From: Scytalidium lignicola
Lineage: Eukaryota; Ascomycota; Leotiomycetes
Direction of reading: 5' to 3'
Length of the DNA stretch: 64,000 bases
Assembly (NCBI GenBank): GCA_002812745.2
Contig: NCSJ02000244.1
Coordinates: 1-64,000 of the forward strand
Shown: positions 1 to 64,000 of the stretch, piece after piece
Layout of the letters: each line of letters begins with the position of its first letter
How positions within the stretch are numbered: position 1 is the first letter of the stretch
The notes under the pieces: model-generated
What the model saw: only the letters and a program-made list of their open reading frames with translations
What the model was told of the DNA's origin: nothing
The model's database searches: none
Program-made: the position numbers and the translations under genes

Positions 1-3000
1 TTTAGAATATAATTAATATAAGTATAATATATACTAACCATATTATTTAACATATTAAACAAATTATTAACTTTAACAAAAGAAAATATATATATATATT
101 TAATCTTCTACTTATGTATATACTAATCATATTCTAATGNANATACAACTTTTAAGCNTAACTTATCTTCTTTAACTTCTCTTACTCTTAATATGTTATT
201 CATATAGATTTTGCATATACTTAGTTAATGTTTATAACCTCTTACTCTACTAAAGGTAAAAGTATTATAAAAAGAGATTATACAATTCTTAAACAAAGTA
301 TAATTTTTACATATATTTAATATATACATTTTATATACTAACAACTAATAAGCACTTGTCATTCTGCATATTTAATTGTTTCAGATAATGATGAAGTATG
401 AAGAGTATATGTAAAACTTAAACTTTACATGTAATTGTCTTTGCTTTAGTATATACTTAACATATTATAGTTATACATGAAAAAAAGTAATAATAAAATC
501 AATTCAAAACATTTATGTTTTATTTATGTTAACTATATACTTTTATTATTACTTTTAAAGTTTTTCTAACTCNTTTTTTAACTTTATATTCTTTCTTTTA
601 TCTTAAAAGAATATCTTTTTATCATTGAATCTCTTATATATATACTTTATATACTTGTTGTTTTATATTATCACTTGAAAGTTAATTTCAATATTATTTT
701 TGTTAAGAACTTATGTTAAGTATATACTGAGTAAGAGTTGAAGGTAAACTTTGTACTGATATTGTTTCCTCTTAAACTGAAGTATTATCTATACTTGATA
801 TTGATATAACATTACTTAATAGATAAAGTGTATGTTTATTAGCAATAGATAAAGTAAGAATATTAAATGGATTTTTAAGATTAAAAGGTAAATAATGTTT
901 TATAAAATAATGTTCAGTTATAAACATTTGTTATTATTCTGTATATGTTTAATATATACAATACATATGTTAAAGGTTATTATACTTACTCTTTGCATTT
1001 ATTTAATTATCTTTACTTGATTACTTTGATTTCTCTAAGAAGTAATAATATTATATTAATCAAATACTTCTTTAATCTAATATATTTCTTTAACTTGATT
1101 TTTAAGTTTAAATATAACATTAGTATATATAAAGTATATAAATAATATATACAATACTTAATCATTATAATAAGTAAAGTAAGTTTTCTTTTAGTATAAT
1201 TATTATCCTAAAAATGATTATTTTCATTAAAGCTTGTATTTTTTCGAATATTAATCTACTATTCAGGAGAAATACAAGACTAGTTTTGAGTAAGACTAAT
1301 AAGAATCCATAATATCATTTTATTTTTGAACTAAGATTCAAGCTTAAGATATTTTTAACATATATTATCTATACATTAAGTTAATTCAGATTTTGAATTA
1401 ACTTCTTAAATGCTATTTATATAAAATCTAGTTAAGTAAGTTGGAAATCTCTTTATAAAATTACACTGAATATATACTATGTAGAAGACTAGTATATACT
1501 TAAGATGTTCATCTTATATATGTGAAAGATTAATATTATGAAGGAAATCTCCAAANTTTATATATAAAATTAGTATATATAATAATTATAAAATAATTAT
1601 ATACTTAATACTTGTTTTTTATATATATCTATTATAATTGTTTTTTATCTTAAATTTCCTTTATGAATATAAGGAAGTCAAATTAGCTTTTGAATAATAT
1701 TACTTAAAACTTCGAAAATTTGAGTAAATATTATAGTATATACAATATGTGTTTTAAGGTTAAGAAAAGCATATACATGAACTTGAATATACTTTGAACT
1801 TTTATCCTAACTTGTTATTGAATATAAGTTAGTTTTACCTTGAACTATTTTAAATGATAAATTCATTTCTAAACATAAAGCCTTGAAAAAAGCTTTAGTT
1901 TGAGCATATATACAGTATATGATAAGATAATACTTATTGTTNAAAAAAATGGATTTTCCGAATCTATTGTTCTTCAATTAGCTTATGACAATCAACATCA
2001 TATTCATGTATTATACTTATAAATTATTAATGATTTTCCTTTTAAGTATATGAATAGTATATACTTACTTGTAAATGTTGTTCTTACTAGAAATCGAAGT
2101 AATTTTTACTTTTGAATAAGTATAAATATTCAATCTTTACAATTTAAGCTTAAGTGAATTTCTTAAAGTATATCTATATAATATTTTCTTTAAAGTTTAA
2201 CACAATATAGGCTAATAATAAAACGGCTTATATTGATTAGATGTAGAACATAGATTTAACATATACAGAACTTACACCTAGTCAAATCCAATAAGTCTAT
2301 TTACTTTATAACATCAATTACATCATTTGCAATATTTGTTGGTAATCAAGTAGGATAAGATGGATGATGTGAATAAGATCCTCGAGAAACAAGACAAATA
2401 AACCTAAAACAATGTATATTTTTAAGAATATAAATATTATATTTTACAAGACAATAATATGTTTGAATATAGCCTTAACCTTGAGGATGATTAAACTTTA
2501 CATAAGTTTAGTATATGTTAAGCATATAGTTCTAATACATATTACATAACCTTTTTCTTTTACTAGTTTGTCTAATATATATACAAGACATTTGTTAATG
2601 TGGTTGAATTCTATTCTCTACTAAGATTTTTAAATAATTAAAATCTATTTGAGTAGTAAATTGAGGAATAGCTTATACTGTATGCTAAAGTTTATTATTA
2701 TTATTAAATGGACATTTAATATATACAATCTATAATGTTAACATATACTCAGGATATAAATTGTATATACTTACCTTATTCCTTTCAAATATTATAATTC
2801 TTTAAGAAGAACACTAAGAAATATCATCATGTAAACATTGATGATTAGTTTGATTCTAATTCTGTTGAAAAGCATTAAAAAACTGTTCTGTTTTATATTG
2901 ATTTTACTCTTCAACTTTATTATACTAATAAAGTCTACTTGCTAATTTTCTAAGATTATTAATCTTTTCTAGCTCAACCTTGTTATATGTTAGATTTGTA

Positions 3001-3850
3001 TAAAGTATATACAAATGTGCATATTAACAATGTTTAATCTTATTACATTGTTATACTTAATAGTATACTCTATTCTTAATGTACTTAAGTAATAAAAGCT
3101 TTACTGAAGTTAATTTATCAGTATAGTATATTAAGAATTGAATTTATTATTGTTAATATATGTTTAATATATGTAAAACTTATGTATAATATACTTTTGA
3201 CATTTGTTCATGAATAAAGCTTTGTACTGCATTAATATCTATATCTGTAATATCAAAATTAATATAAATAAAATGAACAACTCTTATTATACTTATTATA
3301 AGATATATAAGCATATTAAAGTGATTTTCGATTATTATAACTATAATTTTTCATTATTTACTTAAACTAAAAATGATTCCATTTTAGTAAATTGTATTCT
3401 TAAAAGATAATTAGTATAAACATAGCATATGCACAAGATATACTTACCTTATCTAATCTTATAAATGATAATCTACTAACATAATCTTCTTCTTTGATAT
3501 CTTCTTCTGATTCTTCTAATTCTTCTTGATTTAACCTTGTAAAGTCTTCATCTGAAAAATCAATTTCATCAATATCTTNAAAACTAAATAATTTAANATT
3601 AATATTTATTAAATATAATTATAATAAATTAATAAACTTACATTATTATCATTTAACTATATTATTACTGTTAAATATACAAAAGAATCATTTATTATTT
3701 AAAAAGAAAGTTAATAGTTGAAGATTAAAAAGAGTAATATAAAAATAACTTATACTACTTTTTTGTTACCAACTTCAAAGACAGCTCAGCATATATATAT
3801 TTAGTATATACTTGGATTAATTCTAGACTTTTACTAAACTTTGCGAAAAT
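1..3850. repeat. AT-rich, probably RIP-mutated block without genes
   Basis: The stretch is extremely A+T rich and full of TpA steps and of the short palindrome GTATATAC, and no reading frame resembles a known protein. It gives way at about 3.85 kb to sequence of ordinary composition. Conversion of CpA to TpA in repeated DNA by repeat-induced point mutation would produce this in a filamentous ascomycete, so I infer decayed transposons. On the minus strand, roughly 3,435-3,580 encodes an acidic stretch rich in D, E and S that could be a relic of an element's protein. Mitochondrial origin is less likely because the sequence runs on into nuclear-type genes. Several single Ns lie here, many next to T or A runs. 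Confidence 0.7.
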
Positions 3851-4164
3851 TTTTTTATACCTCTTCTGACATTATGCCAAACTTGTAGTTTACACTTCCT
3901 TTGAAATTCAACACACTTTCGTTGAACTAGGTCTTGTGCTTAGACTGCAGCATGGAGCCTTATAGGTTAAGTTAAATCTTGTTTAGTCCTACTCATAAAG
4001 CTTTATGCTGCAGCCTATGTACGCTTTCTGCAATGAAACTACTAGTTTAATTTATTACATTATCACTGTCTTCCTCTTCTAAATTTAATATGCTAGCAAC
4101 TTATGAATCGCATTGTAAACGCCTAAGTCTTATTAGTATTAGTCTCTTCTCGGTAGGGATAATA

Positions 4165-4935
4165 ATACACTTACGCGTCACATCCGGGAGGATGTACTTC
4201 TCCTAAGCAAAACCAGTATACGTCGTCTACCCTGCAATGCGCTTCACCAGTGCCTGTAAATGTAAGAATGCACCGTTCTGGATGGTGGCCGCTACTTCGG
4301 CGCCAACACCAAAGTTAATCATACTTTCGTGAACTACAATGGCCTGTCCCGTTTTTATCACGCTCTCTGAGACTGTCTGTCGATCCCACGGAAAAATTGT
4401 TCGCAGGTCAATTAATTCAATCTTGACTCCCGAAAGCTCCTTTTCCGCCGCATCAATTGCAGCTTGACACATGTAAAGAGGTCGGCCGTAAGAGATGATG
4501 GTAAGATCATTACCAGGTTTGACCACCTCAGCCTTACCTATTGGCAAAGTGTAACTCTCTTCAGGAACTTCCTCAACAGCAGCTCGATACAGAATTTTGG
4601 GTTCCATGAAAATAACGGGATCTTTTGACTCTAGGATAGCCGAGAGCATCAGACCCTTGGTTGCAAAAGAGATCGCGGCATAATAACTTTAAATTCGGGA
4701 ATGTGATTGTGAATGGTATCTATTAGACTGCATTAGTCTTCAAATTTGACTACAATAGTACCAAATCAGGGAGGCCATTACAATGCACCATGTCCTACAC
4801 CCCCGCAAGGCATCCAAATCACCATGCCGCCAATATTAGCTCCAGTTATCCCTTCTCGATAGCGAAACTTAGCTGCCTCATTCACAATCTGGTCGAAGGC
4901 TGAGAAGACATAGTCTGCAAACAGAATATTATAGA
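4165..4935 (-). pseudogene. Decayed fragment of 2-oxoisovalerate dehydrogenase subunit beta (BCKDH E1-beta)
   Basis: E1-beta is part of the mitochondrial branched-chain 2-oxo acid dehydrogenase, which decarboxylates keto acids from Val, Leu and Ile. Residues from 4649 down to 4227 match the C-terminal transketolase-like domain (LSAILESKDPVIFMEPK, then ELIDLRTIFPWD and VVHES). A second block, about 4932 down to 4775, matches the preceding pyrimidine-binding region ([17 protein letters not shown], then [16 protein letters not shown]). The segment between them is scrambled and carries stops. At 4227 a TAG stands where the family has Trp (AGWSTHTG), the change RIP would make of TGG, and another stop follows in the last conserved segment. 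The N-terminal part is missing; the pogo-like element starts 33 bp beyond the last recognisable codon. An intact copy presumably exists elsewhere in the genome. Confidence 0.8.
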
Positions 4936-4967
4936 ATCAGAAAATATTATATATAATATTAATAATA

Positions 4968-5009
4968 CTCGACATCCCCACGTGACGACCACTCCAAGGT
5001 TCCGACCAC
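4968..5009. repeat. Left TIR of the pogo-like element
   Basis: A 42-bp terminal repeat that matches the reverse complement of 7081-7122 without mismatch as read by eye. It is preceded by the TA target duplication. Confidence 0.9.
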
Positions 5010-5224
5010 TTTTAGGCTTCAAAACACCCATGTTTAAACGCGAATAACTCAACAACAACAAATCTATTTGAATTGAAATTAATGTATGATTATTATTAGA
5101 ATATTAGTAATAAAAGCGCATATTAATATTTCCAAAATTCGAAGTGGTTGGCTGACAAATTATTGATTTGCAAATTTTGGCCTAGGACCCCTCCTTCTCC
5201 TACCATGCTACAGACACCATCTAC

Positions 5225-7023
5225 AACGTGTTCTGAATGCTTTTTTGACGTGTAATAGCCTTTCTAGCCTTCCTTTGAGTTTGTTGAAGCTGTTGTTCAA
5301 TAGCTTTTTAGACCTTTGCCTCCTCACGAGCCTGCTGTTTCTCCAGAGCCTCACACGCCTTCTTTTCCCTAGCCAACTGTCGCTCCAATTGCCTCTGAAC
5401 TTTATCAGCTTCCATTTTTGCTTTCCTAATTGCTACAGCTGCTTTACACACTGCTTTAACTTCCTTTTTCTCCTATTCTTCAGCATCCTTTTAAGCCAAA
5501 ACCTCTTTGGCTTTAAGGATGCAGGTAAGGCTAAAAAACTAAGCCTCTTCACCTGATTCTCCTACTAAATTAAAGTGCCTAGACCTCTGGTTTTTTTGCT
5601 TTTGGAGTGCTAGTGAGTTAATTAACCCTCGGTTATAATGCTGAGAAATGCTGAGTTCAGCTGATAGCTTGTAATTGCAGTGAAAGATATGCTGTAATTT
5701 TGCAGATAAAGGACTCCTCATATATGATTGCTGTGCTCTACGAATAGCCAAATAATCCAAAGGTGTTTCTGGAGGTTTGATTGGTTGTAAAGGAAGTGAT
5801 TCTATTTTTGGGAACAAAATAGCCATAGTTTTAGCTAAATTAAGTAGGTAAATGCCTGTTTTTTCGAAGCCATGCCTAATATGCTCAGGAGTGAAGGTTT
5901 TGAGCCATACAACCATAAACATTTATAAAAACAACCTTTTAGTAATAGAAACCATGCCAAATCCCTCATGAAAGATCTTGTTTTGTTGATTGGTATATTC
6001 AGTGGCCAGAGGTTGAAATATATTCACATCAAGTGGTTGGAGTCAATAGGTAGTATGAGGTAGAAGGATCATTATAATTATTCGATGCTGGTCCACAAAA
6101 TCAAGAAATCGCATATTTACATGGCTAGAATAGCCATCTACAATCAATAGGCATTTCCTTCCTTTTACAAGATCTTTAGTATGTAGTTTAAAAATGCGTT
6201 TTAACCACTGAAATCCAAAGGCATTTGAACTCCATCCATTTGCAGAAGCACTTATATAAACTTGATCTCTAGGCTTTAGATCTTGAACCTAGTTATCTCG
6301 TAAATCATGTGATTCTCCTGTATATATAAGGCCAGGTGGAAGAGCAATTCCTGTTGCTGAAATGCATGCCAAAATAGATATAAACTCCTTGTTACCATCT
6401 TGAGTGTTGTGAGCTTTGCTAGTCTCATATGCTTTTCGAGTGAGAATGCGCTTTGATGTAACCATTACACCTATCAGAAAACCCTTTTCATCGATATTGT
6501 ATATGTTTTCAGCTATGATGTGGTGTTGATCGATGCCATCGGATAGCTAGAATATGTATAGTCAGCATTTTGTATTCATTCAATTGATAACAACTGAAAT
6601 AAAGCCAAAAACCACTTAACTAATTGATAAAAATGCACAAAAATAGGTTCATACTTTGACTTGACATGTCTTTTATCCATATTACGCAAGTAAACACTTG
6701 AAATCTCATCTTCATAGCATCTCACAAAATTGGCTACCCAATTCTTCCCTACAAGCCCTTGTATGATCTCTTCTGCGAGGTTTTTGACTATTTGACTGGT
6801 TGGAGGCATTCCACGATCAGTCATACGATTGATATGACCAATCAAAACCTTCTCCTGAGTGCTGTTCAAACGTTGACGCGTCTCTGAATTAGCATCCTCC
6901 CTAGTGCCCTGAATTTTTTTGAATCGACGCGCCAGCGTAGTACGGTTAACTCCATATTTTAAAGCGGTAGCACTGTAATTAGGCTCTTCCTGCGATTTTA
7001 AATCAGTAATTGCCTCATCCATT
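5225..7023 (-). pseudogene. Broken pogo-family transposase (HTH_psq, CENP-B HTH, DDE_1)
   Basis: The natural start is the Met at 7023 (MDEAITDLK), inside the right TIR; upstream Met codons in the same frame lie outside the element. The first segment (to about 6600) shows a psq-type helix-turn-helix (YSATALKYGVNRTTLARRFK) and a CENP-B-like domain (STQEKVLIGHINRMTDRGMP, then GKNWVANFV). The DDE endonuclease region, about 6570 to 5950, can be followed only in pieces through several stops. The C-terminal part at 5922-5539 (HGFEKTGIYLLNLAK) is open, and further down comes a Lys/Glu/Arg/Gln-rich region usual for fungal pogo transposases. Since the catalytic core is interrupted, it should not encode active transposase. 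Confidence 0.8.
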
Positions 7024-7080
7024 GGAGCGTTGTGTGTTGAGATATTGAAGGTTGAAGTTGTTGTTGTTGTTGAACGCGAT

Positions 7081-7122
7081 GTGGTCGGAACCTTGGAGTG
7101 GTCGTCACGTGGGGATGTCGAG
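7081..7122. repeat. Right TIR of the pogo-like element
   Basis: A 42-bp terminal repeat that is the inverted copy of 4968-5009 and is followed directly by the TA target duplication. Confidence 0.9.
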
Positions 7123-7292
7123 TATGTCGTCGGCTTATACGAAGAGCGAATCGGATCGGACTCATACACGTTCGTTCTTCCCGCCTATTTTACTGCACCC
7201 TACCATTTGATTGGTTGGTTGCTCGGCTATTCTACAGTGTATTGCCATACGGTGCGCCCACCTACGAAATCCATATCGCTACCGTTCCTAAT

Positions 7293-7352
7293 GGGCAAAC
7301 CTAAATCCACTCCTGGTTTACCTAAATCCACATACGAGATTGCCGATACCGG
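7293..7352. repeat. Left TIR of the MULE
   Basis: A 60-bp repeat inverted at 9864-9923. It contains the motif ACCTAAATCCAC twice, 23 bp apart, which could serve as duplicated transposase-binding sites (inference). Confidence 0.92.
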
Positions 7353-7552
7353 CATCCGGCAACTACTCGCTAAACTTTCACCCATACAATTTGTTAGTAA
7401 TCTAGATATACATTTAGGTACAGGCATACTAAACTGAGATATACAGGTAATTTAGGGTATACAAAAGGACACTGTAATTATTATGAAAATAATTGTAGTT
7501 ATTATAATTGAAACTTTCTCAACTACTTTTATCACTTTATTTCAGCTCTCAA

Positions 7553-9476
7553 TGGCATCTTCATGTGGTCTTGCTCTTCCAGAAGATCTGTATCTTGATT
7601 TAAAGGCTTTACAAACTTCAATTCAAGCATAGGCGCGTGATAATGGTTATGCTTTTACTAGACATGATAGCAAGCCTCATAGAGTAATTTATACTTGTGC
7701 TTGAGCTGGGAGATATTAATCTAAAGGCAAGAAAAGCAAAGTCTACTCTTTTAAACAATGCAAAGGAAGTTTTAAGAAGTGTAATTGTAATATGAGAGTA
7801 GTTGTTACTCTAGAGAGTAGTAGCTGAAGGCTTAAAGTTTTAGAACTTACTCATAATCATGATAGCAATCAAGTTATAACTTATCCTCAGTATAGAGTAG
7901 TTACTTTAACTACTGAGTAACATGCTCATATTGTAGTTAATGTATGTGTTGGTATGAAAAACGCTCAAATACTTGATTCCTTTTCTCTTCAACAACTAGA
8001 TATTCTCCTAAAGTCAAGTAATATTACTAATATCACCTAAAGTATAAGGTTAAAGGATTTATCTAGCAGAATACCAATTCAATAGTTATTGTATGTTTTA
8101 ATCTATTCTCTTATTTATTATTTACTAACAAATTAGGTGGAAACTTCAGGAAAAGGGCTCTTGTAAAGTATATACTGTTAATTTAACCAACAACCTTGTT
8201 CAGCTGTTTTATATAGATCTTGCTGTAATATCTATATATCAACAATACCTTGATATTCTCCTCATAGATTGTACTTACAAAACTAATCAATTCTGTATGC
8301 TACTCCTTAATATATGTATTATAACTGGTGGAAATAAAATGTTGCAAATTAGGCTAGCATTTCTCTCTAATAAAACTGAAGAATCATACAACTAGGTTTT
8401 AAGACAATTTAAGGAAGTAATGAATAAATATGATATTCTAGAGTTACTCTCTATTATAACTGATAGAGAATTAGCTCTAATAAATAGTATTAATTCATTT
8501 TTCCTTAATTTCAATCATATCCTTTGCTGATGGCATGTTAACATGAATGTGTTAGTTAAGATTAAGAGATTCTTTCCATCTTTAGTTAAAGAGAATAGTA
8601 TTTACAAAAGGCATTTTACTTTTCAGGAATTTATGAAAGTATAAGGAGTATTTTTGGACTCTTGAACTGAAGAAGCTTATTCATCCAATCTTATTAAATT
8701 TTATGCTTTTCTTAATGTTGTGGTTAAATATGCTGAGAATACATGGTTAATCTTATGGAAGGAAAAGCTAGTATGGTATTGGATTGACTAGCATTATTAC
8801 TTTGGAGTAGTGGTAATCTCTTTAATTGAAGGGTACTATAGTATTTTAAAGACATATTTGTAATGAGGAAATGAAGACCTTAATAATATGTTTGAGAAAT
8901 TAGTCTTGTTTTGGGCTACTTAGTNAAAAAAGTATATTTGTTATTATAGCTTAAGAACAACTTCGAATTAAGCACCATATTAATATACTACTTTTTGCAA
9001 TAGTTATTAGTCAGGTTTATAATTATACTCTTCAAAAGATTTTAGTTGAACAAACTAAAAATTCCTAAAGCTAGAGTTATAATATCTCTTAAGGGATATG
9101 CTTGTACAATTTAGAAGTTTATAGGCTTTCCTTGTTATTATACTATATGGAAACGTTAGTAAGTTGGGGGGGTAATTCTTTTAGAAGATATATATGTTCA
9201 TTAGTATTATAACAGGTAAACTGAAAGTACTTTGGTTAATCATAATATTTAAGGACTTGTGTTAAACTTACAGGTTGTACAAGGTAAAGGAAGGCCAAGA
9301 GGAGCTCTTGGTAGGAGTACAAATTCAGCATTTAGTACTAGGTGTTTACCATTAGCTTTTGAACTCCTTACTAGTTCAGCTTCTCTAATTATGGAGACTC
9401 TGGCCATAAGAATACGTCTTGCAACCTTGGAAACAGTTGTTCAAGCACTTGTTCAACNAAAAAAGTATATCAAATA
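7553..9476 (+). pseudogene. Decayed MULE-type transposase
   Basis: Read from the Met at 7553 (MASSCGLALPEDLYLDLKAL), the frame resembles the FAR1/SWIM-type DNA-binding start of fungal MULE transposases, followed by a cysteine-containing segment. Around 8,250-8,550 the catalytic core is recognisable: LDILLIDCTYKTNQFCMLLL, then ITGGNK, AFLSNKTEESYN, and the stretch leading to DRELALINSINSFF. The last aspartate-containing block matches the MULE domain, where the aspartates belong to the DDE triad. Stops interrupt nearly every segment and an N sits at 8925 before an A run. The terminal piece at 9259-9476 keeps a short open frame (GKGRPRGALGRSTNSA). Not functional as read. Confidence 0.8.
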
Positions 9477-9863
9477 GACAGTAATATACTACTAGGTTTG
9501 GCCGTATAGTTACTAGAATTGGACTTCAGAGAATTAACAATATTAAGGATACCTATAAGCTTGGGACAGTACGAGAACGAGGTTATCAGCTTGGAATTTC
9601 ATCAATATATCAAACAGATTCTGTGGAGGAAACAGCAACGTTAGTTAACCTAGCAATTCAGAGTAATCTGAATATGGAAGGCTTAGAAGAATCACAAAAA
9701 ATACAAGATTGTATTGAAGTTATAGTGTAGTTAGAATGCGCAAATTTAGCTAGAGAAAGTAGTGCTAGTGGATTAAATTGGTTGAATAAATTTCATTATT
9801 CAGTCTCTTCGCATAGTACAAAATTGTATGGGAACGCGAGGTGGTAGAGTGCCTGGGGTGTGC

Positions 9864-9923
9864 CCGGTATCGGCAATCTCGTATGTGGATTTAGGTAAAC
9901 CAGGAGTGGATTTAGGTTTGCCC
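9864..9923. repeat. Right TIR of the MULE
   Basis: A 60-bp inverted copy of 7293-7352, followed by the 8-bp duplication at 9924-9931. Confidence 0.92.
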
Positions 9924-10047
9924 TTCCTAATCAACCGTACAACCCAATAGCACGCCCACAATACCTCGCATCTACACTTGTTTAGGCTGATCTAATCTAT
10001 CTTCTGGTTTTCGAATTATTCAGATATCTCACTACTCGCTCCTCATA

Positions 10048-10771
10048 ATGCCAGGGATCCCGCGCACGTACGATATTCTACTGCTAGGAGATGATGGAGC
10101 TGGGAAANGCTCGTTCCAAGAGCGGGTATATTATATATAATCTTTGCTTATTTCACCTTACTTGCAGCTAATCCCTCTACAAGTTTACTTACAACATATT
10201 TCCGGCTCCTGAATACTATGACCCAACTGATGATGGGATGTATGGAAAACTTATTAAAGTAGATGAAGCTGAATGCTGTATCGACATATTGAGAATAACT
10301 AGTAGGTTGTGGAAGTCACACGAGTACAGCGTTTTACGCGACCAATGGATGCGTTCATCTCACGGTATACTTCTGGCTTATAGCATCACATCTCGCGCTT
10401 CTTTCAATCATCTCAAAGATTATTTGGAAGTACTTCGCAAGGATAAAGAACGAGAGAATGCCAACAAATCTCATCCTATTGCTCTAGTTGGGACCAAGTG
10501 TGATTTAGGAGACGGAGAGGAGCGCGAGGTTGAAAGAAGTGAAGGAGAATTTTTGGCAAGCTTATTAAAGTGCAGCTTCAGAGAAATCTCTTCAAAAACT
10601 GGAGAAGGTATTGATGAGGTATTTTTTGACCTTGTAAGAGAATTACGAGAGCCTCAAGTTGAAGAAGATAAGAAGAAACTAGCAAAGCAGGAAGAAGCCT
10701 TAGCACAACCTAAAAAATGCGTTGAAGAAATGTTTCATAGTCTTGTGAAGACATTGAAGCACAAAAATTAA
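10048..10771 (+). CDS. Divergent Ras-like small GTPase lacking a canonical switch II and CAAX box
   Basis: Two exons, 10048-10125 and 10184-10771, encode about 221 residues. The frame joins only if the second exon starts after a non-canonical-looking but permissible AAG acceptor. Ras-type features: P-loop GDDGAGK-x-S near residue 14 (the codon after Lys contains an N), an effector-region Thr in YYDPTDD, RDQWMRSSHGILLAYSIT after it as in Ras proteins, G4 as GTKCDL and G5 as EISSKT. The G3 motif is abnormal: where Ras proteins have DTAGQ this one reads ILRITSRLW, so the Asp, Gly and catalytic Gln are not where expected. The C-terminus is Lys/Glu-rich and ends KHKN, without a prenylation cysteine. 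It may be a GTP-binding protein with unusual hydrolysis, or a decaying paralogue. The MULE inserted in its upstream region could alter its expression. Confidence 0.75.
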
Positions 10772-11328
10772 GTAGCGGTAAAAGCTTTTGCGTAGCGGCG
10801 GAGTATGGTGTCAATGAAAATAAGATATTTGAAATCAGGCAAAATTTAGGGCTTCTTGTTTTAGGAATAACTATGCTTTGTTGTTTATTACTAATTACAG
10901 TATTTTAAGTCAAACNTTTTTTGTGGATCTTGGGACACAATTTATTTTCCAAGTCTCTTACGAGCGATGGAGTTGGAGGTCGGAGGAAGAAATGCATCGG
11001 CGTCCTTTTCTCCGTTTTCAGACCCCATTCCTTCAGGTGACCCGGATATCTCACCCCAATACCCATCAGTTTATTTGGGTATATTATGGGAGTAAACAAT
11101 TGACCTCATCCGCAAAAATTTTGTTGCCCTCGCCAATCTCCTTTTCAGTGCTATCGATAGCATCGTCTAGTGCTGGCAATGGATTCGATCATTCATTCAG
11201 CAGGTCTTGTTCTATTGGGAGTATCTTAGAGGTAATTTATCCACCGTACTAAAAGGCAAAGCAAACCGTTGAAATATCATGCAATTGCGTGGTTGAGTAT
11301 ACATCAGGCCTTAGACACCTTGCAGTCA
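10772..11328. other. Intergenic, no gene seen
   Basis: This lies between the convergent 3' ends of the Ras-like and M3 peptidase genes. Reading frames are short and unlike known proteins. One N precedes a T run at 10916. Confidence 0.6.
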
Positions 11329-13592
11329 TCAAGCCAACCCGAGCTCCTGGTAAAAAGCTTCTGTCTTGGGCTCCCTACCCAAAAACTCGGTCAATGTCTT
11401 CATCTCATCCTGACTACCTCCCTTCTCAAGAACCATATACCGGTATCTCCGACCTTCCTCGGGGTTCATAGGGTCCTCTTTAAAGACGGTGTAGAACATA
11501 TCAGAGGAGTAAACTTGTGAGCTACGCAACCTCTCTTAGTAGAGAAACCTTCTTCCTGGTCTAAGAATCTTACCTTAAATAACCATAGTAGCCTACATCA
11601 TAATCACCCATCAAGTGGCCAAAATTAGCATGACCATGACCCCATTCATAGCCTAGACCCAAAACCTCAGGCCCATCGATCGGCAAGAGTTCCTTGCGGA
11701 GGGTATTGTACCTCAATGAGATATTCAGCTTCTCGATCGCTTTATGGCTCTCAGGCTCGTGTACCATCATATCGAAGATGCCGAGATGCAACTGATTCAA
11801 GTTTGATAAAGCACTATTCACGTGTTTCGCTCTAATCAGGCTTTTGATCATCTTATCAGGGATCTTCCTGGGTGGTTCGGATTTCTCCTTTGCTTGCTCT
11901 TCCCATGCTTTGAAGTATTCCGGGGAAAGCGAGGAGTAATGTCTGCTTAATAATTTTAACGTTGATTGTTCCCAGCACCAGTTTTCAAGCATCTGGCTAG
12001 GAGCTTCGCCAAAATCTATAACCGTGTTAGTGCCGTGGAAGCGCGAGTAGATTGTTTTAGACACCAGGTCATGAATCCCATGACCAAGCTCATGAAACAG
12101 AGTCACGACTTCTCTATGTATTAAAAGACTAGGTTTCTTGGAGGTAGGTTTGGAGAAGTTACACACCAACGATGTGGCAGGATATTGACGGGCACCATTC
12201 TCCCGACGAAAGCCCTGTAAGGGAGTCAAAATCAAATAAAAAATAAATTACAAAGCTCACCCATACCGGCCATAGATTGAAATTGGCAGCGTGCCCGTAT
12301 TTACCCTCCCGAGGGAAAAGGTCTAAGTAAAGATACCCAACAAAGTTGCTACCCTGCTCATTATCATTCCAAACACTAAATACTTGGACATCCTCGTGCC
12401 AGACAAGGTCACTACCCTTCCCAGAGTTGGCCAGCTTGTTTCTCTCATTGTTGGTAATCTCTATGAAAACAAGGCCAAACAAATGTTGGAAAATCTCCAA
12501 CATGCCCTTGATAGTCGTTTGCAAGGGGAAATATTCTGCAATTTTCTCTTGGTCAACTAGGTACTGCGTTTCTAGCATCAACCGGTTGTAGAATGATAGG
12601 TCCCAGCTTAGAAACTGGTTGTCGTACAACTCTCCCCTAAAGGCAAGATCTGCTTCTTTAAGCTGCTTTAACTTTTCAACCTCTCTCACGCTACCAGCGG
12701 TCAGTCTAGATCGCAAATCGTCCAGGAAAGTGTTTACAGTCTCAGGTGTCTTGGCCATCTTGTCTTCGAGACGAAATGCTGCATGGTTGGGATATCCAAG
12801 TAGACGAGCCGCCTCATCGCGAAGCACCATGACCTCCTTAAACAGAGGCACGTTTTGGTTGCACTTATTATTATAAGCGATATAAATGCGCTTCCTAGTC
12901 TCACCGTTCTTTGCATACCTCATTGCAGAGTAGAAATCCGGATATTTGAAAGTTAGATGAAGCTTGTCCTTATTTTCTCCTTCCCCATTCTCCAACCCAG
13001 ACAAAACATCCTCGGATACTCCCTCTAACTCCTGAGGAAGAAACCAGATGCCGCCGTTCTCCTCAACTATATTCTGTCGAAACTCAAGCGTAAGCTGACT
13101 AAGGCGCCTTTTAATTTCCTTAAAACGATCCCGCTTGGGCCCAGCTGGCAGTCTTAACCCATTTCGAATATAATCCTTATGTTTCTTCACTAATAGCTGA
13201 TAGGATTCCTGATCGAGGTCTTCGTTCCTTTTCAAGACAGAATCAACTAGTGTATACAGATCCTCACGCATTGCCGTCTCGATAACAAAATCGTCCAAAA
13301 GCTTCTGAGCCTCGCTGGATGCATCCCGCAGCTTGGAATCTGGCGACACAACTTTATAGAAGCTAAGGACATGGGCTTCAACAGCCATAGCATTCTCAGC
13401 ATGAGCGAGAGGTACCAAAACATTAGCAAAAGTCGCTGTATTAGGTCGTACATCCTCCGCAACCTTGTTTTGTACTTTGCATGAACGCTCAATCAAACGC
13501 CTGGTATCGTTGATAATCGAGATTGGAGTTGCTGTAAACACCGGAGGTGCTTGAGGTGGCATTTGTAACTTATCAGGAACCATATCTGGCAT
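11329..13592 (-). CDS. M3 family oligopeptidase (saccharolysin / thimet oligopeptidase-like)
   Basis: Zinc-dependent endopeptidase that cleaves short peptides, expected in the cytosol or intermembrane space by analogy with yeast Prd1. Three exons, 13592-12261, 12214-11574 and 11521-11329, joined by GT-AG introns of 46 and 52 nt, give about 721 residues, normal for the family. The catalytic signature HELGH (HEXXH) is in exon 2, followed after the usual gap by the third-ligand region (DFGEAPSQMLENW). Other family landmarks are the helical N-terminal half, the substrate-loop region GHGHANFGHL, and YYGYLSSQVYSSDMFY spanning the last splice junction. The second intron's acceptor was chosen because it restores YYGYLSSQVYS exactly. 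I see no signal peptide, so it is likely a housekeeping enzyme of peptide turnover. Confidence 0.93.
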
Positions 13593-15521
13593 CGCAGGAT
13601 ATTTGTATGTGGTAAAAGGTAAGAATGATCTTGATAGACGTAGCTTGTTCCCGCCTATGGGGATCTGATGGCGGGGAGGCTCCTCGCGCTCCTGGCAAGG
13701 GGGAATATTTCTGGGCCTCAGGCACCATTATAGTTATCTCAAGCCAGGGGCTAGGGCTTACCTGTTAACGAAACCGTCGAAGATGAAAACGAATGGTATA
13801 TTTTATGATGATTTCCCATACCTGCATTCTTAGATTGGTAGATATTGTAAGCAGTATTCGGTTTTTGTGATTATTTTTACTCAATCTCACTATTGTCGTC
13901 CTGGCAGCTCAATTGGAATTGCACAGGTTGGATACGCGGCATTCAGTTATCTAGATTACTAAGTTCGAGACTAAGATAGCTAAAGTACACAATCTTCTTG
14001 ATCTAAATAACTATTAAGTCATTAATAAACACAGTTTCTACCCTACATACAAAGGTAAGTAGTCTAGTATATAAAATTATCTATCGTTGAATATTTCTTA
14101 GTTAGCCGAAACTGGTATTTATGGATAAGATCATATTCAAGAATCAACTTAAAGTTTGAAAAATGAAAAATCAGATTGACTACAGTTCCTTAAAAAATTA
14201 AAGGTCGTCTTCCAAGTCTGTCAATTAAGGGCCAGGAGCAAATATTTCTAAACAGTTAGATCTCTTTCACGTAATCCTCCTTGAAACTTTATTTAATTAT
14301 TTTAATATTATTCTTCGCAGGATTGACATCTGAATCATCTGCTGCTATCTAACGGCCGTTTACACCCGTGATAAGTATGACGATATTAGACAAACATTTG
14401 TTTAAAATCTACATGATATAGTTCACATCTCTTCAACCCGAAGAACTTATTCGTAACCTTTATTTTAACGCACTTATGAGTCCTTTTTATATATTACTAA
14501 TAGAGGCATTTCACGAAGTAACTCGTTTTAGCTTTCAACTATTTGGCTATATAGATGCCCCATACGGAGTGTTATCCAAGCCTGGTATAACTCCAAGAGT
14601 CTTGGTCTTGGACCAAGACCATGATTTCAGCGTCCCATCTGGTACCTTAGATACTTAGTTTACAAGAAGAATAATTGAGCTGAGCATCTTGCTTTGGCAC
14701 ACTGATTGTAATTTAGGTATCAACCTTTGCTGATATACTGACACTCTAAGAAGGTATAAGGATATCACTCTCTCATATTTAATATTTCTGATAGGGGTCA
14801 ACCATTCTAAATTCTATCACTGAAAATACCTTAGAATCCTTTGACCTAATTTTTAAAGGGATATACGATGTATCAGAGTCATTGAGAGAGAAGCTGACAG
14901 ATCTGATATGTCCCAAGCTTGCTGGTAGGTACCCTAGGAATTGAGTGGAAGCGATGCATTGTGACAAATGATTGATTGGCCACGAAGAGTTTCATGCGCG
15001 CGTCGGAATACTAATGCCACCAAATGTGATAAGTGATTTGTGACAGTACGTGGAGGCTTTTCTTTTTTTTATATGAAGAAAGGCGAGGTCCGCGGTGATA
15101 ATAAAGCGCCGTCAATGCAAGCACTACGGGATCTGGTTAGTACTGCCCGGGCGCCGCGCTGAATCCAGCAGCCCGGCACAGGCGGCTTTCCCAGCAATGC
15201 AACCTTCCCATCAACATTTCCACGTTTCCCGTCCACTGCTTTACGAAAAAGAGAGGCAAGGGCTCGAGAACGTCTATTTATAGGTAACAATTATCCGGGC
15301 AGCAGCTCTCATGACTCCATTGGGAGCTTTAGGCACGTGCAATTTCAAGACCACACGCATCCGCACTGCTATTAATTAAATCGAAGGCACTGTACCGTGG
15401 ATGAAATGGTCGCCACTAATGCAACTGCCCAAGCACTAGATTGGCTAGAACTTCCCTCCAACTGAAGGAGAGGAGTTCGGCTTGTTTACGACCACGAGAA
15501 GAAAGCTTTTAGATAAAGATC
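13593..15521. other. Long intergenic region, no supported gene
   Basis: Only short open frames without recognisable similarity are present. It should contain the promoter of the M3 peptidase (left) and of the Zn2Cys6 factor (right). The middle part is more AT-rich than the flanks and may include decayed repeats that I could not identify. Confidence 0.55.
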
Positions 15522-17425
15522 ATGATCCGGCCTGAGATCGTTGTGTCGCAGCCCTCCATTCTTCCTCTGCGACACGTCCCGTCATCCTCTCAATCACGAA
15601 GACCTCGTCCGCCTCGAGCTGCCGGGAAAGGATGTTGGACGTGCCGAAGAAGAAAGGTCCGGGTAGGTGGCCCCTCTCTCTTGGCTGGAAGATCTGTAGC
15701 CCGGAGGTAATCAACCAGGCTAACTGGTCGAACACAGTGTGACCGTGGGAAGCCAGAATGTCAGCGCTGCTTCACCACTGGTAGAAAGTGCAGTGGGTAT
15801 GAACAAGACTTTAACTTTGTGGTAACAACAAGCTCCAACTGGCCTCATCAACCCTCCTGTCCCAGGCACGCAGCGTTAGGGAAAGAGACTGGAAGCAAGG
15901 ACCAAGCACGGTTCCAGACTGCGAGAAATTGTCCTTTCTGTAGCAGAGATCCCGCACAGCCGGGTCCACCTACATTGTATAAAATACCAGACCAAAAGGC
16001 CATCAGCTGTGAGCTCTTTACCAGAGTGTTCATGGACTTGTTCCTGCCGCGCAACCAGGTAACCGACAGCATGACAGCGCTGCCAGGTGGCTGGATATGT
16101 CTCCTGCCCACGCTATTTCATGGTCGGAACGAGGTCCTTAATAAGAGCTTACTGGCTCTGTACACTGGTTTTGTTGGTCGCAAAACTGGAGATGCCAGAC
16201 TAGCAAGCAGGGGGACTGAGCTCTATATTGATGCTCTTCAAGCTCTACGGCAAAGTGAGATATGGTCTTCACAGAGAGGGAATAATGATATCGATGCACA
16301 GCTAGCAACGACAATGGTATTTTCGCGCTGTGAACTATTGCTAGCTGAGGGTGCTGGCTATATGCACCATGTTCGAGGAGGATTGCAGTTGATAAAGCGA
16401 TTTGCTTCTCGACTACCTTCCAGTGAGCTATCTAAACTGCTTGTGAAGAAATTCAGATGCCTAGGAGTAAGTGAAAATGCTCCGGGTGCTAATGAAACCT
16501 TTTTCATTCCTCGCCTATGTCATTCTCTTTACGTCTAGTTCTGACATTTCTTTAGTATTACGAAGCTGTTAGGCACAGAAAGGCCTTCTTTATGGCATAT
16601 CCACCATACAATAAACTATATCCAGCTGTTCCAAGTGATTCTGACTATCTAATCCAAAGAGGCTTTGAGTGTACGGCATGGATGACAACAATTATGGAGC
16701 AAGCTGACAAGCTAGATGCAATGAGTTGTTCGACAGAGAAAGCAGCAAGACGAGGACAGCGTGCAGCAGCAGATCTCTTACGATTTGCTCTTAAGTTGGA
16801 TCAGAATGCTGCTGCGTGGTACTCGGAAATTTGCCACACTCTTAAACCCCCAACTCATGTGCATCTAGAAACCAGCGGAGGTCGCATTAGTTTCCCAAGA
16901 GAACGGCTCATATACGCTAATCCAGGAGACAGCTATGTCTGGATGCTATATTGGAGTATATACCTTAATCTAGGCCAGCTGATTAAGCAAATACAAGCTC
17001 GTTATCACAGCTTAGCAAAGTTGTTACCGGATCCTATCCCTCTTACTAGAGAGTTAGCAGAGTTCGGCGCGGACTATAGCACTCTAGATCAATATGCCGA
17101 AAACGTTGCTGCATCGCTATTTTCAGGATTTGAGCCTAGTCTTTTCACTTCGCAGGAGATCACAGTATCTGTTTTTGCAGCCGTGCTATACTATGGTCAG
17201 CGAGGAGAGGCAGAGAAAGCACATTGGTTGATCAAGGTATTAAAAACGATCGAAAGTCAAGGACTGACAATGAGTTTACAAGTGATGGAGGGGCCAAGCC
17301 ACGCACCAACCGTCCAAGCAGATTTCCTTGCAGACGGTGAGATAGCTGCGCGACGCCCAGAGACCACATCGCCGCCCCAAAATTTGGTAGAGATGCTCGA
17401 GAATATCTCTCCTAGTGTAGATTGA
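15522..17425 (+). CDS. Zn2Cys6 (Gal4-type) fungal transcription factor
   Basis: Three exons, 15522-15662, 15738-16466 and 16556-17425, give about 579 residues. The binuclear zinc cluster is near residues 38-66: GCWTCRRRKVR at the end of exon 1, then CDRGKPECQRCFTTGRKCSGY at the start of exon 2. All six cysteines are present, and the 75-nt intron falls just before the third. The rest resembles the fungal_trans_2-like middle region of many Pezizomycotina regulators: ALYTGFVGRKTGDARL, an MHHVRGG motif, and YYEAVRHRKAFF after the second intron. It should act in the nucleus as a DNA-binding regulator; the target genes cannot be inferred, because no biosynthetic cluster surrounds it. Its nearest downstream neighbour is repeat array A. 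Confidence 0.88.
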
Positions 17426-18700
17426 GTGGGCTACTAGTCATGAGGGAGCGGAAGTAGGCAATAGAGCAGGATCGCTATATTACTGCTGAAGAGACTGGAT
17501 AGGCTGCTCCTCAACTATAGGGTTTTATGGTCGCTGGTCCTAGTACATTCACGTGGTGGATACGGGAGATCGCATTGTTGCTATAACTCACTGAAGAATA
17601 TGCTACTTGAGAATTATCGACAGGTGCAACTTTGAAAAGGTTCATTATGTTAATCCTCCTTCTAAAGTCTAGATTGGCATTACGTAGCTGGTCAACTCAG
17701 AATGTTAAGTGCTTGGCAGCTACAGCAGAGTTACGAAGTGGACATAACACATCCGACACCACCTTATGAGAGATGTCCCCAATGATAGCACTATAAATAG
17801 GTTAGAGAGCTGCTTCAGTAACAGTATAGCTCTAATAAAATTAGGAGAACCAGCAGCGGTTTAAAATGACAAGAGGTATATTCTATAAAAGGACTCTGGA
17901 AAGCGGTTAATGTGAACTTGTGGATTGAATTTTCTAACTCTAATGGTGCTCTAGCAAGCAAGCGTAGGTTATACCAAGAATAAAAATTTATTGCAAAACC
18001 AAGGCTTTAATAGAACCTTTTGACTTGGGAATAATTAAGTGAAAGGTGCAGAGGACCCCAAAGACTACTGGCTAGTGGTGAAGGTAAAGTATCAGAGTGG
18101 CACTCCCGAAATTATGGCATAGCATAATGAAAATTTTGATACAAATATACTGTAGATGATGTATATTTCAAGGTTCCCTTCTCCTCATACTAAATCATTT
18201 AAACTAAACCTAGTCCACCATCAATCGGTTATGCTTACAATTTGGACCCTCCCCTAAGAAGTGCTTTTATCCTCGCCAAGAGGTATTTGAAGAGATATGA
18301 GTAGGGAGTTAAAAGGTTATGTATCCGGGGCTGGTAGTGAAGACTTTATATGTCCTTGTAGGTGGATGTATTCATTAGTCTGTCTGAGACAGGGCTGCAT
18401 AGTCTCAGCGTCATTAGACGAAATCTTAACAGATTCTTGAGCATGCCTTTTGGGAAGAGGGTGGATAGGTATATACACACAAGCACATGTTAAAGCAAAA
18501 AGGCTTCCGCCCAACTTGGGTAGCAGCAATTATGACTACTCGAATATAAGTCAAGATTTAAGGAAGTTACTAATGCATTTCATAAACAGCAATATCAGTC
18601 TAGTTCTACTGAACTTCCAACTTACCTCTCTACCTTAGTTGATACACTTTCCCCTTTGTCTTCTTCTGCTCCGTACCCCGGCCCCCATTTCATTCCTTCG
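17426..18700. other. Intergenic, no supported gene
   Basis: This lies between the transcription-factor gene and repeat array A. Frames are short and unrecognised. It presumably holds the 3' UTR of the factor. Confidence 0.55.
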
Positions 18701-18705
18701 CTTTC

Positions 18706-20560
18706 AACCTTCGGCTAATTGCAGATCTGCAACGAAAACTTTGTCTTGAACTGTACACATCGACACTATTCAACCTAATTTATGTGCCGAGCTATATAGC
18801 GCAGGCTTCCGGAAGTCAGAGACGCAACGGAAAGACAGTGCAAGACTACCTGTGGTGGTCCATTTCTTACACTCATGCCGAGCTCTTTAGCGCAAATAAT
18901 TATAGTGAAGAGAAGCAACGAAAATTGATGTAGAAAGAGTTAGCAAAGACATCCTTACTCTCTTCTAGTGTCGGTGAGTGTTATTTATAGCGCCGAGAGA
19001 TATAGTGAAAGAAATTGAACTCAGATTGGCAACGATATTAAATTGATAACCTAGGAAAGCACCAGTTCTAGACTTATAGAACTGACAATATTTGATAACT
19101 TCACAAGCAAGATTCTATAGTGCTAGACATCATAATCAGAGATACAATAAACACCTTTATCAAAACGGTCCTTTACAAATTGTACAGCTATAATTTCAGC
19201 GTTAAGAATGCAAATATAAGTACCTAACTTCTAACTTTGGAGTATAATAACTTGCCTAATAGGCAGTCTAGCACAAGCACTTTGCCACAAATATGTAACA
19301 GAAAGCCATCAAGAACACGCCGAGATCATTAGTGTTTATCCCCATTCAGATTTGAAACAACACGTCTTGACTACAACGATCTCCCATCCCACCTAAATAT
19401 GTGCCGAGATATTTAGTGAAGAAATAGAAATTAGGTGTTCAACAAGAGAGTATCTTGTGTTATGTCGGATCCTTTACTGTGTAGTGAAACACTAAAGATA
19501 AGAGAGATCACCCATCTTCTATCATTTTGATCATATCAAGCCCCTCAGTGCAAAATCCTCCAACTTTGCAACAGTATACCGAAGTTTATAATAAAGATTC
19601 GTAGTATTAGAAACATAACAAAATACACATGAAGTGTATGATGGCACTCTCAGCACAAGGACTATGAAGTTAGAATATAAGCAAAGCTCAAGCCAAGACT
19701 TATAGTGACAAAAAGAGTTATGAGAGATGCATCGAAAAATGAAAATGATGCCGAGCTCTTTAGGGAAAGAATTTAAGTGAAGATATGCAACAAAACCTAA
19801 AGAACAGAATTTGAGTAGGAATACTAGAAAAGATCATGCCGAGTGTTATAGTGAAGAATCCAAACCCAAGATCTGCAACAAGTACAAAGAGCAAGAAACG
19901 TCACCATGCCGAGCTATTAGTGAAAGTGCTCTAATTCAGATCTGTAACGGAAAGAAAGAACAGAAACATAGAAATCTCAATTCTAACCTAAACTTCGCGC
20001 CGAGATATATAGCGAAGAAATTTAAATCCAGACAGACAACGAGAAAAAGCCATAAAATATCATTCACCACGCCGAGCTCTTAGTGAAAGAATTTAAATTC
20101 CAGATCTGCAATAGAAAATAAGGATAGAAAGCAAGAGAAGAGCATTTTTATTATGGGTTAAGAAGTTGCATGCCGAGACATATAGTGAAAGAACTCATAC
20201 CTAAGACCTGCAACGAAAGAAGACCTACAACAAAATACATAAAGCACAAGACAAAGAAGAAGGACACGCCGAGATCTGTAGTGAGAAACACACAAGATCT
20301 AGATCTGCAACGAAATATATCGTGGTCACAAACATAGACGAACGTGTAGGTGTAGTATAGTAGTGCTGAGATGGCATGTAGATTCAGGCCGTGCGGCAAT
20401 GTCTAAAATATGCAAGAGATTTAGGTACAGTACTTGTAAAAATAAAAGTTCTACTTTATGGAAGTCAAAAAGAGACAAGCTGAGAGGGGCGGAATGCGTC
20501 GAGTCATTTAGTGAAGGTTTGTAGAAGTCAGATACGCAGCGCGAGGATTGACGAAACCTC
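18706..20560. repeat. Interspersed short-repeat array A (about 13 clear and several decayed units)
   Basis: A roughly 45-50 bp core recurs with dissimilar DNA between copies. The core has a left box close to GCCGAGCTCTTTAGTGAA, a variable A/T-rich middle of about 10-15 bp and a right box close to CAGATCTGCAACGAAA. Clear units start at 18786, 18877, 18992, 19319, 19403, 19750, 19838, 19908, 19999, 20071, 20172, 20268 and 20496; a lone right box is at 18722. Decayed copies fill the larger gaps (about 19117, 19560 and 19700), so the underlying period is about 70-115 bp. All units face the same way. Spacers tend to be purine-rich on the plus strand but otherwise differ. No frame stays open across units, so it is not protein-coding. 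Confidence 0.9.
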
Positions 20561-20801
20561 CGTATTTAGTGCAAAAGATATTGTTATCAAAAGAAGAAAC
20601 CAGCCAAGCACACATTAACCATCTACACTAGCATTATTAAACAGCAAAAACTGTTTTGAGACAAAGGACAAACCATGACGCCAACCCCATCCTGTCTCCC
20701 AAAACCGAAACCACCGTCCATAGTTCTATTCTCATCTGATTTCAAGGTCATAATTTCATACACAGTCTAAACTCCTCCCTTACAGATACGAGAGACCATG
20801 G

Positions 20802-22882
20802 TTAATTAGCTCCCTCAATATGCATACCAAATGCATTGGGCATTCCAATTAATATCTTGCCTCGGGGTACCTTGACATCTTGAACCCCAAAGTTGCCAAA
20901 TACTTTCAAGGTCTTCAAATTGGGACAACTCCTGAAGATAGATCCAACAACAAAATCATTGACTTGTTGACAAAAGCTCATATTCATCTCTTTCAACTCA
21001 GGGTATCTCTTATCGGCGGCAAAGACAGTTTCAAACGCCTCTCTTGAAATGTGTCGACAGGAATTGATGTTAAGGTGCTGAAGAGTGGCGCCTGAGTGCG
21101 CCATTAGCGCAACAAACCCCTTGGATGACAGACCGACTCCCTCTGGATTTTCTCGTGGATCGGCAGCATCAATGTGGCGGCATTTATGGAGATCCACGTA
21201 GGTTAAAGGGGGATTTTGCCAGTTTGTGAAGAGGTTAGCGAATCCTTGGTCTGTTATAACTTCGTTATCCGTTATCCGAAGCTTAGAGAGCCGTTGACAG
21301 TTTTCATGGATTGCTTCCAGGACACTGTCATCGATGTAGTGCGCCGCTGCTATAGATAGGGTCTGGAGTGCAGGACCGATGGAGTTTATGACGTTCACAT
21401 AAGGTTTCGAACTCGTATTTTTATAGAATTCAAGGCTCAGATGTTGGAGGCTTGTTATCTTCGCGATATGGTCTATTCCCGCATCAGTGGCCTTTTGATT
21501 ATGTGAGATCTTTAGCCGATTGAGACCTGGACAAGTCTGGTGGAGTAGTTCGATCTGCTCATCACCAAAATGCCCGTCGGTATAGTAAACTTTCAATGCT
21601 CGCAAGTGTGAACCTTTCTCTCGAAGGAATGACTCCCATCGCTCATCATCAATCAAATTAGCTCCATGTAAGCTAAAGCTCTCCAGCTTGACCGAAGTTC
21701 CAACCAGATGGTCCACGACATTGTTCTTGAACTGGATGGCATTTCGTATTCGAAGATGTTTGATTGTTGGAGTAATTTGAAATATCCGGATATAGTCATC
21801 AGGAAAAAGTTTGGCACCATCATAGACGGTAATTGTATCTGTCCCAGGTCGAAGAAATAAATCAAGGGTTGTAGGTGTTAGGAGCCGTCGCTTCGACAGG
21901 ATAGCTGCCAGTCTGTCGATTAAAGATGGAGGTAGATCGCCAAAATCCTCAGCCAGATCAACATTTTTGGCCAGGGTTTCGATGCATAACGTTACCAGGT
22001 CTTTTGCACCAGGATAAATACCATCCAATAGGTTGCTTTGGACTTGGCGACGTCTGTTGCCGGCAGCCGCAACCTTCCTCTTCCTTTTGCCTGCCCCTTC
22101 CTCCTTGTCCATCTCCTTTGTACACTTTGGGCAGAGAAGCCCGCCGTTAGGTCCCGCTCGACTATACGCTGTGACTGTGAATCGCTTCTCGCAGATGGCA
22201 CAGTTTTCCATCTGGCCGGGCAGAGGTGCCATATTCTGTTCGAAAATCGCCCGAGCTATTTCGTCTTCGTCTTCGTCGGACCCGTCGGAGCCAAGGTACC
22301 GTTTTCGCTGCCGAAATTGTTTCGAAGCCTTAATTTTGGCTATAGCTTTCTGCGAAGTGTCAGTATAACCAACAGAAACCCAAGGGTTGAACCACAATAT
22401 AAAGATAAGATGAAAGGTACTGTACCTCTTCCTCCAATTTTCTCTTCTTCTGCTGGTTCTTGGTCTCGTTCCTTAGCCTCGGGGTTGGTTCCAAATCTGA
22501 ATCTCCATTATCGTCTTCATTGTCGTTATTGGCATCGTCCTGGTGCTGAGAGGCCAATGCTGCTGCTCGTCGAGCGTCGGCATCTTGTCGAATTTGCAAA
22601 GCACTGATGTTATGTGACTATTACCTAATGTCAGCGATAAAGTAGCATACTTGAAAAAGTGAAGAACCTACAGCAAGAAAGTCTGTCAAGGCCGATTGCC
22701 TGAATTGAGCGTTAATGGTGGTGTACACAACCTTTCTCGTAAAGGAGAACTCACGGCCCACGTATCTGCCGGGCAGCAGCACGTCTATCCCGGGGTCCGG
22801 TCGCAGGAGGAGCTGGTGGTGGATTCCTAAATTAATCCAGTCAGAGTGCAATGGTCAATCAGAGCTGGTTTCAACCTACATT
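20802..22882 (-). CDS. RAD7: DNA repair protein Rad7 (nucleotide excision repair, LRR protein)
   Basis: In yeast Rad7 works with Rad16 in global-genome nucleotide excision repair of UV damage and in an Elc1/Cul3-type ubiquitin ligase. Six exons are proposed: 22882 (or earlier)-22881/22880 carrying only AT of the start codon, then 22826-22755, 22699-22672 (28 nt), 22617-22426 and 22349-20802, about 613 residues. The order is: the conserved N-terminal motif RGPQSALTDFLASHNISALQ reconstructed across three junctions, an acidic Lys-rich linker, a Cys4 zinc ribbon (CAICEKRF, then LLCPKC), and leucine-rich repeats to the C-terminus (LKVYYTDGHFGDEQIELL, ending FGMHIEGAN). Yeast Rad7 is 565 residues. 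The start codon appears split by a 53-nt intron (see findings). RAD16 lies divergently about 0.8 kb away. Identity is firm; the first exon is less certain. Confidence 0.93.
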
Positions 22883-23674
22883 TTTGGCTGAGCGGGGGAG
22901 TCTTGCTTCACCCCTCTCCAAAGATTATCGATACCAAGGTTCAGGAATCAATCACAACTCCCAAATTTGATGATGGGAGAGTGGAGAGTCAAGGAGGGAG
23001 AATAGTCACAATTTCTTGTTGACTATTTCATGTAAAGTAGATGTAAAGTAGCCAGAAGCAATTGGAAGGATCTATACGGATAGAAATTGTGCCGTGCGGT
23101 GTGTTTGCGAGTGGTTGAACCGCGGGCGTCGCGACTCCTCCTGATCTGCCGGACGCCCGCTAAAGTGGTTTTTTAAGTGGTTTTTCCTTTTGGGCACCTC
23201 CTGACCAATCACAGGGGCCATTGCTGCCTAAACCGGGGCACCAAGTCACGTGCTGCCGCGCCATCTGCGCGTTCCGCGTCCGAATCGAAAAGTCGATAAG
23301 CAAAGGGGAGAAGAACTGCATCCAAAGAGGCAACTCGCCCCAACTCCCCCTCGACGCTGCTCAGTTCTCGTCTTCTTCTCCTTCTCCTGTTTTGTTTATT
23401 ACTTCTTCTTTCTCGATCTCCCTTCCGCAAAGGAATCGTGAATCTCTGCTGAGCAGTTTGGCTGGGGGCGCATTCGTCTGGTCGCACCAAAACCGACCCC
23501 AACTTTGTTCGTTCGGAGATACCAGTCGTGGTCTGTCGGACTCAACGAGCACGCTGGTTTCTCAACTGAGGAATGCTCTTAGCCATTGCCAAACCTAGTC
23601 ATATTATCTCCTAGTATACTTTCTATCACAATCTCCGATTCAGTCCCTCAATTATCACTTCTTTCCCCGCGATC
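22883..23674. promoter_or_regulatory. Shared intergenic promoter region of RAD7 and RAD16
   Basis: About 0.8 kb separates the divergent start codons. It includes a GC-rich part around 23,090-23,300 with a CCAAT-type box (GACCAATCAC near 23,203) and a long pyrimidine-rich tract at about 23,365-23,430 upstream of the RAD16 ATG, a common fungal core-promoter feature. Coordinated expression of the two partners is an inference. Confidence 0.6.
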
Positions 23675-26600
23675 ATGGCATCTACCAGTCGTTCCAGGGG
23701 AAGACCAAGGAAGGTAACCGACAGTATCAGCAGCAGCCCGGCACCTTCCAGAAGCTCTTGTATGTTTGCTCCTTCTCATAATTAGGGTTCACCTTCTCTT
23801 TTTTCTAGCTTAGCCCATTCTCCTTTAATTCCTCGATTATCTATCCTTATGTGGCCACTTAGCAACCAACAATGCTGATATATCGGGAGCAGCTACCCGT
23901 CGATCGCTCCGTCTTGTGGGAGATGGACTTGTTGCGGTTGCGGAAAGAAGGTCCACTCGCCGTTCAACCATCGTTGTTGATAGCGAAGGACCTTCCGGTT
24001 TCAACTCACCAGCACCAGTCTCCAAAGGTGATGTGAAGGTCGTCTCAGCGGGTCGCACTTCCCTCTCGTCGGCTTCTACAATGAATGATTCTACCTCGAG
24101 CAGTGGCTATTCCACACCTGCCACCAGTGCTATTGCTACTCCCGCATCGATTGCAGCTGAAATAAAACCCTCGAATACTAGAAGAGGTCGTCGTTCTGCT
24201 CCAGACATGATGGATACTATTCCAAAGCCCACTGTCACTCTTGCTACTAGGGCAAAAGCACTACGCAATAGCGAGTTCTCAATGAACCCCAGAAATAAGA
24301 GAAAGAGGGAGGAATCAGACGATGAGGATGTCGAGCTGGATAACACTGCGGATGCTCAACTTGCTCGTGCTCTTCAGGAGGAGGAAGATGCACTCGCTGC
24401 GTCGATGGCGGGCGATGCTAGCATTGAAGTTGGCGGGCCACAGTCAGCCGTAAGAAGAGGACGACAACGAGATTTTGCATCTTCTAGTACATCTAAGAGA
24501 CCGAAGATTGAGCTCAATTCGCAAGGCTCCAACTCGGTAAAGTATGAAAGGGAGGAGACTACTCCATCAATCTCTGACAGTGAAGCTTCGGATGAAGATG
24601 AGGTCTTTGAACCCTCAGACCCCGATTATGAATCAGATGCTCCGTTCTCCAAGGTGACACCCAAAGGTCTGAAAGTCCCGCAATCCCCCACCGATTTTTC
24701 AGACTCTGACACACCCCTCTCTGCAAAACTTGGAAGGCGTATAATTAAGTCTGCTAGCAAGAAGAAGGTCACTCATCCAAAGGCCACAAGTGGGAGCAGC
24801 CGTAATGCAACTGCTACAAAGGCCACTTCTTCGGTCTCTACGCTCACCAGTGTTGGTTCAACTCCACTTACCCTTAGTGAATTGGAAGAGGATGCAGAGA
24901 TAGCCAGATTGGATGCTGAGCTAGAGAGCGAATTTAATTCCACAATAACGGCTATAGTCTCCGACGCTGAGGACAGCTCTGAATCCGATGGACCCAACCG
25001 CATTAATGTTCCCAGAATTGTGAGGAATCGCCGCGAGGGCGCCAGGTTACGGAGAGCAAAGAAAGAGCGTGAACGTCTAGAAACTCACCATCCGGAATTG
25101 CAAACGATGTGGATAGATTTAGAAAATATGCCGAAGATTGAATCCGTTCGGGGAGAACAACCTAAGAACATTAGTCGGCAGTTAAAACCTTTCCAACTCG
25201 ATGGTGTTGCATGGATGCGAGCTATGGAAGAAACAGAATGGGGAGGCGGGTTACTTGGCGATGAGATGGGTATGGGGAAGACGATTCAAGCTGTGTCTCT
25301 CATCATGTCAGACTTCCCCGCCAAGCAACCCTCACTTGTCCTGATCCCCCCAGTGGCTCTTATGCAATGGCAGCAAGAAATAGCAGATTACACTGATGGC
25401 ACATTGAAGACCTTCGTGTTTCATGGGACAAACGCAAAGTCCAAGTCAATGACTGTGAAAGAACTCAAGCAATACGATGTTATCCTCATGTCATACAACA
25501 GTCTGGAGTCCATGTATAGGAAGCAAGAAAAGGGTTTCAAGCGTAAAGACGGGATCCATAAGGAGAAAAGTGTGATCCATCAAATCAAATTCCACCGGGT
25601 CATCCTGGATGAAGCACATAATATTAAGGTAAGAAATATTAACAGTACAGAGTATGCTTACTAAACTCTTTTACAGCAACGTACTTGTGGAAGTGCAAAA
25701 GCATGTTTTGCACTGAAGGCAGATCATAAATGGTGTTTATCTGGTACACCATTACAAAATCGAATTGGTGAATTCTTCTCGCTGGTTCGATTTTTGAATA
25801 TTAAACCATTCTCTTGTTACTTCTGCAAGCAATGCCCATGTGCCACACTGGAATGGGACATGAACGAAGAGAACCGTTGTAAGAGCTGCAACCACAATGG
25901 CATGCAACATGTTTCCGTCTTCAATCAAGAATTACTGAACCCGATTCAAAGATGGGGAAACCATGGTCCTGGAAAAGAGGCATTTGCGAAACTGAGATTG
26001 CTCACTGATCGATTCATGCTTCGTCGTGTCAAGCGAGATCATTCATCAGCTATGGAACTTCCAGCCAAAGAAATCTACGTTGATCGACAATTCTTTGGTG
26101 AAGAAGAAAATGATTTTGCAGGCAGCATCATGAATAATGGTAATCGCAAATTCGAGACTTACGTCGCTCAGGGTGTCTTGCTTAATAACTACGCCAACAT
26201 TTTTGGTCTCATCATGCAAATGCGTCAGGTTGCTGATCATCCAGATCTGATTCTCAAAAAGAATGGCGAAGGTGGTCAGAACATACTAGTCTGTTGCATC
26301 TGCGACGAGACCGCAGAGGAAGCCATTCGATCAGCTTGCCGTCACGATTTCTGCCGAGAGTGTGCAAAGAATTATCTCAATTCAACCGGTGCATCTCCAT
26401 GACCTTATTTCATTTACAGCGGGCTAACTTCTAATAGAATCTCCCGATTGTCCTCAGTGTCATATCCCGTTGAGTATTGATCTTGAACAGCCTGACATCG
26501 AACAAGATGAGCAATTGGTCAAGAAATCATCCATCATTAATCGTATCAAGATGGAGAACTGGACATCATCGTCCAAGATCGAGACCTTAGTACACGATTT

Positions 26601-27146
26601 GCACGAGCTGCGGTCACACAATTCTTCCAGCAAGTCCATTATCTTCAGTCAGTTTACAACAATGGTTCGTCCTAGTCGTCTTTTTTGAACTTCTGTAGAA
26701 ATACTAATACAACGTAGCTACAACTTGTGGAATGGCGTCTTCGTCGTGCCGGCATAACAACCGTCATGTTAGACGGGAGCATGACCCCTGCACAACGCCA
26801 AGCCTCCATAAACCACTTCATGAACAACGTAGATGTCGAGTGTTTCCTCGTCTCCCTTAAAGCAGGCGGTGTGGCACTCAACCTGACTGAAGCGTCGAAA
26901 GTCTTCATCGTCGACCCATGGTGGAATCCAGCTGCAGAATGGCAATCCGCCGACCGTTGCCATCGTATTGGACAGAGCCGTCCTTGCAGCATTACGAGAC
27001 TCTGTATCGAGGACAGTGTAGAAAGTCGTATGGTGTTGTTGCAGGAGAAGAAGGCCAATATGATCAATAGTACTATTAATGCAGATGAGAGTGCAATGGA
27101 GAGTCTAACCCCGGAGGATATGCAATTCTTGTTTAGAGGAAGTTAA
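23675..27146 (+). CDS. RAD16: DNA repair protein Rad16 (SNF2-family ATPase with RING finger)
   Basis: Partner of Rad7: an ATP-dependent DNA translocase and ubiquitin-ligase subunit for nucleotide excision repair of non-transcribed DNA. Five exons, 23675-23759, 23863-25628, 25677-26388, 26438-26664 and 26718-27146, encode about 1,072 residues. The first 400 are acidic and Ser-rich and probably disordered. Then follow the SNF2 N-terminal ATPase lobe with Walker [10 protein letters not shown] and the DEAH box; an inserted C3HC4 RING ([20 protein letters not shown], then CRECAKNY and CPQC), which the third intron splits; and the helicase C-terminal lobe ending in motif VI ([12 protein letters not shown]). 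It is longer than yeast Rad16 (790 aa) mainly through the N-terminus, as usual in filamentous fungi. Confidence 0.96.
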
Positions 27147-27755
27147 GAGCGGTGTCATGATTACTGTATTCTTGGGGGTGTTGAGGCTTTGGCTTGGGTG
27201 ATGGTTGGTTGGTATGTATTCTTTTTAGGGAAATAAAATACAACGTTATGTTAAATTAGCTTTTTCGGTACCTCTGTATTAGCTCTTTATCCTTTTCTAG
27301 GTAACTTTAAGCTATTATTTTCAAGAGACCGAATTAAGACATAATTATGAAACGAGGTTCAGCGCTAGTATTGCAGAAAATATAAAAACTAGATCTTTCA
27401 GGTTGATGAGAGCAACTTTGCTCATATTGGCTACGTAGAGAACAAGAGCAATAAAGCTAGACCGCCATTTACATAATATTTTAGCCCTCAGGCCAAAGGA
27501 AAGATTTGCAGGTTACAAATTATGTCAAGATAATGCATTTAGGATCTCTAGTTATAAGGTAGTGCAAGCATATAGATATATTACCCAAAAATCAGTTTAG
27601 GTTAGGTTATAGACTACCTTGGATCCAAATGCAAACTACAGTTATACCAGAGAATTTGTATTTCCATCGCTAAATCCATTCCTCTTTTTCACTTAACCAC
27701 ATAGCTATTTATTACTTTTTCTTAGAAAAGCAATTAAGACAGTTCTTTGGATCAC
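27147..27755. other. Intergenic between convergent genes
   Basis: 3' flanks of RAD16 and of the next minus-strand gene. It is AT-rich with no open frame worth reporting. Confidence 0.6.
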
Positions 27756-28936
27756 TTATAGAAGATCCACCAGCTTGGTGGCAATCTGATCGATGTTGAC
27801 CCTCCAGTTATCAAGATCCGTCTACAAAATATTTGTCAGCAAAAATTCTCGTTTTCATAGAGAATCATCTTAGTTTGGGTGGGAAGGGGAAAAGGAAAAT
27901 ATAACTCACCTCAAGGATCAACTCTCCATTCTCAATCAAGCTGCGGTTATATCCACTTGGCAACTTTGGAATGATACGGAATCTAATAACTCCCTTATCT
28001 ATGGCCTCAGCGAATCCCTCCTGCAACATATCATCACTGCCAAACTTCTCGCGCTTCAGCACGTCCACGAAGGCTTCGAAGTACTTCAGAATACCGCTGC
28101 CAATGTTCCACTGCCAGTCTTCGGACCATCTGTCCCATTTCTTGTCCTGCAGCTTCTCAACCAGCTCCTCGAAGTCTGGCTCAAATTTGATATCGGGGTT
28201 TTGCAACTCCGATGCAGCCTGTTCACGCACTTCCTCGATCTTTGGTGTGTAGTCAGTCTTGATGCTGTGGCGTGCTGCGTAGGACAGTTTGGGTGCTGAG
28301 GCAGGTTGCGGTGCTGCAGAGAGTTGCTTGGCAATTTCGGCGGCAGCATCATCGATATTCGTGCCTAGCATAGCGGGCTTGAAGAGAAGCTGGAAGACAC
28401 CTTCAGATGTGATATCGCATCCGCAATAGTTCCACTTAGGGCTGTCAAACATTTGCAGAGTTATGGTGTGAGCATGAGCAACGGTGTTGAGTTCTGCAAT
28501 GCCTTCTGGGCCATTCTTTTCAACAAAACGTTGGAGCTGGTAAAGGAAGCCATTGATGTAGCTGTACTGCGTATTAGCTTTGGGCTTCGAAGTTGGGGAG
28601 TGGACGAAGATGGGTGCTCAAGTAGCCTGGGAAAGGAAAAGAAGCACTTACGCTGTGACGCAGTTCCCTAGTGAATTATGCCCATATGAGCCTGGCTCGG
28701 CATAGGCATAGATGGCATTGGGATTGACATCAATCTTCCACGGTGTGCCAAGGATATCTGAGATTTGCTTCGCGAGGTCCTCTTTCTTGGCCTCGAACCC
28801 ATCACGGTCTATATAATTAGAAGTTGAGTCAATTTGTCCTTTTACAAGAGGCTAAAGAGAATAAAATTGAGAAATCCTTACAGTCCTTTCGAACAGCAAG
28901 AGGAAGCTTTGCAACTGGCTCTTTCTCGCCGGCCAT
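27756..28936 (-). CDS. Conserved fungal protein of unknown function, about 309 aa
   Basis: Four exons, 28936-28882, 28808-28652, 28561-27910 and 27821-27756, join in frame with GT-AG introns. The protein begins MAGEKEPVAKLPLAVRKDC and ends LDNWRVNIDQIATKLVDLL. It has no signal peptide or membrane segment. Notable parts are a Cys/Gly stretch in the middle (FDSPKWNYCGCDITSEGVFQ), a long charged helical region (about residues 150-230) and a C-terminal IRFRIIPKLPSGYNRSLIENG segment with several conserved-looking aromatics. I recognise the style of a widely conserved Pezizomycotina protein but cannot name a function. The start was chosen because it is the first Met after the pyrimidine/AT-rich leader and the exons splice cleanly from it. 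Confidence 0.8.
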
Positions 28937-30444
28937 GGTTATAGAGCAGTTGAATAAGAGTGTATGGGACAAATGAAACTGGATATAGAGTATATGGATG
29001 AATGAGAAGGGTCTTGTGCAGTTCCTGTGGAGAGAAATTGTAGAAAATTGAGGTATACTTATACTTTTTTTCCCTTTCACTGCATATAAACTCCCGTTTC
29101 AGCTGAAAGCCAAGGAGAGCACCATCTCTAGCCCACCGATCTACAACTCATATCTGATAGTCTACTCACCTCTTACTCTTAGAGCTTAAAACAGCGCAAT
29201 TCTACGGGGAACTACACTTCCCGGTTGCTGGTCGAGTCATCCTAGGTTCTCTCCCTTCTCCCACATCACGGGTAACGACGATGAATGCAACCCGGCGGAA
29301 AGAGCAAAGCTCGATATTGAATGGTGCTGCTCCTACCGTGCCGCAACTCTCTCCCTCTATCCATTCAACATGTAGCAGTTTGACGAATGAGCGTGTTGGT
29401 AGCCAAGGCTGAGATAGGTTGAGAGAGTTTTGAAGATAGAATGTGGAGGCACTGAGGGCGTTCTGGGGCTTTTAAAAGGCGTCAAGGCGGTGAAATGCGG
29501 GTGGTTAGCGTGCTGCAGGCCGCGGAGAATTAGGGCCACGAGCCTATACCAGCCCATAGCCCAGGCACCTCTCACCAATCATCAGTGCTGGAGTACGGCG
29601 TGAACAACCCCAAAATCCCCTCCAAATCTCCCCAACTCGCCCCTAAAGAGAGGCCGCTCAAGGTAACTAAGACATTGTGGCGTGGCACCGCTCAGTGATC
29701 GTTTCAGGGTCCCGTTCGCATGTAGTGGTGGTGGTGGTGGATTCAGGGCTTCGGCAGGGCAGATTCGCTCTCCGGCAGATACAGTCCACGACTCCAAAAT
29801 CAGCCCTACCAAGCATATTTCCCGCGTGTTCATCTCCTTGCAGGATATCACCGGAAGGCAAGAAACGTGTACCGAAGCAAAATGCCTCAATTGGTGCATG
29901 GTTCACGACATGAGGCGGCACGGTTCGTCTCCGGTGGTGTTATGGGTGAGACATAATATATCACAAAAAACATTGCGCCATAGGTAATGGTCCTTTGAGT
30001 TCTGCAAGTGCTGTTCATAGCATAAGCGGGAGAACTTCCTACCGTCATGCAGTGCAAAGATATAGTTGATACTATCTGTACCGACACGAATTCAAGATGG
30101 AGGTGAATTTTGAGGTTGGGTTGAATTGAATGAGTTAAACGAAGATCAAAAAGAGCAGAAGATCCAAGAAGAGAAAGAGGGGTTTTGCTGGAGTGAGCTT
30201 AGCTAGGGCAACCATAGCGCTGGAAATTTAATGAGTGCAGTTACAGTTTGGCGGAACTCTCGGGACCTCTCAGGGTCTTCAGCCTCAGCTCCAGGCACCT
30301 CACCCCCTGCAGGAATAGTGTATTCGGCCCCTGTAGGCTGCACAACTTCCCCAAAATGGCCTGGGAAAGCGCCTCAACCCCCCGCTTGCCAAGAAAAAAG
30401 AGATACAGACAGAGAAGATGTAGTCATGGTATTGGGAGACAGCG
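28937..30444. other. Intergenic, no supported gene
   Basis: Frames here overlap on both strands and have low-complexity translations. A short GTG/GGT run at 29,722-29,740 is the only simple repeat. It presumably carries the promoters of the two flanking genes of unknown function. Confidence 0.5.
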
Positions 30445-31998
30445 TTGACTATCAAACTGGTGAGAGAAAGGGATTGGAATCTCATGCACAGGCTCTTGTT
30501 TAGTAGTATGTTTGCCAGCATTATTTCCATCTGCTTTAACGAGCCGTCGATATCTATACACTTTCTTCGCTGCAGTACAGTACAGATGCTCACTAATATA
30601 TTGTGTTTCTCACCGAATCCATCGAAATTTATCAGTTATGTCATTGTACTCTACCTCTCATTTGCTTCTCTATCTATCAAAACTAATCCTTCGTTACCTA
30701 GACCAACCCGCCTGAAAATTTCCATCCGGGACCTCATCACCTCTCCAACTTCCACCCTACAAACCCGCTTCTCTAGCCTCAAAACCACCCTCGGCCATCC
30801 CATCAGCCTTGATGCAGAATGGAGCATGTTGTGGACCTCTCTGTCAGAGTTCTGCCCTGACCAGGCCACTTTCGTGCCCATTGTAGTGCAGATGGTTACT
30901 GCGTGGATCGATGCCTTTGAGGGGTGGTTAGACGAAGACAAGAGAGAGGAGCAGGTTGAGAGATATTTAGAGGCCCTCAAGGTATCTAGAGGGTTGAAGT
31001 TAATTTTGGAGGTATTTGAATTTAACTTTATTTGCTAACTCTTCTTTTCTTGCAAAACCTCCCCTGTTCCTGCTCGTTTTTACGTGACTCTCCCCCCTTT
31101 TCTCCCTATCGTCTCTCCCAAAAACTGTCAATAATTACACTCTAACAAACCAATCTAGGTCTCCACAGCACCATCAAACCGCCCAACAACAACGTGGTCA
31201 CGCCAAAAATCCTCCTTCATTATCTACCTACCCAAAGCTCGACCCCCATCGCAACAAACCACTCTCGCAGGTTTCAACTCTGATCTCCTCCCACAGTTCG
31301 CCTCCTCACCCTCGGCCACTTCCCCCGTGCTACCTGCAACTACAAATTTACCAACATCTGCTGGAGCCAATGACGGCCCAGATGCCTGGGCCGACCTTGG
31401 TCTCGATACCATCCCTTCGAAACCCATTCCTCATCGTGTCATTCAGGAAAACGCTAGAGTAGATGAAATTAATCTTGATCCCGAACCTCTTCCTGACCTC
31501 GCACTCATTGCACGCCCCGAGGAGCTTTTATCAAGGCCTCCGTATAGATTAATCGTCAGGCAGCAAGGCTACGGAAAAGTCGAGGTGCAGGCGAGTCATC
31601 AGGAGAGCTTGATGTTGCTAGAAAAGTATCTGAAGCGATGGGTCCGACATTCTGTGAATTTCACGGACAAGGTGTGTATCCGACGTCATTACCCCTCCCT
31701 TTCTCCCTTTGTGATACTTGGAGGGAGGTGGAATTTTCTTGTCTACTTTAAGCGTGGAGAAAGCTAATGGGGAAATAAATTAAACAAGCCGCCGCTTGTA
31801 AAAATCACACTTAAAGAATCCGTATTTGGTCTTGGTCTCTTGTATGATAGACTCTGGATTGAAGGATTCCGTGATACCGATGTCAATGCCGTGCTTGTGT
31901 TGGCTCTCGTGGAGAATGTGCTTGGGTACACTATTCTCAGGGATCGAGATGGAGCTGGGTCTATCTGGGAGTTCGAGAGGAGGAGAGGTTTCAGGTAG
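30445..31998 (+). CDS. Unrecognised fungal protein, at least three exons (5' end uncertain)
   Basis: Coding segments about 30445-31011 (or -30981), 31159-31671 and 31789-31998 connect in phase 0 through introns with GTATTT/GTATCT and GTGTGT donors. Good-looking protein starts near 30,690 (RLKISIRDLITS, then SLDAEWSMLWTSLSEFCPDQ), runs through a Pro/Ser-rich linker into PYRLIVRQQGYGKVEVQA and ends with KITLKESVFGLGLLYDRLWI and GYTILRDRDGAGSIWEFER. The first 80 codons of the first segment are low quality and the true start or an upstream exon may lie elsewhere. No domain recognised. The alternating hydrophobic pattern of the last third suggests a folded beta-rich domain, but this is a guess. 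Confidence 0.55.
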
Positions 31999-32376
31999 GT
32001 AGGAAATTGAAAAGGAATAGGGGCATGGGCTTAGTTGAATGCAGTGGCATCCTTCTTTAAACGAGATGTATTCAGTAGCCGATATTTAATAAATGAATTA
32101 TGCTCAGTTTCTTCTTGACTGTAGCTCCTATCAACAGAGTTATCCATATAATTACCCGTCAAAACGTGACAATATCTAGTCCATACTTCAAATATGAATT
32201 CCTTTCCGTATATCAGTCTTCAAAATCTCACTCTCATCTGCTATTAGAATGCTTTTATCAAATTCCAGGTCAAATTCTTCTTCGGCGGATTATTGTACTT
32301 TGTCATATCCGGTTCAAAATCCTCCTTTTGGTCGGGAGATGTTAGCATGCTATTCAGCACCACCCTTGAAATTTAG

Positions 32377-34933
32377 TCAACTCACCGATTTGACTTCCAC
32401 GTCATCTTCAATTTTTCCACCAAAATACTTCGCTTCCGTCCCCCTTTGAGATAACCCAAGCTTGACACCTTGAACGCTCCGGCGACTGGGATCTCGGTCA
32501 TGAAAATTGAAAGGCGTGAACATTACTGATGAGGAGGATATGTGCATCAGTGTATTTGGAATATCACCAGAGTGCGGGACATGGTGTGTGCCAAGATTGA
32601 AGTAGATAACTCTAAATGCAATGTCAGTAGAAATTATGAAACCTTAACTTCTCGTGAAATAAGACTTAATGGTATTAGACTTACAGATCCTCCTGTTCAA
32701 TATCCTCACCATCTACAAACTTTGAGAAATCTACCAAGGGATCCATAGGATCCAAAAAGTTCAAATAATTAGCACTCATCGGTTCTGTATCCTTCTGTTT
32801 CACAACCCAGAGATCTTGGCTAGCCCACGCGGAAGACTTTCTTAGAGATGTAGAGTTCAAAATCTCCAGGTGAGATGGTGTAGCTATTCCTGAGCCAGGC
32901 ATGATGCGGTACCCTCTCTTCTCTTTCCATGTGTTCTCGGCATCATCATTTAGAACAATGTACATCTCAGCTGAGTTTTTTGGCCAGTCAATTGCTGTCT
33001 CCTTAGTCACATTCCGGTATACCAAATGCATTGAATTACGGGGGGAAGTAATTTCGTCATCCCAGGGATATCCTTTTGTATGAGGCTCAACGGCTACCCG
33101 TTGCAAGGTATTCGCTGTACCTGCTATGTCGAGATCGGCTTTAAAATTTATCACATGGTCATGCATACTAGTAGCTAGTGCATCATGAACCCTATATCCA
33201 TATTCTCCTTCGGTTTTGCTACTGCTTGAGGACCAGAAAGAGCCGAAAATGAAGCCACTAGCTCGGAGTTTGACTTCTATTGTCCCGTCGAGATAGAAGA
33301 TATAATCTATCGTGTAATCATAGTTTCCTACAGTCGAGACATAACGTACCACGAGGTATGTATTTCTTGAGATCGAAACCTGGAAGTCCGAGGTGTGGCG
33401 CTGGATTGGATGATCAGCGGTGTATTCAAAGATGCAAATGCTGTTCTTGTAGGATACTGATGAACCATCTTTGTTAAAAGTAACTGGGAGGTACGTTGCA
33501 TATGCTGGACAATCGTATCCTGGAACAAGCTCAAACATCCGTAGACCCATGCCAAAATATGTATCTAGAAATAGCAGGCCGCCTTGTACTGGATCATCGC
33601 CAGCATAATGAGCTAGAGCCTCCTGTAAGCCAAGTTCATAGATAACGTTGTCCCCGTCGAATTTGATATCGTGCAGAGCAACAGCTGTATGGGCTGAAGT
33701 TGAAAGATAGAATTCAAATCCCATCCACAAGACAAATCCCTCCTCTTTATCTATCTTGTATCGATTTCCTTGAGGTTGGATCATGGCTGGGGGTGGTAAT
33801 TCTCTGCCAGGATTCCCTTCACCGAGGTCCTCAGTATCAGTCCATTCTCCATCCATATTAACTACATCTATCTTGAAATCAGGCGACTGCATAGCAGCTC
33901 GAAGTTCATCAGCTGACGAATAGATGCGACCCCCATAATACCACTCATGTAACTTCCAATTTACCGAGTCTCTTGTCGTAAGTTCTGCGTTAAACATTAG
34001 CCATGCTCCTATCATTTCATGCCGACGACGAACCCATCCTGATATGTAGACCCTGTGGCAAAATTGTCGTAGCATCTGACCTCTTGCCTTGCCTAAAGAA
34101 CTCCATCCACAAAATCAGGCTGCCATTGTTAACATGAGAAAGCCGTGGATAAGCCACCATATTATCAGGATCAATATCCTATATATCCTCAGTCAGCCCT
34201 GAATTAAAGACCTTATCTGTTTAGCCCATACTCCTCCAAGTAGCACCCTAGTAATATCTGAATACTGAGAGGCAATAGTTATCATCCATATTTCCAGATC
34301 GGCTAAACCTGGCAGAAGACTTGGGACATAACTCCTTCCGGCGTTGTAGCAATAATTCAGCTGCCGGATCTCTGTGGATGGACTGACTGGCAATGGACCA
34401 ACCTAATTGAATCATCAGTGCACAATTTTACGTTGGATACAGCTAGCAGGTAAAGACCATATAGTTCATAATGCGGGCATCCTTGGTTGCACCCTGCGAG
34501 ACAACGACTTGGGCCCAGCGAGGTGGAAGGTCAGCGGTTCCATTCAGGTACTGTAAAACGTCGGTTTTATTTGGCTGAAGCGACTCAATAAACATTACAG
34601 TATTGTCATGGCTGTGTCAAAATCATCAGTGATGGCTGTATATATATAATTTGCGTGGATTGGTCACCTGGTGGCAATAGAGGCGTCTGTTAAATTGAGG
34701 TCTGTCTTCTTAAAAAGGAACTGGAACACATCTTCGGCTTCTTCTTTACTTAAGTCGGCCCACACGTTCTTCTTAGGAGCGTGAAAATCATTGTGATTAT
34801 CAACTGGCGAGGACTGTGTCCAATAGCGAGCACTCTGTCTCAGGAATGGTGTTGAAGCTATGAAGATAAAGAAGCAAAAGAAGAAAAATGAGGAAATTGT
34901 TAATAAAGACCTGAAGCTGCTCGTGGTCGCCAT
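32377..34933 (-). CDS. Copper amine oxidase (primary-amine oxidase) with N-terminal membrane anchor
   Basis: Oxidises primary amines to aldehydes, releasing H2O2 and ammonia. Six exons: 34933-34668, 34611-34458, 34402-34232, 34178-34034, 33984-32685 and 32611-32377, total about 756 residues. Residues 9-28 (TISSFFFFCFFIFIASTPFL) form a hydrophobic signal anchor, so the enzyme is probably secreted or membrane-anchored outside the cytosol. The cofactor-forming Tyr lies in the motif VGNYDY. Two copper-binding His are in SMHDHVINFKADLDIAGT, and the third is in the last exon (GTHHVPHSGD). The conserved segments GPLPVSPSTE and DIDPDNMVAYPR, then NGSLILW and LPQGLHIRME, lie across the junctions of exons 2-5 and support the splicing. 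The exon 4 donor GTTCGT is weak. A Met further along in the big exon frame (34075) is inside exon 4/intron and is not the start. Confidence 0.9.
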
Positions 34934-36000
34934 AGTTACATAACAAGATCAACCCAAATATAACAAGACACTTCCATCCCAAGTAGACTGCCGGGTCGAG
35001 GATATATGTTAGAAGAGGAACAGATTTAGATGACAATGGGGAAGCTCTTATCTTATCTCGGATGCGGGTCAACTACGGCCAACACCGGGGAATCCGCGAA
35101 TGTGCGTTTGTCCTCAACAAGCAGGTCCACCCGACGACCAAGGCTGCAGGCAGCAACAGTTGTCATTAGCTGAAGACGCAAAGGGACAAGACCTTTTAAG
35201 ATGGCCTTAAGTTAATACTGTAATAATTCCAAGTTTGTATATTATATCCACAATTCTATTTGTTACGAAGAAATTATTAAAGGTGTTAATCTTATACATA
35301 TATAAAAGCAGATACTAACAATAAATAACGAATTCTAATTGAGTCTTTACTATGAAGATTGTGAGAGATAAATATCCTAGATTCCATGACTGGGGTCATC
35401 CACATAGTCGAAATTATAAATCATGACATTGCTATCGCCAATAGCAAGATATCAATTATTTCCACTGTTACGTGTTCTCAACTCTTCGGCACCGCTTTCA
35501 AGTGCCTCTGCGTCTTCAGAGCTATCACGGTTAGAATAGGTTCTGTTGTCGTTGCCGTAACTGTTAAAGGGTGGGGTGCTGACCGCATGAAAGTTAGCTG
35601 TTGATGGACGCCGAGAGCGCTTTGAATCAACTGGATCCTTCTCTGGTTGTATTTTGATAACAGGTTTAAACTGTTACCATCCTTTTTAAGTGAATATTGA
35701 AAGTTTTCTTTTCGCAGTAACGAAGCTTCGAATGTTGTATAGATCACAACATATATATCTAAGTTCAGTCTTACTATCAGTCACGAATTATTTCTTAAAA
35801 AACGTATATAATTATGAGAGTTATATATATTATATTGGTATTGAACACCAAGTCACTTCTGGTAAAGGTGCCTTCTTTAATGGAGAGCAGGAGCAATGCT
35901 GCGACGACAAGTGCCCATATTTTCACAGTACATGTATGAGTGATTTCATCCTATGAATGAGTGCATGCAATAACACAAAGATTCTACTTAACAAACTCAG
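34934..36000. other. Intergenic, no supported gene
   Basis: Promoter side of the amine oxidase followed by AT-rich sequence leading to array B. No frame resembles a protein. Confidence 0.5.
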
Positions 36001-36007
36001 ATGCCCA

Positions 36008-37412
36008 AGTCAGAATGTGCGATCATAGTCATAGAGCTACAAAGTGCAGCAAGATTATGCACCATCTGTGATTGAGCTCCCTTACTAAGTTTCCACATAA
36101 CAACCTATTTCAAATTAGAAATTGTATAGATTAGTCAATACCAAGACATGCGATATGTAACAAAATGTATATTCCCATGTGGATTTGAATAACCAGCCAC
36201 GTGCCAAGATAATGCGATGTGCAACAATTCTAAGTGCCCATTACATTCTATGACGCACTCACTAGTATGGTGAGTGAATAGGATCCCTTCCCAAGGACTT
36301 GCGATGTGCAACAAAAGGATTCCTTCCTTTGAGGTGCAATCTCCAATCCGTTTTTGGTTACACTTGCTAACAAGGTACATCATACAACAGCTCATATAAC
36401 TGAATATGTAAATCTGTACACTAATCTTTGCCAAGGACCTGCGATATGCAACAAAACTAAGCATTCTTTGAGATATGTTATCTTCTTTACATTCACAAGG
36501 CCCTACTGGATGAGTAACCAGTCCACGAGCGGACAGCTTAGGATTGCCAAGATACGATCTGCAACATAGTCATACTTAGACAATACCTTAGCTGCTTCTA
36601 CACCGGATTACCTATGCAACTGGGTGATGTCAACTAGACGTCCAGTTCCTGCCAAGAGCTTGCGATTTGCAACAAAATAGTCGTAAAGGAGAGATCAAAT
36701 AGCCGAATATCTCAAGAGCTAGAGAGCTAGGAGTTGCCAAGATGCTGCGATGTACAACAAAATCTAATGGGCACCCTGAGATCAGACAAGCTGTTAATTC
36801 AGTGAAGACTCACTAAAGGACCCGTCATCATTGGTGAATCTGTAGCTTTAGCAGAAGATTCCTTTCAAGACTTTTCAATCTACAACAAAACAAAGGACGC
36901 CACTTCCAAACAGCACCAAGTTGTCACAAGTTCCACATGACTACTTTCAAGCCTCTCCGACGTGCAACAAAGAAGACATTAGGGGGTGCTATTCTTCAAG
37001 CGAAGTAGCTAGAACCGATCAGCTGGACCCCTGCCAAGTCTGTGCGATTTGCAACAAAATGGAGATACAAGGGACCAAAGGACGCTACATGCATATGAAG
37101 TGGATATTCAAGCAAACAGCTGAACCTTGTTGGCTCTTTGCGATGTGCAACAAAGAGAACCGAAGAGACGTTTTTCTATCCTAATTGTCAGACAGGTTAA
37201 ATGGTTAACCCTTGCCAAGTATATGCGATGTGCAACAAAAGAAGATTTTAATATTCAAAGGTGCTTAGGATCTATGATTTGGACACTTAATCGATCATCT
37301 GACATTACGATGTGCAACAAAATATAAGGCTCTATTCAAGCAGGACAGATAAGGCTGTAGCTTCCACCCCAACTTACCCTTGGCAAGAACCCAGTACTGT
37401 AGGTGACAAAAT
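36008..37412. repeat. Interspersed short-repeat array B (about 14 units)
   Basis: A core of about 27 bp recurs: left box GCCAAG, four variable bases, then TGCGATGTGCAACAAAA. Units start at about 36141, 36203, 36290, 36430, 36547, 36651, 36736, 36865, 36947, 37033, 37127, 37214, 37301 and 37382; a weak one is near 36008. Start-to-start distances are mostly 80-105 bp (range 62-140). All units are in one orientation. Spacers differ, although several end in a C-rich run (CCTTGCCAAG, CCCTGCCAAG) just before the left box, so the conserved unit may be slightly longer. No reading frame stays open across units. The outer boxes resemble those of array A. Confidence 0.9.
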
Positions 37413-37950
37413 CAGATACACTAGGTATAGTTCCAACGTCCTCTGAAGACTTTAAAAGACCTAGGCTCTCATAAGAGTGAGATCAAACGCCTTAGAATAT
37501 ACAGATAGGATTTGATTCAAACTTAGAAAACGCCTAGACTTACTGTATAAAATAGATTAAATAAGAGGAATATCTGCTTACCTTGTCCATAGATATCTTT
37601 TCATTTACAAAATATGCCTTGGCCATAGCCGGCAATTGGACAGAGCAGAGCTACTAATCAAAGCAGAATAGCAAACTCAATTTCAACCAGTACAAGCTAT
37701 TTTCAGACAGAGAATCTCTTTGGATCTGTTCAAGAAACTGTTCTAAAGCACAAACCGCTGACTTGGGGATGATTTGCTTTTTCCTTGAGGATGTTTATGA
37801 ATTTAAGGCAACAACACTAAAAGTAGTTTCAATTAACTTTAGCCTACACGGGCACCTGGTGCAGGATTTGATCGAGGCATTGCACACCTTACTCACAAAC
37901 ATCAATTTTCTATGCAAATTACAGATAATTTCGATGTAACTAAGAAGTTT
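37413..37950. other. Intergenic, no supported gene
   Basis: AT-rich sequence between array B and a possible transposase relic. Nothing recognisable. Confidence 0.5.
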
Positions 37951-37953
37951 TGA

Positions 37954-38355
37954 CTAAAATATTATATGGCTATTAAATTTATTAATTTCAATGAAATTCT
38001 TAATAATGGCTAAATGCTCATCTGTAATGGATTTTTTCTTCCTTCTAGTATTAAGATATACTGAATGGAAGGTATGGTCGTCATAAATTCGAGGTTCTTT
38101 GAGGATTCTCCAGTTTGTAACCTTATTAACCTCATGAAACTTGAATACATTTCTGTGATTATATGGTATAGCTTTTTGCGTTAAGGCAATCACATGTCCC
38201 TTAAACTCTAGTATTTTAGTTGTCATATGGTGTTGTTGGCAGGTGAAATTGCAGGAGAACATATTTAAGGGGTAAGCTACGTCATAGCCGACCTCGACGA
38301 CATTTCGAGCAAAAGGTCCAACAGACTGCTTTACATTGACCGGACGCTGCGGCAA
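37954..38355 (-). pseudogene. Possible N-terminal relic of a Tc1/mariner-type transposase
   Basis: An open frame of 133 codons includes RNVFKFHEVNKVTNWRILKE, then LNTRRKKKSITDEHLAIIKN. This order (helix-turn-helix, Trp-containing linker, basic patch, acidic helix) recalls the start of fungal Tc1-like transposases. The continuation to the second helix-turn-helix and DDE catalytic domain is absent downstream, and I found no terminal inverted repeats. Treat as a fragment or a chance frame. Confidence 0.35.
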
Positions 38356-39136
38356 TAATTTTGCGTGCCATGGACATCTCTATCTAAAGGTGGTTTACCT
38401 TATACTCCACATCTAACATGCGGCACTGCTTATCAAGGAACTACGATTCTCTGAGGGTTTTCTCGGACTTCAGCCCCAGCCTCGGAGGTCTAATATCATA
38501 CACTGCAATTTTATTGTAAGTACAATACTGTAGAAGGGTTGGCAGCGAGTTTTAATTGGACAACGAATGGCTTGGCACTTCTACCTCCGTGTACACTAAA
38601 ATTGCAGTGTTATTCTGCTGCCCCCAACATTTAAGGGCAAGAGATACACGTGTAAGGTGTGGGCCGTACGAAATCGGTGGAAGGGGGACCGTGCACGTGA
38701 CCTTGTTGGAACATATTAGCCGAAAAACATCCTCAGAGGTACCACGCCTTACCAGATTGAGCTGCAGCTGTACAGCAACCTTCATGTCGCTGGTATTTCG
38801 ACCAATTGAGCGATAAATGTCCCGATTTCTTTTCCGGTTTCTCGTAGAAATTCATGCGTCTCCCTGTCCTATCCTGTGCCTCTGCACACATTTAACACTG
38901 GAAAGAGCCCACCTCTGCAGGCTTGTCCGAAGCTCCGCCGTCTGGTGGCTGCTGTGTCCAACGCATTACGGTTGTGCATCGGAAGGATGTCAGCTGCCCA
39001 CTATTTATCTTGACTTCGTAGGTCTAGTAATCAAACNTTTTTCATTTTATAGCTCCTTCTCTTCTCTGTTTATTTCACCCAGACAAGTTTATAAATTTCA
39101 TCTTCTCTCTACCCTCGATTTACCCCGCATGCAGAC
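38356..39136. promoter_or_regulatory. Upstream region of the alpha-glucosidase gene
   Basis: No convincing coding sequence. An N precedes a T run at 39037, and a pyrimidine-rich stretch lies at about 39,055-39,110, just before the ATG, as in fungal core promoters. Confidence 0.45.
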
Positions 39137-40867
39137 ATGACAGTCGCAGACCTGATTTGGTGGAAGGATGGGGTGGTTTATCAGATCTACCCGGCAAGCT
39201 ACAAAGATGGCAATGGTGATGGACTAGGTGACATCCCTGGCATTATCTCGAGGATTGGCTATATCAAAGATTTGGGTGTTGATATCGTATGGCTGTCTCC
39301 TATGTATAAATCACCACAGCATGATATGGGCTATGATATATCAGACTATGAAGCGGTACATGCACCCTACGGCACGCTAGAAGACATGGAAATGTTAATA
39401 GAAGCTTGCCATTCTCGTGGAATGCGTCTCATCCTTGACCTCGTCTTGAATCACACCTCGGATGAACATGCCTGGTTCAAAGAATCTCGTTCATCCAAAA
39501 ATAATCCAAAGCGCGATTGGTATGTCTGGCGTCCACCTAGATATTCAGAGGATGGTACACGACTTCCGCCTTGCAATTGGCGCAGTTACTTTAGTGGGCC
39601 TACTTGGGAATGGGATGAACATACCCAAGAGTACTACCTCCATCTCTTTGCCAAGCAGCAACCAGACCTCAATTGGGAGAATCCTGAAACAAGGAAAGCG
39701 ATCTATAAATCAGCAATGGAATTTTGGCTCTCAAAAGGAGTAGATGGATTTCGCATCGATACCGTGAATATGTATTCAAAAGAGACTTCCTTTCCTGACG
39801 CCCCTATTGTCGATCCAGGGGTCTTTGAACAGCCGGCCGAGGACTTTTTCTGCAATGGCCCGCGCATGCATGAATTCCTCCGCGAGATGAATGCTCTTGT
39901 ATTAAACAAGTATGATGCAATGACAGTCGGCGAGTTACCACACACACCAGATCCAGAACATGTCAGGAGATATGTTGGGGCTGCAGATAAGCAGCTCAAT
40001 ATGGTCTTCCAGTTCGATATTGTAGACTTGGGAACTGGCAAGACACATAAATACGATTTTCAAGAATATACACTCAAGGACTTCAAGACTATCATTACCA
40101 AATGGCAGACCTTCATCACGGGAACAGATGCTTGGACAACAGCGTTCTGTGAGAACCACGACCAGGGCCGTTCTGTCTCCCGCTATGCATCAGATGCACC
40201 ACAATGGCGGGTACTCTCTGCAAAACTACTCTCCATGATGATGTGTGCATTGACAGGCACATTGTTCATCTATCAAGGCCAAGAAATTGGCATGATTAAT
40301 GCCCCAAAAGACTGGTCCATTGATGAGTACAAGGACATTGAAGGGTTAAACTATTACCGAGAGGTCGAAAAACGAACAGGAGGTGATCCTGAAGCATTAA
40401 AGCACGTTTTAGAATCTTTACAGATCATCGGCAGAGACCATGCGAGACTTCCAATGCAATGGGATTCATCGCCTTTTGCGGGTTTCACAACAAATAAAAG
40501 CGGGGCGTGGATGAGAGTTAACGACTCTTTCAGGGAGATTAATGTTACGAATCAACTGGATGATCAAAATTCAGTACTAAATTTCTGGAAACGGATGCTG
40601 CGTATGAGAAAGGAATACAAAGATCTCTTCATTCATGGCGACTTTGAGTGTTTTGATATCGAAGATGAGAAGCTATTTATTTTCGCTAAGACCTTTGGAA
40701 AGGATGCCTTGCTTGTTGTCTTAAATTTCACTGATCAGAATGTTGAATTTGGGTTTCCGGAGAAGCTTGGAGGTTATCAGTTCGGTTTACTCGTTTGCAA
40801 CGTCCAAGGTGATGGGACAAAAATGAGTTTGTGTGGATATGAGGGAAGGATTTATTTAGCTGGCTAG
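39137..40867 (+). CDS. GH13 alpha-glucosidase, maltase type
   Basis: Hydrolyses terminal alpha-glucosidic bonds of maltose-like sugars, presumably in the cytosol since there is no signal peptide. Single exon, 576 residues, similar to yeast maltases (about 584). The (beta/alpha)8 domain shows the GH13 regions: I DLVLNH (residues 101-106), II GFRIDTVN with nucleophile Asp208, III acid/base Glu266 in TVGELPHT, IV FCENHDQGR with His341-Asp342, plus QPDLNWENP. Thr209 follows the nucleophile; in the yeast enzymes Thr at this position goes with maltose preference and Val with isomaltose preference. No transporter or regulator gene lies next to it, unlike a yeast MAL locus. Starting at the ATG 39137 gives the family's usual beginning (WWKDGVVYQIYP). 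Confidence 0.95.
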   Translation: MTVADLIWWKDGVVYQIYPASYKDGNGDGLGDIPGIISRIGYIKDLGVDIVWLSPMYKSPQHDMGYDISDYEAVHAPYGTLEDMEMLIEACHSRGMRLILDLVLNHTSDEHAWFKESRSSKNNPKRDWYVWRPPRYSEDGTRLPPCNWRSYFSGPTWEWDEHTQEYYLHLFAKQQPDLNWENPETRKAIYKSAMEFWLSKGVDGFRIDTVNMYSKETSFPDAPIVDPGVFEQPAEDFFCNGPRMHEFLREMNALVLNKYDAMTVGELPHTPDPEHVRRYVGAADKQLNMVFQFDIVDLGTGKTHKYDFQEYTLKDFKTIITKWQTFITGTDAWTTAFCENHDQGRSVSRYASDAPQWRVLSAKLLSMMMCALTGTLFIYQGQEIGMINAPKDWSIDEYKDIEGLNYYREVEKRTGGDPEALKHVLESLQIIGRDHARLPMQWDSSPFAGFTTNKSGAWMRVNDSFREINVTNQLDDQNSVLNFWKRMLRMRKEYKDLFIHGDFECFDIEDEKLFIFAKTFGKDALLVVLNFTDQNVEFGFPEKLGGYQFGLLVCNVQGDGTKMSLCGYEGRIYLAG

Positions 40868-41239
40868 GGGTCGTAGAACTTAGTATGAACGATGTTAAGT
40901 CCACCATTTACTTACTTCATGACAGAGGATTATGCGTATATGGTCGATTTCAGGTTAGTCTTATCAAGAATAGATAGAATTATCAAGGTATTTCTTTAAA
41001 GTGAGTATGCGAGAAAGATGGACAGCCAGGAGCCTAGATCTATCAGATTGCAAAAACACAGTGGTCCAAGCATGAATCAGAATACAAAATCCGGGTTTGT
41101 TTGTTCTCATGTAAAGAGTTTATCTAATAAACCAGCAGAATACTAACTTAGTATGCTTTGCTTATCTTTCACACCCATCCAAGCTAATCCGGTTGTTAGA
41201 ATAATGCGGGATTCCACTCCATTATCCGTTCCCGTCTAC
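40868..41239. other. Intergenic between convergent genes
   Basis: 3' flanks of the alpha-glucosidase and M16 peptidase genes; nothing else seen. Confidence 0.6.
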
Positions 41240-44200
41240 TCAATTATCCTTCTCTTCAGATCTTTCATAATCCTCCTCATCACCTTCCTCGTCGTCTTCT
41301 TCATCTTCGCCATCTTCATCAGAAGACTCTTCTCCATCTTCAGTTTCGTCGGCTTTCAAACCATAGTCATCTTCGAAGGTAGATAACGGCTTGACCTCCG
41401 TCTTAAATCCGAGGTTTGAAAAGCCCTTAGATATATTCTATGGATAAATCATTAGTTAGATTATACTATCCCTTAAAATGATAAAAATTAAAACTCAAGA
41501 GAGTACTTACCACCTCCATAATTGGTGCGCAGGTGACAACTGCGTTTGCCTTCCCGGGCAAAAAATGCCGGCAATAACACATCCTTCATGACAGCCTTAA
41601 TCTCATCAACTGTAACCTCTCTGATAAGTTTCAACATCCTATTGCTATAATCCTCATCCACCTCCCATATGACACTATGAATGAAGTTCATCTGGCCGGC
41701 AGCTGCCATCGTAGTCTGCTCATCGGCATATTGAACCACTATACTTGAAATTGCGCCCTCAAGTGCATGTTGCTCGAATTTTGCAGTACCATTGATATAT
41801 GCCTCAACAATATTCTTTGCTGCTACGAACGCCCGGTGGGCGTCCGGAGAACGGTAAACGCTGAATTGTACAGCTGCAGTATCAGGCTCCCGCTTGAAGC
41901 TTGCTCCATAAGCAAGACCAGTACCTCGAACGGCGGCCCATAGAGGTCCCTCAACTGCTTCAAGGAAGGAAACTGCAACCATAAGAGCTGGAAGGATAGG
42001 GTCTGTATAAGAAGATGGACCGGGTGCAGTAGATATGAGGAAGGAAGAGTCGACGGTAGTCATTGGGACTATAACTACACCATGGGCGCCAAGGTTCTTG
42101 CCGTCGGCACTTAGAAGGGAGGTTTGCTTAATGATTGGGAGGAGAGCGTCTTTTGAGTCAAGATCTTTGAGTAGGGGTTCCCAGGCTTCGACTGGGTTAG
42201 GAAGTTTCTCGATGTTAGCGATAACTAGAGCTCGCATGTTTGAAAATTTGAAAAGAGATTTGCGGACGGATTCCAGTCCATCAATAACAGCCTGAGAATC
42301 TCTAGCTAAAAGCTTCTTCAATCTTTTCATATAGACTCCTTTGACAAGAGTACTTCGAGCTTTCGCGATGGAGGCGTTATCTAGATGGATCGAATTGTCA
42401 ACGGCATACATCATGCTACTCCCACTTCTCTTCTCTTGCGGAACTTCAGCGAGAATCTTTGTGATGCCTGCTTTAAGTCTGACTTCGTCAAAAACACTAT
42501 CAAACATCATTGTTCTCATCCATTCAATTGCTGTAGCATACTTTTCAGGTTCGATTCGAAAAGTTAAAGCTAAGCTTTCTGGTTCCCCAAGGCGATTACC
42601 TGTCATTGAGTAACTGATTGTGTCTTGCTCTAGTTCTGTGACTACCTGCTCAAACTCGATCCTTTCTCCATTTCGGATGATTGGGGTGTTGAAAAAGTTA
42701 TCCAGAAATAAAGAAATTAATGGTTTGTGTTCAGTCGGAATGGTCGACGTCCCAAGTAGTAGGGTCAGATGCACAAAATTAGTTGGAACGTGTTCAAATT
42801 GAAGGAATAGAGGTAGTTCTAGCTTTTTAGAATCAATAATGTGTTGGATCTTATTATTTTGCACTCCCAATTTCCTTGCAAATCCAGATCGGGCAGTTGA
42901 TGATTCAATGAAATGAATCGATTCCACACCCGGAACTGGCCATTTCTGAAGTAGAGATTCAGGAATCTCAGCATCGTTCTTGGCAATTGCAGCCTTTAAC
43001 TTCTCAGCAAGATTTTGAAGACCTTCGGGACCGAGTTCTTCTCTCCTTGCGGCCAGGCGGGCTTCTTCTTTTGCCTTTATCTTCTCGGCCAGATCCTTTG
43101 ATGGTTTGCCAAGGATGGAAACATGTGGAGCATCTGCAATCCACTTTTTCAAAAACTCTCTCCATTGTGGCTCGGTCCATTTCTCTAACTCATAATATTC
43201 TTTAATTGTACCCAGGTCATTTAACGTTGAACCATCTCTCTTCCCAAAAAGGAAGTCATTGATGACACCATTGGCATAGAATGAGAGTGAGCTCTCAGCT
43301 TGGAATTTCAGCTGCCGTCGTTCTCTTTTGAGACAATCTGTAAGATATTTTATATCAAGCGGCTTAGAAGAAATATCTTTAAGAATTTCAAAAAGACGCT
43401 TTTCAACGTGAGCTAGTTTCTCTGTTTCCACTCCTGCAGGTTGGAACCATATCACACTATTTGGTCTTGCATCTGACCAGTAACCAATCGAACTAGCAAG
43501 TTCTTCCTTCTCAACCATGATGTTTTCAAGAACCGAGACTGAGGATCCAGCAAGATACGTGAGGATAACATTTAGAGCGGCCACCGAAACAGGATCATTA
43601 CAATCAGGGCCAAGAAACCCAACAAGTACATCGCCTGATGACTCATCCTCCTCCGGGAACTCCACAGTTTCAATCACGGATTCTTTAAGAGGCGGTGGTT
43701 GTGGGGACTCCACCCATGGTCTTTTGAAGGATGCATCTGGTTTGGGGATATCTTCAAGAATTCCATCTTCAAAATTATCAAGAATTTCTAGTAGGTTTTC
43801 CTGATCCACCTCTCCAACCAGAACAAGACAGAGATTTTTAGGTTGATACATCTCTTTATGGAATGCCCGGATTCGATCGGCAGTCAAAACTCGGAGTTGT
43901 TCCATCATACCTCCAGTCTCATATCTGAATCCAACGTTCTCTGGGTATAGCAGGTGTCGAGCCTTTATATCCATGAGCTCTGATCCTGTGTTTTGGACGC
44001 CTTGCATCTCTGAATATACCACACCGGCATCGTTACCCTCTCCATCTATATGGTGAACCTCGGTGTAACATCCTTCGTCAGTAAGAGTTGGAAGAATGAC
44101 ATGCTCTAGATAGACCGGGAGGATCTGGGCAAATCCCTCCCACCCAGCAGTATCTAGAGTATAGGCAGTATGATCTGTTGCAGTCCACGCATTGGTGTTT

Positions 44201-44478
44201 GAATATGCCCTCGTAGCAAGCTTGTCAAGAAGACCTTTATAACGGTAACTCTTTGATCCCATGAAGACAAGATGCTCAAGAGTGTGAGGAGATCCGGAGT
44301 CATCGAAGATCTCAGTGGCTAAAGTGAAATATCCATTTACTTTAGGCCCCTTTTGATCGACAACAACTACATGCATACCAGTCCGTTCGGAGACATATTG
44401 AGAAATAGTAACTGGAGCGTAGTCGACAGCAAATTTCTGGACCGTACGAAAATACGTCTTTCGTACTTCGCCAGGCAT
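41240..44478 (-). CDS. M16 family zinc metallopeptidase (Sdd3/YOL098c-like), apparent one-base frameshift
   Basis: Large insulinase-type peptidase conserved in fungi (Cym1-like fold). The start at 44478 (MPGEVRKTY) fits the family better than an upstream in-frame Met. The inverted zinc motif HTLEH lies near residue 80, with the downstream Glu in the region GVVYSEMQG. Exon 1 runs to 41511. At 41560-41565 an A6 run (T6 on the coding strand) throws the frame; with five T the reading becomes LLPAFLPGKANAVVTCAPIM, the family's conserved end. Exon 2 (41437-41240) then adds NISKGFSNLGFKTEVKPLST, then FEDDYGLKA and an acidic tail, about 1,054 residues in total. As written the frame would instead stop at 41488. 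I read this as a sequencing indel rather than a real mutation. Confidence 0.88.
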
Positions 44479-45747
44479 TTTAAGATTCCAGATGTTAAGT
44501 TGACAGAATCGGAAGAGAGGAAAATACCTAATGAACAACTTAGTATTATTGTGCTAAGGACTCGTATCACAAAGCGAAACTAATGTGGAAAAAGAACAAA
44601 GATAATATGAAATTAGATTTAGTAACAATTTCAGGTATTATATTAATTGAACCTTTTTCTGAATACAGGAAAATTCCGGATATCAAAATAATCTTGGCGT
44701 TTTGTGAAACAACCTCGCCTTGTTTTTGAACCTGGGAAGTGAAATTACAGTAGGACACTGGACTACCAGCAGTTCAAACAGTTTTACCAAAATCTCATTA
44801 TCAGGAAGAATACCAACTCAATGAGGACATTAGAGCACTAAGCACCATACCAGTTAGAATCTAGGAGCTGATATTCCAAGGCTACAAAAAGCGGTAGAAG
44901 GCCGAAGATGAATAATTTACCCCGCATCCACTACAATCTCATGAGTATCAAGGTCTCAGACTTATATTGTGTTCTTTCTAGATAGCAGGCAAAGGAAAGA
45001 AAGGCAAGACGACTTGAGAGACTTGTGTATATCGAATAGGTAAGAAATGAGGTAGCCTCACCAGGATTGCTCCCGAGTATATACACGCCGCCTGAAGCCT
45101 ATTCAGCCCCGCAGCAGCAGCAGCAAAAGGAGCAAGAATAAAACGGCAGAGCCAGAATAAGGTAAGAAGAAACGGATTACTTCCAACGAAGTCGTAGTAG
45201 TTCCTCTATAAATAAATCGAGGCCGCCTGCAAACGAATTTCTTTGTGCTCAAAGATCAAAGAACAATGCTAACAGTAGCTTCTATACTTCGCGCTCTGAT
45301 TGGGTTTTAGCTTTGGAACCAAGTCAGCTTCAAGGGCATTTCCATACCTCATATATAAGGCACAACTACCTATCGGTCTATAAACACCTTATTATGAGCG
45401 CTATATTATACGAATACTCCATAAGGAATTGTCCTAATAGATGGCACCCAAAAAATATGGTAAATATGGTTTTAGATACATAGCTTTCCATTTCCTTCTT
45501 AATATTTCTAAAGAGGAGCAGAGCTTGAAATAGCCGCCTTTCCGAGCATTCGCCGCGCTTATTACGCTTAATTCCAAAGCTGCCAAATATCCCGACGAAC
45601 GTCACTCACAAAGCATGCTCCAAGAGTTCTATGCATAGTTTGTTATTGACTGATTTTGAGTAGCATATGCTGTTTATCGGCGCACTCTTCAACACATGAC
45701 CTATAGTTGAGCAAGGGGTTGGGAAATCGTCCCTCTCGTCGGTACAC
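44479..45747. other. Intergenic between divergent genes
   Basis: About 1.27 kb separates the M16 peptidase and Zw10-like genes. It contains a CAG-type run (GCAGCAGCAGCAGCAAAAGG around 45,112-45,132) and no supported gene. Confidence 0.5.
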
Positions 45748-48700
45748 ATGGCATCTGTAGAGACACAAAACCAACTTGGACGGACTCTAATCGAGTTCTC
45801 CCGCAATGGCGCCTTTCCAGAAGAAGAAGCTGTATCTGCAGCCTTCATAGAAGGGTCTGCACTCCCTGGAGCTTTGGAGGCTCTGAATTCTGCCAAAGCG
45901 GACTTAGAGGTAGGTTTTTCACTACTGTCTCTTCTCGTCAAATGCCAATCTGTGTAATGGGTTGCTCTAGAGGCTTTCCTAGTCGATATAATGGCAAGAT
46001 ACTGATTGCTGCCACCCGCAGAAAGAAATCCGCCAGCTCAGCCGTGAAAGTGCCCCAGAGGTTGATAGTTGGATCCTCAACGCCAAATCCCTCCAGGATG
46101 ACATCGACAAGTCGAGACGGCTCGCCAGCGAAATCGTTAGACAAGCAGAGGCAGATGAGGAGAATAGCGAGGCTTTACGTGAGCAGGAAATCTATGTCGA
46201 ATTCTTGACTAGGGAGAAATTATTCAACAGTCAACTACGAGAAACCTTAGAAGCTATAAGGGTGGCTAACAACGCTTTTGATTCTGCCGAACAACTGTCT
46301 TACGAAAAGAAGATTATCGATGCTCTGCATTCACTTGAGGGTGAGATTTCAATTGAATTGGTTGTGGAATGGTTACTAACAGGGCTGTCCAGACGCCTGG
46401 AAAAGTGCCGAGAAAGTACCACTGGAGAAAACGACACGTGCAGTAAGGTTACTCGATGCGAGATATTCACAGCTTCGGGATTCACTTCAGAAACAGTTGC
46501 TGGCTCTTTGGAACTCTTTGGTCAGCATCAATAAAGAACAAAAATGTCTTACAATTAGTCAGACCCTCAGCAGTAAGTCTGTGATATTTTACAGTCTAAA
46601 AGCCTACTAATGTCTTGAAGATGAAAATACAGATATCAACCAAGCCGTGATAGGTCTGATGACATACTCACAATTGGACAATGCAGCTAAGGAGCTTTGG
46701 GATAATTTCGACAAGATTGTAGTGCAGCCTCGAACTCAGCTCAATACGGGATACCTATCCTCAATCAACGTCCATGGAGTTAGTTTAGTTTCTTTTCATG
46801 ATAGGCTTCGAACTGACAATATTTCAGAATTCAATCAGCATAGCTGAAGAGCAAGCGGATTGTTCTATCAAATCTTTATTCATCGACCTGGAACAAATAA
46901 TTCGGTTCCTAGCTACTAACCTGCCGTATGAATTTGTTAAGTCGTTATCTGGCACCATGATGCCAGTTTTATCTACCCGTATAAAGGACGTATGGCTAGA
47001 TACGGCGGTACCAAGCTCCTTACATGATATGACGGATTATCAAAAGACATTGGCACACGTTAATGATTTTGCTTCTACTTTAACAGAACTACAATGGTCA
47101 GGAGCAGATCTTTTCCAGGAGTGGGTATCGAATGCACCTAAAATATGGCTCGGTAACCGAAGAGAAACTGCATTAGATGGGATTCGAGATCAGTTATCAT
47201 TGGGTTAGTTGGCTTTCACTTGTAATTTCAAATTCGGTTTCCTTTCAGCATGCCTGTCTGGTAACTCGATACAAAATCCTAAGCAATGCTAACATGTCTA
47301 TCAAACAGGAATTGGTGTTACCAAACAAGTAGACCGTGTTGAGAAGCGAATGATCTCAGCGAGCGCGAATAAAGATTTAATCTCGAACGGAAACGGTGCA
47401 ACTGCTGTTCACCAGGACAATTGGGACGAAGCTTGGGGTAGTGATGAAGAAATAGAGCCGGTTTCAGACATACAGAGTCCAGCAATAACTGAAGATGCGC
47501 AAAATTCATCTCAAAATAGTACTCTCGAAGCCCAAAGCGGGGATATTGACGAAGCAGATGCGTGGGGTTGGGGGGATGATGATATAGATGAACCTGAAGC
47601 CGAACCTGAGTTGGAGAAAGTTGGCCAATCTGAGTTGAAGAATAATTCTGCTATTTCACAACCAACACCATCTAGCACTCGAGAGGTAACATTAACAGAA
47701 TCATACACCATATCCGCTATGCCAGGACCTGTGTTAGAAACCGTCACAACCATCTTAGAAGACGCCGCGAAACTAAAATCACAGGGGTATGTCTTCTCCG
47801 TCTACATACACGACCAAGACTAACAATGTAACGCAGAAATGAAAATAATCCGGTAGCCCCCGCGGCTGTTGGCCTCTTCAATCTCCCGGTGCTCATCCTA
47901 GCCATGTACCGGGCGGTCTCCCCATATTACTATGGTCGTGATCCATGCGGAAACATGTAAGCATAAGATCTTAAGGTAGTATTCAGTCTATTAACCAATG
48001 AATAGGTATCTTTATAACGATGCCATGTGGCTCTGTTCTCAGCTCAAGCAGTACTATGATACATGGACAGAAATAACCAATCTTGGGTCCAGTATAATAA
48101 AACTGGAAGCAGATATCACAGCACTGGACAGCTTCGGTAAAAGAGCATATACTAATGAGCTGAACGATCAAAGAACCGTGCTGAAGGATCTTCTTGGAGG
48201 TAGTTTACTTTGTTCTTATAGATATTACGCATATTAACCTAATGCAGGAGCACAGAATTTCTTACAACAGGACGGGCTAGCAACAGATGAGCTCCAAATC
48301 GGTGTTGACTCCGTAGCAGAGCACATAAGACGGCTTGCCGATCTTTGGAAACCTATCCTCTCTCGATCTGCTTGGGCAAGTTCAATCGGTGCTCTCCTTA
48401 ACACTATCGCCACAAAAATTATCCTCGACATCTTTGAGCTCTCAGACCTGAGCGCTGACCAAGCTTACCACACGGCTCAACTCATCACTCGTATTACGGG
48501 GCTTGACTCTCTATTTCTTCCAGAGAATAAAAATGAGCCACAAATTCCCACAACATCACAATATGCTGATAAATGGCTTAAACTACATTTCCTTAACGAG
48601 GTACTACAGAGTAATCTGAAAGATATCCACTTCCTCTGGTTTGAGAGTGACCTCAGTCTTTATTTTACGGTAGAGGAGGTTGTAGATCTCATTAATCTGA

Positions 48701-48783
48701 GCTTTGAGAATAATGCTACTGTGAGGGATACAATTCGGCAGATTAGAGAGAATCCAACGCCTAAGGGTGTTATGGCAGAATGA
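45748..48783 (+). CDS. Zw10/Dsl1-family vesicle-tethering or kinetochore protein
   Basis: Zw10 relatives act in the Dsl1/NRZ complex that tethers Golgi-derived vesicles at the ER and, in animals, in kinetochore checkpoint control; in fungi the ER role is expected. Nine exons reconstruct in frame (45748-45909, 46022-46340, 46393-46572, 46621-46778, 46828-47203, 47309-47786, 47837-47956, 48006-48199, 48248-48783), about 840 residues. Signs are the coiled-coil N-terminus (KEIRQLSRE to REQEIYVEFL), the DAWKSAEK and RAVRLLDARYSQLRD segment, a central acidic linker with two W-rich acidic motifs (DEAWGSDEE and ADAWGWGDDD) like those of Dsl1 that bind COPI coat, and the C-terminal helical part (YLYNDAMWLCSQL, then LLNTIATKIILDIFELSDL). 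The assignment rests on remembered family sequence. Confidence 0.85.
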
Positions 48784-48934
48784 GTGTCCAGTCAGCCCTT
48801 CAGATATGAAAGATGACCAATATGATACCCTTGCATTATTTGGCACACGCTTGGTTTACACCAGCTGATTGTGACGGTTTATGACCCCTATATTGTTCAA
48901 GACGTTGTCCTAGAAGTGCTACTTTACGAACTTA

Positions 48935-50224
48935 TCATCTCAAAAATGCCAAGGCGGCAACAACAAAAGCCTCCATTCCTGTCCTCAATGTAGGATTGAT
49001 CACAGGCGCGAAGTAGGCACTATGATTGATAGGGATATCTCTCTGAAGTGTACCTTCTTTCTCGGCTGCCCTGTACCTCTCCAGATCCGTGCCACCGAAA
49101 CTCCAATAACAGTATGGAACACCCTTCCCACCATTCATATTTGGTGCCTCCGTAGCAAGGATAGGGAAGTCTTCAGATCCACCAAGAGGCGCCGCAGTAT
49201 TATCGTGGCGTTCACCAAAATACTTACTGAAGGCTTCGGCGACTATTTTAGTTGTCGAGTCGTCATTAAATGTGAATGGAAAGTTGGATATCGATACCCA
49301 CTCCGCTGCTTTAGGTGATCCAGAAGCCTCACACTCAGCCTTGACAATACGACGAATGGAATCGAGGACTTTAATTCTCGTTTCAGGAGTCACAGTTCGT
49401 ACGTTTAGTTTGAACGTAGCTGAATCCGTGATGATATTTTCTGCCATGCCAGAGTGAACACTAGCCACTGTTATGACGGCCGAATCTCTAGGGTCGATTT
49501 CTCTGCTCACGATGCCCTGCAGTCGAACAATAATATGAGCAGCTAAGAGAACGGGGTCAACAGTCCGATGAGGCTGAGAAGCGTGGCCGCCTTGTCCATA
49601 CACGGTGACGGCGAAACTGTCGGCTGCGGAGGCAAAAAAACCAGGCTTTGTACCCACATAGCCAGCAGGAAATGGCATAACGTGTTGTCCCAGGACAACA
49701 TCCGGCGCAGGACAGTTATGTCTTGCAGGATCGTATAATCCGTCAGCAATCATGGCTCTTGCTCCTCCAGCACGCTCCTCGTTGGGTTGGAAGAGAATTA
49801 CTAGAGTTCCTTTCCAATGCTCTTTACAGGCATGCAAAGTCGTGGCGGTGGCAAGCATGGCTGATATATGCATATCATGGCCGCAAGCATGCATGACTGG
49901 CTTCTCAACACCATCTACATTGTCCACTTCTCGCACCTTGCTGGCGTAATCTAATCCTGTTAACTCTTCTACTGGTAAAGCATCGGTATCAGCACGCAAG
50001 AGAATAGTTTTCCCGTCCCCATTCTTGAGAACCCCTATGAGTCCCGTGCCGCCAATCGAGGTGCGGACTTCGAAGCCAGGGATGGCCTTCAAATGTTTCT
50101 CTGCTACGGAAGCGGCATAATATTCTTGGAGAGAAATGCCAGGATGCGTGTGGAGATCCTTGTATATTGCTTCATAAGGTGCTAGATCTAATTCGTACTT
50201 GGAAAGAATGCTTGAGATGTCCAT
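48935..50224 (-). CDS. M20 family amidohydrolase (hippurate / IAA-amino acid hydrolase-like)
   Basis: Hydrolyses N-acyl amino acids, releasing the amino acid; the precise substrate is unknown. Single exon, 429 residues, typical length. Metal ligands lie in HACGHDMH (near 115-122), the catalytic Glu region is NEERAGG, followed by LGQHVMPFPAG and the C-terminal LGGSEDFPILA. The dimerisation domain contains GQGGHASQPHRTVDPV. No signal peptide is visible, so it is probably cytosolic. The start at 50224 gives a normal N-terminus (MDISSILSKYELDLAPYEAIY). Confidence 0.93.
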   Translation of the reverse strand: MDISSILSKYELDLAPYEAIYKDLHTHPGISLQEYYAASVAEKHLKAIPGFEVRTSIGGTGLIGVLKNGDGKTILLRADTDALPVEELTGLDYASKVREVDNVDGVEKPVMHACGHDMHISAMLATATTLHACKEHWKGTLVILFQPNEERAGGARAMIADGLYDPARHNCPAPDVVLGQHVMPFPAGYVGTKPGFFASAADSFAVTVYGQGGHASQPHRTVDPVLLAAHIIVRLQGIVSREIDPRDSAVITVASVHSGMAENIITDSATFKLNVRTVTPETRIKVLDSIRRIVKAECEASGSPKAAEWVSISNFPFTFNDDSTTKIVAEAFSKYFGERHDNTAAPLGGSEDFPILATEAPNMNGGKGVPYCYWSFGGTDLERYRAAEKEGTLQRDIPINHSAYFAPVINPTLRTGMEAFVVAALAFLR

Positions 50225-51085
50225 ATTTGAGATTAAAGTGCCAGTATGCAGGGCTGACTGTCCAGTAGTAGATAATTGTAACCTTACCGTAAAGTGCTTT
50301 AAGATCTAGATCTAATTAGTAGCGAAGAACATACAAGAGAATATTTATTTCTTCGTTTGACCCAATGTTTAAATAGTGGTTTAAATTCTTATCTCATACG
50401 TGCTAGACACATCTAGTGGGTTAATCAAGTATCGTGACAATGTAGATCAATTGGAGTTATCAATAGTGGGAGGGGTACCAGTAGACTCGAGGAAAGCCGA
50501 GGCTTTATACTATTTATATAGTCTGCAGCTTCTCGGCGAGGCTAGCAAATCGGGGTTGGTCGTCTTCTTCCCCTTAGAATATAGAAGACTCCCATGTGAG
50601 ATATCTGCTTGTTGCATATATATATTTATTTGGAATGCTCCTGACCTCCTGCAGGGATAGAGAGATTTTAGAATGAGTGGTTAATATTCCATTCAACAAT
50701 TGCTGGCATCTATCAAGTTCAAATTGCCTCTTGTAATACTTAGGATTCTTCAACCACCGGGTGTCGTATACAGTTTGAGAAACTAATTGTATATATTTTA
50801 ATGTCTCCTCCTTAGGAGATCTGAACAACGTACAGAAGTCAATCCGCTTGTTTGTGGTTGGTTCTATCACAAGACATATGAAGAGCATAGTAGACTAAGA
50901 AACGCCTGCCGACAATAATCGTTACCCTTTTAGACATCATTTCCCTATGAATATGCGATAAAAGACGTCCAACAGTACAGTACAACGACGCAATCTATAT
51001 AAAAATATTGCCATCTAGAATCTCTTCGTCTCCCGTGCACTACGATTCGACGAAGTTCACGATTTCCACCTAGCCTCTGTTCATA
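50225..51085. other. Intergenic; one dubious minus-strand frame
   Basis: A 104-codon minus-strand frame at 50574-50888 contains basic and aromatic residues but resembles nothing I know. No other signal seen. Confidence 0.4.
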
Positions 51086-52354
51086 TCATCGCCTGTAATC
51101 ACGATGCCTATCCCTATCTCGATAATCCCGGTCTCGATCCCTCTCTCTTTCTCTATCCCTGCGATAACTCTCATGTCTCTCCTCCCTCCTTTCTCTCTCT
51201 CGTTCTTTCTCCCTCTTATACTCACCAACTGTTGGTCTTCTCTCGCCGCCGCTATGTCTCTTACTATCCGCACCCTTAAGTCTTTTGGTATCACTCTTCT
51301 GCACCCACGCACCAAGCTCCTCGGCACCTTTCAAATGCGAAGCTCCTAGACCCAAAAGATTCTGTCTCCGCTTAACATCCTTCGGTCCAGCCGTTTTCTC
51401 TCCATTCCAGCCCATGCCTCGTAACAACGCAGCGCCAAATTCCTCCACGGGCACTCGCTCATAGTCTTCTAACGTGGAAACATCAGGTGCATCTCGAACA
51501 GCGCGACGATATGCATCTGCTTCATTAACAGGCTGGTGATACCGCTGTTCATCATCCTCCTCTTCCTCAGAAGCGACGGGAATAACTAAATCAGGCCCCT
51601 TCTTTTTCGATTCCTTACCCATGAGAGCTTCCAGCGCTAACTCATCATCTGTCTTAGCCCTAGACGGCTCCTCAGCCTCATGATCTGCTCCATTCCCAAC
51701 CACAACCCCTTCAGTCTCAGTCACCGTCTCAACCTCAACCTCCCTATCAGCCCTCTCCTCAACCACAGTCTCCCTCTTCCTAACATTCAAACCCCACTTC
51801 GGCCCCTCATCTCCATTAACCAAATCAACCCCATTAACCTTTCCCTCTTCCCCCCCTCTCTGAGCAGCCGCCCGCTGCGCCTGCACCTCCGGCGGCAATA
51901 AATTCCTCCCTCCGCCCCTCCGCATCCTCATCTCAGCCCTCCAATCGCGATTAGCCTGCTTCTGAATAACAAGCGGCTGGTTCCTAGATCTCCGTTCTCG
52001 CTCGTCTTCATACCGCGTTGCTCCACCGTCTGCGAATCCAGTCACGAGCTCGTGTCGACCGTGCTGCTCCGCCTCGCCATCGTCTTCGTCGTCGGCGCCA
52101 TGGTGGAGGGCATTTCGAGGCCGCTTGCCTAGCACTGGGGTAGGGGATTTGGACGGTTTGATCTGGATTTTTGATTTTGTGGTGTTGGAGCCGGAGATCG
52201 TTGATGTGGTATTATTAGCCTTGGAAGAGAGTGAGAAACCCTTGATGGCGATTTTGGTGGTGGGTGTGGTGCTTGATTCTGAAGGCGCAGCAGGTTGTGT
52301 AGTCGAGTTTGCTGCGTGCGTTGATGGGGGATGGTGACCACGGCTCGGCGACAT
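51086..52354 (-). CDS. SPP2: Pre-mRNA splicing factor Spp2 (G-patch protein)
   Basis: Spp2 (GPKOW/MOS2 family) activates the DEAH helicase Prp2 in the spliceosome before the first catalytic step. Starting at MSPSRGHH (52354) gives about 422 residues; an upstream in-frame Met at 52402 adds 16 unlikely residues. The diagnostic core is VPVEEFGAALLRGMGW, then KRRQNLLGLGASHL, the G-patch-like element of the family. Around it are a Ser/Thr/Pro-rich N-terminus, an acidic middle, and an Arg/Asp/Glu-rich C-terminus (RDRERERDRDRD), common in splicing factors. Single exon as read. Confidence 0.9.
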   Translation of the reverse strand: MSPSRGHHPPSTHAANSTTQPAAPSESSTTPTTKIAIKGFSLSSKANNTTSTISGSNTTKSKIQIKPSKSPTPVLGKRPRNALHHGADDEDDGEAEQHGRHELVTGFADGGATRYEDERERRSRNQPLVIQKQANRDWRAEMRMRRGGGRNLLPPEVQAQRAAAQRGGEEGKVNGVDLVNGDEGPKWGLNVRKRETVVEERADREVEVETVTETEGVVVGNGADHEAEEPSRAKTDDELALEALMGKESKKKGPDLVIPVASEEEEDDEQRYHQPVNEADAYRRAVRDAPDVSTLEDYERVPVEEFGAALLRGMGWNGEKTAGPKDVKRRQNLLGLGASHLKGAEELGAWVQKSDTKRLKGADSKRHSGGERRPTVGEYKREKERERERREERHESYRRDRERERDRDRDYRDRDRHRDYRR

Positions 52355-53508
52355 GTTTACTGTAAAAATAAAGCTATGTGGAGAATTGGGAGTCTGAATC
52401 AAGTCAGATTCAGATATTCTGGGGAATTTCTTGATAAAGTGATGGCGAATATTCAGGATGGCGGTTATGTTTGCTGTGTTTGCTTAGTGTGGGAGCCTAA
52501 TATCACGAGGCATGAACTTGATTATACTTTCTGTACTGTACTGTATAGAGGTACGAAGTTAGAGCAGAGCGAGATCAGAGAATACTACTATATATCATGA
52601 AATCCATCAAACAATTTAGAATAAATTTTCTAGGGTAAATACTCTAATCCGAAATTTTTACTTTAATTGACCGAGTTCGTCTCGTTTTTCATGCAAGCTA
52701 AGCCACTTATTCTTGTCACACTTTATTCCTTTATTGTATACGGAGTACGGAGTCTCTTCATACCGTCTTTATATTTACTATGTACTAGAAAAGTTATCTA
52801 TACATCTGCCTCAGCACAGTATATAGCCCTTTAATAGCCCAACTCTGATCTTACTCTTCCTATCTCATATACCTCAGTCTCCAAAAACAAAATCTATAAT
52901 AATAAAGACTTTCACCCAAAGCAGACCTAGGTATTAAAGCAATTAATTTAATATATTATATCTGCAAGCAATCAGAGGGCAATAAGCAAGCAAAAATATA
53001 TAATTTTTGCAATTGCCATTTGGTGGGAGGATGGATGATGATGAGTAGCGCCGCTATTTCGAGCGAAGAGTTACAACAAAAAATGGACGTTTCAAAAAAA
53101 ATCCAAACCAATTCTTTCTTCTCGTATCAATTCCCATTTGCCTTTCTTCCCTGGTGTTCTTTCCATCCTTAATATTTTATCCACAAAGGGCCACATGCTA
53201 GCCTTAGACCCCTGGTGTAAGATATTTAACATAGTCCGAATGTTAAAAAGGGGAGGAAAATATAAAGAAAAAACAAGGACATAAAGACCCCCCTAAATCT
53301 ACTTTCTAATAACACATTATACATATGAATTCCTAGCGGCAGAAAAATAAAGATACTCAAACTAAATCATTTGGTTCTTTTCTTTTTCTTTAGCTCGAAT
53401 TCATTTATTTCCGTTGAGTAAGAAGGCAGCCGCCAACTCCAGATCCGCCCCAACTCCAAAAAGATAAAACGCACAATCACCACCACACTTCCTTTCCAAA
53501 CACATCAT
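52355..53508. other. Intergenic between divergent/tandem minus genes
   Basis: Contains the Spp2 promoter and the 3' UTR of EAF1. AT-rich, with no supported gene. Confidence 0.55.
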
Positions 53509-56500
53509 TTACTTTCCGCTCCCAGAACTTGTACTCCTTGGTGTCTGCTGCGGCTGCACTTGGCCTTGTACTTGCCCTTGATTCATAATAGGGCTCTGAC
53601 TCGGTCCATGATTAGGCACGGCCCCGACAACGGGACTCTGGCTTTGTACTCGGTTTTGCATCTGCACCTGCCCCTGTGCCATGTTTGCATTTCCGTTAAT
53701 ATTCACCGCATTGGCGTTTGCTTGATTAGCAACGACCTGCTGCTGCTGCTTCTCCTGTTGCGCGCTTAGCATTTGAGCGTAAAGCTGTGGATTATGCTCC
53801 ATTCCAGCTGGAACCCGCGCAGGAGCCTGAACTCTCGCGTGCGCCTGATTAGGTGTTCCACCAGCGGCTGCGTTCATGGCGGATTGAGATAACGCAGCAC
53901 GCTGTTGATTCAAGGTTCGCTGAAGGCTTTCTTGTATCATACGCTGGACTTGTTCAGCAGTGGCATTGGGGTAGCGTTGTCGAATTTGAGCTTCAAGATT
54001 GCTGACATGGGGAATCATGCCGTTGGATAACGCTTGTCCCTGTTGCTGAACAGAGTGTCCTACTCGGGGAGAAGCAGAAGCTCCGGGCGTGGACACATTC
54101 ATACCGTTTTGAGACGGAGAAGCGACCCCATTGGGCATATTGGGGTTGTATGGTGGCATCATGTTTTGAACAAAGCCAGGCTGAGGCAGTACACCCAGGC
54201 GCATATTTGGGGGCGAATTGTGAATTGGAGCACCTTGACCAGGATGTTGTTGATTCTGCTGCATTTGGACTGCTTGTCGTTGTTGTTCTGAAATACGACG
54301 AGCTTGGTTGACAAGGTTTATATCTAGCGCAGGGTTTGGAACAGGAAGACGGGGATGTCCCTGCATTCCAGGCATTTGTTGTGGAAGACCGTTCATTTGC
54401 ATTTGAGGTACCTGAAGGTTGGGATTCATAGGGACTTGGCCAGGCATTGGCAATCCAGGACGAGGTCGATTTTGTCCAGCCACGGCAAGATTCTGTCCAG
54501 GATTTGGCTGACCATTGGGACCAATGGCATTCGCAGGAAGAGGGCCGCGCTGTTGAGGCATGCCATTCATCATACCCTGTTGTTGAGGATTCTGGGCATT
54601 GTTTCTGGCTTGAAGTAGCGCGGCCTTAAAAGTGATTAATGTTAGTATTTTTATAAATGAGAGATTAATTGAGTTCATTAGTTCGTACCTTTCTCTGTGC
54701 TTCCTGCCGCTGCTGGATCTGATGCATCCTCTCCCTCATCTGAGCCTCTTTCTCTTGCTTCAGCCTACTGAAATCCTGTGGAGTATGAACGGGAGCTCGA
54801 GGTTGAGGAACCTCGTTAGCCTTCCGCATGGCAGCCAGACCAGCGGCGTGTTGCTGCTTCTGAAGGTTGGTTTCGCGCTTCTTTGCCAACTTTCTCATAG
54901 CATCAACCAATGTCACATGTCTGTTGTTCTTCTTCCTATCAACCCTGTAGCCAATGGTACTTCGTCGTCTATTAAGTGCTTGAATCTGTCCTGCGGCGTT
55001 GGGCTGTGTTGGTACTTGTGCAGTTTGAGCAGCCACATTGCGTTGCGCAGTCTCAAGGCGGTTGGTATATGCTCGGAAGTAGTGTGTCTTTTGCATATCA
55101 TTTGGTAAACCTTCAAGGTGAACCCATCGCTCGAAACATTCCCATGGAGTCCGGCGATCCAAACCGGAAGAAAACATAGACTTGCTAGACATGATACTTG
55201 AGATTAGAGACCAATTGTAAGAATAATCTCTCACAAGATTTCTCAGTTCATCGTCGCAAGCCCACGTCCACTGTGAAGCCGTGCGGCACTCGAAGAAGCT
55301 CTGCAGAGGCATAGGATATTCGGAAGGCGGACGGAACTGGTGGCCGGCATGAATGCGATCTCGAATATGCTTGTTCTCCGGGTTGAATAGAGCGACGTCG
55401 GTTTTTTCGGGTGGCAATACCACACGTTTTGGACCTTGCTCGCCAAAGACGACTTGGTCATCATCTTCGTCGTCCTCATCTTCATAGTCATATCTGCTCC
55501 TTTTTCGTGGCGCCACTTCAGTCTTCAGTTCCATCCGGCCTTCCACATACTTGCTAAGTGGTAAAGCAGATCGTCTCCAGTCACGATCAGGGTCTATTTC
55601 TGATGTCGGAAGTTCCGATGCAGGTACAGCCAACGGCGATCCGTACATTGGTAACTCATCCAAAAGTTTATCTGTCATCGGCGTTCTTCGAAGACCAAAC
55701 ACAACATCATTATCTTGAAGACCAAATATTGCAGTCGGGGAGACGGTATCGAAGAGACTGATTTGACTTTGCTCGTCCTCAAAGTCTTCTTCGTGAGAAT
55801 CAGACTCCGTAGAAGGGACAAAATCTGGAACTGGTTCCACTATGTCTTGGCTTGGAGCTTCATCCATATCAATATCCTTCGTCGCAGCGGGAGCTGCCTC
55901 GGGTTTCGGAGGCGGTCTAGCCTTAACCTGAATCAGTCCGAGTGTTTCTTGTATTTCAAGGATCTCCTCTTCTGTAAGGTTAAGCTCTTCTCGCTCTCCA
56001 AGTCTTTCCTTAAGTTCTACCAATTCAGCACAATCATATGCCAGATTCTTCGCAGCAGTCATCTTCCACTTTCGCTCTTCTCTAAAATCCGTACGCATCC
56101 ATTTCATTTCCTTGAGCAGCACATCCCAATGCGTCGTCGGTCTATTTGGCTCTGGTGCACGCTTAGGTTGACGCAGAGACCATTTGTTAGATGACTGAAG
56201 GTTATATATTCTCTTCAAAACTTTAGCTGTCTGATTCTCATTGATTGGGACGTAAGCGTTTGTAGTAGTTATCGTCTTATGCGCCGACTGTAATAACGCA
56301 TCTAAAGACTGGTTGCCTCTTGTGGCACCTGATGCCATAGCATAGAATAGAGGAGTAAAATAGTCCTCCGTCTCCCTGGCGGATTTTGGGCCACTGCGGA
56401 CAAGGGCATTTGAGGGTTGTTTTGCAAAGACAACCGTGGAGAGTTTACTGCGTTCCTTTTCTTTAGCTCGTTCGGCCAAAGACCGAAGCCGAGTAGCACA

Positions 56501-58653
56501 AGAGAGTGATGAAGGAGTGCTTCTGGAAGAAGGATGGGGTGCTTCAGAGTCCAGCTGACACTTGTCAGCAAGTTTGATCTCCAAGTTGGAGATATTGGGT
56601 CGCGGAATCTCGCCCAAGATCTCCGAAACAGATTTATGCTTCATTGCTCCAGATGCTACTCTAGTAGTCATTCTCTCAGGAGCCGGAGTCAGAGTATCAG
56701 ATGGCATAGCTGAGGGTTTCTGATGTTCAGGTACAGCTGTTGTTGAAGAGACATCCTTGGGTTCTTCCACAGGCTGCTCAGCACTTGTCGGTACCTGAGC
56801 AGGAGTTTCAGGAGGATTCTCAATAGTTGCCTTCAACCCATCTGAATCCTTGACCGTGGTAGGCCGGTCAACATCCATAGGTTCAGGAGGACTTGAGGTC
56901 TGTTCCTCAGCCTCTGAATCCGGGACTTCCATTCTGGCAGACTCCTTGGGAGGTAATTCAGGGGCATCCTGCATAGGCTGGTCTTCCGGATTAGGGACAC
57001 CGACTACCTCGTCTTCATCCTCCACAGTATCTTCGACAACTTCATTCGCCTCATGGGTAAGCTGTTCTGTTCTATCCTGAACGTCCTTAGACTTGGCCTT
57101 ATCACCCTCCTTGTCCTCTCCTATATCCTTTTCTTTCTCTTTGCCTTCTTCCCGATCCTCTCCATCAACCAGACGATCCTTCTGCGCTGCGGCCTCTGCA
57201 GCCCGTTGCTCTTCCCGTAGCTGAGCTTCGGCGGAAGTAGGACTGCTGCCAAGAATATCTGCACGAGATATCTCTATCTGAGCCTTGAGAATCTTATCAT
57301 GCTCCTCTTTTTCCCTTATGTCATCAGGAGAGTCCCTCAATGCTGGGGGAGTCTGTGGTTCATCCTCCTTCTCTAACCTGTCGTGATCGAATCGAGAGCT
57401 TTCATTATCCGGGCTCGTGTCAGTCGAAGCTTCATGCATGGCTGGTGTAGTAGCCGAGTGAGCGTCGACAGTGGAACCAGGAGACGAGACTGCTTCTGCA
57501 TCTTGCGGGGGATTAATGGTAAGGCGGCCAATCTGATCCTTCTTTTCTAATATAACCTTACTTTCTTCTTGAAGTAATCGTTCTTCCTGTACAGCCTGCG
57601 GTGGTAGATGTGCCGTCGTAGCCTTGTGTTGCATATCATGTGAACCTAAACCTTCGACTAAGTAGGGTTGGCGGAGGTTAGCAGCATCCTCAGCCGTTAC
57701 TGGCATCACCTTGAGCGGGTCAACGCCAGGACTTCCAGGCGGACTTTCCACTACCGTCTCCACCCTCTCATTTTCGAGGTCTTCAGATAGAATGGGTTCA
57801 TCGTGGGGTTCAGGTTGTGGCTTGTCGGCATTTTCAATCGTTTCATCCACGATTTCATCTAACTCTTGGGCCGTTGCTGGAGGAAGATCGGTTTGCGAGC
57901 CTTTGGATGTCGAGCGTTGCAAGGGCGTTAGTTCGTTAATAGCTGATTCCTTATCTCCATTGACAACGGTAGGGGCCTCGCCGTCGATATCGTCCCTGGT
58001 GGTAGCTGCTGTACTCTTCTTCGACCCATCCCGCAGATTCTTGGTAGATTTATGAGCAACGGGGGAGGTTCGAGGTTCGACAGCAGCTCCCTGCTGAGAA
58101 GATCTTAGCTTCAAGGTGTCCGATCGAAGTTGACGACGGGTGGGGAGGTTTGCTTCGTCGAAGAGTCGGTTTCTAGAAATAATCCATCAGCCTTTACTTC
58201 TTCCCTTTCTTCCCAAATCCATCTTTTCCCGGCCGACCCTCCCCCAAAAATATATCCAGCGCAANCCCCCCCNAAAAAAAGTCGTGCAACTGCCTTCCGA
58301 AAAAATCATTCGTGGAGATAGAGTTAACATACTGTAAGATATCGCACACATCAAGAAAGTGAGCCTCGGTCGCGCTGGTTGGTGGCGCGTCGACATCCAA
58401 ATAGGTGATCTGGGGAAGCGGACCTTGGGCGTCGCAAACGGCGAAGAACTCGCGCAGCTTCCTCTTGCGCGACGCAACAATTCCACTAGGACAAGTCAGC
58501 GACATGAAATTCAGACGACTAGATGGTGGAGCAGCGGCGCTTGATGGAAGAGGAATGCAGAGGAGTCAAAAACAAAAAATTCTTTTCATACCTGCCCTCG
58601 GCGCGTTTGGATTGCAAAAGGCGAGAGCGGTCGGTAGGTCCAACCTCGCTCAT
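53509..58653 (-). CDS. EAF1: Chromatin modification-related protein Eaf1 (Vid21), NuA4 scaffold
   Basis: Eaf1 is the scaffold of the NuA4 histone H4/H2A acetyltransferase complex in the nucleus. Four exons: 58653-58592, 58485-58333, 58172-54689 and 54624-53509, about 1,604 residues. The short first exons encode MSEVGPTDRSRLLQSKRAEG, then GIVASRKRKLREFFAVCDA, and splice into DILQNRLFDEANLPTRRQLR. Domains in order are a long acidic disordered N-terminal half, an HSA domain (NRPTTHWDVLLKEMKWMRTD, then FREERKWKMTAAKNLA), a SANT/Myb domain (ASQWTWACDDELRNLVRDYS), and a Gln/Pro/Asn-rich C-terminal tail. The second intron (58332-58173) contains two Ns beside C and A runs. Exon joins restore conserved sequence, so confidence in structure is good. 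Confidence 0.93.
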
Positions 58654-60287
58654 AATACGTGCGATCGCGACATCCGTTTCGAATCAACGAAAACGGATGC
58701 CGGAGACGATCTTAATGGGACCGTGGGAGATGGGGAGCGAGGGAGATTTGATGCAAAGAGGTGGTGTTGAGGCGCTGTTGATTGATTTGGTGCAGCTCGT
58801 GGGATCTCTGTTTTGCCTCTTTTGTCTTTTTTTTTGCGTTGGTGCAGCTTTTTTGGCGAGTTAGTGGTTTGGGTTGTACTGTAACAGAGAGCAGAGCAGA
58901 GAGCAGAGGCGGGTTGCTTGTTGCTTGGGGGGAGCGTCTGGGCGGCGGGGGGAAGAACTCACCAGCAGTTACAGGCCTGGTTTAGCGGTAGTCTCTGCTG
59001 CCTCAGGGTGCGGTCCGGCGTGTTTTTTGACTGTGTTGGTCTGTTTCTATTCTATTAACTTATTGCTTCCTCCTCCACTTTTGGCTGTGCTGGCAATTAA
59101 GAAGCTGGTCATCCACGTGAAATCTGGCCACGTTGGGACAAACCAGAACAATCATCAATGCCCGTACGGAGTAATTACAATTATCATTATTATTATTCAT
59201 TTAAGCACAAAAACACGATCATCATCTACGGTATTAATTAATTCATTACAATAGGACGTTGTACAGAGAGTCATGACGTCTACATATGCACGCATCTTTG
59301 CTCTCTGTTGATCGAATGGTTCATGGTTACAGTTAATTAATTACCTGCACAGCACCACCGTGCGGCGCAGAACAATTTAATAACTTATCTACAACCTCAA
59401 TTTCCCCGGTTGGATGCGCACATCCTTCTCCAAGAGCAGACCTTCTCTAAAATTATTTCTTTAATTAATGCCCATCCATCCTATCCTACCAGTACCATGT
59501 ATCTATCTCAAAAGCGCACTGGGTAGATTAGATTGATCAATCAATTTGCGCGCTGGCCTTATCATCGTGCTTGGATCGCCTCCTGCTTGGCAAGGCACAC
59601 ACATCAGCAAGCCTCTTTGTCTCTCTTTCTCTCTCACGCCTCTTTATCTGGTGGTGGTGGTCTGGCTCGCTTCTGCTATTGACCACTTACGAGTTAATAA
59701 ATGTACTTCCTTCCACCAACAGGTGGTGGTCTGAGGATGTCAGTTCTCCGATTACAAAAGTCAAATCATGACATGATCATTTCTTCATTATTCCCAGCAA
59801 TCACTGTATTGCTACAGTCTTTCCTCCGTCTTCTAGATTTCTTAGACAGCAACCCTACATAACCTTTGTGAGCGGTTTGTGCACAGTACGGAATACGGGA
59901 AGTACCAAAAGTAAACACAAGCCATTTAGCTGGTCAGATAAGGTATCTACAAGTGGTATTTGTTGATCTAGATATACATTGATTCATGTATGTATGTCAT
60001 TAGTCCTGAGTATGAACTCGTGTCTTTGTACTTACTACCTACCACTTCCCAACCCAACTAATCAGATAGCGTACCATGCGTCCCTCCGTACCATGTCGTT
60101 CATCAACATCACATTACGTCATCCATATTCCAACCTTGCACGATCCAAACAAAGAATTTCCATTTACGCCGGGCCCTAAGGATACAATTTTTCATCCCAT
60201 CCAATGACATGCCCTGATACCCATCATAAAAGAGATTACAACAGTACTGTCTTTCCCTCATCCAATTACCCTTATTTTTCGTCGTTG
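58654..60287. other. Intergenic, no supported gene
   Basis: About 1.6 kb between EAF1's start and the INSIG-domain gene's 3' end. No plausible protein or tRNA seen; short GGTGGTGGTGG-type run near 59,650. Confidence 0.5.
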
Positions 60288-61535
60288 TCAGTTCCCTTGA
60301 TCGTCCTCATCTCTGTCGTCTATCTTCCCACTCTCCTTTCCAAATGCCTTTCTTAAAACCATTGTGCTTTTCTGTCTGTTAACGTTCAAAGCCAACATTC
60401 GCCCGATATTCCCAAAACAAACACAGCTACAGAACAGCACGCTAATCATCCAAATGGCCACCTCGATACGCTCAACTCCGACGTAGTTGATCAGGGCGGC
60501 GCTCAACCCTCCTAGGTCACCAATGCTGTAAAGAAGTTTACCACCGCCATTATGAGGCGAGGTGAAGTTTCGCGGGTTAGGCGCCGGGTTGGGCATCACA
60601 TCCGCATTCAGACCGAGTAAGATAGCGGTCCCAGTGGCGCCGACAGCAGTGCTGAGAATAAGACCAGGTTTAGAACGATCAATCAAGTACCATAGGACGG
60701 GGTTAACAAGAGCAAGTGTCAGGGAAGCTTGCATGGTGGAAGCCCAAGGGAGTTTTCGCTATGAAAATTAGCATCCATCTTAGTCCGAAGTTCTGCAGCT
60801 GGATTAAAGGAGGGCATCAATTCAACTTACAATGGCAAAGGCAATTCCAACAAATGCCCCTATGCTTCTCACCACAGGAGTCCAGTCAGCTCCAAAAATC
60901 CCTTTGTCGACCTCCTTCTGTCCATCTGGGGAGGCACTGCGATTAAGCTTTAAGCTCGCCTTGTGCTCGCCGGCATTCACACCTTCTTCCCACACTGTGT
61001 CGACCCAAGGGAGCAATGTGCCTAATGCCACACCTGCGACACCCCAAAACGTCAGATATCTCCAGTCGCGGCTTGGCTTAATGATGCCTTCGACATGGAC
61101 CGGGGCCAACTGCCTGTCCTCATGCAGATGCCGAACCAATAACCCATATAGGGTCCCCATGAAGAACAGCAGGATAGTTCGCGATATAAGGGAGAAAATT
61201 ATGGACCTTGTTGAGGAAGGTGCAGGAGGTAATGCTTTCGGCCGCTGGCGGTAACTCTCCTCCATAGCTGGTGTCTCTGCACCAGTTCCCCACGGCGTTA
61301 AAGGCCCATCTCTGTCATCATTGTATCCTGTGGGAGAGTATATGCCTAGTAATGTTGAGGAGGTAAGGTTGAGGACGGAGTGAGTACGGCTGACGGGGGG
61401 GGTGTACTCCCCGCCGTCCTGGAACGACCTCGTTGGCGATAGCAATGGACTTGGGGGCCGAAGTGGTTTCGAATCATGATCGAAAGGTCGTCGTGGTATT
61501 GGACGAATGATTGTTGGAGCGTCTGAAGAGGCCAT
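60288..61535 (-). CDS. INSIG-domain ER membrane protein
   Basis: INSIG proteins sit in the ER membrane and control sterol synthesis; in fission yeast Ins1 regulates HMG-CoA reductase. Two exons, 61535-60831 and 60758-60288, give about 391 residues. A Pro/Ser-rich cytosolic N-terminus (about 110 residues, PPSPLLSPTRSF) precedes several membrane segments: SIIFSLISRTILLFFMGTLY, then YLTFWGVAGVALGTLLPWVD, SIGAFVGIAFAI, LTLALVNPVLWYLI, and AIWMISVLFCSCVCFG. Five to six segments match the family. The acceptor after TTTTCATAG was chosen because it gives RKLPWASTMQASLTLALVNP, as in other fungal INSIG proteins. Confidence 0.88.
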
Positions 61536-64000
61536 TTAGACGCTATGTATTTTGCAAGTATATGGTCGAAATACTGTGTCCTAGCTGAAGAAGCGTTTAT
61601 ATTCATTCACATGGAGCTAATTTCGGACGTTGGGAACAATGATGCACGTGCCCAACTCGGAGGTCGGTCCGTTGATCTTGTCTATTCAGAGGATCTGTCG
61701 GAGAAGGAGGTTAGAAGCGCCGAGTAGTCAACGTAAGCTGCCTCGTGAGTTATTGATACTGCCGGCGGATGTATTTGAATGCAAGCGCTTGATTCGATGC
61801 CTAGGAAATAAAACAAGGCTGTCTCTAATTTAATCCAACAACAAGTGATATGAATCAGGAGAGAACAGAATGCGAGATAAGAATACAGAAGAGCAGAATG
61901 GAAAGAGACGACTGAGGAAGGATTCAACAGATATGTACGGACGTATGCAGAGGAGGGTGGGGATTTCCGAGCTCCAAAAGCCATTTGCAGCACAGGCTGG
62001 AGCAGCCACGCATTGATTGGCCGCTTGCGTTCCAAATGACCTGAACGTTGGGATTTTCACATGGCAATGGCCTAAGGCTCCACTTCCCCAGCTAAGGCTG
62101 CTATCGTTGTTGTTGAGTGTGATTAGTCCGGGGAATTTCCTGCATGATCCGGCTAGGCCGAGAATGGAAAGGGGTCTTGATACCTCGGTGTATGTTTGTT
62201 CAACAGCGAGATCACTATTTCGGTGGTCTTGATCCAGATATCAAGATATTATTTGGACACTCGAAATATACCTCAAAGGCTGTCAATTTCATGCTAGCAA
62301 CTGGCCTCCTGGACCAGTTTAAATATTACAAACCAGAGCTGTACACAGAGTTCGCGACGGTGTAGCGCGTGGAGCATACTCACCTTTTGTAAAAACAGAC
62401 ACCGAAATATGGGATTAACCCTGAGGAGAGCAAAATTGCACAAAGCGCGCCGTACGATACAGGGAGACGGTCAACTACACTACGGAGTTATGAGTATATG
62501 GGTTTGAGTTATTTCGGGTTTCGAGCTTTTGAATTTGGTTCTTTTCCTTCTTTCATCTTTATACTGTTTATTCTTTTGCCACTGGCAGGATCGTGGAATA
62601 TTAGTGTAGAAAACCGTGTACTGTAGCTCGAGGAGTCTCTGCAGGCACCCGATTAGGAATAGCCGAATAAAGAGTATGATTGAAAAAAAAAAAAGGTTTT
62701 GTTCAACTGTTTTTTTTTAATCACGTTCTTTATACTCAAGACCAATGGGATACACAATATATAACATTATGATACCCTAGAAGAGTTAGCGTTTGTGACA
62801 AGTGTTCGTATGTTCCTTCAACCTAGACCCAACTACAAAAAATATAAACTTCATCCACTACAAGAAAGACAAAAGCATACGCAAACTCATAAGCAAAACC
62901 CATATCCATAATTACAGCTGCTATACCAGACAGAGCCTCTTGTCCAAAGTCGTAGAAGTAGAGGTTTATGAGTTTCAAAGTTGGGAGATTCATAACGGTT
63001 CAAAATGACTGACATCGTCTCTCTCCACTATACCCAAAGTTTCTGCCCTTTCTCATTGTCATTCTGTACTGTGCTTCCTCTAGTGACTAGGAATGCTGTA
63101 TACCTTTCCCATTAATAGAACAGAGCTCTTCATTCTATTATTGCGAGATTTCATTAACGCTAATATGGGGAGACGACTCAATTGCATCTTGGAAGACATG
63201 ATCCACGAATAACTATCCAAGACGGCGGATGCAAATTCTTTATGATCTCCTTGAAAAAGTGCAAACTGGAATTTTGCGAAATCACTCGCCATTCCAACAC
63301 TACCCTACGGTGTTTTCTTACGGAACACTTAGTCATCTAGATACATGCAAGATAAATCAAGAGCCATCCTGTAAATTCTCTGATATTGCTGTTCCTCTTT
63401 ACCTCAACCGCAACTAACGCCTCATGAAGTTTTCGTTTATCGTCGACGTCTCTTAATGTCTAATCTGTGCTTCCTCCTAGGCTTCTAGTTGTTGTAATGG
63501 CTGTTTCTAATCAACTGTTAATATGTCATTTTGGGTTTTACTGGAACTGATATACCAGCACATGTAAAGAGTGGTTTTGGTTTCTTTTCGCAATCTTTAA
63601 GCTACCAAAGAGAGTCGTCAATCAGATGGGTATATCATTCTGAGATATTTGCTTGCATCTTTTATGATGAGTTTAGTTGTGTTTTCACTGGATGAGCTTA
63701 CAGCATAAGGTAGACTTTGAGCTCATACAAGGAGTGTTTTAGCAAGGTATTTCTGGGTTCTCTAGGGGTGGTTAATTAAGATATCGTTTGATCACGGGGT
63801 CAGGCTTCTTAGTTAAAGTAACAAAATAATCCGTAAGGAGTCTTCTTTTATGTTTCATACTGAAGCTACCAGGAGAATATCTCGTTCAATGGTACAAGAA
63901 AGTATTGATCAGGACTTAATCGAAGATGAATTTGGGTGGTAAATGGTAAGGTTGTGGGGGTGAGGTTTTGGAGTGACATCACTATAATTAACTCTCCAGA
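61536..64000. other. Intergenic to window end, no supported gene
   Basis: Only short frames (for example 62144-62365 and 63080-63292) that look like chance. Poly-A and poly-T runs occur at 62,684-62,718. The first few hundred bases should hold the promoter of the INSIG-domain gene. Confidence 0.5.

What the first reader, a model, noticed from the sequence alone, without database searches (positions are those of the whole stretch)
18706..20560. CRISPR-like spaced repeat array in a fungal chromosome (array A)
At least 13 same-oriented copies of a 45-50 bp bipartite core (GCCGAG...TAGTGAA, then CAGATCTGCAACGAAA) recur every 70-115 bp over 1.85 kb, with largely dissimilar spacers and no coding potential. 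The consensus contains nested palindromic pieces: GAGCTC, CTTT...AAAG around AGTG, GAATTTAAATTC and AGATCT. Both end boxes stay conserved while the middle and spacers drift. This suggests selection on the boxes as protein-binding sites or RNA elements, rather than plain minisatellite decay. I know of no described fungal element of this form.
Basis: partly seen in the sequence, partly recalled or inferred. Interest (0 to 1): 0.9.

Follow-up and report, generated by a model that had tools for sequence, protein, structure and literature searches.

The report
Dispersed fungal arrays of paired boxes
Short arrays of a rigid two-part DNA site, kept constant while everything around it has drifted, are scattered between genes of a mould genome and look like docking platforms for an unidentified DNA-binding protein.

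Summary
The array is real (window 18718-20576, about 14 copies, all on +), but it is neither CRISPR-like nor a lone old minisatellite. It belongs to a dispersed family in this genome, Scytalidium lignicola. A strict two-box pattern has 68 exact matches genome-wide, 0 with the reversed-pattern control, at 25 places. In 132 units from 21 examined places the core is about 46-48 bp: GCCGAG-N3-TWTAG-(TGA or CGC), with AGANNYGCAAC starting 30-33 bp after the start of GCCGAG. Spacers carry almost no information. In aligned array segments from nine locus pairs, box positions are 95% identical, other core positions 70%, spacers 73% (p 8e-18): purifying selection on the boxes. No RNA fold, Rfam, tRNA or 5S kinship was found, and no shared neighbouring gene family. 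The window's second array (36.1-37.3 kb) and others share the right-hand box but have different left halves. Best reading: DNA-level arrays bound by a protein (or family) reading a common right half and a type-specific left half, building multivalent intergenic platforms. The binding protein and role are inferred, not shown. Rivals are a box-driven selfish satellite and a transcribed RNA element. Conservation in other species could not be tested.

The parts
18718..20576 (+). Array A: 14 bipartite units (type A) at E<0.05, plus a right-box-only copy at 18718-18737, a weak copy at 19115 and a left-half fragment at 20563-20576
   Evidence: nhmmer profile, repeat families, box-score control, sequence
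20170..20216 (+). A well-preserved type A unit: GCCGAG..TATAGTGAA and right box AGACCTGCAACGAAA
   Evidence: E 2.1e-8; strict pattern hit C160:20172-20214
18785..18830 (+). Type A unit of the CGC subclass (TATAGCGCA)
   Evidence: E 1.6e-8; subclass analysis
36136..37322 (+). Array B: 12-13 type B units, core TNCCAAG-N4-TGCGATNTGCAACAAAA (28 bp), unrelated spacers, between a copper amine oxidase gene (-) and an alpha-amylase gene (+); a 141-aa frame without a Pfam domain lies between it and the amylase
   Evidence: flanks; genome-wide right-box pattern 42 hits vs 0 control
15711..17425 (+). Left neighbour of array A: two open frames, the first with a Zn(2)Cys(6) cluster domain; pointing towards the array
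20802..22397 (-). Right neighbour of array A: Rad7-like DNA repair gene, 3' end facing the array (convergent pair)
   Evidence: several homologues named DNA repair protein RAD7, and a 100% match to Scytalidium lignicola B7463_g9576

Best explanation
Array A is one member of a genome-wide family of homotypic arrays of a bipartite DNA site. Each unit is a rigid core of about 46-48 bp made of two halves. The left half is GCCGAG-N3-TWTAG-TGA or -CGC. The right half is AGANNYGCAACRAAA. Units sit about 82 bp apart on freely drifting spacer DNA between ordinary genes. I infer that each core is bound as DNA by one protein or protein complex: one part reads the right half shared by the array types seen, another reads the type-specific left half (type A GCCGAG..TATAG, type B GCCAAG, type C GGTTGGTC). 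I further infer that rows of sites build a multivalent nucleoprotein platform between genes, most plausibly a boundary, roadblock or terminator, or chromosome-organising element. SHOWN: the family, its rigid geometry, constraint on the boxes, the shared right half, the two co-varying left-half subclasses, and strand switches inside arrays. INFERRED: binding by protein, the common-plus-variable reader, and the role.
For: Strict pattern: 68 exact genome-wide, control 0. Distance: 121 of 188 left boxes have a right box starting 30-33 bp on; in six other 4-bp bins the numbers are 2-7 of 188 (recount). Mutual prediction: of 89 exact right boxes, 64 have a left box of at least 11 of 13 at the proper distance (mirror-side control 1 of 89); of 90 exact left boxes, 75 have a right box of at least 8 of 9 (control 0 of 90). 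Longest aligned array segment of each of nine locus pairs: box columns 341/360 identical, other core 357/511, spacer 345/473, p 8e-18; three first-chosen pairs: 124/133, 139/183, 186/243. Spacers near 0 bits, most box positions 1.1-2.3 bits. Left-half subclasses TAGTGA and TAGCGC: 63 and 34 matched against 4 and 2 mixed (p 2e-20), both inside the same arrays. No RNA structure on 84 units. Strand switches with good units in L030 (6+, 3-) and L026 (2+, 1-), and type C on the opposite strand to type A in L038. Weak helical preference in unit spacing (p 0.023 at 10.5 bp). Other sets share the right half: type B 42 vs 0, AGAYNTGCAACAAAA 72 vs 0, type C in L038.
Against: No binding protein is identified; a zf-C2H2 search listed 28 matches with at most two adjacent, though a search with so short a model is insensitive. 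Of 20 arrays with two or more type A units 18 keep one strand, and in tandem gene settings units mostly point with the genes, which would also fit an RNA element. In some aligned segments the contrast is weak or absent: L023/L024 box 15/19 against spacer 51/65; L035/L036 spacer 21/24. The box mask rests on units found by a profile that needs boxes, and BLAST-chosen segments are not independent. 67 of 188 fuzzy left boxes have no right box at the proper distance, and 25 of 89 exact right boxes have no good left box. The exact right box with GAAA is less clean: 19 hits against 4 in the control. Helical phasing is weak and the best of 11 tested periods was 11.0. No expression, chromatin or cross-species data.
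Confidence: 0.6

Rival explanations
1. Selfish satellite family: short tandem arrays that spread by segmental copying or box-dependent recombination or transposition, kept because the box is needed for their own spread (as proposed for CENP-B-box-like motifs of nematode satellites), with no host role.
For: Arrays have been copied between loci: L030 and L032 share about 290 bp including spacers in inverted orientation, and nine locus pairs have aligned array segments of 100 bp or more. Neighbours scanned are ordinary genes with no shared family. A large Tc5-type transposase DNA-binding family is present (78 matches). Different array types share one box. The published precedent is PMC3694981 (passages seen).
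Against: Arrays are small (2-16 units by profile in the 20 examined). BLAST of arrays with 1.5-kb flanks showed no terminal repeat or boundary sequence common to them; a 250-bp repeat lies near three of 21 places. By eye, of the 72 right-box hits only the C26 group lies within 5 kb of one of the 78 transposase domains.
Confidence: 0.2
2. Transcribed RNA element: the arrays lie in long 3' UTRs or lncRNAs and the boxes are linear sites for an RNA-binding protein.
For: Of 15 arrays whose flanking genes could be oriented, 6 lie between convergent and 9 between tandem genes, 0 between divergent ones; in the tandem settings units point with the genes in 6, against in 1, and 2 loci are mixed.
Against: No consensus structure and no Rfam match. 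Good units on both strands within L030 and L026, and back-to-back left boxes at C111:411974-412012. Weak helical spacing preference. Array B in the window and the single unit L041 lie between divergent genes.
Confidence: 0.13
3. Old neutral minisatellite, the reader's null: tandem copies decayed at one rate.
For: Slight residual similarity between spacers of one array (mean local score 10.85 vs 9.93 shuffled; between arrays 9.92), so arrays did grow by tandem duplication.
Against: GCCGAG positions are 90-98% and GCAAC positions 92-95% conserved beside saturated positions; box vs spacer identity p 8e-18; dispersed genome-wide.
Confidence: 0.03
4. Array of Pol III-type or small-RNA genes (tRNA-, 5S- or snoRNA-like units).
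For: Unit size of about 80 bp; GCCGAG resembles part of a tRNA A box and TGATGA resembles a C box in some units (recalled resemblances).
Against: No tRNA in 20 loci or the window. One of the genome's own 5S genes shows no similarity to the core (p 0.75 and 0.30 on the two strands). No Rfam match even at E 10 over array A. No conserved pairs.
Confidence: 0.03

Closest known systems
CENP-B-box-bearing satellites (human alpha satellite; Meloidogyne satDNAs with Box 1/Box 2, passages of PMC3694981)
   Same: Otherwise divergent tandem repeats share one short conserved box. The reverse complement of the type A right half begins TTTCGTTG, as the human CENP-B box does (CENP-B box recalled from memory).
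   Different: The CGGG half of the CENP-B box is absent, and the type B right box reads TTTTGTTG. Here the site is a rigid bipartite one of about 46 bp, arrays have 2-16 units, and they lie in intergenic DNA among ordinary genes rather than in long satellite blocks.
Caenorhabditis elegans pairing centres (HIM-8/ZIM proteins; passages of PMC3820632)
   Same: Clusters of short motifs with several versions, each recruiting a paralogous protein.
   Different: Array types occur on many contigs, sometimes two types on one contig. Chromosome assignment is unknown, no reader is known, and the genus generally lacks a sexual state (PMC6256649).
RTS1/Rtf1 polar fork barrier of fission yeast (passages of PMC10473836)
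   Same: Several copies of a protein-bound motif within a few hundred bp.
   Different: One locus with four repeats and a known Myb-type protein; here two-half units at 25 or more places and no identified protein.
VosA/velvet target motif CTGGCCaaGGC (passages of PMC3876986)
   Same: Contains GCCAAG, the type B left box.
   Different: An 11-bp promoter motif; the right half and the rigid geometry are absent.

Membership tests
CRISPR array | Near-identical direct repeats with unique spacers of near-constant length | tested here: not met
   84 units (of 132, the better-scoring ones of length 46-50) have 69% mean column identity; adjacent-unit spacing sd 12.6 bp
CRISPR array | cas genes nearby | tested here: not met
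   Neighbours of array A are a Zn-cluster gene and a Rad7-like gene; the neighbouring frames scanned at 19 further loci carry no Cas domain in Pfam; no dedicated Cas search was run
CRISPR array | Spacers matching invaders | tested here: inconclusive
   Array A as a 1855-bp query finds only itself in its own genome, but that search also missed the related arrays, so it is insensitive; viruses were not searched
Neutral minisatellite | Same substitution rate in boxes and spacers | tested here: not met
   341/360 vs 345/473 identical over nine locus pairs, p 8e-18; 124/133 vs 186/243 in three
CENP-B-box satellite | A 17-bp box matching the CENP-B essential bases | tested here: not met
   By eye against the recalled box: the TTCG half is present in type A, CGGG is absent
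CENP-B-box satellite | Binding by a CENP-B/pogo-type protein | not testable with these tools
   78 Tc5-type DNA-binding domains occur in the genome, but binding cannot be tested
Pairing-centre-like arrays | Type-specific arrays on particular chromosomes, read by paralogous proteins | not testable with these tools
   664 contigs, no chromosome map
RTS1-like polar fork barrier | Orientation-dependent replication arrest by a Myb-type protein | not testable with these tools
   Only orientation can be read: 18 of 20 arrays with two or more type A units are one-directional
5S/tRNA-derived element | Sequence kinship to 5S or tRNA genes | tested here: not met

The most novel reading that the evidence does not exclude
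A combinatorial DNA address system in a fungus. A common protein reads the constant right half of all arrays and a set of partner proteins reads the type-specific left halves (A with its two subclasses, B, C, possibly more), so that arrays label intergenic sites for chromosome organisation, comparable in logic to pairing centres or insulator clusters but not descended from them.
Probability: 0.2. Interest if true: 0.9.

Novelty: new variant of a known kind. Interest (0 to 1): 0.72.

Why it matters
I know of few non-coding DNA families of fungi with such clear constraint on a long rigid site while the surrounding DNA drifts (recall, plus the library searches listed under Tried and rejected). 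The shared right half across array types would make it directly testable whether a genome can use one constant and several variable half-sites as intergenic labels. It also gives a simple profile with which to search other Leotiomycetes.

Tried and rejected
5S rRNA origin (suggested by recalled resemblance): no similarity above shuffles for one 5S gene of this genome. tRNA or TFIIIC sites: no tRNA called, and the right half lacks the B-box invariants (recalled). Rfam at gathering over the window and at E 10 over array A: nothing. RNA fold of 84 units: no pairs. Coding repeat: spacing and core length not in frame. Long C2H2 finger reader: not seen, in an insensitive search. Alternation of the two left subclasses along arrays: not above permutation (37 vs 34.5, p 0.30). 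Type C strict pattern genome-wide: two hits, both in L038's contig, so type C is so far one locus. A shared transposon around arrays: only a 250-bp repeat near three of 21 places. Literature: search listings showed no report of such arrays in fungi; these cover only the held open-access library. Searches were searches for the RTS1 and velvet analogues.

Rows dropped before counts: 8 of 61 raw two-box matches were left out of the seed profile by eye as spurious; 48 of 132 units were left out of the alignment for score or length; 20 of 132 units could not be parsed for the subclass test. The segments were three that I picked; one search repeats the test on all aligned array segments of at least 100 bp (20 segments, nine locus pairs), and the result became stronger.

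Full report
SOURCE. The genome searched as G000 has 46.85 Mb in 664 contigs. That paper describes an Ion Torrent draft, so homopolymer indels are to be expected (my inference) and may blur spacing by a base or two.

OBSERVATION. Array A is as described: 14 units at E<0.05 on the + strand, plus weak and half copies, well above a Markov control. It lies between a Zn-cluster gene pointing at it (15711-17425 +) and the 3' end of the Rad7-like gene (20802-22397 -).

FAMILY. A left-box pattern with up to two mismatches gives 140 hits against 77 in the control, and many of those listed cluster (the list was cut off). The CGC subclass pattern with up to one mismatch gives 54 against 0. The two-box pattern without mismatches gives 68 against 0, at 25 places on 23 contigs; 15 of the 25 places have two or more such exact units. 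I fetched 20 places chosen. Together with the window, an iterated profile finds 132 units in 21 places, and 20 of the 21 have two or more; L041 has one. These places were selected by the left box. The right box was not used to select them, and it is as well conserved.

ANATOMY. Information is concentrated in GCCGAG, TWTAG.G, AGA and GCAAC with the base after it, with weaker A/T-rich stretches; three positions after GCCGAG, most of the middle and the flanks beyond the core are close to background. The right box starts 30-33 bp after the left box for 121 of 188 fuzzy left boxes, against 2-7 of 188 in six other 4-bp bins (recount). Exact right boxes predict left boxes (64 of 89, mirror control 1 of 89), and exact left boxes predict right boxes (75 of 90, control 0 of 90). 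Units lie 82.6 bp apart on average (sd 12.6, 85 neighbouring same-strand pairs under 125 bp), with a weak preference for multiples of about 10.5-11 bp. Left tails fall into two classes, TAGTGA and TAGCGC, with 6 mixed cases among 103. Both classes occur in the same arrays, and they are loosely linked to the base before GCAAC in the right half (p 0.002) (112 of 132 units could be parsed). Because neighbouring free positions are saturated, simple inheritance does not easily explain this coupling. Two recognition modes would.

EVOLUTION. Spacers of one array keep slight similarity (10.85 against 9.93 shuffled), and spacers of different arrays keep none on average (9.92), while cores of different arrays score 20.8 against 11.6 for shuffled cores (76 spacers). 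Arrays therefore grew by tandem duplication long ago, and some blocks were copied between loci, most clearly L030/L032. Over the longest aligned array segment of each of nine locus pairs, box columns are 341/360 identical, other core columns 357/511 and spacers 345/473. Over my three first-chosen segments the figures are 124/133, 139/183 and 186/243. L023/L024 alone shows no contrast (15/19 against 51/65). The segments are BLAST-chosen and overlap in descent, so the p values are a guide only.

OTHER TYPES. Array B in the window has a 28-bp core TNCCAAG-N4-TGCGATNTGCAACAAAA. Its right pattern has 42 hits against 0, with runs at C199, C629 and C266; the strict two-box form has 8 against 0. GCCRAG to GCAAC is 18 bp, against 37-38 bp in type A: about two helical turns less (my arithmetic). 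L038 carries a third type on the + strand, about GGTTGGTC upstream of AGANNYGCAACGAAA, beside type A units on -. The strict type C pattern hits only that contig. The bare right half AGAYNTGCAACAAAA has 72 hits against 0, with a run of seven at C593; AGANNYGCAACGAAA has 19 against 4. So the right half is common and the left half differs by type.

SURROUNDINGS. I oriented flanks by the nearest open frame with a Pfam domain or at least 250 aa. Of the 20 type A arrays with two or more units, 15 could be resolved: 6 convergent (L022, L025, L026, L032, L039, window), 9 tandem (L027, L028, L030, L031, L034, L035, L037, L038, L040) and 0 divergent. Five are open (L023, L024, L029, L033, L036). Some of these frames lack a Pfam domain (L037 right, both of L039, the second frame left of array A) or were not scanned (L026 left). 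Convergent against divergent is 6 to 0. In tandem settings type A units point with the genes in L027, L028, L031, L035, L037 and L040, against them in L034, both ways in L030, and with them in L038, whose type C units point against. Array B of the window and the single unit L041 lie between divergent genes, so the rule does not hold for all types. Neighbours are ordinary (MFS, Rap1-like, Urb2, oxysterol-binding, P450, NAD kinase and others), and no one family recurs beside them apart from MFS at two loci.

MECHANISM. The rigid core, the absence of RNA pairing, units on both strands, constraint on boxes and the two co-varying subclasses point to recognition as double-stranded DNA by a protein or complex with a long footprint. 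The shared right half suggests a common subunit and a variable partner. The role is open.

COMPARISON. The closest precedent is satellites that differ in all but short conserved boxes, as reported for Meloidogyne (PMC3694981, passages), and motif clusters such as nematode pairing centres (PMC3820632, passages) and RTS1 (PMC10473836, passages). In what I saw of them none has this two-half geometry with a constant and a variable half. My searches of the held library (listings only) found no description of it in fungi. Whether relatives have the arrays could not be tested, because no fungal relative is held.

Noticed in passing
window 36136-37322: Second array (type B) with a related right box and different left half, in a 5-kb gap between divergent genes.
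   Followed up: yes
L038 4035-5396 (+) and 4722-5026 (-): Composite locus: a third array type (GGTTGGTC left half) on one strand next to type A on the other.
   Followed up: partly
C593:6141-7326, C57:49663-50422, C26:98701-100225: Further runs of AGAYNTGCAACAAAA and AGACGTGCAACGAAA with about 95-600 bp spacing; many single copies genome-wide (72 against 0 control). Left halves mostly not seen for lack of letters.
   Followed up: no
L030 4979-5258 and L032 5027-5301: Parts of two arrays are inverted copies of each other including spacers, so array blocks have moved between loci.
   Followed up: yes
L024 6077-6328, L040 5233-5488 and 3820-3987, L041 3890-4063: An unidentified dispersed repeat of about 250 bp lies within about 1.1 kb of three type A places.
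   Followed up: no
window 6579-7184 (-): Tc5-type transposase DNA-binding domain, one of 78 in the genome.
   Followed up: partly
window 1-3900: Block of 18-22% G+C at the contig end, against 27-53% in the rest of the window, resembling the AT-rich blocks of fungi with repeat-induced mutation (recalled).
   Followed up: no
window 20802-27146: Rad7-like and Rad16-like (SNF2/RING) genes lie next to each other in divergent orientation; the Rad16 naming is recalled from the sequence, not from a call.
   Followed up: no
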